Made by a program: the position numbers and the translations under genes | Part shown: positions 1 through 64,000 of the stretch, piece by piece | How the letters are laid out: every line of letters begins with the position of its first letter | Numbering within the stretch: position 1 is the first letter of the stretch | Notes under the pieces: generated by a model | What the model was told of the DNA's origin: nothing | The model's input: the letters and a program-made list of their open reading frames with translations, nothing else | Databases searched by the model: none | From: Gimesia sp. | Lineage (GTDB): Bacteria > Planctomycetota > Planctomycetia > Planctomycetales > Planctomycetaceae | DNA: 64,000 nucleotides | Direction: 5' to 3' | Assembly: GCF_040219335.1 (NCBI RefSeq) | Contig: NZ_JAVJSQ010000034.1 | Location: forward strand, 1-64,000

Positions 1-76
1 AACACGACCACTACCGATGAAGATCCTTGCTGCATAATCGAACCAGGAATAGGCAAACCCACCGTGAGCGGAATGG

Positions 77-140
77 CGCTAGCCACCGGTGATATATACA
101 ACGCGGTTAAAAATTACCGGCAGCTAGCGCCTTGCCGCTC
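77..140. repeat. REP-like imperfect inverted repeat
   Basis: Two arms of about 24 nt (around 78-101 and 124-147) face each other across a 20-25 nt spacer. Each contains the core GGCGCTAGC followed two bases later by CCGGT, and the 3' arm is the reverse complement with about 19 of 24 positions conserved. It lies just downstream of the stop of the minus-strand TPR-thioredoxin gene, the usual position for REP/BIME palindromes. I see no second copy in this window, so calling it a repeat family is inference. The rest of bases 1-156 shows no supportable gene. Confidence 0.45.
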
Positions 141-156
141 AATTTCTGACACGCTA

Positions 157-2634
157 TCACTTCCCGGAAACGGCACTCAGCTCTTCCTTACCCCCGTGCT
201 GCGGCAGCAGGCGTTTGGCTTCCTTCAATACGAACTCGGGATCCATAAACGGTTCGTAGCTGATGTCCTGCCAGACGACGTTCCCTTTCGCATCGATAAT
301 GAAAGTGCCGTGCAGGGGCTGCTTTTCGAAATCGTCGTAGACATGGAACGACTTAAAGACATCCAGCTTGCTGTTTGAAAACAGCGGGATCGGTAAATCC
401 CCTTTGTCGTAATTCTTGATGGATGTCTTCAGGCCTTCCTGGTCGTCAGTGCTGATCGCCATCAGCGGGAAACCGGCCTGCTCGAACTCCTTGACCATCG
501 GAGCGAATGCCTGCAACTGCTGCGCACAGTGCAGACAGCTGTAACCCAGATAAAAGATCAACACATGCGGCTTGCCCTTGAACTCATCGGAACTGCGGAG
601 CTGGCCTTTCGCGTCTTTGAGCTGCCAGGTCGGAGCAGGGGAGGGTTCCCAGCGGAACGGTCCCAGGGTTTTCAGATCGGGTCGATCGCCGACATCGCTG
701 GCCATTTTGTTTTCAATCCGCCAGTCTCCGGCATAACCGGCTGCCTCGGCGACCGGTGCCAGTCGAGTGAAGAGGGGCACATCCAGGTCGATGGTGGCAG
801 ACAGCTTTCTCAGCTTGTCAAACTCTTTCTTCGCCTCTTCCTTCTTGCCGGACTGCCAGAGCAGTTCGACCAGCGTCGCCTGGGGCTGCACTTCATTCTT
901 ATGCGAACCGATCAGCTTCCGCAGGGCCTTCTCTGCTTTTTCCGCATCGCCTGATTTCCATTGAACGACAATCAGGTAAACGTCGTCGGCACCACCCGCT
1001 TTCTTCAGCAGCTCGTGTCCTTTCTTGAAGTCACCCGCTGCGATCGCCTGGTGCCCCTGCAGGGCATCGATGTGTTTCTGGACTTTCTTGATGCGGGCCA
1101 CAAATGGCTTGCCCGCTTTTTCTTTTGCCGCTTTAATGTCCTTCTCGGTCGGGGCGGTTTTCTTTTTGGAATCTGCTTTCTCGTCTTTTTTTGCGTCTTT
1201 TTTCTCGTCTGTTTTGGGCTCAGACTTTTCGTCCGTCTGTTTGTCGTCGGCTTTCTCGGGATTCTTTACTTTCTGCTCTGCGTCGGCCTCCGCTTTGGTT
1301 TTCTCAGTCTCCAGAGTCTCTAACCGTTTCTGCAGTTGCGCGATCACCTGATCTCCCTCGGCAGCGCGACCACTCTGGAAATAAGCCAGTCCCAGGTAAC
1401 GCAGACGATTCAGCTGTTCGTCTTCCTCTTCAGTCGGCTCCAGGTAAGGTGTCTGGCTGAGTGCGATAATATCGTCCCACAGTTCGTAGGTGCGCAACAC
1501 CTGCAGCAGACGCATCCGTCCGTACTTGGCGCTCCCCCGTTTTTTGAGTGTGTTGTATTTAGGGTGCTGAGGCAGTGAGATCATATTCTTCGCCAGATCC
1601 ACAGCATCATGCACGCGACCAATGAAAATCAGGTTGCGGATCAGCCATTCGTTGTTGTGGGCATAGTTGTGAATCTGGTCCGGCATGACCGCATCCCGCA
1701 TCATGTGGGCGTGGTCCACACGGGCCGAAGCTTCCTGCTGCCAGACCGCATCCTGGTAGCGTTTGAGCCGCGAATAAATGTGACCGGGCATGTGCCACAT
1801 GTGGGCGATTCCGGGGGAGGACTGACCGCAGTTCGCTGCTGAGGTCAACGCCATCTCCGGCTTGCGATGATCCCACAGATGAATTCGATAGTGGTGGGCG
1901 GGGTGCATCGGGTTCTTAGCGAAAATGTCCTGCAGCAGTGCTTCGGCAGCCACATAGCTCGTGCTGGCAGACCGCGATTGATACAGGTGCACCGCCAGGA
2001 ACGCCTTGGCTTCCAGGTCATCGGGATATTCGATGATCAGGTCTTCCAGCGCTTTGGTATAGGCTTCATTGCGTTCCTTGCTCTTTTTCTTGTCAGCATT
2101 GATGTAGTCTTCCAGCGCCTTGATATATTTCTTCTCGCGCGGCGTGATCTTGTCGAGCCGTTTGTTTGCTTCTTCGATGAACCCCTTGGCCCGCTTCTCG
2201 TTTTTCAGGTTGCACATCGCAGCGCCCCAGAAGGCCATCGCACAGTCTTTGTCGAGATTGGCTGCATGCCGGAAAGAACGCTCGGCTTCCAGGTACCAGA
2301 ACCCGTGCAGCTGTCCCAGCCCCTGATCCAGAAACTTCTGTGCTTCCGGATTCTTCACCGTCACATCGAAGTGTACGTCGCCCGTGCCTCCCATCAGGTA
2401 AGCCGCCCGCCGCGGTCCCTCGTTGAAGACTTCACCATGATACGAATGGCCCGCCAGCACATCGTCCGACTCGGCAGAGTCCTTGGCGGTCGACTCGGTT
2501 TCGGCAGACTTCTCTTTCTTCGCCTCGGTCTTGTCAGCGCTCAACACGGGTTCGGCAGAGAAACAGAACAGGCCAGCGGCTGTGGTCAGGGAGAGGAAAT
2601 AACGCTGCAGGGATGCGGGGAGGATCAAACTCAT
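157..2634 (-). CDS. Secreted TPR-repeat protein with C-terminal thioredoxin-like (AhpC/TSA) domain
   Basis: About 825 residues. An N-terminal signal peptide (about residues 1-32, ending near SAEPVLSA) sends it to the periplasm or surface. Residues 90-430 hold tetratricopeptide-like helical repeats. Residues 430-510 are a highly charged Lys/Glu/Asp linker. Residues 660-815 form a redoxin domain with a CLHC motif near residue 700, the CxxC expected of a thiol-disulfide oxidoreductase. The domain order suggests a TPR scaffold tethered to a redox module. The target is unknown. An ATG at 2634 is preferred over the GTG nine bases upstream. The gene is monocistronic and diverges from the MoaD-like gene. 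The redoxin fold is clear; the biological role is not. Confidence 0.85.
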   Translation of the reverse strand: MSLILPASLQRYFLSLTTAAGLFCFSAEPVLSADKTEAKKEKSAETESTAKDSAESDDVLAGHSYHGEVFNEGPRRAAYLMGGTGDVHFDVTVKNPEAQKFLDQGLGQLHGFWYLEAERSFRHAANLDKDCAMAFWGAAMCNLKNEKRAKGFIEEANKRLDKITPREKKYIKALEDYINADKKKSKERNEAYTKALEDLIIEYPDDLEAKAFLAVHLYQSRSASTSYVAAEALLQDIFAKNPMHPAHHYRIHLWDHRKPEMALTSAANCGQSSPGIAHMWHMPGHIYSRLKRYQDAVWQQEASARVDHAHMMRDAVMPDQIHNYAHNNEWLIRNLIFIGRVHDAVDLAKNMISLPQHPKYNTLKKRGSAKYGRMRLLQVLRTYELWDDIIALSQTPYLEPTEEEDEQLNRLRYLGLAYFQSGRAAEGDQVIAQLQKRLETLETEKTKAEADAEQKVKNPEKADDKQTDEKSEPKTDEKKDAKKDEKADSKKKTAPTEKDIKAAKEKAGKPFVARIKKVQKHIDALQGHQAIAAGDFKKGHELLKKAGGADDVYLIVVQWKSGDAEKAEKALRKLIGSHKNEVQPQATLVELLWQSGKKEEAKKEFDKLRKLSATIDLDVPLFTRLAPVAEAAGYAGDWRIENKMASDVGDRPDLKTLGPFRWEPSPAPTWQLKDAKGQLRSSDEFKGKPHVLIFYLGYSCLHCAQQLQAFAPMVKEFEQAGFPLMAISTDDQEGLKTSIKNYDKGDLPIPLFSNSKLDVFKSFHVYDDFEKQPLHGTFIIDAKGNVVWQDISYEPFMDPEFVLKEAKRLLPQHGGKEELSAVSGK

Positions 2635-2852
2635 AATATTCACTCAGTTGTTTGGAATGATTGAAGCTATGATTCCATCGCGGCGAAAACCGCGCACGTT
2701 ACGCCATTTTACCCCCGCCGGTTTCGGAATGTCGATCCTCCCCGGCAGAATCGGCGGACAATTACCGGAAAGATGCACTTTGACTGATATCATCGTTTCA
2801 CACAGGAATTCTGCTTGCCTGATATTAATGTTCAGATTAGCATACCCGGGTT

Positions 2853-3122
2853 ATGGCTCGAGTCTGTTTTACCCCCAACCTGGAACGCCACCTGGCCTGC
2901 GCTGCAGCGGAGGTCTCCGGTACTTCCGTACGTGAAGCACTGGACCAGGTGTTTGAAAATCAACAGCAGCTAAGGGGTTACGTTCTCGACGACCAGAATC
3001 GGCTGCGGCAGCACATGGTGATTTTTATCGACGGCAAAACCATCGTCGACCGGGTTCATCTCAGCGATGCCGTCTCGCCCGACAGTGAAATTTACGTGAT
3101 GCAGGCACTCTCCGGCGGTTAA
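2853..3122 (+). CDS. MoaD/ThiS-family ubiquitin-like sulfur carrier protein
   Basis: An 89-residue protein ending in Gly-Gly, as expected of MoaD/ThiS sulfur carriers, whose C-terminal glycine is adenylated and thiocarboxylated. The size and the beta-grasp pattern (FTPNLERH at the start, a central helix SVREALDQVF, final strand EIYVMQALSGG) fit the family. The gene lies 50 bp upstream of the BNR-repeat protein on the same strand, so the two are probably co-transcribed. No MoaE, ThiG or E1-like gene is adjacent; moeA is about 60 kb away in the window. It may serve a pathway other than molybdopterin or thiamine. Family call good, substrate unknown. Confidence 0.75.
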   Translation: MARVCFTPNLERHLACAAAEVSGTSVREALDQVFENQQQLRGYVLDDQNRLRQHMVIFIDGKTIVDRVHLSDAVSPDSEIYVMQALSGG

Positions 3123-3172
3123 TTTAAACCTCTATTCTCGGCTCTCTGAATCTACAAAAGAAAGGTGTCGGC

Positions 3173-4288
3173 ATGAGCGCTCGACTGCACGTCGCCACAC
3201 GCAAAGGTCTGTTTCATCTCAAACGACACTCCGGGCAATGGTCCATCGGTCGACACGATTTCGAAGGCGCCCACGTCTCGATGTCGTTGCATGATCCCCG
3301 TAACGGGATGACCTATGCCGCTTTGAACCACGGACATTTCGGCGTGAAACTGCACCGCAGCAGCGACCAGGGAGCGAACTGGGAAGAACTCACACCTCCC
3401 GCTTATCCGGAGGGCGCCGTGAAAGGGGCAGACCCGTTTACCGCCAATGGAGAACCGAAGCCCGCCAGCCTGAATGAAATCTGGGCGCTGGAAACCGGGG
3501 GCCGCGATCAGCCCGACCGCCTCTGGTGCGGCACCATTCCCGGCGGACTGTTCCGCTCCGACGATGCCGGCACCAGCTGGCAGCTGGTCGAATCATTGTG
3601 GAACGCTCCCGAGCGGATGCAATGGTTCGGCGGTGGCAAAGACGACCCCGGCATTCACTCCATCTGCGTGCATCCGAAGAATAGTCAGCAGGTCGCGGTC
3701 GCCATCTCCTGTGGCGGCGTCTGGGTGACCCAGGACGACGGTGCCACCTGGAACTGTCAGACCACCGGCATGTTCGCCGAATACATGCCCCCCGAACAGG
3801 CCGATAATCCCAATGTACAGGACCCACACCGCATGGTGCAGTCCCCCTCGCGACCGGACACCTGCTGGGTCCAACATCATAACGGCGTGTTTCGCACCAC
3901 GGACGGCATTCAATCCTGGCACGCCATCGAAGGCATCCAACCTTCGAAATTCGGTTTCGCCGTCGCGGTCCATCCGCAGCGTCCCGATACTGCCTGGTTC
4001 GTTCCCGCGGTCAAAGACGAGAACCGCGTTCCCGTTGGAGGCAAGTTCGTCATCGCCCGCACCACGGACGGCGGCCAGACCTCACAGGTCCTCACCAAAG
4101 GCCTCCCAACAGGTAAGAGTTACGACATCGTCTACCGCCACGCCCTGGACGTGGATGACAGCGGCGACGTCCTCGCCGTCGGCAGCACCACCGGGAATCT
4201 CTGGATCTCAGAAGACGGCGGCGACTCCTGGCAAACCATCTCCAGCAACCTCCCCCCCATCTACTGCGTAAGGTTCGCCAAGGCGTAG
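3173..4288 (+). CDS. BNR/Asp-box beta-propeller protein (sialidase-like, WD40/YVTN/BNR superfamily)
   Basis: 371 residues with at least four Asp-box motifs of the S-x-D-x-G-x-T-W type (RSDDAGTSW, TQDDGATW, TTDGGQTS, SEDGGDSW), marking a multi-bladed propeller as in sialidases and photosystem assembly factors. No signal peptide is visible, so it is probably cytoplasmic. A good ribosome binding site (AAAGGTG) precedes the ATG. It follows the MoaD/ThiS-like gene by 50 bp, suggesting an operon. I cannot see a complete sialidase active site (arginine triad), so glycosidase activity should not be assumed. It ends 16 bp before the convergent LRR gene, with no obvious terminator between. Confidence 0.75.
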   Translation: MSARLHVATRKGLFHLKRHSGQWSIGRHDFEGAHVSMSLHDPRNGMTYAALNHGHFGVKLHRSSDQGANWEELTPPAYPEGAVKGADPFTANGEPKPASLNEIWALETGGRDQPDRLWCGTIPGGLFRSDDAGTSWQLVESLWNAPERMQWFGGGKDDPGIHSICVHPKNSQQVAVAISCGGVWVTQDDGATWNCQTTGMFAEYMPPEQADNPNVQDPHRMVQSPSRPDTCWVQHHNGVFRTTDGIQSWHAIEGIQPSKFGFAVAVHPQRPDTAWFVPAVKDENRVPVGGKFVIARTTDGGQTSQVLTKGLPTGKSYDIVYRHALDVDDSGDVLAVGSTTGNLWISEDGGDSWQTISSNLPPIYCVRFAKA

Positions 4289-4304
4289 CCAGTTATAGCG
4301 AAAC

Positions 4305-5516
4305 TCAATCTGTAAGTTCCGGCAACTTTTTACGCAACCGGGTCAGGCCTGCCGTGGTGACTCGGGTGTCTTTCGTATAAAGTGAACTCAGTCTGGTCAG
4401 GCCCTCCAGATGCACCAGACCTGCATCCGTGATCCCGGTCTGATTCAAATTGAGCCGCGTGAGATTCTTGAGAGTCTCTAATTGAACCAGGTCGTCATCA
4501 GTCACCGGCGTCTCAGACAATACCAGGATCTGCAACTGAGGAAACTTCGAGATAATTTCTAACCCTGCATTCCCGGCCTGTGTTCCCCCCAGGAAAAGAA
4601 ATTCCAGCTTTGTGAGCGCATCCAGTTCCTGCAGCCCTGCATCACTGATCTGCGTCTGACTAAGATCCAGGATTCGCAGTGCCTTCAGACCGGCCAGATG
4701 TCTCAGACCTGCATCTGTGATTCGGGTCTCGTTCAGGCCAAGCTCATATAGATTGGTTAACTCTCGCAGATGGGCCAGTCCCGTATCCGTCACTTGAGTG
4801 CCCGTCAGATAGAGCCCCGTCAGCTGCTTCAGACCCGCAAGATGGATCAACCCTTGATCGCTGACTTGAGTCCAAAAGAGTGTAATGCGCTGCAGGTTGT
4901 CAAGCCGCTTCAGATTTATCAGGCCGGCATCACTGATCGCGGTCTCATGTAAATCCAGAAACTCCAATCGGCGCAGGTTCTGAAGATGTTGCAGACCACG
5001 ATCACTGATCGCGGTATTCCCCAGCACGAGAGTCTCCAACTCTGCGAACCCTTCGAGATGCAACAGTCCCGCATCATTGATACTCGATCCGTTCAGGACC
5101 AGTGCTCTCAGTTTGTGCAGACCCGCCAGTTGAGAAAAACCCTTCTCAGAGAACGTAACATCACTCAAATCGATAAGTTTCAGATTCGTCATACGACCGA
5201 TGGCAGCCAGGTCGGCGTCGCTGAGTTCCTGTTGACGGCAGTCGATTTCGAAGGGCTGCTGGAATGAATCCCAGACCTCTCGACTCACATTCCCCTGAAT
5301 CCAGTTTTGCCAGGTAGAAGGCAACTGGCCCAGCACCCAATTCGGCTCCGATTCGATCACAATCTCCGGATTCGATTTCAATTGTTGAATTGCCCGGCTG
5401 TGCTGGATTCCAGGCACGACAAACAGCACCACCCCCGCCACAACCACCAGCCCGATCCCCCGCCAGACCCACCGCAGGCGGCTTACGCGCTTCTGATTGG
5501 GTTTGGGTTGGTCCAT
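4305..5516 (-). CDS. Membrane-anchored leucine-rich repeat protein (LRR copy 1)
   Basis: 403 residues. A short basic N-terminus is followed by one membrane segment (about residues 16-36, GIGLVVVAGVVLFVVPG). From about residue 100 to the end there are about 12 tandem 24-residue leucine-rich repeats of the type ISDAGLxHLxGLxxLxxLxL, the cysteine-free class common in planctomycetes. The repeats should form a curved protein-binding surface outside the membrane. GGAG lies eight bases before the ATG. The neighbour just upstream (5567-6490) is a clear paralogue with an almost identical first 30 residues, so the two arose by tandem duplication and are probably co-transcribed. Binding partner unknown. 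Confidence 0.85.
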   Translation of the reverse strand: MDQPKPNQKRVSRLRWVWRGIGLVVVAGVVLFVVPGIQHSRAIQQLKSNPEIVIESEPNWVLGQLPSTWQNWIQGNVSREVWDSFQQPFEIDCRQQELSDADLAAIGRMTNLKLIDLSDVTFSEKGFSQLAGLHKLRALVLNGSSINDAGLLHLEGFAELETLVLGNTAISDRGLQHLQNLRRLEFLDLHETAISDAGLINLKRLDNLQRITLFWTQVSDQGLIHLAGLKQLTGLYLTGTQVTDTGLAHLRELTNLYELGLNETRITDAGLRHLAGLKALRILDLSQTQISDAGLQELDALTKLEFLFLGGTQAGNAGLEIISKFPQLQILVLSETPVTDDDLVQLETLKNLTRLNLNQTGITDAGLVHLEGLTRLSSLYTKDTRVTTAGLTRLRKKLPELTD

Positions 5517-5566
5517 AGATTACGCTCCAGCAATAGTGTGCTGTAATTAATATCAGTTCCACCAGG

Positions 5567-6490
5567 TTAATCACTCAAATTCGGCAACGATTTACGGAGA
5601 TGAGCAATACCTTCTTCCGTGATCTGTGTTCCGTCATATAAGATTTTTGACAGTGTTGTAATCCCTTTCAGGTGGTCCAGTCCGGCATTACTGACCTTTG
5701 TATTTTCAATTTCAAGCCACACCAGCTGTTCCAGTCCCTGCAGATGAACCAGTCCTGCGTTGGAGATTCGTGTCTTGTTAAGATAGAGATCGTACATCGC
5801 ATTAAAGTCCTTTAAATGAACCAGCCCGGCATCACCGACACGAGTCTCACTTAAATTGATCGCGTAAAGTTTTTTCATCCCTCTCAGATTAACCAGACCA
5901 GCGTCCGTAATCTGGGTACCCTCCAAATAAATTTCGTACAGGTTAGTTAACGCTCGCAAATGCGCAAGCCCCTCGTCAGTCACTTGAGTCCCTGATAAAT
6001 CGAGAACTTCCAGTTGATGCAGATTCTGCAGATAAACCAATCCTCGATCACTGACTTGAGTTCCCGCCAGACTGAGATACTTCAAATTCCCAAGTCCTTC
6101 CAGATGCTTGAGGCCGGCATCGCTGATTTTTGTTTCTCTCAGTCCGAGTTTTTCAAGCGAAGGAAAACGATTTAACAGCGCAAGCTGTTGGTCAGTGATG
6201 GATGAATAAGAACACTCAATCAACTTTATTCGTTGAAAAGGCAGTAGCCTCTCCTCTCCCAGTCTGTCTGTCAGCCAGTCCTGCCAGGACCGGGGTAAGG
6301 CACCCAGCAACGCATCCGGCTCAGTAGTCAACTCCACGTTTTGAATAGCTTGCAATTGACGAATTGCCCCACCGGTCTGTACAGCAGAGACTACGAACCA
6401 GACCAGACCCGCCACAACCACCAGCCCGATCCCCCGCCAGACCCAACGCAGGTGACTCACGCGCTTCTGGTTGGGTTCGGGTTGGGTCAT
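5567..6490 (-). CDS. Membrane-anchored leucine-rich repeat protein (LRR copy 2)
   Basis: 307 residues from the ATG at 6490, which has an AAGGAA Shine-Dalgarno about nine bases upstream. A longer reading would run into the radical SAM gene and adds no family-like sequence. The N-terminus (PNQKRVSHLRWVWRGIGLVV) is nearly identical to LRR copy 1 and includes the single membrane anchor. About eight 24-residue leucine-rich repeats follow. It is shorter than copy 1 by roughly four repeats, and the C-termini end alike (LRK.LP.L.D). Lying 50 bp upstream of copy 1 and 14 bp downstream of the radical SAM stop, it may belong to a three-gene transcript. Confidence 0.85.
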   Translation of the reverse strand: MTQPEPNQKRVSHLRWVWRGIGLVVVAGLVWFVVSAVQTGGAIRQLQAIQNVELTTEPDALLGALPRSWQDWLTDRLGEERLLPFQRIKLIECSYSSITDQQLALLNRFPSLEKLGLRETKISDAGLKHLEGLGNLKYLSLAGTQVSDRGLVYLQNLHQLEVLDLSGTQVTDEGLAHLRALTNLYEIYLEGTQITDAGLVNLRGMKKLYAINLSETRVGDAGLVHLKDFNAMYDLYLNKTRISNAGLVHLQGLEQLVWLEIENTKVSNAGLDHLKGITTLSKILYDGTQITEEGIAHLRKSLPNLSD

Positions 6491-6503
6491 CGCAGAGATT
6501 CCT

Positions 6504-7556
6504 TCAAAACAACCACTGTTGTCCTTTGCCCGTGGTCGGCGGACGGAACTGTTTAAAGTCCAACGCCGGCAACCGCTCATCCAGACCATGCTTGCGCGCG
6601 AAGACCTGAAACAGATTGCCAATCTGCTCAGAGATCTCACCGGTGCCACGAATCCGCGTGCCGAACTCGGCGCTGTTGAGCTTCCCGTCCCGTGTCTGTC
6701 GGATCCGGCTGATGACTCGCTCCTTCCGCGTGGGTTGCGTCCGTTCTAACCATTCCAGGAACACCGGCTCCACCGTCAGCGGCAGGCGGAGCATGATATA
6801 ACTGGCCGAGCGCGCCCCCGCCTCTTTCGCCGCTTGCAGAATCGCAGGGATTTCATGATCGTTCAAGCCGGCAATAATCGGCGAGACCATCACCTTCGTC
6901 GGCACTCCCGCCGCCGAGAGCTCGCGAATCGCCCGCAAGCGGGCCGCAGGAATACTGGTGCGGGGTTCCATCTCGCGGGCCAGCTCGGGATCGAGCGTCG
7001 TGATCGACAGGCTGACATTCACCAGCGACCGCTGCGCCATCGATTGCAGAATATCCAGATCGCGCACCACGAGCGCATTCTTCGTGACGATTCCCACCGG
7101 CTGATTCGCTTCCGACGCGACTTCCAGACATTGTCGCGTCAGCTGGAACTCGCGTTCCGCGGGCTGATAGCAGTCCGTGATGCCGGAAAAAGCAATCAAC
7201 TCGGGCCGCCAGTCGCTGCGGCTCAGAAAGTCGCGAAACAGCTTCGGCGCATCCCGCTTGACCATGATCTTCGTTTCAAAGTCCAGCCCCGCGTTGTACC
7301 CCAGGTATTCATGGAAAGGCCGTGCATAACAGTAACTGCAACCATGCGTACAGCCCCGATATGGATTGACGCTAAAGCGGAAGTTGAGATCGGGCGAATC
7401 ATTCTCTGTCACGATCGACTTCGACTGATCGTCCAGGTATTCAATCCGTCGGGGCCGGGAGAGATATTCGTCATCCCATTCCAGCTGCTCCAGATCCGGC
7501 TCGGTGTATATCGACTCAAACCGGTTGGGGGGATTGATGTGAGAACCGTGCCGCAT
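6504..7556 (-). CDS. PA0069/SPL-like radical SAM protein
   Basis: 350 residues. The radical SAM cluster motif is CTHGCSYCY (CX3CX2C) near residue 65, embedded in NPYRGCTHGCSYCYARPFHE, characteristic of the PA0069 (spore photoproduct lyase-like) family. The TIM-barrel core extends to about residue 270 and includes SGITDCYQPAE and an SLSITTLDPELAREMEPR stretch typical of the family. The C-terminus is short and soluble. The family is widespread but its substrate is uncharacterised; DNA repair has been suggested only by distant similarity to SplB. No photolyase or repair partner is nearby. It probably reads with the LRR genes on the same strand. Confidence 0.85.
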   Translation of the reverse strand: MRHGSHINPPNRFESIYTEPDLEQLEWDDEYLSRPRRIEYLDDQSKSIVTENDSPDLNFRFSVNPYRGCTHGCSYCYARPFHEYLGYNAGLDFETKIMVKRDAPKLFRDFLSRSDWRPELIAFSGITDCYQPAEREFQLTRQCLEVASEANQPVGIVTKNALVVRDLDILQSMAQRSLVNVSLSITTLDPELAREMEPRTSIPAARLRAIRELSAAGVPTKVMVSPIIAGLNDHEIPAILQAAKEAGARSASYIMLRLPLTVEPVFLEWLERTQPTRKERVISRIRQTRDGKLNSAEFGTRIRGTGEISEQIGNLFQVFARKHGLDERLPALDFKQFRPPTTGKGQQWLF

Positions 7557-7691
7557 GACTCGCTCGAATCAACAAAGAAACAAAACACCTGACACTTTGT
7601 TTATAGGCGATTCACAGGCAGGAGGGAAGGATCTTTTTCAAAGATGCAAAATTGACGACGTTTAGCTCCATAAAGTTACGACTGCTCCCGC

Positions 7692-10493
7692 TCACTCATC
7701 CATCTTACGACAGGGTAGAAACACGTCGAACGAGGCACCGCTCTCCGACTTTGGGCTGAAGCAGATTTTGCCCCCCGAAGCCTCCACCAGCGAGCGACTG
7801 AGCGAAAGACCGATTCCCAGCCCCCCCTCTTTTGTGGTTGTAAACGGCGTAAACAGCTGCCCGACAAAATCGTCAGGCACTCCGGGACCGGTATCAGAAA
7901 CAGTAACCCGCACCATGAATTCGCCAGCCGGCGCAACTTCAATCGTCAACTTGCGTGATACAGGCATCTCGGACATCGCGTCCATCGCATTCAGAAACAG
8001 GTTCGAAAGTACCTGCTCAATCTGCACCCGGTCCGCATAGACCACTGACATTCGGGATTCGCTCAACAGCTGCACATTGATCTGTTTCTGACGCAATTCA
8101 TATTCAATCAACTGCAGGGTACTGCGGATACTGTCCAGAATGCTAAACCGCATCAGTTCCTGCGGGCGTTTTTCGGCCATCGACTTCAATCGGCGGACAA
8201 TATTCCCCGATCGGTGGGAGAGTGCTTCGATCCGTTGCACCAGATCCGAAACATCCTGCCCCAGCTCCATCCGTGTTTTCATGGCAGAACTGTAATTCGC
8301 CATCGCCGTCAGCGGTTGATTCAGCTCATGGGAAATTCCAGCCATCAATTCCCCCATGATCGCCAGCCGCGAAGCATGCGCCAGACTGTCACGGTATTCC
8401 TGCATCTTGCTGGAGGCCATTTGCCGTTCCGTAATATCCTGCACGGTCCCATGCATGCTGATGACGTTGCCCCTGGTATCTTTTTTCACGGCGCCCCGTT
8501 CGTGTACATAACGCACCTCCCCGTCAGGACGGATGATCCGATGTTCGATACTGTAGGGCAGATCATTTAAAATCGACTGCTCCACAACTCGTTCCAACAG
8601 TCCCCGATCCTCCGGATGGATTGTCTCGAGAAAGGACGGATAAGTGGGTCGAAATGTGTCCGAGGGAAGAGCAAAAATCCGGAAGACTTCCTCCGACCAC
8701 CAGAGTGAGTCGTCCGCAACGTCCCATTCCCAACTGCCGATATGCGCAAGTCGTTGTGCTTCGGACAGTTTATCATGCGTCTTGTTGAGTTCGATTTCAG
8801 ACATTTTCTGTTCGCTGATATCTTCAACAATGATCAGAATCTCATCCTGCAGGTAAGGCTGCACCCGGGCCCGACACCAGCGCTGCTGACCGTCTACCGT
8901 CAGTGGATATTCAAACGACGCCCGTTTCCTGTCTGCCTGCACCCGTTGAATCGCTTCGGTAAACGGCAACCTGATTTCTTCGAGAAGCAGTTCCTTGAGC
9001 TTACTACCTGACGACAGATCCCTGTTGGAAAATAGATACTCCCGATGTCTGCCATTAAAGTTAACGATCTCTCCCTCGTGGTTGATTACCAGTACCTGGT
9101 CGGGCAGCTTCTGAAATAATGCTTTCAACTGAGCCGTCTTACGTGCGAGCTGGGTTGTTCGTTGACGGACACGCTCTTCCAGCAGTTCGTTCTCTTTGAG
9201 AATCGCAGCTTCATCCTGCTTCCGCTGAGTAATATCCTCAACAATCCCGACCATGCGGGTCACTTGATGCTGTTCGTTGTAGACGGGAAAGGAGCGAGCT
9301 TCCAGCCAGCGGAAACTCCCATCCGGGTGCACGACCCGAAACTGGGGAAAATGTGTACTGGAAAAATCACCTTGAATTTTCTGGTTCATACTCTCCATCA
9401 GGGATTCCAGATCGTCGGGATGAATCCGTTCGATCCAAATAGTGGGATCGTCGTAGATACTCTGACAGGGCTGTCCCCAGAACTCCTCATATTTCGGGCT
9501 GACATAAAATATTTTTCGCAAGTCAGCTGAACTCACCCAGAGCATCTCATGCACATGCTCAGAAATCTGGTGGAATATCTGTCTGCTTTCGCGCAGCGTC
9601 TGCTGTTCTTCCAACCGTTCCGTAATATCCACGGCCACGTTGAGAGTCCCAATATTCGTTCCTGACTCATTCTGCAAAATCGAAAAGTGCCAGGCGATCC
9701 GTTTTACCGTTCCGTCAACTGTCAACACATCGTTTTCATAATACTCGACGGGTTGAACCGCCCCCTGTTCCATAAACTGGTGAAAAAAAATACGGGCTTC
9801 CTCCCGGTTATCAGCGGGTAGAAAATTATCGAACCAGTTCATCCCCAGAATCACTGACTCTTCCGCCTCCAGCAATCGACAGCCATGCGGATTGATCAGC
9901 GTGATCTTCTGCTCGGCATCGATCACCAGGATCATCTCCCGCACCAGCCGGAAGTACTGTCCGGCCAGATCGATTTCCTGTTCCCCCCCTGTGACAGTCC
10001 TGCTGACTTCATTTACGACAGCCAGCAGCCCGGAAACCGCGCCTGAACCATCTCTCTGACTGCGCCACTTAACCTCTACCGGAATCCTTTTGCCGTCCTG
10101 ACGACGATGAACCGTCTCCTGACAGTGAGACGAAAGCTGTCCATCAGCTAATTGCTCGAGTAGTTGCCGAGAGGCATCATGATCCTGATGATCCGCAATC
10201 AGGTCAGCATAATGCCTGCCTTTGAGTTCGACCTGCGGATACCCATGCAACTCTGCAAAAGTGGTGTTCGCAAACAGGATCATTCCCGACAGGTCGCATT
10301 CACAGACGGCACATGGCAGCGCGTCGAGCAGCGAATGATCCCGACCTGTCTGATACGAGGCGCCCCCCACGGGCCCCCTGGTAACAGGTGTTTCTGCAGC
10401 ATCAATCCTGCGATGCTCCTGCTCCAGTTCTCCGACACGGCGGCGGAGGCGAGTCACTTCATCCAGAAGTTCCGACGTCTTAGCGTGTGACAT
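7692..10493 (-). CDS. Multi-PAS sensor histidine kinase
   Basis: 933 residues. An N-terminal coiled coil (about 1-35) is followed by five PAS/PAC modules (about 50-160, 175-290, 310-425, 440-560 and 575-690). Next come a dimerisation/phosphoacceptor domain with H-box GISHELNQPL near 735 and a HATPase domain with N-box NLFLNAMDAM, G1 DTGPGV, F-box FTPFTTTK and G2 GLGIGLSLS. No transmembrane segment is evident, so it is probably a cytoplasmic sensor of redox, ligand or light signals. The PAS cofactor cannot be assigned. There is no receiver domain and no response regulator next to it, so it is an orphan kinase. The kinase core resembles the NtrB/FixL class. Confidence 0.9.
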   Translation of the reverse strand: MSHAKTSELLDEVTRLRRRVGELEQEHRRIDAAETPVTRGPVGGASYQTGRDHSLLDALPCAVCECDLSGMILFANTTFAELHGYPQVELKGRHYADLIADHQDHDASRQLLEQLADGQLSSHCQETVHRRQDGKRIPVEVKWRSQRDGSGAVSGLLAVVNEVSRTVTGGEQEIDLAGQYFRLVREMILVIDAEQKITLINPHGCRLLEAEESVILGMNWFDNFLPADNREEARIFFHQFMEQGAVQPVEYYENDVLTVDGTVKRIAWHFSILQNESGTNIGTLNVAVDITERLEEQQTLRESRQIFHQISEHVHEMLWVSSADLRKIFYVSPKYEEFWGQPCQSIYDDPTIWIERIHPDDLESLMESMNQKIQGDFSSTHFPQFRVVHPDGSFRWLEARSFPVYNEQHQVTRMVGIVEDITQRKQDEAAILKENELLEERVRQRTTQLARKTAQLKALFQKLPDQVLVINHEGEIVNFNGRHREYLFSNRDLSSGSKLKELLLEEIRLPFTEAIQRVQADRKRASFEYPLTVDGQQRWCRARVQPYLQDEILIIVEDISEQKMSEIELNKTHDKLSEAQRLAHIGSWEWDVADDSLWWSEEVFRIFALPSDTFRPTYPSFLETIHPEDRGLLERVVEQSILNDLPYSIEHRIIRPDGEVRYVHERGAVKKDTRGNVISMHGTVQDITERQMASSKMQEYRDSLAHASRLAIMGELMAGISHELNQPLTAMANYSSAMKTRMELGQDVSDLVQRIEALSHRSGNIVRRLKSMAEKRPQELMRFSILDSIRSTLQLIEYELRQKQINVQLLSESRMSVVYADRVQIEQVLSNLFLNAMDAMSEMPVSRKLTIEVAPAGEFMVRVTVSDTGPGVPDDFVGQLFTPFTTTKEGGLGIGLSLSRSLVEASGGKICFSPKSESGASFDVFLPCRKMDE

Positions 10494-10593
10494 GTTTCCC
10501 TATCATCCTTTCAGGAAAAGCCAGCTCATAAACGCTTGCGTTTTACCAATCCGTTTTTCAATTATTCCGTTGAACACGCGTGAAAGCGCATCC

Positions 10594-11976
10594 TCAAGCG
10601 GACTCTTCTGTATCATCTGTCTCAGGTGGTAACCCGCGGCGCTGGAGCGTCCGTTCGAGTAGCAGGTCATACACGGGACGGCTTCCCAGGGACTGGGCAA
10701 CAATACTGGCCGTCATGCAGGTCACAATCATCGCAGGCAGTAACTGAAAGCTGGCAGTCATTTCGGCAACCAGTACAATTCCCGTCAGTGGCGCCCGCAC
10801 GGTCGCAGCAAACAAAGCACCCATCGCAGCGACCGCAAACGCAGCCGCCTGCAATTCAACCTGGGGAATCAGTTGATTCGCCAGTGAACCGAAGCTCGTT
10901 CCCAAAAGTGCCCCCAGCGCCAGCATGGGAGCGAAGATTCCCCCCGGCACACCCATGGAATAACTCAGAAAAGTCATCACCGCCCGCACCACCAACAGTG
11001 CCATCAGCACTCCGAGCACAGGCGATTCGACAAAGATCTCCTTCACCAGAGCTTCACCACCGCCAACATAATCCGGTGCGCTGACCATCAGAGCCCCGAC
11101 AACCCCACCCACGGAAGCCGCGATCAACAGCATTGTCTTGGCACTCAAACGATCGGCGGTGTGCAGACATTTCAGCAGCACTGTATTGAAGCCCGCTCCC
11201 AGCGCACCAATCAGTGCACCCAGCAACAGGGTCAACACAAAGGTGAGCAGCATATTTTCCGGGGGCACCATTTTGGGCAGCGAAGCCTGCAGCTGCGCCG
11301 GTAACTGGGGCAGGGTACCAAACACCTGGTCGTTTATCAGGTTCGCAGTAATACTCGCAATGATCACCGCATGCAGCGCCACGAAGCTGTACTGAAACCG
11401 GTGACGCACCTCTTCGATCATAAACAGGATCGCCCCCAGCGGCGCGCTGAACGCCACGCTTAATCCCGCGGTGGCGCCTGCAGCCAGCAGCGTATTCAAA
11501 GTATGATTATCCGAACGGGCCCGCTCTGCCACAATCTGACCGATGCAGCCCCCCAGATGAATCGTGGGACCTTCCCGTCCCAGAACCAGCCCCGCGCCCA
11601 TCGAAAGCACGCCGCCGATAAACTTCACCGGCAACACGCTCCGCCAGCGGAGCATCATCAACTCCCCCATCACGCCTTCGATTTCCTGGATACCACTCCC
11701 CGCGGTCTCTGGTGCATACTTGCGGACCAGCACTGCCGACAGGGCAACCATCACGGCCCCCACAACTGCTGCCACAAGTACCGTCAGCAGCGAATAGCCA
11801 GAGAGGAATTCCACGATCAGTTGATAGACCTGGATGGACAGCTCGACACAATAATGAAAGGCCGCCCCCAGCGTACCGACGCCCAGTCCAATGATCAGCG
11901 CCAGCAGATAAATCCACATCGCTTGCTTGAGCTCCAGGTGCCGGCGCAGCCTGGCTTCCACCTTGTTTACATCCAT
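10594..11976 (-). CDS. ClC-type chloride channel or H+/Cl- antiporter
   Basis: 460 residues with about ten or more hydrophobic helices. The three ClC signature stretches are present: GSGIQ near residue 95, GREGP near 134 with the gating glutamate, and GIFAP near 345. There is no C-terminal CBS pair, so it is the short bacterial type. Keeping the gating glutamate is compatible with either channel or exchanger; the sequence alone does not decide. The start ATG has AGGA just upstream. It is 100 bp upstream of the histidine kinase on the same strand, and the small membrane protein gene lies 95 bp upstream of it. Confidence 0.92.
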   Translation of the reverse strand: MDVNKVEARLRRHLELKQAMWIYLLALIIGLGVGTLGAAFHYCVELSIQVYQLIVEFLSGYSLLTVLVAAVVGAVMVALSAVLVRKYAPETAGSGIQEIEGVMGELMMLRWRSVLPVKFIGGVLSMGAGLVLGREGPTIHLGGCIGQIVAERARSDNHTLNTLLAAGATAGLSVAFSAPLGAILFMIEEVRHRFQYSFVALHAVIIASITANLINDQVFGTLPQLPAQLQASLPKMVPPENMLLTFVLTLLLGALIGALGAGFNTVLLKCLHTADRLSAKTMLLIAASVGGVVGALMVSAPDYVGGGEALVKEIFVESPVLGVLMALLVVRAVMTFLSYSMGVPGGIFAPMLALGALLGTSFGSLANQLIPQVELQAAAFAVAAMGALFAATVRAPLTGIVLVAEMTASFQLLPAMIVTCMTASIVAQSLGSRPVYDLLLERTLQRRGLPPETDDTEESA

Positions 11977-12071
11977 TCCTCAGGCTTTCGTGAAAATCAT
12001 TTCTCACTCGATACGCAACAGGGGTAAGATAGCAGTTTTCGAGGACCAATGGTACACCAGCCAGCACTGTT

Positions 12072-12362
12072 TTAATAGACCCATTCCAGGGGAATCCCCT
12101 TCACGAAGACCACGTATCCGATCGTCAGCAGATAACAGGCAACGGCCCCCAGACCCAGCCCCAACCAGGGATGCTTCCCCAGTACGCCTCCGGCTGCAAT
12201 CAACAACCCCAGCAACAGTCCTAAGCACAACGCGGGAAGGATTTCCAGCCGGATCTGCTCGGCCACAAGTATGATCTGCCACACCGCAGCTGCCAACAGC
12301 CCCACCACGAAAATCGTCAGCAGCTTGGAATCAGGCAGCGGGTCCCCGGCCATGGTTCTCAT
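12072..12362 (-). CDS. Small integral membrane protein, unknown function
   Basis: About 96 residues from the ATG at 12362 (another ATG at 12353; a TTG at 12395 would add 11 residues). Three hydrophobic segments are visible: KLLTIFVVGLLAAAVWQII, ILPALCLGLLLGLLIAAGGVL and LGLGLGAVACYLLTIGYVVF. I do not recognise a family. It is upstream of the ClC gene on the same strand and could be co-transcribed with it. No clear Shine-Dalgarno decides the start. Confidence 0.55.
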   Translation of the reverse strand: MRTMAGDPLPDSKLLTIFVVGLLAAAVWQIILVAEQIRLEILPALCLGLLLGLLIAAGGVLGKHPWLGLGLGAVACYLLTIGYVVFVKGIPLEWVY

Positions 12363-12891
12363 CCGGTACTGGAGGTGTGAGGCGTTAATGAGCAAGCCAG
12401 CGGCACCCGTATCTGGTTACTACAACACTCAAGCAGTATAACAGACCGCGCCAACCTGAAGCCGCTTGGATTTGAATCCACCTTTCGATTTGACCTGCGC
12501 CCTCAGTCCTCTCTCGCCAGTTTGAAAACGGTTTTGGTCTTCTTTCGTAAAACCGTTTGAATTATTCAAAATAAACATTTCTCGTTGATCAGTTTTTCGT
12601 TCGATTTGCGGTTTCATATATGCCCCAGGATGACGTTGGCACAAATGATCGCACGGAAGTTCAACACGCGAATCGAGCAATTCATCGACTCTGATCTGCC
12701 AGGCCAACATAAGGACCCGGCCTGATTCCTTTCTGTATTCGTCAACGTCTGCTCTCTGTTGAACACGCTTGAATAGTTAAATTCCGTGTACCAACACGGG
12801 CATTTCTCGGCTGTTGCCAAACACATCTTGCAGAGCCACTGTTGAGATGGATGTTCTCGTTTTTCATGTCTGCTTTTCAGGGAAAACTCAA
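12363..12891. other. 529-bp intergenic region with clustered inverted repeats
   Basis: No convincing gene: short open frames here lack family features and ribosome sites. The notable content is a perfect 10-bp inverted repeat and a second palindrome between 12526 and 12570 (listed separately), upstream of the first trypsin-like protease gene. The stretch is lower in GC than its neighbours. Confidence 0.6.
12526..12570. promoter_or_regulatory. Two adjacent inverted repeats, operator-like
   Basis: AAACGGTTTT at 12526-12535 is repeated exactly in inverse as AAAACCGTTT at 12549-12558, with a 13-nt spacer. Overlapping its end is a palindrome TTTGAAT-T-ATTCAAA at 12556-12570. Neither is followed by a clear T-tract on the strand of a neighbouring gene. 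They lie about 320 bp upstream of the protease gene start. They could be protein-binding sites, or a hairpin acting as a barrier to transcription from the left. Confidence 0.4.
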
Positions 12892-14367
12892 ATGACAGTT
12901 CAAAAAAGTATCAAGCTACCAGCTCCCGATCGTAAGAAGTTCAAAAAAGGTAGAGAGACCCTCAGCGTGGAAGGGCTGGAAAAAACCGCCGGACAGTTTG
13001 ATAACAAAGTACCCATCGCCTGGTTCCAGCGAGGAACCCAGGTCAGCCGGGCCGTTGCCCGCATCATCACTCCCTCCGGGCTGGGAACCGGCTGGATCGT
13101 CAATGGCGGTTTTGTAATCACCAACAATCACGTCATCTCCAATGCACACACCGCCGAAGATTCGCGGGTGCAATTTCAGTATGAAGATGACATCAACGGA
13201 AACCCGCTCGTCCCCCGCGCATTTGACATCGAAGAAATGCTGGTCACCAACGCTGCCCTCGATTATACGATTCTGAAACTGGCTGGAAACGCCGAGCAGG
13301 ATTATGGCTTTTTCGATATCTCCCAGGCCACACCACCCCAACCGGGTGACATGAACACGCACTTCCCGGTCGTCATCCAGCATCCCGGCGGGCGGAAAAA
13401 AGAGTTCAGCGGCTTCGAAAATGAACTCGCCAAACTCAGTGAGACACTGGTCTGGTATACCAGTGATACCGAACCCGGATCATCCGGTTCTCCGGTTCTG
13501 GGAGGGATCGACTTCAGCCCGTTTGCCCTGCATCACGCAGGTGGCCCCCAGTTTATCAATGGGGAAACAAAGATCCTCAATGAAGGCATTCTGCTCTCAG
13601 CGATTGTGCATGACCTCGTCACAAATCATTCCGATGTCGCGGCTGAAATGGGACTGCAGAGCCATGAAGCCCTGCTGGATGACGCAGCCGTACTCTGGCT
13701 CAACCGGGGACGCGTCGCCAGTTATGTCAAAGCGGTCCTGGCTGGAGACGAAGAAGTCAGTGAGGTCGAATTGCAACGCATGAATAATGCCTTTCAATGT
13801 CCAGGGGGCACACCCGGGTTCTATGATGACATCCTGACACTGCAGAAATCATTCTCGAACCTCAGCGCCACTTGCGACCAGGAAGTAGTACCCGTGCTCG
13901 TCGCCGCCGCTGGGGTTGCCGCCGGTGCGGCAGCCGCTCACTGGGGTCACGTGACGAGTAAAGAAAACATGGCCGCCGCCGGCCCGAATGCTCTCACGAC
14001 AACAGACTTCACACTCAGCATGGAAGGCTTCCGTATCAGCGGAGGAGGCACCGTCTTTACCCCGGTTGGCAGAGGAGATTTCGGCGTCGGACTTTCTGTG
14101 GAAGGATTCAGCTTTAATGGTAGCGGAGGCGTCGGTCTCGCCACACCGGTCGGCACTGTTTCGGGTGGCATTAAAGTACACGTTGAGAATGCCAACTGTA
14201 TCGAATCGTTGTACCGGGGTGTACACGGCCTGTTCGATGTCGCTGACCCCGATCAGCAGCGATATTTCGCTACCATCCAACCGGAAACAGAAGCCCTGCC
14301 GGTTCTTGCAGGTGTCTTCATTGCCGGTGTCGCCGCAGGTGCCAGCGCCTATAAGGCCGGTAAATAA
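12892..14367 (+). CDS. Trypsin-like serine protease with C-terminal duplicated glycine-rich membrane module
   Basis: 491 residues from ATG 12892, chosen for the AGGGAAA site upstream; longer readings add no family sequence. No signal peptide is evident. Residues 45-260 form a chymotrypsin/DegP-fold protease: GTGWIVNGGFVITNNHV (His), ALDYTILKL (Asp) and EPGSSGSPV (catalytic Ser with oxyanion Gly). The C-terminal third is unusual. Two Ala/Gly-rich hydrophobic segments (PVLVAAAGVAAGAAAAH and LPVLAGVFIAGVAAGASA) flank two copies of a glycine-rich beta-like unit (FTLSMEGFRISGGGTVF and VGLSVEGFSFNGSGGVGL). A second protease gene follows in the same orientation. Possibly self-processing or membrane-active; substrate unknown. 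Confidence 0.8.
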   Translation: MTVQKSIKLPAPDRKKFKKGRETLSVEGLEKTAGQFDNKVPIAWFQRGTQVSRAVARIITPSGLGTGWIVNGGFVITNNHVISNAHTAEDSRVQFQYEDDINGNPLVPRAFDIEEMLVTNAALDYTILKLAGNAEQDYGFFDISQATPPQPGDMNTHFPVVIQHPGGRKKEFSGFENELAKLSETLVWYTSDTEPGSSGSPVLGGIDFSPFALHHAGGPQFINGETKILNEGILLSAIVHDLVTNHSDVAAEMGLQSHEALLDDAAVLWLNRGRVASYVKAVLAGDEEVSEVELQRMNNAFQCPGGTPGFYDDILTLQKSFSNLSATCDQEVVPVLVAAAGVAAGAAAAHWGHVTSKENMAAAGPNALTTTDFTLSMEGFRISGGGTVFTPVGRGDFGVGLSVEGFSFNGSGGVGLATPVGTVSGGIKVHVENANCIESLYRGVHGLFDVADPDQQRYFATIQPETEALPVLAGVFIAGVAAGASAYKAGK

Positions 14368-14391
14368 ACCGTAGATTGCGTGAAATGAACA

Positions 14392-14441
14392 GTCCGGATG
14401 CTGGGGGTGAGGTTGCCCGCCAGGTCTCTCATCATCCGGAC
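14392..14441. repeat. Nested hairpin between the two protease genes
   Basis: GTCCGGATG at 14392-14400 pairs perfectly with CATCCGGAC at 14433-14441. The 32-nt interior can form a further short stem (CTGG-GGG with CCC-G-CCAG). No U-tract follows, so it is not a canonical intrinsic terminator. It lies 25 nt after the first protease stop and could stabilise mRNA or reduce expression of the downstream gene. Confidence 0.4.
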
Positions 14442-14525
14442 CATGTTTACTGTCGATTCATCCCCGAGTCGGCTGTCATCTGCTCACCAGCTGAGGTAAT
14501 TAGTAATACCTGAGGGAATACGCAC

Positions 14526-15491
14526 ATGCCTTACCTCGACGTTCTTCGCAACGATGAAGCACTCGCCCGGGAAACACTGGGCAAACTCCGTACGGGAAGC
14601 CTGCCTGTCAGGCCCGACTTACGGTTCTCGCAGGTTTCAACCTTTGACAAAATCAGCGCGGTGATCACAGACAAGCAAGTCGTCGACCTGGGTGTCATCG
14701 AAGGGGGAACGGCTCTGCAGGAATTCATTCGCCCCGCGTTGTTTGTGCAGAATGGGAGCTATCAGGTTCCCCTCTCTGAAATCTGGAAGCAGAAGTTGAG
14801 CCAGGCGAAAGAGAACCTTGAGCGGGCGATCGCGTCTACCGGTAGAATTGAAGTCAAAAATCACGACAGTCTCGCCTGGGTCGGAACCGGCTGGCTGGTC
14901 GCACCGGAGATCATGGTCACGAACAGGCACGTCGCGGTCGAATTCGCCCGGAAGTCAAACACAGGCTTTCGCTTTCGCAAGAACCGACAGTTAAAGCCGA
15001 TGAGCGCACACGTGGACTTTCGCGAAGAACACCATTCACCGCTCGAGGAAGAATTCGAACTCGTCGACGTACTCTATATCGAACCGGGAGATGATCCCGA
15101 CCTGGCATTTTTCCAGGTACAACAGATCAACACCATGGGAGTACACAACCCCGCCACACCACTCCAGCTGGCAGCAGACGTCGCTCCAGGTACCGATGTC
15201 GCCGCCATCGGCTACCCGCGGGGAACCAGCGGCGAGCAGAACTGGCCAGCGATTACAGAATTGTTCCAGGGCATCTTTGGCGTCAAACGCATCTCGCCGG
15301 GCAAAGTGAAAACGGTGGAAGAGTCTCAGCTCACACACGACTGTTCCACACTCGAAGGCAGCTCCGGATCGCCCGTCGTCAATTTATCGACCGGGGAAGT
15401 CGTCGGCATTCATTTTACCGGAACCTATTCGGTCGCCAACTACGCCGTCCCCTCCACTCTCATCGCAGACCGGTTATACCAGCTGCTTTGA
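14526..15491 (+). CDS. Trypsin-like serine protease, second of a pair
   Basis: 321 residues. The first 105 residues are a charged, non-hydrophobic domain with no family I recognise. Residues 110-320 are a chymotrypsin-fold protease with a complete triad: GTGWLVAPEIMVTNRHV (His), DDPDLAFFQV (Asp) and LEGSSGSPVV (Ser), followed by the usual GIHFTG strand. No signal peptide or membrane helix is present, so it is likely cytoplasmic. A GAGGGAA site precedes the ATG. It follows the first protease by 158 bp and shares its catalytic layout but not its C-terminal tail. Pairs of soluble trypsin-like proteases occur in some bacterial signalling or conflict systems; that link is inference. Confidence 0.8.
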   Translation: MPYLDVLRNDEALARETLGKLRTGSLPVRPDLRFSQVSTFDKISAVITDKQVVDLGVIEGGTALQEFIRPALFVQNGSYQVPLSEIWKQKLSQAKENLERAIASTGRIEVKNHDSLAWVGTGWLVAPEIMVTNRHVAVEFARKSNTGFRFRKNRQLKPMSAHVDFREEHHSPLEEEFELVDVLYIEPGDDPDLAFFQVQQINTMGVHNPATPLQLAADVAPGTDVAAIGYPRGTSGEQNWPAITELFQGIFGVKRISPGKVKTVEESQLTHDCSTLEGSSGSPVVNLSTGEVVGIHFTGTYSVANYAVPSTLIADRLYQLL

Positions 15492-15558
15492 CAACTTCCA
15501 GACAGACACTAATCGCGCACATCGCCTCTTTGAATCAAGAGCAATTCTCAGCGGGTAA

Positions 15559-15577
15559 GCCCGAATGCAATTCGGGC
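15559..15577. terminator. GC-rich hairpin between convergent genes, weak terminator candidate
   Basis: GCCCGAA and TTCGGGC form a perfect 7-bp stem with a 5-nt loop. It lies between the convergent protease and lipoprotein genes. There is no T-tract on either side, so intrinsic termination is doubtful. Confidence 0.3.
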
Positions 15578-15648
15578 CAAGCGCAACTCACTCAACCAAC
15601 CTGGAACAGAGATTCAAAACATCGCCAGGCAACCGATACCATCTCCCC

Positions 15649-16158
15649 TCAAAGTAACTGCATTGCCTTCTCAATCTTCTGCTGTGTTTCCTGTTTCAGA
15701 TTCGGTTGCTGTTGAGCCCAGTCCAGCCAGTAATACAATACGGGAGCCAGTTCCGTCCCCTCTTCCGGAATCTTGAAACAGGTAGGCAAAACATGTCGGC
15801 ACGGCTTTCCCTTACCCTCTGCAAGTTGCAGAATCGTATCGACCATCGCCGGGTGTACCCGCTTCCGGTCACACTGCTCAACGACCAGAATCCATTCTCG
15901 AACTTCCGCCACCGGATCGTTTAACAGACACCCACTCATAACCTCAATCGATTCTGCATCACCAACCGCGCTCAAGACTGTGATCCTCTTTCTACGATCG
16001 CGCCAGTCAGACAGTTCCTCAATTTTCTGAAACACAGGTGTCTTGTTTTCATCCAGATGCTGACTGCGTTCCGATTCTGTCGCCGTCGGCTCGGAGTTTG
16101 AATTGCACCCCGGCACCACAAACAGACATCCCATTAACAACAACATCAAGAATCGCAT
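15649..16158 (-). CDS. Small lipoprotein, HEAT-like, unknown function
   Basis: 169 residues from ATG 16158, which has GGGGAG four bases upstream; a TTG 18 bases earlier is less likely. The N-terminus MRFLMLLLMGCLFVVPGC is a lipoprotein signal with lipobox VPGC, placing the mature protein on a periplasmic membrane face. The body is helical, with a stretch (ITVLSAVGDAESIEVMSGCL..DPVAEVREW) resembling a HEAT-type helical repeat. I do not recognise a specific family. It is convergent with the second protease and monocistronic. Confidence 0.65.
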   Translation of the reverse strand: MRFLMLLLMGCLFVVPGCNSNSEPTATESERSQHLDENKTPVFQKIEELSDWRDRRKRITVLSAVGDAESIEVMSGCLLNDPVAEVREWILVVEQCDRKRVHPAMVDTILQLAEGKGKPCRHVLPTCFKIPEEGTELAPVLYYWLDWAQQQPNLKQETQQKIEKAMQLL

Positions 16159-16325
16159 GCTGCTCCCCAAAAACAACCAGAAAATAATGCACTTGAATTA
16201 AGTCTAGTTGATATGTGAAAATACGTCACGCTGTTTTCTATTCCGTCTTATGTGATTCTGTTTCATTGAGTGCGATCAATCTTTCTATGCCATTCATAGC
16301 GGATTTGTGCTAGTTTTCATTTTCC

Positions 16326-16586
16326 ATGGCCGACCTCAAAAGCCGACAACTGATCTACCTCAAGGGATTCCTGTTCCTGATGATCCTGCTCATCGCCGGG
16401 GGACTGATCCTCTTTGAAACCCGTTCCTGGCAGATCGCGATACTGCTCCTGCTTGTCGTCTGGTCTTCCGCCCGCCTGTATTACTTCATGTTCTACGTCA
16501 TCGAAAAATACGTCGACCCCGAATATAAATTCGCCGGCATCGGCTCCTTCCTGCAGTACCTGTTTTCTCGTAATAAAAAATTGTAA
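16326..16586 (+). CDS. Small two-helix membrane protein, unknown function
   Basis: 86 residues with two strong hydrophobic segments (GFLFLMILLIAGGLILF and IAILLLLVVWSSARLYYFMF) and a basic C-terminal tail ending SRNKKL. No family recognised. It lies 41 bp upstream of the dual-specificity phosphatase gene on the same strand, with the lipoprotein gene following, so the three probably share a transcript. A membrane-anchoring or accessory role for the phosphatase is only a guess. Confidence 0.6.
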   Translation: MADLKSRQLIYLKGFLFLMILLIAGGLILFETRSWQIAILLLLVVWSSARLYYFMFYVIEKYVDPEYKFAGIGSFLQYLFSRNKKL

Positions 16587-16627
16587 AGATCCGTTTGAGC
16601 ATTAAGCTTTGAGGATAATCAAAAGAT

Positions 16628-17131
16628 ATGGGAATCCAACCCAGCATCTACCCCATCCAGCACATCGGCACCGGCCTGCTGGCCGTCATGCCCAAGCCTG
16701 CGAGTGGCGAATGGATCGAAGACGAATTCGCCAGCATCGCCCGTTGGGGGATTACGCATATCGTCTCCCTGCTGGAAGAGGCAGAAGCCGCGGACGTCGG
16801 CCTCGCACAGGAACGCGAACTGGCCGGAAAAAACGGGATGCAGTTCACCTCGTTTCCGATCCCCGACCGCTGCTTGCCTGCAGACAGCGCTGATTTCGTC
16901 CGGCTGACAAAATCACTTTACGCAGGTATTCACTCAGGCAGCCAGACCGTCGTGCATTGTCGAGCAGGCATTGGTCGCGCAGGCATGCTGGCTGCCGGCA
17001 TTCTGATTCAACATGGTCTCTCCGCAGAACAGGCGTTCGAATTCGTCTCCCAACAACGGCGCGTCCCCGTTCCCGATACTCCAGAACAATTTAACTGGAT
17101 CTGCCAGTTGCAGACACAGATCAGAGAATAG
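16628..17131 (+). CDS. Dual-specificity / tyrosine protein phosphatase family protein
   Basis: 167 residues. The cysteine-phosphatase P-loop is HCRAGIGRAG (HCX5R) near residue 109, with a candidate general-acid aspartate in FPIPDRCLP near residue 80. Length and layout match small DSP-like bacterial phosphatases. No signal peptide is present, so it acts in the cytoplasm. Downstream by only 8 bp is the lipoprotein gene 17140-17883, and 41 bp upstream is a small membrane protein. Substrates could be phosphotyrosine, phosphoserine/threonine or phosphoinositide-like; the sequence does not tell. GAGGA lies 10-12 bases before the ATG. Confidence 0.85.
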   Translation: MGIQPSIYPIQHIGTGLLAVMPKPASGEWIEDEFASIARWGITHIVSLLEEAEAADVGLAQERELAGKNGMQFTSFPIPDRCLPADSADFVRLTKSLYAGIHSGSQTVVHCRAGIGRAGMLAAGILIQHGLSAEQAFEFVSQQRRVPVPDTPEQFNWICQLQTQIRE

Positions 17132-17139
17132 AGTCACCA

Positions 17140-17883
17140 ATGATGAACCACAATTGGAAAACACTGCTTCTACTCACCTGCCTGCCCGTCGGTTGTGGTG
17201 AGAACACCAATACCAAAGTCCCACCGCAAGCGACAGTAGAGCCGACTCAGCCAGTTCAGGCAAAACCGTCGGCGCGGGAAACCTCCGCACTACTGGATCA
17301 GAGCGTGCTTGGCGAGATCGACTGGCTGGTCCGTGCCGGCTTTTATGACAAGGCTGACCTGATGCGCATCATCTGCGATGAAATTTACTACGATTCCAAC
17401 CTGGACGCTGACCAGGTCTCAGCCGCCATCGATAAGCGGATCAAAGCATGGATGCAGACACAGAAAACCTGGCCCAAGGTCACCGACTGTGACAAGCTGG
17501 ATCAGGTCTTCGCAAAACTGAACGAGCGGGGCATCATCGCCCTGCAGAACGCCGGCAACACACAGTCCGACGGTTACGAAATCTTCGAAGATACTCTCAA
17601 GGAGCATCCCCAGCCCACTAGCGTCATCGGTTACTGCTTTTATCACAATCAGGATCTGGAACGGGTGGTTGACGGCGATGATCTTTATCTGGCGTTTGGG
17701 CCAGTCAAAGCAGAGGACGAAAAGTCCAGAGGACCGGAAATCGGAAAAATCATCCAGCAGGAACTGGAGCAGGCTGGTCTGAAGGTCAAATGGGACGGAA
17801 CTTTCAACGAACGCATCCGCGTCACTGATATGGCCTGGCAGAAACGCAACCCGGCTTGCAAACCCATTGATTTTGACATCTGA
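17140..17883 (+). CDS. Lipoprotein with DUF6891-like domain
   Basis: 247 residues. The N-terminus (MNHNWKTLLLLTCLPVGCGE) is a lipoprotein signal with lipobox LPVGC, followed by a Pro/Thr/Gln-rich linker to about residue 45. The body (about 50-247) has the pattern LGEIDWLVRAGFYD..L..IICDEIY and later GYCFYHNQDLERVV, with LYLAFGPV..EDEKS and KWDGTFNERI. This resembles the DUF6891 family of unknown function. I recognise the layout but have not confirmed it by search. It is 8 bp after the phosphatase stop and so translationally close to it. Confidence 0.65.
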   Translation: MMNHNWKTLLLLTCLPVGCGENTNTKVPPQATVEPTQPVQAKPSARETSALLDQSVLGEIDWLVRAGFYDKADLMRIICDEIYYDSNLDADQVSAAIDKRIKAWMQTQKTWPKVTDCDKLDQVFAKLNERGIIALQNAGNTQSDGYEIFEDTLKEHPQPTSVIGYCFYHNQDLERVVDGDDLYLAFGPVKAEDEKSRGPEIGKIIQQELEQAGLKVKWDGTFNERIRVTDMAWQKRNPACKPIDFDI

Positions 17884-18018
17884 ATCAATTTTGTCAGATT
17901 CTGATATTTTCCGCGCCCTCTTATCGTATTTTTCGCGTCCCGTTGACTGGAAAAAGCAGCCGAAACTCTATAACATACCTGCTTCCCTGTGAGGCTGAGA
18001 TTTTCAGCCCCATTTTCC

Positions 18019-18049
18019 TTGAGATTCCTTCGACATAAGTCGATACAAT
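18019..18049 (+). promoter_or_regulatory. Possible sigma-70 type promoter of tRNA-Leu
   Basis: TTGAGA at 18019-18024 and TACAAT at 18044-18049, separated by 19 nt, lie 20 nt upstream of the tRNA. The spacing is longer than the optimum of 17, so this is a tentative call. Confidence 0.35.
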
Positions 18050-18068
18050 CACAAGGGATACACCACAG

Positions 18069-18153
18069 GCCCAAGTGGCGGAACTGGCAGACGCGCTAGA
18101 TTCAGGTTCTAGTGTCCGTAAAGGACGTGGAGGTTCGAATCCTCTCTTGGGCA
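18069..18153 (+). tRNA. tRNA-Leu (anticodon CAG)
   Basis: The acceptor stem GCCCAAG pairs with CTTGGGC. The anticodon stem CTAGA/TCTAG encloses loop TTCAGGT, giving anticodon CAG. A long variable arm follows, as expected for a class II leucine tRNA, and the T arm carries GGTTCGAATCC. The gene is followed by ACC then T, so the full 3' CCA is not encoded and must be added enzymatically. It decodes CUG, a codon used heavily in this window. It stands alone and has its own terminator downstream. Confidence 0.96.
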
Positions 18154-18166
18154 CCTTAATTTAAAA

Positions 18167-18197
18167 GGACTTACGACGTTGTCGTGAGTCCTTTTTT
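18167..18197 (+). terminator. Rho-independent terminator of tRNA-Leu
   Basis: An 11-bp stem (GGACTTACGAC with GTCGTGAGTCC, one mismatch) with a GTT loop is followed directly by six T's. It sits 14 nt after the tRNA. Confidence 0.85.
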
Positions 18198-18440
18198 CAT
18201 TTCCCACCTCCCCATCAGCCACAACAGCACTTCACTCCCGCCGACGTACAGTCATCATCAACCCGGGTTCTCACCGCCTCTGCCTCAAAAAACGGCATTT
18301 CCGAGAAAGACCTCCTGTTTTTAGAGCTTGCACCGGCCAGCGTCGTTTCAACCCGCCCCGAACGAAAAATACCTAAGCTGATTTTGGTATTGATTATAGC
18401 GTCACATGCATTCTTAACTGACAGACCAGGCCTCAGACTC

Positions 18441-18456
18441 TGGCACACCGCTTGCT
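18441..18456 (+). promoter_or_regulatory. Sigma-54 (RpoN) promoter of the DUF1559 gene
   Basis: TGGCACACCGCTTGCT matches the -24/-12 consensus TGGCAC-N5-TTGCW at every specified position. Transcription should start near 18467, leaving a leader of about 50 nt with GAGGAG six bases before the GTG start. A perfect 18-nt palindrome (18453-18470) overlaps the -12 element and start point. An enhancer-binding activator would be needed; its site is not identified. Confidence 0.8.
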
Positions 18457-18470
18457 TCATATATGAAGCA
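18453..18470. promoter_or_regulatory. Perfect 18-nt palindrome overlapping the sigma-54 -12 box
   Basis: TGCTTCATATATGAAGCA is self-complementary over its whole length. It covers the -12 element and the predicted transcription start of the DUF1559 gene. It could be a repressor site or form the very 5' end of the mRNA as a hairpin. Confidence 0.5.
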
Positions 18471-18516
18471 TTCTTTTAATTTCGTGTTTGTTCATCCCTG
18501 ATTTGAGGAGATCAAT

Positions 18517-19488
<972 letters not shown>

Positions 19489-19531
19489 TCCCGGGCTGAT
19501 CTCCGCCTGATACTTGAATCGCTGAAACTCG

Positions 19532-19577
19532 AACGACTGCAGTGGAATAATGCTGTTCTTACTGCAGTCGTTTTTTT
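19532..19577 (+). terminator. Intrinsic terminator of the DUF1559 gene
   Basis: AACGACTGCAGT pairs with ACTGCAGTCGTT across a 17-nt loop and is followed by seven T's. It starts 44 nt after the stop codon. Confidence 0.8.
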
Positions 19578-19597
19578 CGTAGTGTCATCTATCAATA

Positions 19598-19633
19598 GAA
19601 AAACCCCTGACCGGGAAGATCCCGGTCAGGGGT
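19598..19633 (-). terminator. Intrinsic terminator of the Tyr/Asn/Arg-rich protein gene
   Basis: A perfect 13-bp stem (ACCCCTGACCGGG with its complement, 5-nt loop) is followed on the minus strand by a run of five T's. It lies just after the stop of the minus-strand gene at 19675. Confidence 0.85.
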
Positions 19634-19674
19634 GTGCTGGTTTGGTTTACCTGTTTAATTCCCGCCACAGTCGC

Positions 19675-20127
19675 TTAGCGACGGTAACGCCAGTCGCTGT
19701 TACTCAGACGATTCAGGTTATACAGATCCGAATCGTACGTACCACAGTCATACCGGTCATAGTGATCATAGTTATTCAGATTGGCTTTGAACGTGTTATA
19801 GTTCGTACGACTTCGGTAGTTGACGTCGTTAAACAGAGGCCGGTTCGAATAGGTGCTGTACAGGCTGTTGAGCCGATCGGTCAGCGATGAATTGTACGGA
19901 GCAGTTGTCCGGTAACGATCCAGGTAATCCCGATCATTGGCTCGATAGTACGAGTCATTATACCTCCGGTCATACCGGCTGGCTGAGTAATCGTAGCGAG
20001 TATTGTTGTTGGACTTCGAGTTGTAATAGCTGCTGGTACCACAGAAAGGTTCTGCAGCAAAAGTGACATTACTTACGAAAGTCAAAACGGCCAGTGCAGC
20101 GAATGCGATTGCGAATTTTTTCATCAT
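19675..20127 (-). CDS. Small secreted Tyr/Asn/Arg/Ser-rich protein, unknown function
   Basis: 150 residues. A clear signal peptide (MKKFAIAFAALAVLTFVSNVTFA) is followed by a low-complexity mature part extremely rich in Tyr, Asn, Arg, Asp and Ser, with recurrent YDxRY, YNxS and RYDRY-like units and only two cysteines. No family recognised. The composition suggests a matrix, adhesive or wall-associated protein, possibly cross-linked through tyrosines; this is inference. Two consecutive ATGs exist; the second (20124) has better spacing from AGGAG. A near-consensus sigma-54 promoter lies upstream and a strong terminator downstream, so it is transcribed alone and convergent with the DUF1559 gene. 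Confidence 0.8.
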   Translation of the reverse strand: MMKKFAIAFAALAVLTFVSNVTFAAEPFCGTSSYYNSKSNNNTRYDYSASRYDRRYNDSYYRANDRDYLDRYRTTAPYNSSLTDRLNSLYSTYSNRPLFNDVNYRSRTNYNTFKANLNNYDHYDRYDCGTYDSDLYNLNRLSNSDWRYRR

Positions 20128-20190
20128 TATCTCCTTTAATGTTGGGTTGTTTTAAAAGTGGCTAACTTTTTGTTGATGAAAGAATACTAA

Positions 20191-20206
20191 TGCACTCGCC
20201 GTGCCA
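20191..20206 (-). promoter_or_regulatory. Sigma-54-like promoter of the Tyr-rich protein gene
   Basis: On the minus strand the sequence reads TGGCACGGCGAGTGCA, matching TGGCACG-N4-TTGCW with one mismatch (G for the first T of the -12 box). GG and GC are at the required 10-nt spacing. Transcription would start near 20180, giving a leader of about 55 nt with AGGAG before the start. Confidence 0.65.
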
Positions 20207-20386
20207 AACATTCTGCGATTACCCTTATGTCATTTATCTATATAGACTTATAATTTTTAGACACATCATTTCAACCACACACAAGTGTGTCATTATTGCA
20301 ATACATGGGAATATATTACAATCTTTTTGACAACACGTTAATTTGCCATGCATGTGATATTGATGGCGCCGGCCCGGAGAGAGAAA

Positions 20387-20772
<386 letters not shown>

Positions 20773-20781
20773 AAACAGTCC

Positions 20782-20787
20782 AGTATA
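20782..20787 (-). promoter_or_regulatory. -10 element of rnpB
   Basis: TATACT on the minus strand, nine bases before the mature 5' end of RNase P RNA. No strong -35 box is visible at 17 nt; a weak TTCAAG sits at 14 nt. Confidence 0.4.
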
Positions 20788-20845
20788 AAGTAAGTGGAAC
20801 CCTTGAACTATCCCCAATTTCTGACTTTTCTAAAGAGATTGACTT

Positions 20846-20851
20846 TATAAT
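20846..20851 (+). promoter_or_regulatory. -10 element upstream of the FHA gene
   Basis: A perfect TATAAT about 90 bases before the FHA start. A partial -35 (CTGACT) lies about 19 bases further upstream. It is back to back with the rnpB promoter. Confidence 0.4.
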
Positions 20852-20938
20852 GTGTGGCCAGCGGTATAGATTAATATCGAGCGGGCAATACATGAAATTC
20901 TGGTAATTAACAGCTAATAGAGGTACCAGGTATACGTT

Positions 20939-21445
20939 ATGTTAGGTGAACTCAACCCCTGTGGAGGGGGCGATCCCATCCCGTTGCTTTCTGAAGTTCT
21001 GCTCGTGGGCCGCCGCAGCAAATGCGACATCACGCTGCAGTTCCCCAATGTCTCTTCGCATCATTGCCAGCTGGAATTCATTAACGGCTACTGGCGCATT
21101 CGTGATATGAACAGCCGTAACGGCATCAAAGTCAACGGCCAGCGCTGCGACATGAAGTGGCTCCTGCCCGGCGACAAAGTTGCGATCGCCAAGCATGAAT
21201 ACGAAATCAACTACACTCCGCAGTCCGATGAACCGCCGCCGGAAGAAGAGAATCCGTTCGAAATGAGCCTGATGGAAAAAGCAGGGCTGGTCAAACCGGA
21301 GCGCCGTCCGGAACGACCCATGGCCCCGCCGGCCCGGGCACCCAAAAAGATCGAACTTCCGGATGACGAGTCTAAAATGACCGACGATGAACTGGGGCTC
21401 AAATTCCTGACCGACCCGGATGACGATCAGGAAGACGCATCATGA
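20939..21445 (+). CDS. FHA-domain protein
   Basis: 168 residues. Residues 20-90 form a forkhead-associated domain, which binds phosphothreonine peptides: VGRRSKCDITL, SSHHCQLEF (SxxH), and MNSRNGIKVNG (the N-G-x-x-V/I-NG core). The C-terminal 75 residues are Pro/Glu/Asp-rich and probably disordered. No signal peptide, so cytoplasmic. Its stop lies 34 bp before the preferred rsgA start, or overlaps it if the longer rsgA form is used, so they form an operon. This suggests a regulatory link between Ser/Thr phosphorylation and ribosome maturation, which is inference. Confidence 0.88.
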   Translation: MLGELNPCGGGDPIPLLSEVLLVGRRSKCDITLQFPNVSSHHCQLEFINGYWRIRDMNSRNGIKVNGQRCDMKWLLPGDKVAIAKHEYEINYTPQSDEPPPEEENPFEMSLMEKAGLVKPERRPERPMAPPARAPKKIELPDDESKMTDDELGLKFLTDPDDDQEDAS

Positions 21446-21479
21446 ACGTATTTCAGACGGCGCGGGAGCCGAAACCGTA

Positions 21480-22634
21480 GTGGCGAAGAAAAAAGGCAAA
21501 AAGATCCGGGTCGCATTCAAAAAGAATCGTCAGAAGAAGGTCCGGAAAAACAAACTCTCCAGCCACCAGGTGGATGAACACGTCGACTCGCAGTACATGG
21601 ATGCCAGCGAGCGTCTCACCGGCAAAGGGGATTTAACCCGCCATCGCACCGTCATGGGAGTCGAACAGGAGACCGAGGACGGCACCGAGATTGTCATCGA
21701 TATCGATGAGTCCAACTGCCTGCCCGGCCGTGTGATTCGCGCCCAGGGCCTCAACTCCGTCGTCCAGACCGCAGACGGCAACCGTTATGAATGCACCGTG
21801 CGACGCCTGGTGCGAACCATGTCCCGCGATGACCGCAATGCCGTTGTCGCCGGCGACCATGTTTTGATTCGACCCGAAGGGGATGAGTACCAGGCCGTCA
21901 TCGAACGGGTCGAGCCCCGTCGCTCGTACCTCTCGCGGGGCAGTAAACGTCGCGAACACATCCTGGTCAGCAACATCGACCAGGCCGTGATCGTCGTCTC
22001 CGCCGATGATCCCCCGCTCAAGCCCTCACTCATCGACCGCTTTCTGATCAGTTCGGAAAAAGGCAACATCCACTCCATCATCTGCATCAATAAAATCGAC
22101 CTGGTCGATCCCATTGAACTGCAGCCGCAGATCGGCGTCTATGCGCAGCTGGGTTATGACATCGTCTTAACCAGCGTGGTCGCAGGCACCGGCATTCCGC
22201 GACTCCGCTCCCTGCTGAAAGGGAAACAATCCGTCTTCTCCGGGCAGAGTGGGGTCGGCAAGTCTTCGCTGCTCAATCAGATCGACAGCCGCCTTTCTCT
22301 GGAGACCGCCGAGATCAGCCAGGAGAACCGTAAAGGAAAACACACGACGCGCTCTGCTGTCCTCCTGGAAATCGCCACCGGAGGCTGGGTCGTCGACACC
22401 CCCGGCATTCGTCAGCTCCAGCTCTGGGATGTGAGCCCCGAAGAGGTCGAAGGCTTCTTTCGCGAATTCCACGCCTTCGTGCCCCAGTGCCGCTTTCCCG
22501 ACTGCTCGCACACCCACGAAGACAACTGCGGCATCAAACGCGCGGTCCACAACGACTTCATCTCCCGCCAACGCTATCAGAGCTATCTGAAAATCATCGC
22601 CGGTGACGACCCCCGACCTGTCTACCACCAGTAG
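21480..22634 (+). CDS. rsgA: Ribosome small-subunit-dependent GTPase A
   Basis: Late 30S assembly factor with GTPase activity. 384 residues from the GTG at 21480, giving a basic start (MAKKKGKKIRVAFKKNR) like other planctomycete homologues; an ATG at 21420 would add 20 atypical residues and overlap the FHA gene. An OB-fold region comes first, then a circularly permuted GTPase with G4 (INKID) before G1 (GQSGVGKSS) and G3 (DTPGI). The C-terminal zinc motif CRFPDCSHTHEDNC is complete. Length is somewhat above the usual 290-350 because of the Lys-rich head, which may contact rRNA. All catalytic motifs are intact. Confidence 0.93.
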   Translation: MAKKKGKKIRVAFKKNRQKKVRKNKLSSHQVDEHVDSQYMDASERLTGKGDLTRHRTVMGVEQETEDGTEIVIDIDESNCLPGRVIRAQGLNSVVQTADGNRYECTVRRLVRTMSRDDRNAVVAGDHVLIRPEGDEYQAVIERVEPRRSYLSRGSKRREHILVSNIDQAVIVVSADDPPLKPSLIDRFLISSEKGNIHSIICINKIDLVDPIELQPQIGVYAQLGYDIVLTSVVAGTGIPRLRSLLKGKQSVFSGQSGVGKSSLLNQIDSRLSLETAEISQENRKGKHTTRSAVLLEIATGGWVVDTPGIRQLQLWDVSPEEVEGFFREFHAFVPQCRFPDCSHTHEDNCGIKRAVHNDFISRQRYQSYLKIIAGDDPRPVYHQ

Positions 22635-22807
22635 TGCATGACCTCTCCTCGACGGATCTGGGCACATTTTCTTAAGCCCCGCAGTTGATCCTCTCCCACG
22701 AGTTGCTTAGACTCGATGGGGCCTTTATTAGGTTCATTAATGATCTATTCGCGTCCGCGCGATCTCGACCTCCTGCCTGTATCGATCCCGCATTGAAAGC
22801 CGTCACC

Positions 22808-24253
22808 ATGAAACTCAGAACCTGCGTTACCATCTGCCTGGCCCTGTTCGTCCTCTCGGGACTCTGCCTGTTACCCGCCACCGATTCCAGCCAGCTGTTG
22901 AGCCAGGAACCGGCGGCCAAAGCTCCCGCAACCGGCATGAAGACCGTCCTGGACTACGGTGCGAAAGGGGATGGCCAGACCGACGATACCACCGCCATCC
23001 AGCAGATGGTCGACGCGTCGGTCGGTTCACTCCGCTTTCCCCGCGGACAGTATCGGTTGACGAAACCCATCGTGATCGATCTGACCAAAGTCGGTCCAAC
23101 CTCCATTTCCGGTGACGGCACCGCCACGATCCTGATGGAAGGCGCCGGTCCCGCATTCAAGTTCATCGGCACCCACAACGGCACCGCGAGTCCTAAAACA
23201 TTTCAGCCCGTCGTCTGGGAAAAGGAACGCAGCCCCATGGTGGACGGCATCGAGATCGTCGGCAAACATCCGGAAGCGATCGGCGTCCAGGCAATCAAAA
23301 CCATGCAGATCACGATCACCCGCCTGGTCGTCCGCAAAGCGCTGCATGGCATTCACCTGACCGAACGCAACCGGAACGTCGCCATCGACGACTGCCACCT
23401 CTACGAAAACGAAGGGGTCGGCATCTACCTCGAAAAGCTGAACCTGCACCAGGTCAACATTTCCGATTCACACATCAGCTATAATAAGCAGGGCGGGATC
23501 GTCGTTCGCGAAAGTGAAATCCGTAATATCCAGATCGGTAACTGCGACATTGAAGGCAACATGGGCGAAAAGACACCACCCACTGCCAATATCCTGTTCG
23601 ACATTTCGCAAGGATCACTGCGGGAAGGCGCGATCTTCGGCTGCACCATTCAGCACACGAACAACGCTCCCAACTCCGCGAACATTCGTTTCATCGGCAA
23701 CGGTCCTGAAGACCCCCGCAAGGTTGGCAACTTCGCGATCGCGGACAACTCCATGAGCGATGTCGCCACCAACATTCATCTGCAGCACGCCCGGGGCATC
23801 ACGATCACCGGTAACACGCTCTGGCAGGCCTACGAACATAACCTGCTGGTCGAAGACTGTGCGCACATTGTTCTCGGCTCGAATCTCATGGACCGCAATC
23901 CCGATTACCGTGCCAAAACGAAAGATGCAAATGTCTTCAAAGACTGCACCGACTGCACACTCAACGCCCTGAATATCCTGGCGACCCGCGGCGTCCCCGC
24001 CGGGCTGATCCTCGAAAACTGCGCGCGAATGAATGTCACCAACTGCACCATCCGTCGCTGCCAGAACGGGGGCATCCTGCTGCAGAATGTGAAACAGTCT
24101 CGCGTCTCTGACTGCCTGATTACCGAAGGCGAAAAGAACTTCGCGATCCGCGTTTCAGGAGGCCAGGAGATTCAGATCACCGACAACCTCGTCTCCGGCG
24201 ACATCGACGTCGGACCGGGTACAGAAGTCTCCAACACCATGACCGTGTATTAA
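22808..24253 (+). CDS. Secreted right-handed parallel beta-helix protein (pectate-lyase-3-like)
   Basis: 481 residues from ATG 22808, which starts a signal peptide (MKLRTCVTICLALFVLSGLC); the longer reading is unlikely. The N-terminal LDYGAKGDGQTDDTTAIQQM is the hallmark of pectate lyase superfamily 3 domains. It is followed by many PbH1-type repeats rich in I-x-I-x-x-N (for example ITITGNTLW, MNVTNCTIR, IQITDNLV). The fold suggests a polysaccharide lyase, hydrolase or adhesin; catalytic residues cannot be fixed from sequence. It follows rsgA by 173 bp. It is convergent with the AI-2E family gene, with no visible terminator between. Confidence 0.82.
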   Translation: MKLRTCVTICLALFVLSGLCLLPATDSSQLLSQEPAAKAPATGMKTVLDYGAKGDGQTDDTTAIQQMVDASVGSLRFPRGQYRLTKPIVIDLTKVGPTSISGDGTATILMEGAGPAFKFIGTHNGTASPKTFQPVVWEKERSPMVDGIEIVGKHPEAIGVQAIKTMQITITRLVVRKALHGIHLTERNRNVAIDDCHLYENEGVGIYLEKLNLHQVNISDSHISYNKQGGIVVRESEIRNIQIGNCDIEGNMGEKTPPTANILFDISQGSLREGAIFGCTIQHTNNAPNSANIRFIGNGPEDPRKVGNFAIADNSMSDVATNIHLQHARGITITGNTLWQAYEHNLLVEDCAHIVLGSNLMDRNPDYRAKTKDANVFKDCTDCTLNALNILATRGVPAGLILENCARMNVTNCTIRRCQNGGILLQNVKQSRVSDCLITEGEKNFAIRVSGGQEIQITDNLVSGDIDVGPGTEVSNTMTVY

Positions 24254-24300
24254 TCACGGCATTACGTCGATACGAAATGAGTCAGCAGGGAACCGATCGG

Positions 24301-25548
24301 TTACGCGACTGTCGTCGACTCGCCGGGCAAGATTCCGGCGAGCAGGTTCCCTGCGGTCTGCCCCGATTCGAACCGCATGAGCACGATGCGAATTCCGGCA
24401 GTGATCGGCACGGCCAGAATCGCTCCGATGGGTCCCCAGAGCAACGTCCAGAAGGACAAGGCCAGCAGAACGGTCACCGGATGCAGTTGCAGGCCTTCGC
24501 CCATGATCTTAGGTTCAATGCCGTTACCGATCGCCATCTGAATCCCGCCGGGAATCAGAATCACACCGGCAATCGTCCAGGGACTGTCGGAGAACTGCGC
24601 CACCGCCACGGGAATCGGCAGTAAAGTGGCGATCAGTGAACCCACTGAAGGAATGAAGTTCAGCAGGAAGGTCAGAATCGCGAACACCAGCGCCAGTTCC
24701 AGTCCGAACAGCGAGAGCGTCACTCCCACCAGGATCCCCGTCACCAGCGAGATGATCAGCTTGGTAGTAATATAACTGCGGATTTTCTGTTCGATCTCGA
24801 AATAGAGCTTATTCTTGACGACGGCCTGTGGATCACGGCCCGCCAGCAGGAAGATCACAAAAATCGCTACAAAGAAAGAGGTCGTCGTGAAACTGAGAGC
24901 CGCTTGCATCGTGCTGAAGGCGACCTCCTTCAGGGACTGTTTCATGTAGGCTGTGGTCTGTTTCTGTAACTCATTCAGGTCCACGCCCATTTTCTCAAAC
25001 CAGCCGGTTGGAGGCTTCTGCGCTTCGACCGGTGCCACGCTGATCGCAGGTCCGTCAGGAGCCGTGGGTGTCACAGGAGCAGTCGGCGCTTCGGCAGTAG
25101 TCGGACGTTCTGCAACAGCCGGTTCCGCTTCAGCTGCCGAATCCTCGCTGGACTCCTCAGCCGCTTCCGGCTTGGGCTCGCCGAGTTCCTTCGCCGTATC
25201 GAATGTGGAACCGATAAAAATTCCCAGCTTCTCGCTGTACTGCGTCTCCGCTTTCGCAATCACCTGTTGCGTCGAGTAAACCAGAACCAGGCAGAGTAGA
25301 AAACCGACAGACAGTACCAGCAACAGCGTGGCGGAGATCGCGACAATATGTGGCATTTTCCACCTCAGGACCAGCAGGTCGACGATCGGCGTCACGATCG
25401 TCACGATAAAAATGGCAATCACAAATGGGATCAACACGGCTTTGGTAATATAAAACACAAAGGCCAGGGCAATGACTGACAGCAACATCAGACAGCCCGT
25501 GATCACTTTGGCCTGCTCATCCGAAGGTTGCAGAGAATTCGTCGACAT
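24301..25548 (-). CDS. AI-2E family transporter (PerM/YdiK/TqsA type permease)
   Basis: 415 residues. The usual eight helices are visible, with N-terminal IALAFVFYITKAVLIPFVIA, the mid-protein TSFFVAIFVIFLLAGRDP, and the conserved FLLNFIPSVGSLIATLLPIPVA near residue 300. The family includes autoinducer-2 exporters and Na+(Li+)/H+ antiporters, so substrate is uncertain. A Pro/Ala/Glu-rich insertion of about 55 residues (about 115-170) sits between the third helix and the rest, outside the family norm. The gene is alone on its strand. Confidence 0.85.
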   Translation of the reverse strand: MSTNSLQPSDEQAKVITGCLMLLSVIALAFVFYITKAVLIPFVIAIFIVTIVTPIVDLLVLRWKMPHIVAISATLLLVLSVGFLLCLVLVYSTQQVIAKAETQYSEKLGIFIGSTFDTAKELGEPKPEAAEESSEDSAAEAEPAVAERPTTAEAPTAPVTPTAPDGPAISVAPVEAQKPPTGWFEKMGVDLNELQKQTTAYMKQSLKEVAFSTMQAALSFTTTSFFVAIFVIFLLAGRDPQAVVKNKLYFEIEQKIRSYITTKLIISLVTGILVGVTLSLFGLELALVFAILTFLLNFIPSVGSLIATLLPIPVAVAQFSDSPWTIAGVILIPGGIQMAIGNGIEPKIMGEGLQLHPVTVLLALSFWTLLWGPIGAILAVPITAGIRIVLMRFESGQTAGNLLAGILPGESTTVA

Positions 25549-25684
25549 GGCGGAAGCCCTTTACGGAGTGGTGCATTGAGTTCCTGTAGCTCCGGGAAAC
25601 AACGTACTGAGGCTGTACGCAGTTTCCCCGATGGTATGCGCACCATACTCATAAACCTTGACGTTGCAAAGAGAAAAAGCGGTA

Positions 25685-26914
25685 TCAGCGACTGATTTGT
25701 CGCATGTAATTCAGGAATTCCTGATTGAGGCGATCCAGATCTTCGCCGAACACGGACTGAAATACCTGCAGGCGTTCCTCGGGTGTCGCCCAGATCAACG
25801 GCTTCCGCGCAGCGATCAGATGCAGGTACTCTTCGTACTGCTTCCGATGCGTCTTGATCAGGAAGTAGGAAAACGCCCAGGCTTCCGCATAGGTATCCAA
25901 CACCGTTTCCGCATCCTGAAATCGCTGATCCGAAGTGATCAGTGTCTGCAGAGAATCGGCTTTACGCCGCGAGCGGGCATAATCGACAAACTGCCTGATC
26001 CGCCAGGGATTCGGTCGTCCTACCGTCCGCCAGCCGGTCTTGTTTCCCAGATCGGGAGTTTCAAAGTAAGTGGCCATCCCCTCGGTCAACCAGAGAGGGT
26101 TGTCGGCAAACCGCGTGTGCAACCCGACATTAAAGGCGATCTGATGCGTGCACTCGTGGATCACGGTCGCTATGTTGAATGGCGACTTGCGCAGTTTGCG
26201 AATAATGTCAGCATCGGTAAAAGCGGGCCGCTCTCCGGGTGCCGCGGTCAGATCGTAAAGCACCATCCGGTTCGACTGGATCGAATAAAAGCCATGTGTT
26301 CCGGCGGCTCCTTCGCCCAGAATCTGACTCGCATACGCTTCAAAAGCTGCGCGGTCTTTGAAGATCACCGCGATCAGGGGGACTTCCGGTTCATGCAGCG
26401 GGAGTTCCTTGCTGTCCCAGTAATTGTGCAGCACTTTATAAAGCCGTTCGAACAGGTAGCCGCACCACTGGGAATACCGCTTCCCCGCCTGACTGCAGAT
26501 TGTGAAATGTTTCGTCTGGGTCACTTCAAAGCCCGGTCCAAATTCGCGCGCCAGTTGCTCTGTGAGCTCTGCTTTCCCCAGGGACGTGAACGGTTCCTCC
26601 AGGCGGCGTTTCGCTTTCAGCTGCTCGGGAGTGGCGGTCAGCAGCCGACCGTCGCGGGTCTGCATCACCACGCCACCATCGCGTGCCTCGACAATCAGCG
26701 CCCCTTTCAGTGTCTGTTCCTGCTGCTGTTCATCCAGAAAAGTAAACTCATACAACGGCGGTGCAGTCTCCTCTGCGGATGAGGGACGCACACTGGACTG
26801 CGCGGAGAGGGGGGCGGGTAACATCAGACAGCAGCAGAGCACCACGAGCAGGGTGCACACAGTGGCTGCAGCCTGTCGGATGAGGGCATCGGAACGGTAA
26901 TCTCTCCAGATCAT
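25685..26914 (-). CDS. Secreted DUF1570 protein (putative zinc metallopeptidase, MA-like)
   Basis: 409 residues with an N-terminal hydrophobic signal (TVCTLLVVLCCCLMLPAPLSA). The DUF1570 domain follows, including HECTHQIAFNVG (an HExxH zinc-binding motif) near residue 250 and a downstream WLTEGMATYFE glutamate, the arrangement of gluzincin-type peptidases. Before it, a short SHD1-like segment (ARDGGVVMQTRDGRLLTA) is typical of planctomycete secreted proteins. Substrate unknown. It is 68 bp downstream of the PPC-domain gene on the same strand and may be co-transcribed with it. Confidence 0.85.
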   Translation of the reverse strand: MIWRDYRSDALIRQAAATVCTLLVVLCCCLMLPAPLSAQSSVRPSSAEETAPPLYEFTFLDEQQQEQTLKGALIVEARDGGVVMQTRDGRLLTATPEQLKAKRRLEEPFTSLGKAELTEQLAREFGPGFEVTQTKHFTICSQAGKRYSQWCGYLFERLYKVLHNYWDSKELPLHEPEVPLIAVIFKDRAAFEAYASQILGEGAAGTHGFYSIQSNRMVLYDLTAAPGERPAFTDADIIRKLRKSPFNIATVIHECTHQIAFNVGLHTRFADNPLWLTEGMATYFETPDLGNKTGWRTVGRPNPWRIRQFVDYARSRRKADSLQTLITSDQRFQDAETVLDTYAEAWAFSYFLIKTHRKQYEEYLHLIAARKPLIWATPEERLQVFQSVFGEDLDRLNQEFLNYMRQISR

Positions 26915-26982
26915 GCATGGACTTTCTACGCAGAAGTGAACGTTACTTCCAGAATAGAGGGGAGAGGTACCGAAGTCGATCC

Positions 26983-29163
26983 CTATTTCTTGGCCAGCTT
27001 GTCTTTTCCTTCCGGATCCGTGATCGTCAGATAAATCACGTTGGATGCATAGTTGGTCGTGATGGAGAAGGTAATCCCCACGCGGGCCATTGCTGCAAAC
27101 GGAAAGCGTTTGATTGGTTTTGCTTTGTCGGACGCTTCAATAATCAGCGTTCCTTCCAGCGTCTTGCCTGCCAGACGGGTCTTACTCTTCTTGGAGAGGC
27201 TCACTCCGGGCGGCAGTTGCTGACCAAACTTGGAATTGAAATACTCGAAGGCTGTCGCCAGCGTCACGGGATCTTTATACGCATCACTGCGTTTGATTTT
27301 GACTTTGATCTCGGCTGATTCACCCGGTTTGAGTGTGATTTCAGTCGGCGTTGCAGTGACTTCCAGCAGGTCGAGAGGCTTGGTCACACCCACGATTGAG
27401 GTGTTGATCGGCCAGCGGGCCTGTCCGCCACCACGTGACTGAATTTCTGCGGTGATGCGTCCTTCGCGGACGATTTCGATCTCTTTACCATCCGGACCGG
27501 GCACTTTGGCTTTACCGGAAATCTTCACCAGCGCGGCATTGATCGGCGCATCTTTGGATGCCTTGAGAATCAGACCGCAGTCATTCACGACCGAGGGCAG
27601 GGTGACTGGTTCGAAAGTGACCCCTTCCGGCAGACCCTCGATATTCATCTCAATCGGTCCGTCAAAACCATTCAGCCGCTTCACGCGGGCAAACCACATC
27701 ATGTTGGTCCCGGGTGCGATCTGGGCATAATAATATTCGCCATGCACTTCAAATTCGGGGCCACTCAGTTCCGCCGAGAGGTGATAGGCAAACCGTTCGC
27801 CACCCCGGTCATGCAGGTCGCGAACTGTCACATAGTATTCACCATCTGCGGGTGCTTTGAAGTAGAACTTGGCGTCTTTCGTCGAAAGCCCGTCGTCGGC
27901 TTCGGAATTCGCGCCTCCGTTGACATAGATCCGCTGTGGCTTCGATTTACTGTCGACCACTTCCATCACACAGTCCAAAGGCAGGTCAATGCGATTGGCC
28001 ATCAGATCGAAGGAGTAGTACTGATCCTTCTTCGCTTTGAAAGAATAAAAGTGCGTTTGTCCTTCTTCAGTCAACCGGCCACTGACGCCCATCGGCAGAG
28101 TGAGCGGAAATGCGGTTTCCAGCGAGGTGTTGGTATTCGGAGCAGCTACCTGAGGATTCTCGCTGAGCAGGGTCCAGACAGCATTCGTTTTCCCGGCAGG
28201 GGTGGTAAAAGTCCGTTGCGCCCAGCCGGTCTCTTGTGCATCAGCACCGGAGAATGACGCTTTCGTATTTCCCTTGAGGGCAAAGCCGTGCAGCTCGACG
28301 TCTTCCGATTTCCCTTTCTGCACAGCCAGCGGGTAAGTGAAGTTCACGAACGGGGTGTCACTGACTTCAATGCAGTAAGCGTATTTGGGAGTCCCCACGT
28401 AGCGGGCATCGCGAATCTCGAACACGTACTCGCCATCTGCGGGCAGCTTGTAAGTGATCAGTGAGTCGGATTTGTAATAGTTGTCGTTCTGCGCAACGAT
28501 CTGTTTCTGCGGTCCATACAGGGTCAGGATTGAGTCCATCAGGTAAACGTTCGAGGTCTGCATCGTGTGAATCGCTTCAGTGACCCGCTGGGCATAGACC
28601 TGGATAGTGATCTCCTGGCCTTTTTTCCCCTTGAACTTGTAGCAGTCCAGATCCTCTGATTTTTCCACGAGGCCACAGACCGTCGAGGGGACCGTTACTT
28701 CCTGGGCCGTGTCGAAGGAATTGTTGTCTTTCTTTTCCTCTTCTTCGATGACTGGGAAGGGAGTGACCAGCAGATGCGTCACGCTGGAGACCGCCTGATC
28801 GGTGGCGACGCGGCACTCATAAACCCGTGCGGGCTGATCCTGGGGAACCTCAACATCAAATGCGAAAGGCGTTCCTACGGAACCCCGGCCGCGGCGTGGC
28901 GCGTCCTTCGGTTTAGGCTCGGCAAAGATCATCTTGATGCCGGGCTTGTCGAAAAAGACCGAATGTGTGTCATCCAGGGTATAGCTGGAATGGAGCTGAA
29001 TCTTTCGTTTATCTCCCTGCTGAACCGCGGCTGGTTTGAATGCGACCAGCTGACGGAAACCGATTTTGGAGGGAGCGTCTTTCTTTGCATCAGCGGCCTG
29101 CAACCGGGGCAGGGCAGAGACGAACAGACTGAAAGTCATTAAAGAAAAAACGAAACAGCGCAT
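26983..29163 (-). CDS. Secreted PPC-domain (pre-peptidase C-terminal) protein
   Basis: 726 residues from ATG 29163, which begins a signal peptide (MRCFVFSLMTFSLFVSALPRLQA). Two PPC-like beta-sandwich modules are recognisable (about 145-260 and 335-450), with the typical DCYKFKGKKGQEITI and ADGEYVFEIRD patterns. The C-terminal half contains Ig/CARDB-like domains. There is no catalytic motif, so it is probably a structural, binding or carbohydrate-interacting surface protein. The DUF1501 gene lies 112 bp upstream on the same strand, and the DUF1549/1553 gene is divergent beyond it. This set recurs in planctomycetes. Confidence 0.82.
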   Translation of the reverse strand: MRCFVFSLMTFSLFVSALPRLQAADAKKDAPSKIGFRQLVAFKPAAVQQGDKRKIQLHSSYTLDDTHSVFFDKPGIKMIFAEPKPKDAPRRGRGSVGTPFAFDVEVPQDQPARVYECRVATDQAVSSVTHLLVTPFPVIEEEEKKDNNSFDTAQEVTVPSTVCGLVEKSEDLDCYKFKGKKGQEITIQVYAQRVTEAIHTMQTSNVYLMDSILTLYGPQKQIVAQNDNYYKSDSLITYKLPADGEYVFEIRDARYVGTPKYAYCIEVSDTPFVNFTYPLAVQKGKSEDVELHGFALKGNTKASFSGADAQETGWAQRTFTTPAGKTNAVWTLLSENPQVAAPNTNTSLETAFPLTLPMGVSGRLTEEGQTHFYSFKAKKDQYYSFDLMANRIDLPLDCVMEVVDSKSKPQRIYVNGGANSEADDGLSTKDAKFYFKAPADGEYYVTVRDLHDRGGERFAYHLSAELSGPEFEVHGEYYYAQIAPGTNMMWFARVKRLNGFDGPIEMNIEGLPEGVTFEPVTLPSVVNDCGLILKASKDAPINAALVKISGKAKVPGPDGKEIEIVREGRITAEIQSRGGGQARWPINTSIVGVTKPLDLLEVTATPTEITLKPGESAEIKVKIKRSDAYKDPVTLATAFEYFNSKFGQQLPPGVSLSKKSKTRLAGKTLEGTLIIEASDKAKPIKRFPFAAMARVGITFSITTNYASNVIYLTITDPEGKDKLAKK

Positions 29164-29275
29164 GACCTTGATCCTGAATAAACGCAATGGAGAGCCTGAA
29201 AACAGGGATGCCCCTTTGGACTCGATATCCACAGGGGCGATCTCTGTTCAATCTGTGAGGAAGGAGTACTCGAGA

Positions 29276-30622
29276 TTACCCCATCAGTTCCGGAATGGGT
29301 TGTCCTTCGCAGACAATCAGCGGACGCCCATCCTCGGGAGAGACAAAGTAATGATCGAGTTTCACACCCAGTTTTGAGTAAATCGTCGCGGCAACATCTG
29401 CCGGATAATATTCGTTTCCGACCGGACGCGAACCGGTGTCGTCGGTGGCACCAACCACCTGACCGGCGGGAGTGCCGGCACCAATCATCATCATGGTTGA
29501 AGCCGTTGACCAGTGGTCACGACCGGCGGCGGAGTTAATCACCGGAGTCCGACCGAAGTCGGTCAGCCAGACAACGAGTGTGTTATCCAGCATGCCCCGC
29601 TGTTTCAGGTCGAGCACCAGTGAGGTGACGCCCTGGTCGAAGGGGGGCAGCAGCCGTTCCAGACCTTTGAAGTTGTTGGTGTGCGTGTCCCAGCCACCGC
29701 TGCTGACCGTCACAAAACGGGAACCGGCTTCGATCAGGCGACGGGCCAGCAGACAGCTCTGTCCCAGGTTGTGACGCCCGTACTCGTCGCGGGTTTTGTC
29801 CGATTCCTGGCTGAGGTCAAACGCTTTCTGCGTATCAGCCGAGGTGATCATGCTGAAAGCATTCTGATAGTGAGCATCAGAAGCTTCGAACGTATTCTGG
29901 TTCTGATCTGCCTGACGCTGCAGCGTGTCGATGGCAGACAGAGCCTGCTGACGACGCTTCATCCGATCAATGGAGATCCCGGACGGAGGAGAAATATCCC
30001 GTACGGTGAAGTTCTTCGCGTTCGGATCGCCGGGGATTTCAAACGGGTTGTACTGAATTCCCAGGTAGCCACCCAGGCCGCCGTTGAAACGCCGGTCGAC
30101 GTTGTTACCCAGCTGAATATGTGGCGGAATGTTGGTTTTGAAACCCTTAGTTTTCGCAATGACCGCCCCGTAGCAGGGATAGGTCACGGAAGGGTTGAAC
30201 TTATGCCCTGACAGCATGAAGGCATCAGCGGTTGAGTGTGCCCCGTTCTGTGGGTTCAGGTTCCGCATGATCGAAAACTCTTTCGCATGCTTCGCGAACA
30301 GAGGCACTTTCTCAGTGAATTGAATGCCGGGCAGTGCGGTGCTGATGGCAGAAAAATCGCCACGCACGTCGGCGGAGGCGTTTGGTTTGGGATCGAACGT
30401 ATCGTGGTGACTCGTACCGCCACGCGTCCAGATCAGAATACAGTTAGTGTCGTTCGAAGGATCTGCCAGTGCACCAGACTCACCCTGGGAAGCATGAGCC
30501 TGACCACGCAGCACGGAATCCAGTGAGATACCAAAAGCACTCAGCGCACCAACTTCCAGCAGAAATTGACGACGGCTTCCGGTTTCACAGTTAGAAACCT
30601 TCTCGGGGAAAAGCTTCAGCAT
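29276..30622 (-). CDS. DUF1501 protein with Tat signal
   Basis: 448 residues. A twin-arginine signal (SRRQFLLEVGALSAFG) predicts folded export. The DUF1501 domain has an alkaline phosphatase/sulfatase-like fold and shows LIWTRGGTSHHDTFDPKP, MRNLNPQNGAHSTADAF, VSSGGWDTH and VWLTDFGRTP. AAGGAG six bases before the ATG gives a strong start. Enzyme activity is not established for the family. It reads towards the PPC gene (112 bp) and diverges from the DUF1549/1553 gene, its usual genomic partner, which is more often found on the same strand. Confidence 0.92.
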   Translation of the reverse strand: MLKLFPEKVSNCETGSRRQFLLEVGALSAFGISLDSVLRGQAHASQGESGALADPSNDTNCILIWTRGGTSHHDTFDPKPNASADVRGDFSAISTALPGIQFTEKVPLFAKHAKEFSIMRNLNPQNGAHSTADAFMLSGHKFNPSVTYPCYGAVIAKTKGFKTNIPPHIQLGNNVDRRFNGGLGGYLGIQYNPFEIPGDPNAKNFTVRDISPPSGISIDRMKRRQQALSAIDTLQRQADQNQNTFEASDAHYQNAFSMITSADTQKAFDLSQESDKTRDEYGRHNLGQSCLLARRLIEAGSRFVTVSSGGWDTHTNNFKGLERLLPPFDQGVTSLVLDLKQRGMLDNTLVVWLTDFGRTPVINSAAGRDHWSTASTMMMIGAGTPAGQVVGATDDTGSRPVGNEYYPADVAATIYSKLGVKLDHYFVSPEDGRPLIVCEGQPIPELMG

Positions 30623-31141
30623 CAGAAACTCCTTTTGTGGCAGGACCCTGAAGATCAGGGGATAAGATTAGGAGGGAAAATTGGTTGTTAGCGTTAACAA
30701 TTTGGCAAGTTAACTAATATAATTGTAACCGTTTATGTAAGGTAGGCAAATATAAAATCGGTTTCGCGGTCTGATTTTTATAAGTCGGAAATTCCCTTTG
30801 CGAAATTTCACTCCTTGATTGGCTTAAATTATAGCGATAAAATAGAAGAAGCAACAGGGATTGCCCCGTTCCATACTGAACACTAAGTCACGCCACGTTG
30901 CTCCCGCCAACTTGGAAATCGTACTAAAATTCAGAGGTTTTTTTTGCAATTTCTCTATTTTTTAGTATATTTAAGTATAAATGGCTTCTTATGTTAAGCC
31001 ACGATATTCCCACCTGACACCACACTCAACCTGCCAGACCCGCCTGTGCTCCGCACTGACGACTGCTGATGCCTTCGATTCCTGTTAGTTAGTTTGACCA
31101 ATTTTCTAATGGATGACTGCAAGCAAAAGCGAGTTGATCTC
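30623..31141. other. AT-rich divergent intergenic region with palindrome
   Basis: The 519-bp space between the divergent DUF1501 and DUF1549/1553 genes contains no gene. It is markedly AT-rich, notably around 30700-30840 and 30930-30990. A palindrome TTGTTA-GCGT-TAACAA lies at 30686-30701, about 65 bp upstream of the DUF1501 start, and could be an operator. No clear -35/-10 pair can be assigned. Confidence 0.45.
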
Positions 31142-33643
31142 ATGATGAACTGGAAGACTCACGTGAAGAATAAAATGATGTTTCACCGCACACTCATGGT
31201 TACCACGTTTCTGTTGGGAATCTGCGCCCTGAATACATCCCGCGCCGCTGAAACGGCTCTGCAGGTTTCCCCGGAACAGATCGAACTCTCCGGTCTGCTG
31301 GATTATTTCCAGATCCAGGTTTCGGTGCTGGAAGACAAAAAAATCGTCGGCGATCTGACTCATGAAGCCAGCTATAAAAGTCTGACCCCTGAAGTACTGG
31401 AAGTGAATGCGGAAGGACTTGTCCGGCCGCTCCAGACAGGAAAAGGTCAGATCCAGGTCACACAGGGCAAAGAGCAGCGCGTCATCGAAGTCGTCGTTAA
31501 TTCGCGGAAGAACGGCAAGAACGTCAGCTTCGTGAAAGATGTTGTACCGGTCCTCAACAAGGGGGGCTGCAGCCTGGGTGGCTGTCATGCGTCTCAGTTC
31601 GGTAAGGGGGGCTTTAAATTATCGCTCTTCGGTTATGCACCGGAACAGGATTACCCTGCAATTGCCCGCGACGACCGTCAGCGTCGCGTTTCGATTTTGC
31701 AGCCCGAACAGAGTCTGATTCTGCAGAAAGCCTCGATGGGTATGGCCCATGGTGGGGGACGCCGCTTCGCCAAAGACTCCTACGAATACCGGATTCTGAA
31801 AGAGTGGATCGCCGAGGCTGTCACCGAAATCGACGATAAGGAACCGACAGTAGTCGGCATGGAACTGACGCCGATGTCCCGTCGCTACAAGCAGGGGGAC
31901 ATTCAGCAGCTCCGCGTCGTCGCTGAATACAGTGACGGTTCCAAACAGGACGTAACCGCTCTGGCACAATACGACAGTCTGATTGAAAACATCGCCACCG
32001 TCACACCACGGGGTAAAATTGAAATCCAGGGACCGGGTCAGACCGCGGTCATGGTCCGCTTCATGGGCCAGGCAAAAATTTCGACCGTGATCTCTCCTTA
32101 CAAGGAAAAGGTCAACCTGGCTGAATTCAAACCCAATAACTTTATCGACGAACAGATTAAACAACGTTACGAAGAACTGGGGCTCGAGCCCTCGCCCCTC
32201 TGTTCGGATGAAGTTTTCATTCGCCGCGCCTTCCTGGATACCATTGGAACTCTCCCCAGCCCCGAAAAGGTCAAAGCGTTTCTGGAATCCAAAGATCCCA
32301 ACAAACGCAGCTATCTGATTGACGAACTGCTGGGTCTGACCGGCGATCCCGAACGGGATGTGTACGTCGAAGCATGGAGTGCCTACTGGGGCATGAAATG
32401 GGGCGACCTGCTGCGTATCAACCGCAACAAGATCGGCGATGGCGGCATGTGGGCCTTCTCCAACTGGGTCCGTCAGTCGCTGCGGGAAAACAAACCGGTT
32501 GACAAATTCGTAAACGAGATCATTACCGCCCAGGGATCCATCTATCAGAATGGCCCGGCCAACTATTTCAAAATCGCAACTAATCCCGAAGATCTTGCCG
32601 AAGCCACTTCGCAGATCTTCCTGGGAGTCCGTCTGCAGTGTGCCAAGTGTCACCACCACCCCTTCGAAGTTTACAGCCAGAAAGATTACTACAGTCTGGC
32701 CGCCTTCTTCACCCGCGTCGGTAACAAAGGGAGCGTGGAATTCGGTGCCCTGGGACAGGACACGATCATCAAAGTCAAGAACAGCGGTTCGATTCGCCAT
32801 CCGCGAACCCGTAAAACCATGGATCCAACTCCGTTGATGGGTGAGCCGATCGATACCAAAACGGTCCGCGATTTCCGTCGTCCACTGGCCAGCTGGATCA
32901 CGTCCCCGGAAAACCGCCTGTTCTCAAAAAATATCGTCAACCGCTTCTGGTCCTACTACATGGGAACCGGCTTCGTGGAACCGATCGACGACATGCGGGA
33001 AACCAATCCGGCTTCCAACCCGGAACTGCTCAACGCACTGGCCGATCACTTTGTTAATTCGGGCTACGACCTGAAAGAACTGATGCGGGTCATCATGAAC
33101 TCCCGCGCTTACCAGCTCTCTTCAAGTCCGCTCCCCGAAAACGTGGCCAAGACACGGTTCTACACGCACTACAACGTGAAGCGACTTTCAGCCGAAGTCC
33201 TGCTGGATGCCCTGGATGACATCACCGGTTCGCAGGAACGCTTCCGCGGCGTTCCCCAGGGAACCCGGGCCATCGAACTGCCCGACCCGAATTACAACTC
33301 ATACTTCCTGGACACGCTGGGACGTCCCAAGCGCGTCATCACCTGTGAGTGTGAGCGCACCAGCCAGCCCAACCTGGCCCAGGTGCTGCAGGTGGCCAAC
33401 GGTCAGTTGATTAACACCAAGCTGTCCGCGAAGTCTGGCCGTATTGAGCAGCTGTTGAAAGCCAAGGCCCCGGACCATGATGTGTTTACCGAAATGTATC
33501 TGGTCGCCTTCAGCCGTTACCCCACCAAAGAAGAGCTGGCCAACTGCGATCAGATCGTCAAAGCGGCCCCCAACAAACGGGAAGGCTACCAGGACGTACT
33601 CTGGGCCATCAGTAACAGCCGCGAGTTCCTGTTCAACCATTGA
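31142..33643 (+). CDS. DUF1549/DUF1553 protein with cytochrome-c-like heme motifs and Big_2 domain
   Basis: 833 residues from ATG 31142; ATGs at 31094 and further in are alternatives. An N-terminal membrane/signal segment (TLMVTTFLLGICALNTSRA) is followed by a bacterial Ig-like (Big_2) domain (about 30-110). A CSLGGCH motif (CX4CH) sits near 142 in a cytochrome-like planctomycete domain, then a second Big_2-like region. DUF1549 (about 330-540) contains CAKCHHHP, a canonical CxxCH, and DUF1553 lies at about 580-820. These large exported proteins are planctomycete hallmarks often paired with DUF1501; electron transfer or polymer degradation has been proposed but not shown. Confidence 0.9.
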   Translation: MMNWKTHVKNKMMFHRTLMVTTFLLGICALNTSRAAETALQVSPEQIELSGLLDYFQIQVSVLEDKKIVGDLTHEASYKSLTPEVLEVNAEGLVRPLQTGKGQIQVTQGKEQRVIEVVVNSRKNGKNVSFVKDVVPVLNKGGCSLGGCHASQFGKGGFKLSLFGYAPEQDYPAIARDDRQRRVSILQPEQSLILQKASMGMAHGGGRRFAKDSYEYRILKEWIAEAVTEIDDKEPTVVGMELTPMSRRYKQGDIQQLRVVAEYSDGSKQDVTALAQYDSLIENIATVTPRGKIEIQGPGQTAVMVRFMGQAKISTVISPYKEKVNLAEFKPNNFIDEQIKQRYEELGLEPSPLCSDEVFIRRAFLDTIGTLPSPEKVKAFLESKDPNKRSYLIDELLGLTGDPERDVYVEAWSAYWGMKWGDLLRINRNKIGDGGMWAFSNWVRQSLRENKPVDKFVNEIITAQGSIYQNGPANYFKIATNPEDLAEATSQIFLGVRLQCAKCHHHPFEVYSQKDYYSLAAFFTRVGNKGSVEFGALGQDTIIKVKNSGSIRHPRTRKTMDPTPLMGEPIDTKTVRDFRRPLASWITSPENRLFSKNIVNRFWSYYMGTGFVEPIDDMRETNPASNPELLNALADHFVNSGYDLKELMRVIMNSRAYQLSSSPLPENVAKTRFYTHYNVKRLSAEVLLDALDDITGSQERFRGVPQGTRAIELPDPNYNSYFLDTLGRPKRVITCECERTSQPNLAQVLQVANGQLINTKLSAKSGRIEQLLKAKAPDHDVFTEMYLVAFSRYPTKEELANCDQIVKAAPNKREGYQDVLWAISNSREFLFNH

Positions 33644-33672
33644 TCCCGGTGAACCGTGTTAAACTCAAAACA

Positions 33673-33712
33673 AAACAGCCCGTCTCACTCATTTGAGACG
33701 GGCTGTTTTTTC
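33673..33712. terminator. Bidirectional intrinsic terminator
   Basis: AAACAGCCCGTCTCA and TGAGACGGGCTGTTT form a perfect stem with a 6-nt loop, with T's downstream on the plus strand and A's upstream. It serves both the DUF1549/1553 gene and the convergent sulfatase gene. Confidence 0.9.
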
Positions 33713-33750
33713 TATTGAGATCTAAATAGTTATTCTTCGTAACCAGCCAG

Positions 33751-35265
33751 TTATTCCTGTCCCTGTTTCTTTTGCTGCTTCTCTTTCTCAGCCTGCTGCT
33801 GGTAATACTCCCGGATGATTTTGCCCTCATATCCTACCCGTTCCCACGCCGGCCAGATCGGTGCTTCTGCCTGGACCTCGGCGTAAATCTCCTGCATCTG
33901 CCGCTTCATCTTTTCGAAAATCTCGCGTTCGCTTTCAGAACGATCGGTCGTTTCTCCGATATCGCTGGCGATATGATACAACTCAAACCCGGTCAGCTGT
34001 GCCCGCTTCAGGTCTTTAATCTCCTCTGCGGTGATACTGCCCGAAGGCTTAGGTGTCGGCACATCGAGTCGCGCCAGTAGTTTCCATTCACCATCGCGAA
34101 TAGCCACTTTCGGTTCGTTACGCGACCGGTTGAACTGCCAGTACAAAGGACGCTTGCGCTGCAAAGATTGCCCCTCAAACAAAGGCAGGATACTCGTGCC
34201 GTCCAGCACACGATCGGTAGGAGCGGGGATCTTCGCAACCTCACACAGGGTCGGCAGGATATCGACACCACAGATCGGCACATCGCTGGTGGTTCCGGCT
34301 TTCACATGACCGGGCCACTGAATGATCCCCGGCACGCGAATCCCCCCTTCGTAGGTATAACCTTTCTTATCCCGCAAAGGTCCTGCGGATCCATGCGGAT
34401 GACGACCAGTGATCGCTGGACCGTTGTCGCTGGTGAAAATGATCAGTGTGTTCTCGCGGAGTTTCTGATCCTCGAGTGTTTTCAGGATACGACCAAAGGC
34501 ATCGTCCATCTGCGTAACGTTCCCATGATGGGCGGGCAGCGTCGAGCCTTCCGGTGCGGTATACAATTTGCGGAAGCGTTCTGCACTCGCAATCGGTTCG
34601 TGTGGTTCGTGAAAACAGACGAACATGAAGAACGGTTTTTCCTTATCCCTGAGATTGACCAGCCAGTCCTCCGCTTCGTCAGCGACCAGCTGCGATGCAT
34701 AACCTTCCAGTCTCCCGACGGGCTTCGCGTTTCGTACGAAGTTAAACGGATTCTCATGCGTGGGCAGGGCGTTGTTCTGTGTCGCGAACCAGTGATCGAA
34801 ACCATGATCGGAGGGTTGGGGCTGCCCCACCAGGTTGAACATCCCGTTCAAATGCCATTTGCCGACATGACAGGTGGCATAACCTGACTGACGTAGCAGG
34901 GTCGCGATGGTAATCTCCTGCTTGCGAACATGCATGGGAGAATACATGGGAATCCAGTTATACACGCCCACGCGAAACGGGGTCCGGCCCGTCATCAGTC
35001 CCGTACGGGAGGGAGAACAGTTGGGATGGGCAGCGTAGCAGCTCGTCAGCTTCAATCCCTCTCTGGCGAACCGGTCGAGGTGGGGACTTTGAATCACCGG
35101 ATGACCGTAACAGGCCAGGTCACCATACCCCAGATCATCGCAGAGCACGACCATGATATTCGGCCGTCCGGGTACTGCAGAGGAAGGCGCCTCCTGGGCA
35201 GAGAGCAGCAGGGGAGTCAGGAACAGTGCCAGCAGGAACGTGAACGAGAGCTTCAGGAACGACAT
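33751..35265 (-). CDS. Type I sulfatase (arylsulfatase family), secreted
   Basis: 504 residues from ATG 35265, the start of a signal peptide (MSFLKLSFTFLLALFLTPLLL); upstream extensions look non-coding. The metal-binding NIMVVLCDDLGYGDL and the sulfatase signature CSPSRTGLMTGR near residue 80 are present. The Cys in CxPSR is converted to formylglycine by FGE or an anaerobic sulfatase-maturating enzyme, neither found here. HEPHEPIA and SDNGPA further support the family. Such enzymes attack sulfated algal polysaccharides in marine planctomycetes. The C-terminus is a charged Lys/Gln/Glu helix. It ends at a shared bidirectional terminator. Confidence 0.95.
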   Translation of the reverse strand: MSFLKLSFTFLLALFLTPLLLSAQEAPSSAVPGRPNIMVVLCDDLGYGDLACYGHPVIQSPHLDRFAREGLKLTSCYAAHPNCSPSRTGLMTGRTPFRVGVYNWIPMYSPMHVRKQEITIATLLRQSGYATCHVGKWHLNGMFNLVGQPQPSDHGFDHWFATQNNALPTHENPFNFVRNAKPVGRLEGYASQLVADEAEDWLVNLRDKEKPFFMFVCFHEPHEPIASAERFRKLYTAPEGSTLPAHHGNVTQMDDAFGRILKTLEDQKLRENTLIIFTSDNGPAITGRHPHGSAGPLRDKKGYTYEGGIRVPGIIQWPGHVKAGTTSDVPICGVDILPTLCEVAKIPAPTDRVLDGTSILPLFEGQSLQRKRPLYWQFNRSRNEPKVAIRDGEWKLLARLDVPTPKPSGSITAEEIKDLKRAQLTGFELYHIASDIGETTDRSESEREIFEKMKRQMQEIYAEVQAEAPIWPAWERVGYEGKIIREYYQQQAEKEKQQKKQGQE

Positions 35266-35396
35266 GGGGAGTAACCTTTCCGGATCGATGCACCGTCTTC
35301 CATTCAAGACAGCACAGGGAAATTCGTGGGCATGTGCTTCAGTACTACTTAAAAACATCCCGATTCGAAAAGCAACTCCATTCGTGTCATTCAACG

Positions 35397-35432
35397 AAAA
35401 GAGCCCCTGGCATGAAGGTTCATACCAGGGGC
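35397..35432 (-). terminator. Intrinsic terminator of the GspG-like pseudopilin gene
   Basis: Stem GCCCCTGGYATGAA with its complement and a short loop, followed on the minus strand by TCTTTT. It lies about 55 nt after the pseudopilin stop and upstream of the sulfatase start. Confidence 0.75.
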
Positions 35433-35487
35433 ATCTTCGGTTCACTCTTGCCTAAAGAATGTATCGTGTGCTGTAATCAGCGGCGGA

Positions 35488-36009
35488 TTACAGTGCATCC
35501 AGGCTGGTGCCATTAGCGGCTGTACCAGAGTTGTTCCCTTTGATCTGACCGGTAGCAGGATTGTAGATCCAGCCGACCGTTTCAGTACCGTCTTTCGCGG
35601 TTTCATCAGGAGTGGTCCCTGCAACATCGGTTACGATCATGACACCCCGACCACCGGTGAAGGGGTTCGGAGGCAGACTGCCGATGAGGTAAGGTCCCAG
35701 TGGTTTGGTACCGACGGCACCCGTTGTGCCATCTTTGTCGCTGGACAGCAGCAGCGAATCACGGAAATCATCCGGATCAGTCGAACTGTCCGCCGGGAAT
35801 TTTCCATCGTGCTGGAATTTGTACAACTGAATCTGACTTCGCAGAGTCTGCAGGTCCTGAACCAGAACCGACTCGCGAGCGTCATCGTTAGATGAAGTAA
35901 ATTGTGGCAGCACTGTCGCAGCCAGGATCCCGAGGATCACGACCACAATCAGCACTTCGACGAGGGTAAAACCTGCTCGTCTTGGTTGTTTTCGTGTAGT
36001 TTTAATCAT
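35488..36009 (-). CDS. GspG-like type II secretion pseudopilin
   Basis: 173 residues. The prepilin signal RRAGFTLVEVLIVVVILGIL has the cleavage Gly and Glu at +5. The mature part follows the major pseudopilin pattern (LVQDLQTLRSQIQLYKFQHDGKFP, then a PNPFTG stretch and a C-terminal GWIYNPATGQI), as in GspG of type II secretion. AGAAGGG precedes the ATG. The gene stands alone without other gsp genes, which is common in planctomycetes. It is a different class from the DUF1559 pseudopilin in this window. Assembly would depend on a prepilin peptidase located elsewhere. Confidence 0.88.
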   Translation of the reverse strand: MIKTTRKQPRRAGFTLVEVLIVVVILGILAATVLPQFTSSNDDARESVLVQDLQTLRSQIQLYKFQHDGKFPADSSTDPDDFRDSLLLSSDKDGTTGAVGTKPLGPYLIGSLPPNPFTGGRGVMIVTDVAGTTPDETAKDGTETVGWIYNPATGQIKGNNSGTAANGTSLDAL

Positions 36010-36645
36010 TGCCCTTCTCCGAGATTAAACGAATGTGCCTGTCACATCGCCTGATGTTAGTTACAAATTGGTTTGTATCCGGGTAACCAGCTTAACTCAG
36101 GAAACAAATGAATTCCCGGATGCATTCAGAACCAGTTCCGTATCACCTGAGCAATGTGAAACTTCATAACCGATTCTTACTTACATGGCCCTGTTCAGAA
36201 GGGGCGCCGACTGACTGGCCACCAAAATCTATGTTGCTTCCCAAAGGAGTCAATTTAATTTCAGGAGAATCTCTGCGTATACCGGCCTCCCTGTATCGAA
36301 TACAACGATTACAGAGATTTGCGAATGAGTTCTCCCACGAAATCAACTAAAAATCGCCAGAATCAGTGGATGATTCACCACTACTTGTTCCAGAGCAAAG
36401 CTGTCCTGCCTGGCAAGCCGGACCGGTTTTAAGGATTTTTCCAGATCTGATTCGTAGCAAGCAGAGGTCCATCCGAGAGCTTTTTTACAGTTTCTCTGAC
36501 TGATTGTAACGCAAGCACGAAACGACTAAACAACTGCCTTTCCCTCCCGGCGGGCAATCTCAGCTTGAATTCCCTCCTCGACTGCGAGAAAATGAAAGTA
36601 GTGTCCTCTCTCACAAAACTACTTCAGGCGGAAGGCGGGTTTGCA
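36010..36645. other. 636-bp intergenic region, no gene supported
   Basis: Lies between the divergent pseudopilin and propeller genes. Short open frames here have no ribosome site, family features or coding-like composition. A small inverted repeat (ACAAA-TTGG-TTTGT, 36063-36076) lies 54 bp upstream of the pseudopilin start. Nothing else is recognised. Confidence 0.5.
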
Positions 36646-37641
36646 ATGACTGGTCGATGGAGTTTTCTGGTCCTGCTCCTGCTCTGTCCCGCCACACTCC
36701 GAGCGGATTCTCTGGTCTGCTGCGATCGTTCCCAGACGTATCAGGTCGCGTTAGATAAAGAATCGAAAGTCGGCGAAGCCAGTCTCCGCGAGCACACCAT
36801 CGTCTGGCATCCCGCTAAGAAGAAGTATTATCTACTGGCCGACGTCGTCCCGCTCACCAGCCAGCACCATCCGAATACCTATAATACGGAGATTCACTTA
36901 TTCTCCAGCCCGAATCTTCAGAACTGGACCTATCACGGCGTTGCAATCCCTAAAGGAACGAAAGCCGGCCGCTTTGATCGCTTTGGTGTCGCCAGTCCTG
37001 CCTCCGCGACTTTTCACAATGGACTCATCTACTGCCCCTACAGTGCCCGTCGCACCAGTCATTTTACTGAGCGCAGTATCGGCCTGGCCTGTTCGCATCC
37101 GGACCCCGAGCAGCTTCCCTGGCAGAAAACGACACGCCCCATCGCGGACCTGGCGGGCGAAGATGACGACGCCGCCCTGATCAGCGATGCCTCCGACAAT
37201 CATCTGCATCTCTACTTTCGAACAGCCAGTTCGCAGGGATATCACATCCTCCACTCGCAGTCATCGCATCCGCTCAAGGAAGATTCCTGGTCGAAACCGG
37301 TCAAAATCTCCATCAAGCCGGAAGGGGTCCGTGCCCAGGAACTCACGGGCGCCGCACTGCTCAACGGCGAATACCACCTGTTTGTGATCGAACACTTCTA
37401 CCAGGGAGGTGTGCAAGTCGCACATCTGACGTCCCATAACGCGGAAGGTCCCTTTCACGAATTCGACAAAGAACAGCGGTATCTGCTCCCCGAAGAACAA
37501 CCGCCCAACATCGTCTACAGCGGGCACATCACCCCCGTTGTCAGAGAAGGAGCCATCAAAGCCTTTTTCTGGACCGTTTCCCAGACAGGGAAACGCTACG
37601 GGCTTTTGGGACATCCCGCACTGAAACCATCGACGGACTGA
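36646..37641 (+). CDS. Secreted five-bladed beta-propeller protein (GH43/GH32-like)
   Basis: 331 residues from ATG 36646, with AAGGCGGG upstream and a signal peptide (MTGRWSFLVLLLLCPATLRA). The sequence follows the GH43/GH32 superfamily layout: EHTIVWHPAKKKYYLLADV, EIHLFSSPNLQNWTYHGVA, then repeated blades (GVASPASATFHNGLIYCPYSA, GYHILHSQ, VQVAHLTS). The typical catalytic Asp/Glu trio cannot be placed securely, so hydrolase activity is uncertain. The gene is alone and convergent with metG, from which a terminator separates it. Confidence 0.72.
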   Translation: MTGRWSFLVLLLLCPATLRADSLVCCDRSQTYQVALDKESKVGEASLREHTIVWHPAKKKYYLLADVVPLTSQHHPNTYNTEIHLFSSPNLQNWTYHGVAIPKGTKAGRFDRFGVASPASATFHNGLIYCPYSARRTSHFTERSIGLACSHPDPEQLPWQKTTRPIADLAGEDDDAALISDASDNHLHLYFRTASSQGYHILHSQSSHPLKEDSWSKPVKISIKPEGVRAQELTGAALLNGEYHLFVIEHFYQGGVQVAHLTSHNAEGPFHEFDKEQRYLLPEEQPPNIVYSGHITPVVREGAIKAFFWTVSQTGKRYGLLGHPALKPSTD

Positions 37642-37644
37642 GTC

Positions 37645-37682
37645 AAAAAAACAGGCCACCCGGAGAACATCCGGCTGGCCTG
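37645..37682 (-). terminator. Intrinsic terminator of metG
   Basis: A 12-bp stem with one mismatch (CAGGCCAGCCGG with CCGGGTGGCCTG on the minus strand) is followed by seven T's. It is 27 nt after the metG stop. Confidence 0.85.
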
Positions 37683-37708
37683 AATCGACTTCGTCCGTTT
37701 TTTAAATA

Positions 37709-39754
37709 TCAGTGCACGCGCTGTCCGGGTACGGCGCCTTCATCGGGAGACAGCAGGAAGACGTCCTTTCCACCAGGCCCTGAGGCCAGCACCATTCCCT
37801 CACTGGTTCCGAACCGCATTTTACGCGGCTTCAGATTCGCACAGCAGATCACCAGCCGACCGATCAGATCTTCCGGCTCGTAGGCTGCTTTGATACCGGC
37901 AAATACATTCCGGCGTTCATCGCCACCCAGGCTGAGTGTCAGCTGCAGCAGCTTGTTCGCTTCGGGAACCGAGTTGGCTTCCACGATGCGAGCCACACGC
38001 AGGTCGACTTTCACGAAATCATCGATCGTACACTCTTCCGACATTGGTTCCGCTTCCAGGGCTTCCCCACTGTCGTTCCACTGCGAAGCCGCAGCTTCAC
38101 TCTCGGCGGCTGCCGCATCTTCTTTTGCTTCTTCAGTCATAGCGTCTACCTGTTTTTCTTCAATTCGTTTAAACATATGCTGGAACTTACTGACAGAGGT
38201 CCCTGTCAGCGGCGTCTGAGCCTGGTCCCAGCTGGTAATGGGATCATTCAGTAATTCGCCCGTCTGACCGGACAAGCGGGGCAGTACGGGAGTCAGATAC
38301 ACCACAATCTGCCGGAACAGGTTCAGGGCAATTGTGCAGATGTCCTGCAGTTCCTGCTGACGATCTTCGTCTTTCCGCAGTTCCCATGGCTTCTGATCTT
38401 CAACGTATTTGTTCGCCCGGTCTGCCAGCGCGAGGATCTCTCTCATCGCACCGTTGTAATCGCAGTTCTCATAGGCTGTCGCGATGGCTTCGCTGCGACT
38501 GGCACCATATTCGAACAGCCCGCCGTCATCCGGGTAAGCAGAGGAGAGCCCCGTCTGGGCGACGAACTTCGCACTCCGGCTCGCCAGGTTGACGACCTTC
38601 CCGACCAGATCCGAATTCACTTTCTGTACGAATTCGTCGAGGTTCAGATCGAGATCATCCAGTCTCGCCCCCAGCTTCGATGCGTAATAGTAACGCAGGC
38701 AGGCAGGATCGAGGTGGTTCAGATACGTGGCGGCTTTGACGAAGGTCCCCTTGGATTTGGACATTTTCTCGCCATCCACCGTCAGGAACCCATGAATGTG
38801 AACTTTCTCGGGCAGATTGAAACCCGATGTCTTGAGCATGGCCGGCCAGAAGAGTGTATGGAAGTAGGTGATATCTTTGCCGATGAAGTGGTGCACTTCG
38901 GTTTCCGGATTTTTCCACCACTTGTCGAAGTCTTCGTTATTGTTCTCACACCATTCGAGTGTGGAGGCGATGTAACCGATGGGCGCGTCGAACCAGACGT
39001 ACCAGTAGTTGCCCGGGCTGTCCGGAATTTCAAAACCGAAATAAGGGGCAGGGCGGGAGATATCCCAGTCCCGCAGGGGGTCACCCAGGAAATGACCTTT
39101 GAGATAATTGGCCACCTCAGACTGGAGATGATCGCCTGACTGTGTCCATTCATCAAGGAAGCCGTGCAGGTCCTCAATGCGGACGAACAGATGGCTGGCG
39201 GTCCGCAGTTCCGGTGTCGTGTTCGACAGCGTGCTGACCGGATCGATCAGATCGGCGGGTGTGTAGGTGCTGCCGCACTTGTCACAGTTATCGCCGTACT
39301 GGTCGGTCGCCTTACACTTGGGACAGGTTCCCTTCACAAAGCGGTCAGCCAGGAATGTATTCTCCTGCACGTCGAACAGCTGCGTGACTTCCTTTTCGTG
39401 AACCAGTCCCGCTTCGCGCAATGACGACCAGATCTGATGACAGACCTTGCGGTTCTGTTCGCTGTTCGTGCTGCCGTAATTATCGAACTCAATATTGAAA
39501 CCAGTGAAGTCGGCAATATGTTTCTCGCGGACATCTGCAATCAATGCTTCTTCCGAGCGACCTTCCTGGCGGGCGCGAATCATAATTGCGGTGCCATGCG
39601 TATCATCGGCGCAGAAGAATCGACATTCGTGGCCGCGCAGCTTCTGAAACCGCACCCAGATATCGGTCTGGATGTATTCCACGAGGTGGCCAATATGAAT
39701 GTCACCATTGGCGTAAGGCAGGGCCGCGGTGACCAGGATGCTACGTTGTGGCAT
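37709..39754 (-). CDS. metG: Methionyl-tRNA synthetase
   Basis: Charges tRNA-Met with methionine. 681 residues. Class I signatures HIGH (20-23) and KMSKS (near 330) are intact, and the zinc-binding insertion [17 protein letters not shown] lies near 142-160, as in the E. coli-type enzyme. After the anticodon-binding helices there is an Ala/Glu-rich linker (about 530-575). The C-terminal EMAPII/Trbp111-like tRNA-binding domain (about 580-681, [17 protein letters not shown]) mediates dimerisation and tRNA binding. The gene is monocistronic, with its own terminator. Confidence 0.97.
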
Positions 39755-39972
39755 AATATTCCCGACTGAGGTTAATGGAAATCAGACAAAATTCACTTAC
39801 TGTAATCAGAACAGACACCTGATCCCTCCCGGGGTTCAGCTGAAACAGCAGCGCATCACCCGAAAACGTGGAATTCTGTACCGGCAGAGGGCCTGTTCTC
39901 TCAGAGGGCGTCGATTGTACGGCGCCGGGCACAATCCCGCAATCCACTCATTTTGAGCCTGCTACACACGGT

Positions 39973-41064
39973 TTAGAACGTCGAACCGGTCATCAGCAGG
40001 GGACCATTCGAAGAACAGAGGACCCGCACCAGGTCCAGCTGGCTGACGATCCCGATCTGCACATTATCTTTATAGATTGCACCAAAAGCGGAGGAGGAAT
40101 TTCGCATCACATACAGTGCCTCAAGCATGCTGTAATCGATCTGAAGTCGAGGCATATTATAGACGGCGGGAATAATCGGCGAGGGCGATGTGATCAGATC
40201 CACCAGCTTGATATAAGAGGTCCACTCGCTCTGATGCGCGGCGCGAATCGGAATGAAGGAAATCTGGTTCTGCTGTGCCATCTGAATAATGTCTGCGGTA
40301 TCGGTGCTCCGGGTGACTCCCTTTATCTCTGCCTGGGGAATCATGACCTTCCGCACCGACTGGGCCGCGGTATTGAACATACCCCGCACCAGCTGCTTCT
40401 GTGCATTACCTAAGATCCCCTCGAGGTGCCCCTCTTCCAGCACCTTCACCAGCCGCTTTCGTCCCAGCACCAGCTGAGCGGGTTTGTTACGATCCGGTGA
40501 GAACTGTTCCAGCAGCCGGGTGATCGCCACCAGGGGAACACTCACGAGCCAGAATGCACGATAAAAGAATTCGAACCAGCGGCAGTAGCGTCTGAGCAGC
40601 ATGGTCGGGGCCCGGTAATACAAGTTCTTAGGCACCAGCTCTCCGAAAATGAAGATGAGCGGCGTAAAGAGAATCGTCGTCACAATCTCCGCCCTGCCGC
40701 TGGACTCCTGAAAGACCGCAGCAATGCCCATCGAGATCGCAATCGTCACGAGGTCATTCGCCAGGTTATTGCCAATGAGTGTCGTCGCGACAAAGTAGCT
40801 GGGGTTCTGAGCGAACCAGCAGAGCCGCTGGGCAATCGGATCACCTTCGTTGGCATCGATATTCAGACGCAGGAAACTGACGCGGTAGAAGCCGGTCTCG
40901 GATCCACTGAACAGGGCTGACAGGCGGAGGCCGATCGCAAACAATGCCAACGCGCCGAGAATAGGAAGCCAGTTCAACTTAGGTATCAACCTTAACTCAA
41001 AACAGAAACGACGTACTCCCCCTGGAGACATCATAAAACCGAATTCTCTTGAAACACGTCTCAT
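39973..41064 (-). CDS. CNNM/DUF21 membrane protein with CBS region (CorC/HlyC-like)
   Basis: 363 residues. The N-terminal half is a DUF21/CNNM transmembrane domain, with a hydrophobic helix around residues 34-52, the family motif SGSETGFYRVSFLRL near 53-67, TLIGNNLANDLVTIAIS, and IFGELVPKNLYYR. A CBS-pair region follows (about 235-355), with VMIPQAEIKGVTRS at its start. The usual C-terminal CorC_HlyC domain is absent. The family is linked to Mg2+/Co2+ transport. The start is uncertain: ATGs at 41034 and 41031 are alternatives and no Shine-Dalgarno decides. Confidence 0.82.
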   Translation of the reverse strand: MRRVSREFGFMMSPGGVRRFCFELRLIPKLNWLPILGALALFAIGLRLSALFSGSETGFYRVSFLRLNIDANEGDPIAQRLCWFAQNPSYFVATTLIGNNLANDLVTIAISMGIAAVFQESSGRAEIVTTILFTPLIFIFGELVPKNLYYRAPTMLLRRYCRWFEFFYRAFWLVSVPLVAITRLLEQFSPDRNKPAQLVLGRKRLVKVLEEGHLEGILGNAQKQLVRGMFNTAAQSVRKVMIPQAEIKGVTRSTDTADIIQMAQQNQISFIPIRAAHQSEWTSYIKLVDLITSPSPIIPAVYNMPRLQIDYSMLEALYVMRNSSSAFGAIYKDNVQIGIVSQLDLVRVLCSSNGPLLMTGSTF

Positions 41065-41320
41065 CTTGCAAGAGGTGCCATGAATTCCTCACTGAAAATC
41101 AACCACTATTTTCCGGCGGACCCACGCCGATGACTTACATTTTCCTAATCTATGACCTATGTTTTAGTAACAACACGATTGCCCAGTCTGCTCATTTTGA
41201 CAGAGTAGCACAGTGGCGGGCCGGACAGCATGCTTTCTCGATGTTCCCAACGGGGCGGTGTTACCTAAGTCGCTTGGAATCAGGAATTTAAGCACGTTCA
41301 CTTCAGATAAGTAAGATCCG

Positions 41321-42817
41321 ATGAAAGTTCAGCAATTTTTAGATCACCACGGGATCAAGGAAAATCCCTTCGGTCAGGAAGACGCCCAGAGCGATCACGT
41401 TTTCAAGGAATTCTGTCTGAACGGCACTCACCACCCGGTCTGGGATAAAATATTTTCCAATCCCGCCAACCCTTCGACTTCGGTTGTGTTCGGCGAAAAG
41501 GGAGCAGGAAAAACCGCCATCCGGATGCAGATGATCGAACAGCTGCAGAAACACAATGCCCAGCATCCGGAAAACCGCGTCTTCGTCATTGAGTACGATG
41601 ACTTCAATCCGTTTCTGGACTGCTTTCGCGAACGGTACTCGGGCCGCAATCGCCGCCCCGAACGACTGCTCTCCCACTGGCGACTCTGGGACCACATGGA
41701 TGCCATCCTCTCACTGGGGGTGACCCAGTTGATCGGCGAAATGATCGAGCCCGACAATACGGAAGAGAATAACATCCGCTCGGTGACCAAGGCCCAGGTC
41801 AACAGCCTGACCCATCTGGAAAAACGGGACCTGCTGCTGCTGGCCGCCTTTTATGATCACAGTCTGGATATGCCGGCCGTCCAGCGCTGGAACCGACTCC
41901 GCAAACGTTTGAAATTCAGTTGCTGGAAAACCGAATGGGAACGTGGCCTCGGCTTCCTGGTGACCATCGTGACGGTCGCCCTGGTCTTCTACCTCGGCAA
42001 CTGGAAGGACTTCCAGAAGTGGTGGATCTGGCTGATCATGTTTGCCGGCTGGACTCCCTGGCTCTGGAAACAGCTCACACTGATGTGGAAAGCGTGGCGG
42101 GTTTCACGCGAGGTGCGGGTCTTCGATCACCTGTCGAACGCCCTGCGTAAAATCCTCTCGCGCATCGAACGCAGAGAACTCGCCGGTCAACCGATTCCCT
42201 GCCGGGACCGCAGCGATGACCGCTACGAACTGCTCACCAAGTTTCAGACGATCCTCAAAAAAATGGGCTTCGAAAATATCGTAATCCTGGTGGACCGGGT
42301 CGACGAACCTCACCTGGTCAACGGCTCTGCAGAACGCATGCGGGATCTGCTCTGGCCGATGTTCGATAACAAACTGCTCAAACATCCGGGAGTCGCCTTC
42401 AAACTGCTACTCCCCTCAGACGTGGTCTACTACCTGCAGCGTGAAGAGAAAGAATTCTACGAACGCTCGCGACTGGACAAGCAGAACCTGATCACATCAC
42501 TGGACTGGACCGGAGAATCGCTGTACGACGTCGCCAGCGACCGCGTGCGGGCCTGCACGACGGATCATGGAGCAAATATCTCCATCCGTGACCTGTTTGA
42601 TGAATCCATTTCAGAACAGGAACTGATCGGACAGTTCGCCCAGTTGCGGGTTCCCCGGCACCTGTTTAAGTTCCTGTATCGACTGCTCGTCGATCACTGC
42701 AATCGCTATACGGTTGATAATCCCAGCTGGAAAATCAACCGGGAAACGCTGCATAAAGTGATGAGCCTCTTCCAAAGGGATCTGGATGCCTTCGATCGAG
42801 GCATGGGAACAGGTTGA
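41321..42817 (+). CDS. Membrane-inserted P-loop NTPase (KAP-like), unknown function
   Basis: 498 residues. Walker A GEKGAGKT is at 58-65 and a Walker B-like strand NIVILVDRVDE at about 319-329. Between them, at about 207-247, two hydrophobic helices (LGFLVTIVTVALVFYLG and WWIWLIMFAGWTPWLW) interrupt the NTPase domain. A transmembrane insertion between Walker A and B is the defining feature of KAP-family STAND-like NTPases. The N-terminus (IKENPFGQEDAQSDHVF) also recalls ExeA/ORC-type ATPases. KAP proteins organise membrane-associated complexes, and some act in phage defence; neither role is shown here. It lies 70 bp upstream of the sugar isomerase-like gene. Confidence 0.7.
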   Translation: MKVQQFLDHHGIKENPFGQEDAQSDHVFKEFCLNGTHHPVWDKIFSNPANPSTSVVFGEKGAGKTAIRMQMIEQLQKHNAQHPENRVFVIEYDDFNPFLDCFRERYSGRNRRPERLLSHWRLWDHMDAILSLGVTQLIGEMIEPDNTEENNIRSVTKAQVNSLTHLEKRDLLLLAAFYDHSLDMPAVQRWNRLRKRLKFSCWKTEWERGLGFLVTIVTVALVFYLGNWKDFQKWWIWLIMFAGWTPWLWKQLTLMWKAWRVSREVRVFDHLSNALRKILSRIERRELAGQPIPCRDRSDDRYELLTKFQTILKKMGFENIVILVDRVDEPHLVNGSAERMRDLLWPMFDNKLLKHPGVAFKLLLPSDVVYYLQREEKEFYERSRLDKQNLITSLDWTGESLYDVASDRVRACTTDHGANISIRDLFDESISEQELIGQFAQLRVPRHLFKFLYRLLVDHCNRYTVDNPSWKINRETLHKVMSLFQRDLDAFDRGMGTG

Positions 42818-42887
42818 AAATGGTCACTCCTTCCGGTAGTTTTAAGGAGTGATCTTACCCTGCAACAGGCCCTCCGGAACCACCCCC

Positions 42888-43862
42888 ATGCAAACCAACC
42901 TCAATCGACGTGAAATGCTGGCTGCCACAGGCGGTCTGCTGGCCGCTGGTCTTTCCTCCGCACCCGCCCTGGCAGGCAACACGGGACGCCAGCGATCCGC
43001 GGCTGAACCGTTCGCCTACTGCTTTAATACCAGCACCGTCCGCGGTCAGAAACTGGGGATCGTCGAACAGATCAACCTTACTTCCAGTGCCGGCTACGAT
43101 GCCATCGAGCCCTGGCTGCGGGATATCGATCAGTATGTAAAAGAAGGGGGTTCACTCAAGGATCTCTGCAAACGGATTGAAGATGCCGGCCTGACGGTCG
43201 AGAGCGCGATCGGCTTCGCCCAGTGGATCGTCGATGATGACGCGCAACGCAAAGCGGGTCTCGAACAGGCCAAACGGGATATGGACACACTCCAGCAGAT
43301 CGGCGGCATCCGCATGGCGGCCCCGCCTGTCGGCGCCACCAAACAATCGGATCTGGACCTGTTCGCCGCTGCCAAACGGTATCGTGCACTGCTTGAACTG
43401 GGCGATCAGATGCAGGTCGTTCCGCAGGTCGAGGTCTGGGGCTTCTCCGAGTCTCTCTCGCGACTGGGGGAATCGATGTTTGTCGCCATTGAAAGCGGCC
43501 ACCCCAAGGCCTGTCTGCTCCCGGACGTGTATCACATCTATAAAGGGGGCTCCGATTTCGCCGGACTGGGGCTGCTCAGCGGCTCGGCCATTCAGGTCTT
43601 CCATGTGAATGACTACCCCGCCGATCCCCCGCGCGAAACCATCAACGACGCACACCGCGTTTATCCCGGCGATGGTGTGGCACCACTGACCGACATCTTC
43701 CGCATGATTTACCGGGCCGGCTTCCGGGGTGTGCTCTCGCTGGAACTGTTTAACCGCGAGTACTGGGAACAGGACCCGCTGGAAGTCGCGAAAACCGGCC
43801 TGCGGAAAACAAGGGAAGCCGTTCTCAAGGCGCAACTCGACCAGCTCCCGAAAGCAGAATAA
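42888..43862 (+). CDS. Sugar phosphate isomerase/epimerase-like TIM barrel with Tat-like signal
   Basis: 324 residues from ATG 42888. The N-terminus (NRREMLAATGGLLAAGLSSA) looks like a twin-arginine signal, common for this family in planctomycetes. The AP endonuclease 2-like TIM barrel shows AGYDAIEPWLRD, VPQVEVWGFSESLSRL, LLPDVYHIYKGG, VFHVNDYP and GVLSLELFNREYWEQ, with His, Asp and Glu residues suited to metal binding. The reaction (xylose isomerase-like epimerisation) is not assignable. The next gene starts 4 bp downstream, so it is translationally coupled with the glycosyltransferase. Confidence 0.85.
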   Translation: MQTNLNRREMLAATGGLLAAGLSSAPALAGNTGRQRSAAEPFAYCFNTSTVRGQKLGIVEQINLTSSAGYDAIEPWLRDIDQYVKEGGSLKDLCKRIEDAGLTVESAIGFAQWIVDDDAQRKAGLEQAKRDMDTLQQIGGIRMAAPPVGATKQSDLDLFAAAKRYRALLELGDQMQVVPQVEVWGFSESLSRLGESMFVAIESGHPKACLLPDVYHIYKGGSDFAGLGLLSGSAIQVFHVNDYPADPPRETINDAHRVYPGDGVAPLTDIFRMIYRAGFRGVLSLELFNREYWEQDPLEVAKTGLRKTREAVLKAQLDQLPKAE

Positions 43863-43865
43863 GAC

Positions 43866-44987
43866 GTGAAGCAGATCGCACTCCTGTTTGAGTTCGGTTC
43901 TCTGAACGGAGGCGAACATTCCATGCTGGCCATGCTTCAACAGTTGCATGGCCGGTCATTCGAATTCACCGCCTTCTGCCTCGCCGACAGTCCCCTGCAG
44001 CACCGCCTGACATCGCTCGACATCCCCTGCCATCCGGTTCAGTTTCACGACGAACAGGGTCTGAGACTGCCGCGGGAAGCGGTGCTGGAACAGTTACTCC
44101 CCGTCCTGCAGGCGCAGCACTTCGATCTGCTGCACGCCAACAGCCTGTCCATGGCGCGACTGACCGGCGCCTTCGCCGAACAGTTGCCGGTTCCCTGCTC
44201 GGGGCATTTGCGGGACATCATCAAACTAAGTCGCGCTGCCATCCGGGATCTCAACCGGAACCGCAGACTGTTCGCGGTCTCCCACGCCACCCGTGATTTC
44301 CATATCAAGCGGGGCCTGAATGCGGAGACTGTCAACGTCTGCTATAACGGCGTCGACACCGAACGGTTTCAACCCCGTCCTGCCACGGGCGCACTGAAAC
44401 AGGAACTGGGGCTCCCGGCCGACACGCGTCTCTGCCTGACCATCGGTCAGATCGGCCTGCGCAAGGGACAGGACGTTCTGGCAGAGGCGGCCCGACTGCT
44501 GTCAGAGCAGGGGGATCAGCAGACCCATTTTGTCCTGGTCGGAGAACGGCATTCACAGAAACAGGAAAGCATCGATTTCGACCGTGCCCTGGATACTACA
44601 TTTGCACAACCTGGTCTGGCAGGGCGTCTGCACCGACTGGGTTACCGTGATGACATCCCGTTTCTGATGAATGAAGTTGACCTGCTGGTTCATCCGGCCA
44701 AGCAGGAACCACTGGGACGCGTCCTGCTGGAAGCGATCGCCAGCGGTCTGCCTCTGGTTGCAACCAACGTGGGGGGGACTTGTGAAATAGTCGACCACGA
44801 ACGCTCTGCACTGCTGGTACCTCCCGGCAAGGCAAAGACACTTGCCGCAGCGATCCAGCGTTTACTGCACGACCAGAGTCTGAGTCAAAGCATCGCACAG
44901 CACGCGCGACAGCGGGCAGAAGAATGCTTTACCAGCGAACGGGCCAGCCGCAACATGGTGGCCTGCTGGCAGGAACTCTGTGACTGA
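43866..44987 (+). CDS. Glycosyltransferase family 4 protein
   Basis: 373 residues, GTG start. GT-B fold: the N-terminal acceptor domain contains FGSLNGGEHSML and DLLHANSLSMARL. The C-terminal domain has CYNGVDTERF, IGQIGLRKGQDVLAEA, and the nucleotide-sugar site HPAKQEPLGRVLLEAIASGLP with the E-x7-E motif. It transfers a sugar from a nucleotide donor to a glycan or lipid acceptor, likely for envelope polysaccharide; donor unknown. It is coupled to the upstream isomerase-like gene (3-nt gap). It ends 12 bp from a convergent gene. Confidence 0.9.
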   Translation: MKQIALLFEFGSLNGGEHSMLAMLQQLHGRSFEFTAFCLADSPLQHRLTSLDIPCHPVQFHDEQGLRLPREAVLEQLLPVLQAQHFDLLHANSLSMARLTGAFAEQLPVPCSGHLRDIIKLSRAAIRDLNRNRRLFAVSHATRDFHIKRGLNAETVNVCYNGVDTERFQPRPATGALKQELGLPADTRLCLTIGQIGLRKGQDVLAEAARLLSEQGDQQTHFVLVGERHSQKQESIDFDRALDTTFAQPGLAGRLHRLGYRDDIPFLMNEVDLLVHPAKQEPLGRVLLEAIASGLPLVATNVGGTCEIVDHERSALLVPPGKAKTLAAAIQRLLHDQSLSQSIAQHARQRAEECFTSERASRNMVACWQELCD

Positions 44988-44999
44988 TTGCTCGGGCGT

Positions 45000-45404
45000 T
45001 TAGCTGCCCTGACGGGGATGAAACTCTTCCCAGCGTTTCCAGGCGTAGTCCCATTCCATCCAGAGCCGCAATACGGACCAGAGTGCCCGCAGTCTTCCCA
45101 GCTGTGCGGGGGGAATTTTCGACTGGGCAGCCATCGCATCCTGAGTCACTTCTGTCAGTCCCCACAGTGCAGCCAGTTCACGACAAAGGTTATCAGCCGT
45201 AAGATCAATTTCCGCATCTTCGGCGACGAAGCCTGCAGCGTCGGCCATCACAAACAGTTCGAACAGCTGACCGCGATACGGATCCAGTTCCAGTGGCTTG
45301 GTGGCTGCTTCGGCTTCACCAACGACATTAGCAACGCGGCGGACAATATCATCCGCCAGGTCATGTGAGGCGGAAGAAACGTGGTTCAAAGAATCGCGGG
45401 ACAT
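45000..45404 (-). CDS. Small helical protein, unknown function
   Basis: 134 residues from ATG 45404 (MSRDSLNHVSSASHDL); a longer reading adds a Cys-rich, unlikely head. The protein is predicted mainly helical, with no signal peptide or membrane segment. Notable segments are LDPYRGQLFELFVMADAAGF and a Trp-rich C-terminus (LWSVLRLWMEWDYAWKRWEEFHP). I do not recognise a family. A strong terminator separates it from the gene upstream, so it has its own promoter. Confidence 0.6.
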   Translation of the reverse strand: MSRDSLNHVSSASHDLADDIVRRVANVVGEAEAATKPLELDPYRGQLFELFVMADAAGFVAEDAEIDLTADNLCRELAALWGLTEVTQDAMAAQSKIPPAQLGRLRALWSVLRLWMEWDYAWKRWEEFHPRQGS

Positions 45405-45450
45405 GGGACGAAGTTCACTCTCTGAAACAGAACAGCTCGAAGCATAGATA

Positions 45451-45491
45451 AAACAAAAACACATCCTGACCGGTTGAGTCAGGATGTGTTT
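45451..45491 (-). terminator. Intrinsic terminator after the 45557-46789 gene
   Basis: A perfect 14-bp stem (AAACACATCCTGAC with its complement, 7-nt loop) is followed on the minus strand by TTTGTTTT. It would end the minus-strand transcript running from guaB. Confidence 0.88.
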
Positions 45492-45556
45492 AGAGAATAT
45501 CGAATTGCTGCTGCTTCGGCAACCGCCGACGCGTCCTCGAGGAACTCTGTTTCAGC

Positions 45557-46789
45557 TTACGGCAGGATAAAGATCAGACCGGTTGCTGTAAGTCCCTCTG
45601 TGATGGCGGCTTTGGTATTCCAGGGAACACCGTTGATCCGTTTGGGAGTATTCGGCTCGCCCGGTCGATAGAATCCCAGGGGATACATACGCTTGCGAAG
45701 CGGGTCGATGCTCATCTGGTAAGGTAACGCGATCAGCTGACCGGTAAACCGTCCCATGGAAACAAAGGGCTGCACGAGATCGCGACGGGAAAGACCGTAA
45801 CGTTCCAGGTTGGGATCCTCGAAGTACAAAGGATTGTAGTTTACGTTCGAAGCTTCCCAGGTGTAGATACTTTCAGAGAAGTTCCGTCCCGGATAAGGAG
45901 CATTGCTCAGTTTGAATTCCCGCGGGCACTCCAGAATCGCGCCCCCTTCTTCATCCGGGGCTTTACAAGGTTTGCCATCGGGGCGGGGACACAGGTTCCG
46001 GCATGGTTCGTTCTTGGCGATCTTCGGATCGGGTTCGTAGTCGAAGAACGGCTTGATGTTGGAGATGCGTTTCAACAGGTGCGGTGTTTCGTCTTCCAGA
46101 TCTTCCGGTGCGGCAGGCAATCCATCCACATTGGGAATGTCATCGCCCAGCCCGTCGTAGCTCTTCTGGGTCATGATAAAATTACCGCTGTCGTCATCCG
46201 CTTCCGGAAAGACAGGTACCATCTGCTTCGATGGTGTGGCAGCCGGAGCGGGTGTCACACTTTTGTATTGTACATTCTGAGCCTGGGACGCTGAGGGGTT
46301 CTCTTCCAGGCCAATGGTTTTAAACGGCTCGACTGCAGGTGCCGGGCTGACAGGGGTACTGGGACCGGCAGACGCAAAGGGATTTACTCCCGTGGGAGCA
46401 GCCTGGACCGCGGCAGGCGCGGGGGCGACAGGCATGTCATCCGGGATCGGACGGAAGGCCGGCGTCTGTTCCAATTCGTCGTTTTTGCTCTGCTTACGCT
46501 GTTCGCGGCGTTCTTTGCGTTCCTGCTTTTTCAGCTCGCGTTTATTTTCGCGCGACAGGGACTCCCAGCGCTGCTCCGGAGAACGGCTTTTCAGCTCTTC
46601 CCACGTGCTGGCAGGCACAGGATTCTGTCCGAGGAAGGGGTCCTGCTCTGCGGACGCTTCCTCGACCATCGTAAATGGCGAGAGCCCCAGAACCAGGGCC
46701 AGGCTCAGCAGATATCGCTTACCCGAACTATTCCATGGGTGAATGTTCGGCTGTGTAATTCGGTGCTTCCTGAGTGACTGCAATATCAT
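45557..46789 (-). CDS. Planctomycete-type secreted protein, unknown function
   Basis: 410 residues. A hydrophobic signal segment (about 28-41) is followed by a strongly basic Lys/Arg/Glu helix (about 80-105), then a Pro/Ala-rich low-complexity region (about 110-200). The more conserved C-terminal domain holds a cysteine cluster ([18 protein letters not shown], and ECPREF) near 265-300. The end ([28 protein letters not shown]) looks like a folded motif. I do not recognise a named family. Its start lies 62 nt inside the 3' end of guaB on the same strand, an unusually long overlap, which suggests co-transcription with guaB. Confidence 0.65.
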
Positions 46790-48212
46790 GCGGATGGTTC
46801 TCCCTGACCGTTGCGGCTGAAACCTGAATGAATTTGGCTTCGGTTCGCATTTCCGCGACAGAATGGACTCCTAAATAACCCATACCAGCCCGTAGTCCAC
46901 CTACAAGTTGATAGAGCAGATTCTGCAGCGGACCTTTGTAAGGTACGCGTCCCTCTACTCCCTCTGGTACCAGTTTCTTGGCGGAATCCTTTCCGTCTTG
47001 TGTAACTGAACTTTGACGGTAGCGTTCGCTACTGCCTTTGACCATTGCTCCCATCGATCCCATCCCACGGTAACGCTTGAAACTGCGTCCCTGGTAAAGA
47101 ATCAATTCACCCGGACTTTCGTCCAGACCGGCGAGCAAACCTCCTAACATCACCGTATGAGCGCCGGCTGCCAGAGCTTTGGCAATGTCACCACTGTAAC
47201 GAATTCCCCCATCGGCGATGACCGGAATACCTGTTCCTTCCAGTGCCTTGGCAGCATTGGAAATCGCAGTTAACTGCGGCACACCGACGCCTGAGATAAT
47301 TCGCGTTGTACAGATTGAGCCAGGACCGATGCCGACCTTAACCGCGTCCGCTCCCGCATCCGCCAGGTCTCGGGCACCCTGTTCAGTCGCCACATTACCG
47401 GCAACCACATCGATGTCCCATCGTTTTTTGATTTCTCTCACGGTCTGGACCACATTGCCGGAATGGCCATGGGCACTGTCAACAACCAGAAGATCCACCC
47501 CTTTTTCAATCAGTAAAGCGGCACGATCATAATCTCGGACACCCACCGCAGCTCCAACTCGCAGCCGCCCCCGTGAATCTTTGGAGGCCAGCGGGAACTG
47601 CATCGTCTTGTCGATGTCTTTGATCGTAATCAGCCCCTTCAGTTGATAATTTTCGTCAACCAGCAGAAGTTTCTCGACCTTATTTTCCAATAATATCCGC
47701 TGAGCCACTTCAAGCGTTGTATCTTCCGCAGCCGTCACAAGTTTTTCTTTCGTCATGACTTCAGATATCTGGGTGTCGGGAGAATCGAGAAACCGCAGGT
47801 CACGGCTCGTCAAAATCCCCACAAGCCTCCCATTTTGTGTCACGGGGACCCCGCCGATGTTTCTCCGCTTCATGATTTCGGCAGCTTCTGCCACTGTAAC
47901 CTCGGGAGGCAGTGTGACCGGGTCCACAATCACACCGTGTTCGCTCCGTTTTACCAGGTCCACCTGCATTGCCTGCTGTTCCGCTGTCATGTTTTTGTGG
48001 ATGACCCCGATGCCCCCCTCCTGGGCCATGCCGATCGCCATATCGCTCTCAGTCACGGTGTCCATGGGGCTGCTGATAATCGGAACATTGAGAGGGATAT
48101 TTCGAGTAAGCTGGCTGGCAACACTGACTTCCGAAGGCATGACTTCGCTGTAAGCTGGTTGCAGCAGAACATCGTCGAAAGTAATTCCCTGACAGATAAT
48201 GCGGTCTTGCAT
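46728..48212 (-). CDS. guaB: Inosine-5'-monophosphate dehydrogenase
   Basis: Converts IMP to XMP with NAD+, the committed step of GMP synthesis. 494 residues, the usual length. The TIM barrel is interrupted by a CBS pair (about 95-215). The catalytic loop [18 protein letters not shown] carries the active Cys near 303, and the later [14 protein letters not shown] flap with the YKG segment is complete. AAGGAGAGG before the ATG is a strong ribosome site. It is preceded by rsmA, 112 bp away on the same strand. Confidence 0.97.
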
Positions 48213-48324
48213 TGGGCCTCTCCTTACGAGTCTCTTTAATGTATTTTCTGTTTCGTGTTCGAAATCGATGATTTATTTTTTTGAAACATTGTAGGCAAAA
48301 TACCCGCCGACGGGGCAATCTGTT

Positions 48325-49254
48325 TCAAATGTTTGCGTTTCGTGTGATCTGTTCCTGGAATGCGTTCCCCAGTTCGATCATCTCGGGCACCGTCAATTCC
48401 TCAGCCCGGGTTTTCTCCCGATCGTAACCGTGTGCCTCCAGAAGTGAGTCTACTTCCGTTTTACTCAACTGCTTGCTGTACATTCCCACCAACGTGCTCC
48501 GCATCAGTTTCCGACGATGCTGGAAGACTCGTCGCAGGAAATCCTGAAAGAAGACCCGGTCCCCGATCTTCTGTTTCAGGGGCGGATTCGGCGTCAGCTG
48601 GACAATCGCCGAATCAACCTTGGGTCGAGGCCAGAAAACGGTGGGCCCCACTTTTTTGAGCAGCTTGACGAAGCACTGCGACTGCAACCAGACCGACAGC
48701 GCCCCGTAATTCGAAGTCGCAGGCTTACACGACATTTTTAAACCCAGCTCGTACTGAATCGTAACCACCATCCGGTTCCAGGGCAGATCCGAGGCAACCA
48801 GATTCGAAATAATGGGCGTCGCCACGTTGTAAGGCAGGTTGGCCACCAGCTTCAGGTGACTGCCCGGGTTCGCTTTGAGCTGCTGGTCAACCTCTTCCAG
48901 CACGATGGGGTTGAGCCGGTTTTTGTTCTTGAGCGCGTCGCAGTTCAGCAGGGTGATGTTGTCGTACTTCTGCGTAGCCTCGCTGGCCAGGGTGTACATG
49001 TTACGATCGTACTCGACCGAGATCACATGCCGGGCTTTCTGAGCCATGAACGTGGTCATGCCCCCGGTTCCGGTTCCTACTTCCAGCACTATGTCGGTGG
49101 GTTTAATGTGTCCCTGTTCAACGACGTACTCGATGATATTCAGATCGATCAGAAAGTTCTGGCCCAGATCAGAGCGCGGGTTAAAGCCATGCCGCTCAAA
49201 GAGCTGCATTAAATAAGATCGAGTCTGCCTTTCATCTTCTTTCATTGATACCAT
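48325..49254 (-). CDS. rsmA: 16S rRNA dimethyladenosine transferase
   Basis: Also called ksgA; dimethylates two adjacent adenosines near the 16S 3' end in late 30S assembly. About 309 residues. The SAM-binding motif VLEVGTGTGGMT, the DLGQNFLID head and the catalytic LVANLPYNVATPI are all present. The usual start is ATG 49254 or ATG 49245. Both overlap the 3' end of ribE, so translation is coupled. The C-terminal helical domain is complete. Confidence 0.95.
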   Translation of the reverse strand: MVSMKEDERQTRSYLMQLFERHGFNPRSDLGQNFLIDLNIIEYVVEQGHIKPTDIVLEVGTGTGGMTTFMAQKARHVISVEYDRNMYTLASEATQKYDNITLLNCDALKNKNRLNPIVLEEVDQQLKANPGSHLKLVANLPYNVATPIISNLVASDLPWNRMVVTIQYELGLKMSCKPATSNYGALSVWLQSQCFVKLLKKVGPTVFWPRPKVDSAIVQLTPNPPLKQKIGDRVFFQDFLRRVFQHRRKLMRSTLVGMYSKQLSKTEVDSLLEAHGYDREKTRAEELTVPEMIELGNAFQEQITRNANI

Positions 49255-49849
49255 CAAGTGTTAAGGGAACCAGCTTTGACACGTACTTCCCGAGAATATC
49301 GGTTTCAATATTCACAATACTGCCCACCTGCTTCTGACCCAGCGTCGTCACTTCCAGTGTGTGTGGAATCAGCGCGATACTGAAGGAGGATGCTTCGCAG
49401 CCCACTATGGTCAGGCTGATGCCATCCACGGTGACCGATCCCTTGGGGACCATCTGCAAAGCCAGTGCTTCCGGAACTTCGAACCACATCGTGATCCATT
49501 CGCCGTCCCGGTCGATCGATTTGATCGACCCCACGCCGTCCACATGCCCTTGAACGAAGTGACCACCCAGCCGTCCGTTTGCTGCCAGCGGGCGTTCCAG
49601 ATTCACGACATCGCCCACGGTTAACAGCCCCAGGTTGGTCTTCGCCAGGGTTTCCGCGCCCGCCTGGAACTTCAGAGAGTTCGCGGCGATCTCCACCACC
49701 GTCAGGCAGCAGCCATTGATGGCCACACTATCACCGATCTGGGCCTCATGTAAAATGAGTTCCGGAATCTTCAGCGTCAAATCGATGGAGGAGCCGTTCT
49801 TTTCGAGAAGTTGAACGGTACCCTGCCCCTCGACCAGTCCCGTAAACAT
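49232..49849 (-). CDS. ribE: Riboflavin synthase alpha chain
   Basis: Dismutates two 6,7-dimethyl-8-ribityllumazine molecules to riboflavin. 205 residues with the two-barrel repeat: the N-terminal MFTGLVEGQG (catalytic start) and barrel 1 with INGCCLTVV, then barrel 2 with VDGISLTIVG. HFVQGHVDG is the lumazine-binding signature. No FMN riboswitch or other rib gene is adjacent. Its 3' end overlaps rsmA, and pssA lies 54 bp upstream on the same strand. Confidence 0.95.
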   Translation of the reverse strand: MFTGLVEGQGTVQLLEKNGSSIDLTLKIPELILHEAQIGDSVAINGCCLTVVEIAANSLKFQAGAETLAKTNLGLLTVGDVVNLERPLAANGRLGGHFVQGHVDGVGSIKSIDRDGEWITMWFEVPEALALQMVPKGSVTVDGISLTIVGCEASSFSIALIPHTLEVTTLGQKQVGSIVNIETDILGKYVSKLVPLTLDGINERR

Positions 49850-49903
49850 CGGCGACAGTACCTTCGGCGTTCTAAAAACAGGGGAATTAAACGAATCAGT
49901 TTC

Positions 49904-50785
49904 TCAAATTTCTCTGGATTTGTATAGTCGTCCAGAGATAACTTCTTCCCAAAAAGCACGAATTGGGGACGAAAACGCGAAATAACAGAACAGGACCGGG
50001 ACCGCCAGCTCCTGCACCAGAAAGATCAGGGCCAGAGAAAATACGAGCTGAATCACATGCCGGCGGCTCCGCTGACCAGTGAACAACTGGTTAAACACAT
50101 GCGGATAATGCACGCGCGAGACCATCAGTGCAGCGACCGCCAGTGTGATCAGCGGCAAGGCCCAGCCGATGCCGGTAATTAACCAATCTGCCAGGGACTG
50201 CATCGATCCATTTTTCGTCTCTGCCAGCTTGTAAAGGCCGCGCATCGCGATCGGAAAGGACGCCACCACGCCTGCAGCGGCAGGAGAAGGGAGACCACTG
50301 AACCCTTCGTGCGAATCATCTTCATCTGTTTCCACATTAAAGCGTGCCAGCCTTAAAATGGTACAGACCGCAAACAGCAGCGCGATCACCCATAACAGAC
50401 GCGGATGATAGATCTGGGTACGAAACTGAATCATCTGCAGCATCAGAAACGCCGGGGCCACTCCGAAGCTGATCGCATCGCACAGGCTGTCGAGCTGCGC
50501 ACCGAATTCCGTGGTCTGATTCGTCCAGCGGGCGGCACTGCCATCCAGGGCGTCGAACAGCATCGCTACAAAGATCAGCACCGCAGCGATAAACAGGTGT
50601 TGATTTTCAAAAGAGTTATAGACCCCTGGTGCAGTTCCCAGCATGCGGGTCAGACCACCACTGGTCACGTGCCCCATATATTCCGGTCCGACCTTGGCTG
50701 CATAGGTAATCGCGCCAAAACCACAGGCGGCATTACCCAGCGTCAACAACGTCGGTAGAACGGCAATCAGTTTACGCTTCTTCAT
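49904..50785 (-). CDS. pssA: CDP-diacylglycerol-serine O-phosphatidyltransferase
   Basis: Makes phosphatidylserine from CDP-DAG and serine in the membrane. 293 residues from ATG 50785, which overlaps the psd stop by 14 nt; a longer reading is less likely. The CDP-alcohol phosphatidyltransferase motif DG-x2-AR-x8-G-x3-D-x3-D is seen as ALDGSAARWTNQTTEFG followed by AQLDSLCD. Several membrane helices follow. Translational overlap with psd places consecutive phosphatidylethanolamine steps together. Confidence 0.93.
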   Translation of the reverse strand: MKKRKLIAVLPTLLTLGNAACGFGAITYAAKVGPEYMGHVTSGGLTRMLGTAPGVYNSFENQHLFIAAVLIFVAMLFDALDGSAARWTNQTTEFGAQLDSLCDAISFGVAPAFLMLQMIQFRTQIYHPRLLWVIALLFAVCTILRLARFNVETDEDDSHEGFSGLPSPAAAGVVASFPIAMRGLYKLAETKNGSMQSLADWLITGIGWALPLITLAVAALMVSRVHYPHVFNQLFTGQRSRRHVIQLVFSLALIFLVQELAVPVLFCYFAFSSPIRAFWEEVISGRLYKSREI

Positions 50786-51821
50786 TGGAGGCCTCAGTGG
50801 GGGACTCTGCATATTTCGCCAGAATAGTCGAACCAGCTTTCAACTTGTCACCCGGCTTCGCCAGGATTTCCAGTCCTTCTTCCTGGGGGAACACAAGCAC
50901 GGTCCGGGAACCCAGCTTAATCATACCAAACTGCGCCCCCTTGGTTAATTCATCGCCCGGTTTCAAGCGACAGACAATCCGCCGCGCAATTGCACCGGTA
51001 ATCTGCTGTACCAGCATCGGTCGGCTGGTCGGCTCGGGCATCTGCAGATAGACTTCCAGTCGCTCGTTTAACCGCGTGGACTCCGGTCGCAGCGCGTTCA
51101 GACATTTCCCGGGTCGATACGCAAGTTTGATAATCTTACCGGCAACCGGCATCCGGTTGATATGGACATTGAAAATCGACAGGAAAATGCCAATCTCGAT
51201 CGCCGGACCGCCGATATATTCGTGATGCGCAATCTCTTCAATCGTATCGAAGGTCCCGTCCGCAGGAGAAACAATCACACCCTCACCCGCAGGGATTGTC
51301 CGCTGGGGGTTCCGGAAGAACCAGACAATCTCCATCCCGAACAACACCAGCGTAAGCACCAGCAACCAGCCGATGTAGCTGAGCACACCGGTCACCACGC
51401 CGGATAAAATCACGCCGGAGAGCAGGGCGGCACCGCCGAAAAACAGGGTTGAGAGAACGAACAGTTCGGCCAGCCCTTCACGGGCAAAGGGGAGTCGGCT
51501 GCGATACGCAAAGGGATCGTCGGCTTCCTCCCAGTAGTAGCCTCCCTGGTTCTCATGATATTTGAGGTCGCGGGGATCGAGCACATCATGCGGACAGGGA
51601 TTGAAGTCCCCCTTCCGTGTGCTCTCCATTTTTTTCACGTAACGGGGGCGAAACGTCTTCAACCAGAATCGCCGCCAGCGGCCCCAGAGCATTTCCAGGT
51701 TGATAATAATTCCCCCACCCGGCTGAATGGTCGTCAGTTGCGGATCCATGGGCTGGACTTCCCGTCGGGAATAAGGTTGTCCGGTGGGAGGTGGATTAAC
51801 GTCTGATGAAGTTGAACTCAT
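50772..51821 (-). CDS. psd: Phosphatidylserine decarboxylase proenzyme
   Basis: Converts phosphatidylserine to phosphatidylethanolamine after autocatalytic cleavage to a pyruvoyl enzyme. 349 residues. The cleavage site is the Gly-Ser of GMIKLGSRTVLVFP near 311-315, of the short prokaryotic GS-type. ENDs of the barrel include VIVSPADGTFDTIEE and FLSIFNVHINRMPVAG. The N-terminal 130 residues are longer than usual and hold membrane helices (LSTLFFGGAALLSGVILSGV). Overlaps pssA by 14 nt. Confidence 0.93.
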   Translation of the reverse strand: MSSTSSDVNPPPTGQPYSRREVQPMDPQLTTIQPGGGIIINLEMLWGRWRRFWLKTFRPRYVKKMESTRKGDFNPCPHDVLDPRDLKYHENQGGYYWEEADDPFAYRSRLPFAREGLAELFVLSTLFFGGAALLSGVILSGVVTGVLSYIGWLLVLTLVLFGMEIVWFFRNPQRTIPAGEGVIVSPADGTFDTIEEIAHHEYIGGPAIEIGIFLSIFNVHINRMPVAGKIIKLAYRPGKCLNALRPESTRLNERLEVYLQMPEPTSRPMLVQQITGAIARRIVCRLKPGDELTKGAQFGMIKLGSRTVLVFPQEEGLEILAKPGDKLKAGSTILAKYAESPTEASNEEA

Positions 51822-53579
<1,758 letters not shown>

Positions 53580-53607
53580 ATTGATTCCGATCAACTCTGA
53601 AATGAAC

Positions 53608-53644
53608 AGCTCCCCCCGGAACCCGTTTCCGAGGGGAGCTTTTT
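53608..53644 (+). terminator. Intrinsic terminator of eno
   Basis: AGCTCCCCCCGGAA pairs with TTCCGAGGGGAGCT (one C-A mismatch) and is followed by TTTTT. It starts 29 nt after the stop. Confidence 0.9.
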
Positions 53645-53858
53645 ATGCGCAGGCTTAAGTTGCAGTATGCGATTCTTCGCCCCATCTCAACTCATTTCAG
53701 CCAAGCACACTCCGGTCGGCACCACAGACACAGTCGCGACAATCACTACAGCTTAACAGGGTCTGGAGAAACCTGTGCAACCCTGTCGATTTTGATGAGG
53801 TAGCTCTGCGCCCCACGTCTGCAGAGATTGTGTTTCTTTTACATCGGCCATCAATATC

Positions 53859-54446
53859 GTGACTGACAGACAGCACCAGAACGAAGAAACCGGGATCGGC
53901 TGGATGATCTCGCTGACATTCTGGCTGCTGTTATTCTTCGCGGCGAGCCTGTTCGCTGCGGTAGTCCTTTCGCCGCGGTATCTGGCCTACCTCGAGTTAA
54001 GGAATGAGTATCTCTCGAACCAGGTCCAGCTGGTGACCCTGGAAAACCAGGTCGAATACCTGAAACAGATCGCCCATTCGCTGGAACATGATCCTGAGTT
54101 TCGTTCCGAAGTCGCACGAGTCGACTTTGATGCCGTTCGACCGGGTGAAGAGCGGATTGCCGTCGATCCCGATCTGGCCCTGGATCTGCCTCAATGGAAT
54201 TCGCGTCAGAGAATCCCGGTCACCAGTCGCGCCTGGTACGTGCCCATGCTGAGCGTGCTCAGCGAAAACCACAAGGTGCGCTCCTCGCTGCTGCTGACCG
54301 CCGGGGTGATTGTGCTGCTGTCTTTTACGTTTCTGCATGAATCGCAGTCCCATCAGCTGGAGCACGTAACCCGATCCACCAAAGACTTTGTGTCGCTGTT
54401 CCTCTCTCGATACCGCATCTCGGAATCAGAGGCCGATGAAGACTGA
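53859..54446 (+). CDS. FtsB/DivIC-like septum formation initiator family protein
   Basis: 195 residues from a GTG start. A short cytoplasmic tail is followed by one membrane helix (about 16-37). Next comes a coiled coil (about 45-75) ending in LEHDPEFRSEVARVDFDAVRPGEERI, which matches the DivIC/FtsB pattern of ALE-DPEYIE..AR..-GMVRPGE. A second hydrophobic segment lies at about 147-163 and is not typical of the family. FtsB normally bridges FtsL and FtsQ at the septum. Planctomycetes are reported to lack FtsZ, so the role here may differ. Its position after eno mirrors the eno-ftsB order in many Proteobacteria. Confidence 0.72.
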   Translation: MTDRQHQNEETGIGWMISLTFWLLLFFAASLFAAVVLSPRYLAYLELRNEYLSNQVQLVTLENQVEYLKQIAHSLEHDPEFRSEVARVDFDAVRPGEERIAVDPDLALDLPQWNSRQRIPVTSRAWYVPMLSVLSENHKVRSSLLLTAGVIVLLSFTFLHESQSHQLEHVTRSTKDFVSLFLSRYRISESEADED

Positions 54447-54699
54447 CCCCGGTTCCGGCTGTAAGGAATAACACGAATGCAGCAAACGCCCCGCCTGCAA
54501 CACCTGAGCTTGTTTTTGTGATCCTAGCCTTTCTTCCCAGGAACCACGTTGTTCGGATTTTTTCTGGAATAGCTGCTCTGCCATTCTATCTCGCTGAAAG
54601 CCGGCAGCAGAAATCAAATTCAGTTCGGACAATCCCGAAGCAGCGACGATTTGATTAGTAGTTATTTCATGACGTTTCAACCCTGAAGGGTATCACAGA

Positions 54700-55032
54700 A
54701 TGGATACAGATAAGCAAGCCAGAACTTCTCTGTTAACGGAATTCAGACTGAGACGCTGGGCGCGGATGCACTACGTTTCGGCCGATCAAAGAAAAGCGAC
54801 CTGGAATCCCATCGTTCTCGATGAAATGCAGAATAAGGATCAGGAAATGCACGAAGCAGAAGAAAACAGCATGAAGGCCCGTGTTTCATCCATGTATGTG
54901 CCACTGGCACCCGGGACTATTACCCGCATCGATCAGTCACACGAAGAAGCCGCTGCACCTCACATCCTGAAAATGCAGGATCGCTCCTCGCGCAATCTGC
55001 AACGGGTAGCTGATCAGATGCTGGGCGAATAA
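54700..55032 (+). CDS. Small soluble protein, unknown function
   Basis: 110 residues, start ATG 54700. Charged and apparently helical, with no signal peptide or membrane segment. Segments worth noting are FRLRRWARMHYVSADQRKATW and a Met/Glu-rich middle. No family recognised. It lies between the FtsB-like gene and the convergent motB-like gene, 254 bp after the former. Codon use looks like its neighbours, which is the main support for its being real. Confidence 0.5.
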   Translation: MDTDKQARTSLLTEFRLRRWARMHYVSADQRKATWNPIVLDEMQNKDQEMHEAEENSMKARVSSMYVPLAPGTITRIDQSHEEAAAPHILKMQDRSSRNLQRVADQMLGE

Positions 55033-55072
55033 GCTTGCTCAATCACGCGCCCCGATTCTCTCGACCTCCGCA

Positions 55073-55789
55073 CTATTTGCGGGGGCCGACGTAGTCATCG
55101 ACAAACGCATCCAGCAGCAGCACATCCAGACGGTCCATCTGCTGCGTTTTCTCATCCCCGATCTGCAGGGGAGGCTCGTAATCGGCGGCAGCGGTAATGC
55201 GAATCCGCTTCGCCTCGATTCCTTTCTGGATCAGATAGAGCATGGCCTCTCGCCCCCGCTGGTAAGTCAGTACCAGTTTATCATTGTAATGGCCATCCTG
55301 AGGCAAAGGTTTCACGGACGTATGAGCCCGCAGCTCAATCTTGTTCGGCTTGCCCGCCAGCTCCGGAATCATCTCGTCCAGCTTCCCTTTACGTTCCTCG
55401 TCAAGGTCTACCTGGGTCTGACCGTAATACAGGGTCTCCCCGACCGGAACCGGTACTCCTTCCCGGAAGCGATAGATACGCACATCCTTGCCTTCGAGGG
55501 CCTTCGTCTTAATCCCCCCGCGTCCCCGCGCCTTGCTGTCGGTAAACGCCCCCAGCATACTCATCTGCTCGATCATCGAGTTCATCGGAAAATATTTTCC
55601 GGGAGGGGAAATGGGGCCGGTACGATAACCCGTGTAAGACTGAATCGACTCCAGGATCGACCGGAATTTTTCATCATTCACGATTTCACTGAGTGAAACC
55701 AGCATGATGAAGAACGTCAGCAGCAGCGACATCATGTCACCGTAAGTCACCACCCATTCGGGGACTCCCGGTGGACCATCGTCTTCCAT
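55073..55789 (-). CDS. MotB-like OmpA-family protein (orphan flagellar stator-type)
   Basis: 238 residues. The N-terminus VPEWVVTYGDMMSLLLTFF is the MotB plug/helix signature, with Asp18 equivalent to the proton-binding Asp32 of E. coli MotB. The C-terminal OmpA-like peptidoglycan domain (about 135-225) is degenerate: IELRAHTSVKP replaces the usual GHTD, followed by NDKLVLTYQRGREAMLYLI and a GIEAKRIRITA tail. AGGAG lies nine bases before the ATG. No motA is adjacent and no flagellar genes are in the window. It may be a stator subunit expressed from a scattered locus or a TolR/ExbD-like envelope protein. Confidence 0.82.
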   Translation of the reverse strand: MEDDGPPGVPEWVVTYGDMMSLLLTFFIMLVSLSEIVNDEKFRSILESIQSYTGYRTGPISPPGKYFPMNSMIEQMSMLGAFTDSKARGRGGIKTKALEGKDVRIYRFREGVPVPVGETLYYGQTQVDLDEERKGKLDEMIPELAGKPNKIELRAHTSVKPLPQDGHYNDKLVLTYQRGREAMLYLIQKGIEAKRIRITAAADYEPPLQIGDEKTQQMDRLDVLLLDAFVDDYVGPRK

Positions 55790-56130
55790 GACTGTCTGCT
55801 CCTGTTAGTGAATGAAGAAATAAGGAGATTCGGCAGAATCTGCCGCTCTCGCGGAATTCCAGCGCCGCTTACCACCAGAATCGTCATGCGGCGCCGTGAA
55901 ACTTGGCGGATTTTTCTCAAACCGGCCCTGTTCAGCGGGTTTACAGGCCCACCCCGTCACCCCCGGCGGTGTTCTGCAAATCCCCTCCCTCGAACAAAAT
56001 GCCCCTTAGATCATTGACGAACACAATAAATATCTACAACATTAGGAGTTAAGTAAGCAGCAACCGATCAGAACATCAGCGCTAGAGAAATCCGGGAATT
56101 TCTGGGAAAAGAAAAGGAAGTGGTCAAGGA
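55790..56130. other. Divergent motB-rnd intergenic region with hairpin
   Basis: No gene supported in 341 bp. A GC-rich hairpin with a shared loop motif lies at 55862-55894 (listed separately). The last 90 bp before rnd are AT-rich and contain AAGGA immediately before the ATG. Confidence 0.5.
55862..55894. repeat. Hairpin with repeated loop motif, copy A
   Basis: GCGCCGC pairs with GCGGCGC around a 19-nt loop that contains most of ACCAGAATCGTCATG. The same 15-mer (one substitution) is found in another hairpin loop at 60144-60176. On the minus strand this copy lies about 75-105 bases upstream of the motB-like start. Confidence 0.4.
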
Positions 56131-57318
56131 ATGTCGAGCCCTCTCATTGTGCAGCAGTCGGAATTGGTCGCACTCTGTGATCAGATTCAGGATGCGGGCA
56201 TCGTTGCATTCGATACGGAATTCGTTTCCGAATTCACTTATCGCCCCGAACTTTCCCTCCTGCAGTTTGCCTTCGAAGGGCGCACGGTCGCCGTCGATCC
56301 CTACGAAGTCGATGACCTGACTCCCTGGTGGGACATCATGACCGACGATTCCACCACAGTGGTCGAGCACGGCGGACGCGAAGAAGTTCGCTTCTGTCGC
56401 CACTTCTCCGGCAAGAAGCCACAGAAACTGATCGATCTGCAAATCGCCGAAGGGCTCCGCTCGCGGAGCTTTCCCATCTCCTATACCGCACTGGTCGCCC
56501 GCGTGCTGGGAGAGAAAGCGGGCAGTAAAGAGACCCGCACGGACTGGCGCCGCAGACCACTTACCGACCAGCAGATCAAATACGCACTTGACGACGTCAA
56601 ATACGTCCTTCGTATCTGGAAGATCCAGGAAAAAGAATTAACGGACCTGGGCCGTCTGGAGTGGGCCCAGGCGGAATTTCAACGGATGATCGATGAAGTC
56701 GATTCCGAATTTCACCGCGAAAACTGGCGCCGCGTTTCCGGGTTGCACAAACTGAAGCCGCGCGAACTGGCCATCGTCCGCGAACTCTTTGACTGGCGCG
56801 ATGAAGTTGGCCAGGACAAGAATCAGCCGGTCCGTCGGATTCTCCGCGACGACCTGTTAATCGAACTGGCCAAACGCAAACCCAAGACGCCACAGGACCT
56901 GACCGCCACCCGCGATCTCAATCGCAAGAACATGTTCAAGCTCGCTCCCCAGGTCGTCCAACGCATTGAGAAAGCCCTGCAGCTTCCCAATGACCAGCTT
57001 CCGCAGTTGCAGGAGAATCCCAACACGCAGCAGAATCAGGATGAGCAGGTAATCGGTAAACTGCTGGGCATCGCCCTGGCGAACCGTTGTGCCGAGATGA
57101 ATGTTTCTCAGACGCTGGTGGGAACGACATCCGATTTAAGGCACCTGGTCCGCTATCATGTGTATGGAGAACAGAGCGACGACAGGCCCCGCCTGATGAC
57201 AGGCTGGCGGGCGGAAGTCTGCGGCGATCTGCTTACCGATGTTTTGGACGGCAAGATCTCCATGCGTGTCGCCGATCCGGAATCGGATCATCCGCTGCAT
57301 TTCGAAAGACTCAGCTAG
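56131..57318 (+). CDS. rnd: Ribonuclease D
   Basis: 3'-to-5' exoribonuclease of tRNA and other stable RNA maturation. 395 residues. DEDD exonuclease motifs: FDTEFVSEFTYRPELSLLQ (D-x-E), HGGREEVRFC and DLQIAEGL (second Asp), and YALDDVKYVLRIW (Y-x3-D). The HRDC-type C-terminal domain (about 205-290, LKPRELAIVRELFDWRDE) follows. A second HRDC-like module ends the protein. AAGGA abuts the ATG. The next gene starts 104 bp downstream on the same strand. Confidence 0.93.
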   Translation: MSSPLIVQQSELVALCDQIQDAGIVAFDTEFVSEFTYRPELSLLQFAFEGRTVAVDPYEVDDLTPWWDIMTDDSTTVVEHGGREEVRFCRHFSGKKPQKLIDLQIAEGLRSRSFPISYTALVARVLGEKAGSKETRTDWRRRPLTDQQIKYALDDVKYVLRIWKIQEKELTDLGRLEWAQAEFQRMIDEVDSEFHRENWRRVSGLHKLKPRELAIVRELFDWRDEVGQDKNQPVRRILRDDLLIELAKRKPKTPQDLTATRDLNRKNMFKLAPQVVQRIEKALQLPNDQLPQLQENPNTQQNQDEQVIGKLLGIALANRCAEMNVSQTLVGTTSDLRHLVRYHVYGEQSDDRPRLMTGWRAEVCGDLLTDVLDGKISMRVADPESDHPLHFERLS

Positions 57319-57421
57319 GCACAATCAGCCCGAACCTGTACAATCGCCACGTTGTACCGGTGGTCTCCTCACTCTGCCGATGGATCGTTTCATTCTACCA
57401 GGAACAGAGTCAGGAATGCCG

Positions 57422-57871
57422 ATGAAACTCCTTCGCATACTGCCCCTCATACTCATGCTGGCTTCGCCCCTCCTGGGAGCGGAACCCGCGCCGGAAGATG
57501 ACTATCAGGCTGTCGCGGGAAAATGGGTCCGCAATGATCAGGCCGGCAACGGGTCTCCCCTGCAGGTGGAACAGGAAATCATCGGCAAGAAATCCATCGT
57601 GCGGGTATTTGACCTGAATGGCAAACTGATCCACGAGCACCAGGCGCAATTCCGCTTACAGCGGATGGAAGAAGTCAACGTCTTCGTCTATTTTGATCTG
57701 GAAGTGACCGCCGGTCCGAACAAAGGAAAACGGCAGCCCCAGCCACGATCGTTCGCCTATCGCATCCGGAAGAATCAATTCATCCAGGTGGAGGGACTTC
57801 TTAGAGAAGATCCCTCACCGGCCCGCATGCTGATCTGGCTCAAAAAAACGCCACCCCAACCGGACGTGTAA
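57422..57871 (+). CDS. Small secreted protein, unknown function
   Basis: 149 residues from ATG 57422, with AGGA seven bases upstream and a signal peptide (MKLLRILPLILMLASPLLGA). The mature part looks like an all-beta, lipocalin-like or TIGR03067-like domain (VAGKWVRNDQAGNGSPLQ, KSIVRVFDLNGKLIHEHQ, FQVEGLLRE-like end). I do not recognise a named family. It is co-directional with rnd (104-bp gap) and convergent with the small GYF-associated paralogue. Confidence 0.65.
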   Translation: MKLLRILPLILMLASPLLGAEPAPEDDYQAVAGKWVRNDQAGNGSPLQVEQEIIGKKSIVRVFDLNGKLIHEHQAQFRLQRMEEVNVFVYFDLEVTAGPNKGKRQPQPRSFAYRIRKNQFIQVEGLLREDPSPARMLIWLKKTPPQPDV

Positions 57872-57912
57872 GAATTTCTGCAGACAGCGGTATGACATCT
57901 GCCTGCCCCTGG

Positions 57913-58380
57913 TTAATTCTGATTGATCAGGCGATCTGCTTCTTTGAGGTGTTTCACAAATTTGATCTGGGCTTCGCTGGGAACCCAGCGGGCAGTATCC
58001 ATCATCCACGGCAGATAATCTCTGCCGGCCCAGAGAAGTTGCTGAAGCTGTGGATAATCGGCACAGGCCGTTTGTTTCATGTAGTCAATATCAGGGGCCG
58101 TTCTTTTTTGAACCTGTATTTTGAACTGCTCCCATGTGGCATCACTGGCCTGTATCCTCTGCAGGATCAGAAAATCCCGATACACATTCTTAAACTCTGC
58201 TAATTCATCTCGACCGCTATGCTGATTTGTCAGATCACTCAGTGATGATATGGTAGAAAAACGCTGAATGGCTTTTCCCAGCAGCAGGCCAACAACCACA
58301 ACAACGGTCAACACGAGGCCACTCCAAAAGAGTTTCCTGGCAAATCCAGAACGGGTAGTTCGGGCTGATCGGTTTTCCAT
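57913..58380 (-). CDS. Membrane protein paralogous to the C-terminus of the GYF protein
   Basis: 155 residues from ATG 58380. One membrane helix (about 20-38, FWSGLVLTVVVVVGLLLG) is followed by a helical domain that aligns end to end with the last 110 residues of the adjacent GYF protein: LQ..QASDA.W..FK, then PQLQQ.LWAGRDYLP.M.D.AR, and KHLKEA.R.IN. It therefore arose by partial tandem duplication without the GYF domains. It is 42 bp downstream of the GYF gene on the same strand. Function unknown. Confidence 0.75.
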   Translation of the reverse strand: MENRSARTTRSGFARKLFWSGLVLTVVVVVGLLLGKAIQRFSTISSLSDLTNQHSGRDELAEFKNVYRDFLILQRIQASDATWEQFKIQVQKRTAPDIDYMKQTACADYPQLQQLLWAGRDYLPWMMDTARWVPSEAQIKFVKHLKEADRLINQN

Positions 58381-58421
58381 ATCTCTTTCACGTTCCTGAA
58401 TCAATCACGCAGGACCACAAA

Positions 58422-59942
58422 TCATTCATTAATAATGCGTTCTGCCTCTTTGAGATGCTTCTCAAATTTTTCCTGGTCGGGACTTGGTTCGGTGCGTGCA
58501 TTGTCCAGCATCCCAGGCAGATAATCGCGGCCCGCCCAGAGCATCTGCTGGAGCTGAGGGCGATCAGAACCGGCACTCGATTCGAGCTCTTTGATCAGGG
58601 GATCCATTTCTGCACTGACTTTGTTCTTGAAACTGGACCACTCGGCATCGCTGGCCTGCTTCTGCTGCAGTGCCAGGAATTGCTGGTGGATCTCTTTAAA
58701 CTTGGCCAGTTCAGCATCTCCGCCGGGGGCAAACAGGTCTCCCAGTGGGACGAAGTACAGAATTGCAGCCAAGACGATCGCTCCGCCTACACCTCCCAGA
58801 ATTTTGGGGTCCATCATGGGCCCCAGCGCCTCGAATGGATTGGAACGGGCGACTTTGATCTGTGGCTTGGCGGGTCGAGCCGGCGGAGGAGTCGCTGCCA
58901 TCGGAGCTGGAGAGGCAGCAGGACTACTGGCCGGCGGTGGAACAGCAGCAGAGGGAGTTGCCTCTGTGGACGTCGCCTCAGCGCTCTCCGTTTCCGCGGG
59001 AGCTGCTGCTTCCTCTTTCTTCGGCTCGGGCTTTTTCAACTGTAACGCTTCAATCTGCCAGGCTTCAAACCACTCCCCTTTTCTGCCCAGCTTGAGCAAA
59101 TCGGTGGGTTCGACACGCTGCTGCTCCGCCCACATTTTGATTTTGTGTGCTTCGATTGGACCGTAACCCATGCCTCCCAGTTTGCAGTACCATTTCTGAC
59201 GGGACCGCAACTTCAGGATCGGTGGCTTGGGTGGCTCTGCTGCTTTCTTCTCTTCTTCTTTTGCTTGCTTTTTCTTGCTTTTCTTTTTCCTGGATGATTC
59301 AGAAACTTCCGCTTCTGCCTCTTCGGTCTCCGTTTCGCCGGACGTCGGTACGATCTGGTCTGCATCCATATCTTCCGCATCAATGACGTCCAGGTCACTT
59401 CCCGATGAACTCAAGAAGACCACCGTTCGCGCAGGAACCCACTCCGGTTCTGCAGATGACTTCACCTCATCGTTCGGTGCAAGCTCACCATCAAACAGCA
59501 TCTGCATCAGATCGTCGGCTGACATCGGCCCAAGTTCATGATTCAGCACCCGGCAGTACCACTGCACTTTCTGATGCTTGCTCCGCACCGCTTCCAAAGT
59601 GGCAAAGCGGGGGAGTTGAGATTCGAGCTCGGAAGAAAGTTTATCTTCCTCTTCGACGATTGAGAAACCTTCCATGGAAGGCAGGTTCGTATTCTCCTCC
59701 ATCCCAAACGAAGAGTCCACGATCGAAAAATCGTCCAGGGAGAGTTCGGTCTCCCCTGACTCGCGTGCGTCAAACAACCCTCCAATGTCTGCTGCGGGAA
59801 ACCAGTTCCCACCCTCACCAACTCTGACCTCCATTTGTGGCGTCAGCTTTCCTGCATGAGCCATGGAAAACAGCTCTTCGAAGGAGATGGGACCAGATGT
59901 TGTTTCTTCTGACTGCCTGTAATACCAGCTGTCCTGTGCCAT
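58422..59942 (-). CDS. Triple GYF_2 domain membrane protein
   Basis: 506 residues. Three GYF_2 (DUF4339) domains are visible at about 4-56, 128-178 and 248-300, each starting with W-Y-x-R/K and containing GP-I/M near the start. Between and after them are charged (Glu/Lys) and Pro/Ala-rich linkers (about 190-240 and 305-370). A membrane helix (about 388-404, GAIVLAAILYFVP) separates them from a C-terminal helical domain shared with the next gene. GYF-type domains bind proline-rich peptides, so this may be a scaffold, and its own Pro-rich linker could self-associate. The partners are unknown. Confidence 0.85.
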   Translation of the reverse strand: MAQDSWYYRQSEETTSGPISFEELFSMAHAGKLTPQMEVRVGEGGNWFPAADIGGLFDARESGETELSLDDFSIVDSSFGMEENTNLPSMEGFSIVEEEDKLSSELESQLPRFATLEAVRSKHQKVQWYCRVLNHELGPMSADDLMQMLFDGELAPNDEVKSSAEPEWVPARTVVFLSSSGSDLDVIDAEDMDADQIVPTSGETETEEAEAEVSESSRKKKSKKKQAKEEEKKAAEPPKPPILKLRSRQKWYCKLGGMGYGPIEAHKIKMWAEQQRVEPTDLLKLGRKGEWFEAWQIEALQLKKPEPKKEEAAAPAETESAEATSTEATPSAAVPPPASSPAASPAPMAATPPPARPAKPQIKVARSNPFEALGPMMDPKILGGVGGAIVLAAILYFVPLGDLFAPGGDAELAKFKEIHQQFLALQQKQASDAEWSSFKNKVSAEMDPLIKELESSAGSDRPQLQQMLWAGRDYLPGMLDNARTEPSPDQEKFEKHLKEAERIINE

Positions 59943-60143
59943 TTTTTATCTAACAATCTGTGACAGATCTAAAGTGAATTTGTGCCTGAGTCTCTGGAAC
60001 TGCGCGCACAAGGCCCGTGCTCTAGTTGCCTATTTTAATGGGCAGGGTAGGGCGCAAATCTACGATTTTCACCTTGTTTTTTCGAAAAACCGATAAAAAC
60101 AAAGGGGCGCGCGCAGTTCCACCACCTGGAAGTGAGGCGTTTC

Positions 60144-60176
60144 GGCCACCCGCTACCAGAATCGTTATGATTGGCC
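60144..60176. repeat. Hairpin with repeated loop motif, copy B
   Basis: GGCCA pairs with TGGCC around a loop containing ACCAGAATCGTTATG, the motif found at 55874-55888. The stems differ in sequence while the loop is conserved. It lies between the GYF gene start and the lnt stop. Confidence 0.4.
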
Positions 60177-60228
60177 CCTCCAGCGGTCAGCAGACGCTCA
60201 GACAGGCCAGGCGTCAGACGCAACTGCT

Positions 60229-62118
60229 TCAGGCAGCAGCAGTTTTCTGCTTTCGCAGCAACAGCCCCATAAAGAAGACAAACAGGGCACTAAAGCAGCA
60301 GAAGCCCGCAAACCAGTCGCCGTATTTCGTATACAGGCTGGTCCGGTTATCCAGGGGAACCGTGTCGATGACAACCGCATTCATCGATTTGTTCCACCGC
60401 CCCGTCTTCGGATTCACAAATGATTTCCGACCCTGGTTGTCACCATCAATGAAGACATCGGGCTCAACAATCATGCCGTCACCATCGATGACAGCCGAGA
60501 TCCCCGTATTCACGGCACGCACCATCGGTGTCCGGTTCTCCACACAGCGGAACGAAGCGGTAATCAGGTGCTGATCCAGCTCACTGGAGCCATGGAACCA
60601 GCCGTCATTGGTCAGGTTGACCAGGCAGTCGATCGGGGCCGAGGGTGACTCTGCCGTCGATGACTGATTCATTACCGAGCGAACCAACTGGGGAACGGTA
60701 TCTTCGAAACAGATCACCGGAGCGAAGTTCCAGTCCTGGTATTCAAAGTTCGCCGCATGTTTCCCAGGTTGAATCCCGAAGGAGGCCCCATAGGGAGTGA
60801 AGACCTGCAGGAAGGGCAGGGTGTCGCGTAAGGGCAGATACTCGCCGAACGGGACCCGGTGAATTTTGTCGTAGCGAGAGGTAATCCCGACATCCGGCCG
60901 CACGAAGACAGCGGAGTTATATTGCTCCACGCGCTTGTCTCCGGCAGAGACCGTATCGAGTCCAATCACTAATGCGGCGTTCGCTTCCTGGCTCATATTC
61001 GTCAGTGTTTTGTGAACTGAAGGTTCGTTCCATTTCTTCAGCGGGATTTCCGGCGCGATCGCCTGCAGTTGCTCGTTGGTTTTCCCGTTGCGATCCACCA
61101 GCGGCCAGCGGAACATCGTCTCCGGCCAGACCACCAGATCGGGCTGATGCCGGACAGCGGCGCCCATCAACACCAGATGTTTCAGATAGATTGACCGCCA
61201 CTGATTCTGATCGTGTTTGACTGATGTCGGGAAATTTCCCTGAATCAGCGCGATGCGGGGGCCATCTTTAAACTCAGCCTGCCCGCGTCGTACATAGCCA
61301 TAGCCCAGCACCGACAGAAACAGTGTCAGACAGACCGCGGTCTGAATCATCTGCTTGCGACCAATTTGATCCAGGTTCTGTTCTTCGGGTGTCAGATTGG
61401 TCGGAAAGAGTTGTAGCCGCTTCATCAGTGACATCGGGAGCAGATCGGTAAAACAGGCGGCCAGCATCACCACAACAAAACTGACCCCGTAGGCTCCCGT
61501 AATGTCACTGATCTGAATCAGCTCGGTCCACCGGTATTGTGTATGACCAATGTAGTACCAGGAGAACCCGGTCAACAGGTAAGCCCGCATGTATTCCAGA
61601 CCAACCCACATCACGGGTGCAGCCAGTGGCAACGGGATACGGAACCGATGTACGGAAATGCGGCTCAAGAAAACGAAGGTTGGAAAATATAAAGCGAAGT
61701 AGCACGCCAGTGCGATCCAGGCGATATACATGCTGGGATCACCGAGTCGCATCCACTGCAGCGTAGGAACTGTAAACAGCAGTCCGCCACAGAGGGTGGC
61801 GGTATACATCAATCTGGTTGCGCGGGGAATACGAACCAGCAACAGCAGCGGAATCAGGCAGACCCAGCCCAGCGGTCCGAAGTCAATGGGAGTGAAGCTG
61901 GCCCACATCAGCACCGCCGTCAATCCCGACAACGTCCAGGCTCCCCAGGTGGGAGCAGGCGAAGTCCGCGCGGTATTGATGATCCGCTGAATGTCCTGCC
62001 CCAAGGCATGATCGGGGGTGGATTCAGGTTGGGAGGATTGAGCATCAGACACGGACTGTGGTTCCATTTCAGGAAGATCAGAGGGATTTGGTTCGGTAGA
62101 AATTGTGGTCGAGGTCAT
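60229..62118 (-). CDS. lnt: Apolipoprotein N-acyltransferase
   Basis: Adds the third acyl chain to bacterial lipoproteins in the cytoplasmic membrane. About 629 residues; ATG 62118 has AAGGA eight bases upstream, though an ATG at 62127 and a GTG at 62196 are possible. An N-terminal disordered, acidic stretch of about 75 residues precedes about seven membrane helices. The CN-hydrolase domain (about 265-580) has the catalytic Glu in VVWPETMFRWP, Lys in YDKIHRVPFGEYLP and Cys in FAPVICFEDTVP. Two lipoproteins in this window would be substrates. It reads in the same direction as moeA. Confidence 0.93.
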   Translation of the reverse strand: MTSTTISTEPNPSDLPEMEPQSVSDAQSSQPESTPDHALGQDIQRIINTARTSPAPTWGAWTLSGLTAVLMWASFTPIDFGPLGWVCLIPLLLLVRIPRATRLMYTATLCGGLLFTVPTLQWMRLGDPSMYIAWIALACYFALYFPTFVFLSRISVHRFRIPLPLAAPVMWVGLEYMRAYLLTGFSWYYIGHTQYRWTELIQISDITGAYGVSFVVVMLAACFTDLLPMSLMKRLQLFPTNLTPEEQNLDQIGRKQMIQTAVCLTLFLSVLGYGYVRRGQAEFKDGPRIALIQGNFPTSVKHDQNQWRSIYLKHLVLMGAAVRHQPDLVVWPETMFRWPLVDRNGKTNEQLQAIAPEIPLKKWNEPSVHKTLTNMSQEANAALVIGLDTVSAGDKRVEQYNSAVFVRPDVGITSRYDKIHRVPFGEYLPLRDTLPFLQVFTPYGASFGIQPGKHAANFEYQDWNFAPVICFEDTVPQLVRSVMNQSSTAESPSAPIDCLVNLTNDGWFHGSSELDQHLITASFRCVENRTPMVRAVNTGISAVIDGDGMIVEPDVFIDGDNQGRKSFVNPKTGRWNKSMNAVVIDTVPLDNRTSLYTKYGDWFAGFCCFSALFVFFMGLLLRKQKTAAA

Positions 62119-62343
62119 GAGTTCCATCCTTGGTTTTCGATCTCGCAGAGAAACGCTGACTGAGCGATTTCCTGATCGTGAAACATCCTGTCCCACGGAA
62201 ACCGGTCATTCTTCTTACGTCGCTTCAACGCTTCTCAATGGGGCCAATCCAGTCAGCGGTCCCCATTTTTGTGTCTGATTCTGGTGTTTTTTACTGAAAT
62301 CAGGCTTTCAGGAGTAGATCAATCAGGGGAGAAACTCACTCTA

Positions 62344-63558
62344 CTACCATAAAAATGTGTCAATTAAGAACCCGCTCTGATACAGCTGATTGCCCGTAGA
62401 GAACAGCGCCACTGCATTCGCAGCCACCGTCGCATGCAAATCTGCAGAACCCATTGATTTCAAGGGAGTTACGAACGCCGCCCCCTCTGACCACTCGACG
62501 CGAGCCGGCTGATAAGTGGGGCGATCACCTCGCGACTGATAGTCCGTCGTCAGCCGTGCTCTCAATGTCCGGGGCATCGGATGGGGATCTCCGAGGAACT
62601 GTCGCAACGCGGAGCGCACAAAAAGTTCGAAACAGACCATACTACTCACCGGGTTCCCAGGCAGACCGAAAATGTAGCAGGGCGAACCAGTCTCACGCTC
62701 CAGAATCCCAAACCAGAGCGGCTTGCCCGGCTTCAGATTCACCTTGTGAAATACCTGTTTCACACCAGCAGCTTCCAGTTCTGAGGGGACGAGGTCCAGT
62801 TCCCCGGCAGAAACACCACCGGAGAGCAGCAGGAAGTCGCTCTTCAGACCTTCCCGGATTTTCTCGCGTAAATAGGTGCGTTCGTCGCGGGCGATTCCCA
62901 GTGGTACAGGTCGAGCATCGGCTTGCAGGATCTGGGAATGCAGCATGACTTCATTCGAATTACGAATCTGTCCCGCCTGGGGACGCTCTTCCGGGGGCAC
63001 CAGCTCATCGCCGGTCGCCAGAATCGCTACCGATGGTCGCATGCGGACCGAAATCTGGGGACTGCCGGTCTCGGCCAGCGCGCCGATCTCCTGGGCGCGA
63101 AGATACGCGCCCGCTTTGACCACGGTCGCCCCTGCTTCCAGTACCGAAGCCCGGTAAAGCATATTCTTACCCGGTTCGACGGGCGTCGTTTTAAGCCGCA
63201 CGGTCTGTTCGGATTCGTTGATCTCACAATGTTCGATCTGAATCACAGCATCCGCACCTTCCGGCAACGGGGCGCCGGTCATGATCTGCGACGTCTGTCC
63301 CACCTCCAGGGACCGACTCGGCACCGAACCGGCGTAGATGACTTCCTGAATCTGCAGGGTCCCGGTTCCCTCTGGCACGTCGCAGCTGCGAACGGCAAAG
63401 CCATCCATCAGCGCCTTGTCAAACGGGGGAATATTGACATCACTGACGGCATCTTCCGCCAGCACGCCATGCGTGGCTTCAAACAGTGAGCAACGTTGGG
63501 GAGTTGCGGGTCGGACTGTTTTGAGAATCTGATCGAATGCTTGCTGGACAGACAGCAT
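62344..63558 (-). CDS. moeA: Molybdopterin molybdenumtransferase
   Basis: Inserts molybdate into adenylated molybdopterin, the last general step of Mo-cofactor synthesis. 404 residues, family length. PPFDKALMDGFAVR, the MPT-binding SVAILATGDELVPP, LSGGVSAGELDLVP and the FGLPGNPVSSMVCFE loop are complete, as is domain IV. It lies 22 bp downstream of the trpG/pabA-like gene on the same strand, so they may be co-transcribed. The MoaD/ThiS-like protein at 2853 could belong to the same pathway but is 60 kb away. Confidence 0.94.
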   Translation of the reverse strand: MLSVQQAFDQILKTVRPATPQRCSLFEATHGVLAEDAVSDVNIPPFDKALMDGFAVRSCDVPEGTGTLQIQEVIYAGSVPSRSLEVGQTSQIMTGAPLPEGADAVIQIEHCEINESEQTVRLKTTPVEPGKNMLYRASVLEAGATVVKAGAYLRAQEIGALAETGSPQISVRMRPSVAILATGDELVPPEERPQAGQIRNSNEVMLHSQILQADARPVPLGIARDERTYLREKIREGLKSDFLLLSGGVSAGELDLVPSELEAAGVKQVFHKVNLKPGKPLWFGILERETGSPCYIFGLPGNPVSSMVCFELFVRSALRQFLGDPHPMPRTLRARLTTDYQSRGDRPTYQPARVEWSEGAAFVTPLKSMGSADLHATVAANAVALFSTGNQLYQSGFLIDTFLW

Positions 63559-63580
63559 CAGGAACGCCTCCCTCTCTGGT

Positions 63581-64000
63581 TCAAGCGCTGGTGAGTTCTT
63601 CTGCGGGCAACTGCAGGAAGTTTTTCAGTAGAGTGATTCCTTCGTGCGTCAGAAAACTTTCCGGATGGAACTGCACGCCATGGACCGCTAATTTCCGATG
63701 CCGGAGCCCCATGACCTCTTTTGGCTGTCCCTCTTCTTCGACCCAGGCACAAACTTCCAGATCCTCAGGGCAGGTTTCCTCGGGAACAATCAGGCTGTGA
63801 TAGCGGGTCGCCTGAAATGGGGAAGGCAGGTTCTGAAACACGCCTTTGCCGTCATGATATACCTCTGAGACTTTGCCGTGCATCAGTCGCTGAGCACGAA
63901 CCACTTTTGCACCAAAGACTTCGGCGATGCACTGATGCCCCAGGCAGACCCCCAGGATGGGAACTTTTCCCGCGAAATGTGCGATGATCTCTTTCGATAG
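63581..64000 (-). CDS. Anthranilate/aminodeoxychorismate synthase component II (glutamine amidotransferase), partial
   Basis: The C-terminal 139 residues are in the window; the start lies beyond the right edge. The open frame runs to the edge and carries the class I amidotransferase nucleophile in LGVCLGHQCIAEVFGAKV, and the His-Glu pair in VHGVQFHPESFLT. HGKVSEVYHDG matches TrpG/PabA rather than other amidotransferases. It supplies ammonia to the chorismate-using partner (TrpE or PabB); which one cannot be told from the fragment. 22 bp upstream of moeA. Confidence 0.9.
   Translation of the reverse strand, partial: LSKEIIAHFAGKVPILGVCLGHQCIAEVFGAKVVRAQRLMHGKVSEVYHDGKGVFQNLPSPFQATRYHSLIVPEETCPEDLEVCAWVEEEGQPKEVMGLRHRKLAVHGVQFHPESFLTHEGITLLKNFLQLPAEELTSA

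Follow-up and report, generated by a model that had tools for sequence, protein, structure and literature searches.

A conserved sigma-54-type promoter and a candidate enhancer shared with nitrogen genes precede a DUF1559 pseudopilin gene in Gimesia

Results and discussion

The pseudopilin locus

The window analysed here is a stretch of 64,000 nucleotides that forms part of contig C34 of a Gimesia genome of 7.93 Mb. It encodes a protein in which PF07596 lies behind an N-terminal methylation motif, which makes it a DUF1559 prepilin-type protein. Upstream of the pseudopilin gene is a tRNA-Leu gene (18069-18155) with a strong terminator of its own at 18163-18195, which leaves the promoter by itself in a region of about 245 bp. 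The following features were assigned to the locus.

18281..18297, + strand: candidate enhancer TGCCTCAAAAAACGGCA of the form TGC-N11-GCA, 17 bp, of which 15 columns do not vary across 5 genomes
18441..18456, + strand: sigma-54 -24/-12 box TGGCACACCGCTTGCT, exact match, all 11 specified bases unchanged across 5 genomes
18453..18470, no strand: perfect 18-nt palindrome TGCTTCATATATGAAGCA, spanning the -12 box and the predicted start (about -14 to +4)
18467, + strand: transcription start predicted from the geometry of the -12 box, whose GC lies at 18454-18455
18505..18510, + strand: ribosome-binding site GAGGAG, assigned from the sequence and kept in all 5 aligned genomes
18517..19488, + strand: DUF1559 prepilin-type gene (family A), GTG start, 323 aa, PF07596 at 194.4 bits and N_methyl (PF07963) at 37.7 bits

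An earlier note on this DNA had reported an exact TGGCAC-N5-TTGCW box in front of a DUF1559 pseudopilin with a GTG start and GAGGAG, and all of these are present: TGGCACACCGCTTGCT has every specified base, with GG and GC ten bases apart. By the convention for sigma-54 promoters, the start was counted from the C of the -12 GC (18455).

Orthologues of the locus were recognised at the DNA level in 4 of the 16 congeners searched, namely G001 (94%), G005 (92%), G012 (89%) and G009 (77%). The protein family is far larger than this one locus. PF07596 has 133 matches in the window's own genome; 128 of them were used, the last five (fragments) being omitted, and 99 of the 128 carry the prepilin motif. 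To our knowledge, no signal or function has been established for any single DUF1559 member. For Rhodopirellula baltica, 74 DUF1559 genes have been reported; nine genes of this type were upregulated within the first hour under cold and salt shock, and 16 were downregulated under heat shock (PMC2754498).

Position and conservation support the sigma-54 box

An exact match to the box is weak evidence by itself. The window contains a single one, and matches with up to two mismatches number 29 with 33.9 expected, i.e. not above chance. The whole genome holds 8 exact matches and 4 to the reversed pattern, and the 17 genomes of the genus together hold 143 exact boxes compared with 78 for the reversed pattern, an excess of about twofold. 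These counts are what favours the view that the box and the palindrome are both coincidental and that the gene is read by another sigma factor. However, the conservation of the box, its enrichment before DUF1559 genes and its fixed offset to a TGC-N11-GCA site all argue against chance, and we consider this explanation extremely unlikely.

It is position and conservation that decide for the box. Three of the genome's 8 exact matches directly precede prepilin-type DUF1559 genes. Within 260 bp upstream of the 99 prepilin-type genes, we found 3 exact boxes and 2 more with one mismatch; shuffles of the same regions gave 0.02 exact and 0.16 one-mismatch boxes, and the reverse strand gave 0 and 0. 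In the window and its four congeneric orthologues, all 11 specified bases of the box are invariant, compared with 99 of the 245 columns of the whole upstream region. The genome encodes a single RpoN (PF04552, 207.5 bits) and 15 sigma-54 activator domains (PF00158) above 190 bits. Together with the enhancer-like site described below, these results bear out the sigma-54 promoter reading of the earlier note: the promoter at 18441-18456 is very probably real, and the gene would be transcribed by RNA polymerase carrying sigma-54.

Control by sigma-54 as a rule for DUF1559 genes was rejected, as a box with at most one mismatch precedes 5 of the 99 genes and thus marks a subset only. Among 79 named planctomycete DUF1559 loci, the box was exact at 1, had one mismatch at none and two mismatches at 4; the reverse strand had 1 with two. 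Sigma-54 promoters and activators have reportedly been predicted before in a planctomycete, Pirellula species strain 1, by Studholme and Dixon in 2004.

Across the genus, the 143 exact boxes gave 133 distinct contexts (6 were left out and the other 4 were presumably merged as identical), of which 25 lie before prepilin-type genes, 65 in other intergenic positions and 43 inside reading frames. By N-terminal sequence, the 25 prepilin-type genes fall into five families: A, that of the window gene, with 5 members, B with 9, C with 6, D with 3 and E with 2. Proteins of families A and B share 51% identity.

A candidate enhancer at a fixed distance from the box

A run of 16 columns with at least 14 of them invariant occurs in only two places of the family A promoter, at the box and around 18281-18297. 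The second place holds the 17-bp sequence TGCCTCAAAAAACGGCA, which starts 160 bp upstream of the start of the box, or at about -186 to -170 from the predicted transcription start. Its TGC-N11-GCA ends are kept in all five family A genomes despite a changing interior. The putative enhancer thus falls, at a conserved fixed offset, within the 80-200 bp upstream expected of sigma-54 promoters.

All five family A promoters and all nine of family B carry the site, 13 of these 14 at -160 to -162 and one B promoter at -153, but none of the 11 promoters of families C-E does. Among the 65 other intergenic exact-box promoters of the genus it occurs in two, both times beyond -230. When spacers of 4-20 were tested, a spacer of 11 was found in all 14 A and B promoters and any other in at most 2. 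Apart from the site and the box, A and B promoters have little recognisably in common; given 51% identity of their proteins, they may nevertheless share ancestry and not be independent. Stretches of the own genome yielded five pairs of site and box at 150-170 bp, including a possible third target at C4:181954 (two-mismatch box, site at -164); two of the others look like chance.

The same site precedes amt and glnA

We then scanned the own genome with the pattern TGCNYNAWWANNNNGCA, built from the A and B sites, which gave 22 matches at 19 places (8 matches for the reversed pattern). Besides A and B, these places include the upstream regions of a glutamine synthetase gene (glnA, PF00120) and an ammonium transporter gene (amt, PF00909). 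The other matches are less telling: 17 of the 19 places, two of them being A and B, are neither amt nor glnA, several lie inside genes, most have no box with up to three mismatches 40-320 bp downstream, and most make no obvious sense.

For amt, we compared 15 of the best 16 loci of the genus, L461 being omitted as partial. The site is present in 15/15 orthologues, at -160 (14) or -159 (1) from a sigma-54 box of the form AGGCACAnTnTTTGCW. A spacer of 11 is the sole one found in all 15 promoters, the next being 7 (6/15). A second TGC-N11-GCA site lies at -129 or -128 in 14 of the 15, whereas A and B promoters have one clear site each. No single fact of the analysis weighs more than the 160-bp offset common to amt, A and B.

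The glnA promoter has the site in 14/14 orthologues, 28 bp upstream of a GG-N10-GC element. This is too near the box for a classical looping enhancer, and the box itself, TGGTATATGTTTTGCA, can also be read as the extended -10 of another sigma factor. A second glutamine synthetase paralogue has no TGC-N11-GCA site in the 14 loci examined (16 loci, 2 incomplete ones left out).

The 17-bp form TGC-N11-GCA is also that of the E. coli NtrC box, given as TGCACCAnnnTGGTGCA (PMC8743547), and in Salmonella NtrC is listed for glnK-amtB and glnA (PMC4987338). The interiors of the sites found here, such as CTCAAAAAACG and CCAATAATCAG, lack the enterobacterial inner bases ACCA...TGGT, and they are more A-rich in A and B than in amt. 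The amt promoters carry this site at the offset seen in the pseudopilin promoters, and the glnA promoters carry one of like form, which makes the nitrogen regulator the probable activator.

A different signal, such as surface contact or envelope stress, might instead be read by the activator, the promoter and enhancer being real and the likeness to the amt/glnA half-site due to convergence or cross-talk. In other bacteria, pilins under sigma-54 are controlled by PilSR (PMC6058289), this genome offers 15 activator domains that score above 190 bits, the A/B interior is more A-rich than that of amt, and other scan matches have no visible link to nitrogen. The offset common to amt, A and B, and the presence of both core nitrogen genes among only 19 scan places, speak against such a signal, which we regard as unlikely. 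We therefore favour nitrogen status as the input.

TGC-N11-GCA sites were also noticed elsewhere in the own genome. One (L402, C4:571112) lies between a sigma-54 activator gene without a receiver domain and an aspartate decarboxylase gene; a tandem pair (L398, C3:45984 and 46011) precedes an oxidoreductase gene with no clear box; and one (L413, C31:40334) is located 123 bp before a box with two mismatches that belongs to a circularly permuted ATP-grasp gene, the site being within 1 kb downstream of the family D pseudopilin at C31:38713. Divergent from amt at L415 lies a gene that was judged groEL-like by eye and has its own sigma-54 box, with one mismatch (TGGCATGATGATTGCA).

The palindrome over the -12 box

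The perfect 18-nt palindrome that the earlier note had placed over the -12 element and start point is indeed there. It is the sole perfect palindrome of at least 14 nt between 17900 and 20400, and the whole window has three of at least 16 nt. One palindrome of 18 nt per 64 kb is unremarkable by itself; in 1.16 Mb of the own genome there are 4 with a length of exactly 18 nt and 5 that are longer, and a Markov control has 1 of 18 nt. By contrast, none of 2000 dinucleotide shuffles of the stretch beside the box produced nine perfect pairs.

The palindrome is identical in the window and three congeners, all of them close species. In G009 it reads TGCTTTATATAGAAACCA, with 7 of the 9 pairs kept, one of these changed on both sides, and two broken. 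The comparison of orthologues proposed in the earlier note thus gave a divided answer: the box is found in 5/5 genomes, the window included, and the perfect palindrome in 4/5. Outside the box, 10 of 14 palindrome columns are conserved, and 16 of 32 in the leader. When two mismatches are allowed, 4 of the 17 genomes have the palindrome at this locus, and the own genome has one further copy, with two mismatches, at C19:115107; the palindrome stands at no other known sigma-54 promoter of the 17 genomes. We rejected it as a shared operator on account of this confinement.

The earlier note had suggested a dedicated repressor site. A dimeric repressor bound over -14 to +4 could block the sigma-54 polymerase or the melting of DNA and so provide a second input. 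The nine perfect pairs lie exactly over the -12 box and start, were matched by none of the shuffles and are identical in four species, and one pair in G009 has changed on both sides. Inverted repeats also lie near the start in the family B, D and E promoters of the own genome (arms of 7, 7 and 6; P = 0.0045 without A, a post hoc value). These repeats, however, have neither sequence nor exact position in common with one another, family C has none to speak of (arm of 3), and the few pseudopilin boxes from other genera have arms of 2, 4 and 4. Given in addition that no other known sigma-54 promoter has the palindrome within 2 mismatches, that two pairs are broken in G009 and that the four species are close, an operator is conceivable here but improbable.

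The earlier note had offered an mRNA 5' hairpin as the other possibility. The 18 nt would fold at -7 kcal/mol if both arms were transcribed (1 of 200 shuffles is as good), and a terminator scan lists the palindrome with a T-rich tail, so that one might imagine either a hairpin that protects the mRNA or a weak terminator that stops transcription running on from the tRNA gene. The geometry disfavours both. A 5' hairpin is unlikely because a sigma-54 transcript from about 18467 would start inside the right arm and leave the left arm untranscribed; the leader from 18467 is not unusually structured (z -0.40). G009 has lost pairs, a strong terminator already follows the tRNA gene, and on the + strand from 18000 up to the palindrome the scan gave no sigma-70-like promoter. 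A role as RNA is thus a poor fit, and we hold it to be very unlikely. Altogether, the palindrome is real and looks secondary; whether it has any function seems rather doubtful to us.

Gene-specific inverted repeats near the sigma-54 start were also noticed at other pseudopilin promoters (L180, L247, L314, L197), e.g., AACTGTTGCAACAGTT over the -12 box in L197. Arms of at least 6 occur in 13/27 pseudopilin promoters of the genus, 5/56 other sigma-54 promoters, 18/247 control windows and 19/182 windows upstream of further DUF1559 genes. In the own genome, the arm is 5 at the dnaK promoter and 4 at that of secA; genus-wide, 3 of 15 dnaK promoters reach an arm of 6, and none of 13 secA promoters exceeds 5. 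Among 47 boxes of other genera, the pseudopilin boxes recognised have no such repeats; two of them were flagged by script (L354 is doubtful; shuffle P = 0.93) and L380 was recognised by eye. Inverted repeats as a general trait of sigma-54 pseudopilin promoters are therefore suggestive within the genus and are not claimed, since the trait was noticed before it was tested, the orthologues are non-independent, and the few boxes from other genera lack it.

The convergent gene and other sigma-54 boxes

Downstream of the pseudopilin gene lies a convergent gene with a sigma-54-type box of its own.

19675..20127, - strand: open reading frame for a small tyrosine-rich, probably secreted protein, 150 aa, with homologues in 16 of 17 genus genomes
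20191..20206, - strand: sigma-54-type box TGGCACGGCGAGTGCA of the small protein gene, one mismatch

The small protein has no Pfam match. GG and GC of its box are kept at 17/17 homologous loci, 13 of which have one mismatch and 4 two. The leader of the gene looks strikingly conserved across the genus, and directly upstream of the gene is a bacterial class A RNase P RNA (20390-20765, - strand, 299.7 bits). An ACAC-N6-GTGT dyad at 20276-20289, before the small protein gene, recurs in 5 close species; as a common enhancer it was rejected, being absent before the 90 intergenic exact boxes examined.

Elsewhere in the genus, conserved sigma-54 boxes precede dnaK (15 contexts), secA (13) and a CsbD-like gene (L320, L321, L198). 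Boxes of other genera (L347-L396) precede genes that were named by eye as groEL-like (7) and dnaK-like (2). Chaperone genes thus seem to be served by sigma-54 in this bacterial family.

A proposed nitrogen-responsive pseudopilin promoter

Taken together, the site, the box and their spacing lead us to propose that the window pseudopilin is probably controlled by an NtrC-like activator and sigma-54 in response to nitrogen status. The activator would bind the 17-bp TGC-N11-GCA site at 18281-18297. DNA looping and ATP hydrolysis by the activator would then open the sigma-54 RNA polymerase held at 18441-18456, and transcription from about 18467 would yield a leader of about 50 nt followed by the pseudopilin, which would be produced in nitrogen shortage. 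The palindrome would lie within the DNA to be melted (about -14 to +4), either as a neutral feature of the lineage or as a local protein site, and not as an RNA hairpin.

The proposed switch resembles the enterobacterial NtrC/sigma-54 system of glnK-amtB and glnA in having a 17-bp TGC-N11-GCA site far upstream of a -24/-12 box and amt and glnA among the genes concerned. It differs in the inner bases of the site, in a DUF1559 pseudopilin as target with one clear site before it, and in that the activator here is predicted. A second parallel is PilS-PilR control of pilA in Pseudomonas aeruginosa, where sigma-54 and an NtrC-family activator likewise switch on a type IV pilin-like gene (PMC6058289); here, however, the site is common to nitrogen genes, and DUF1559 proteins are distinct from PilA. 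As a type of switch this is familiar, and its novelty resides in target and regulon.

A computational survey of sigma-54 regulons published in PLoS One in 2025 describes the predicted promoters of Planctomycetia as enriched for DnaK/DnaJ and, to a lesser extent, for COG2165, listed with T2SS components, and places control of ammonia permease and glutamine synthetase in Pseudomonadota (PMC12316311). Its main text contains no DUF1559, Gimesia, 'upstream activating' or TGCAC (PMC12316311). Within the parts covered of the open-licence literature on planctomycetes, prepilins, NtrC and nitrogen limitation, we found no report of a nitrogen-controlled DUF1559 gene.

On balance, we lean towards the view that the genus has a nitrogen regulon under NtrC and sigma-54 that uses a particular version of the 17-bp site at a fixed offset of 160 bp and would take in two or more DUF1559 pseudopilins together with amt and glnA, and that part of the pseudopilin repertoire would thus belong to a surface programme for nitrogen starvation. 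If this is true, it would outline a nitrogen regulon in a phylum in which the conservation of NtrB/NtrC is called limited in the 2025 survey (PMC12316311). Two DUF1559 genes would rise with amt on exhaustion of ammonium, which would provide a physiological handle on a hugely expanded planctomycete family.
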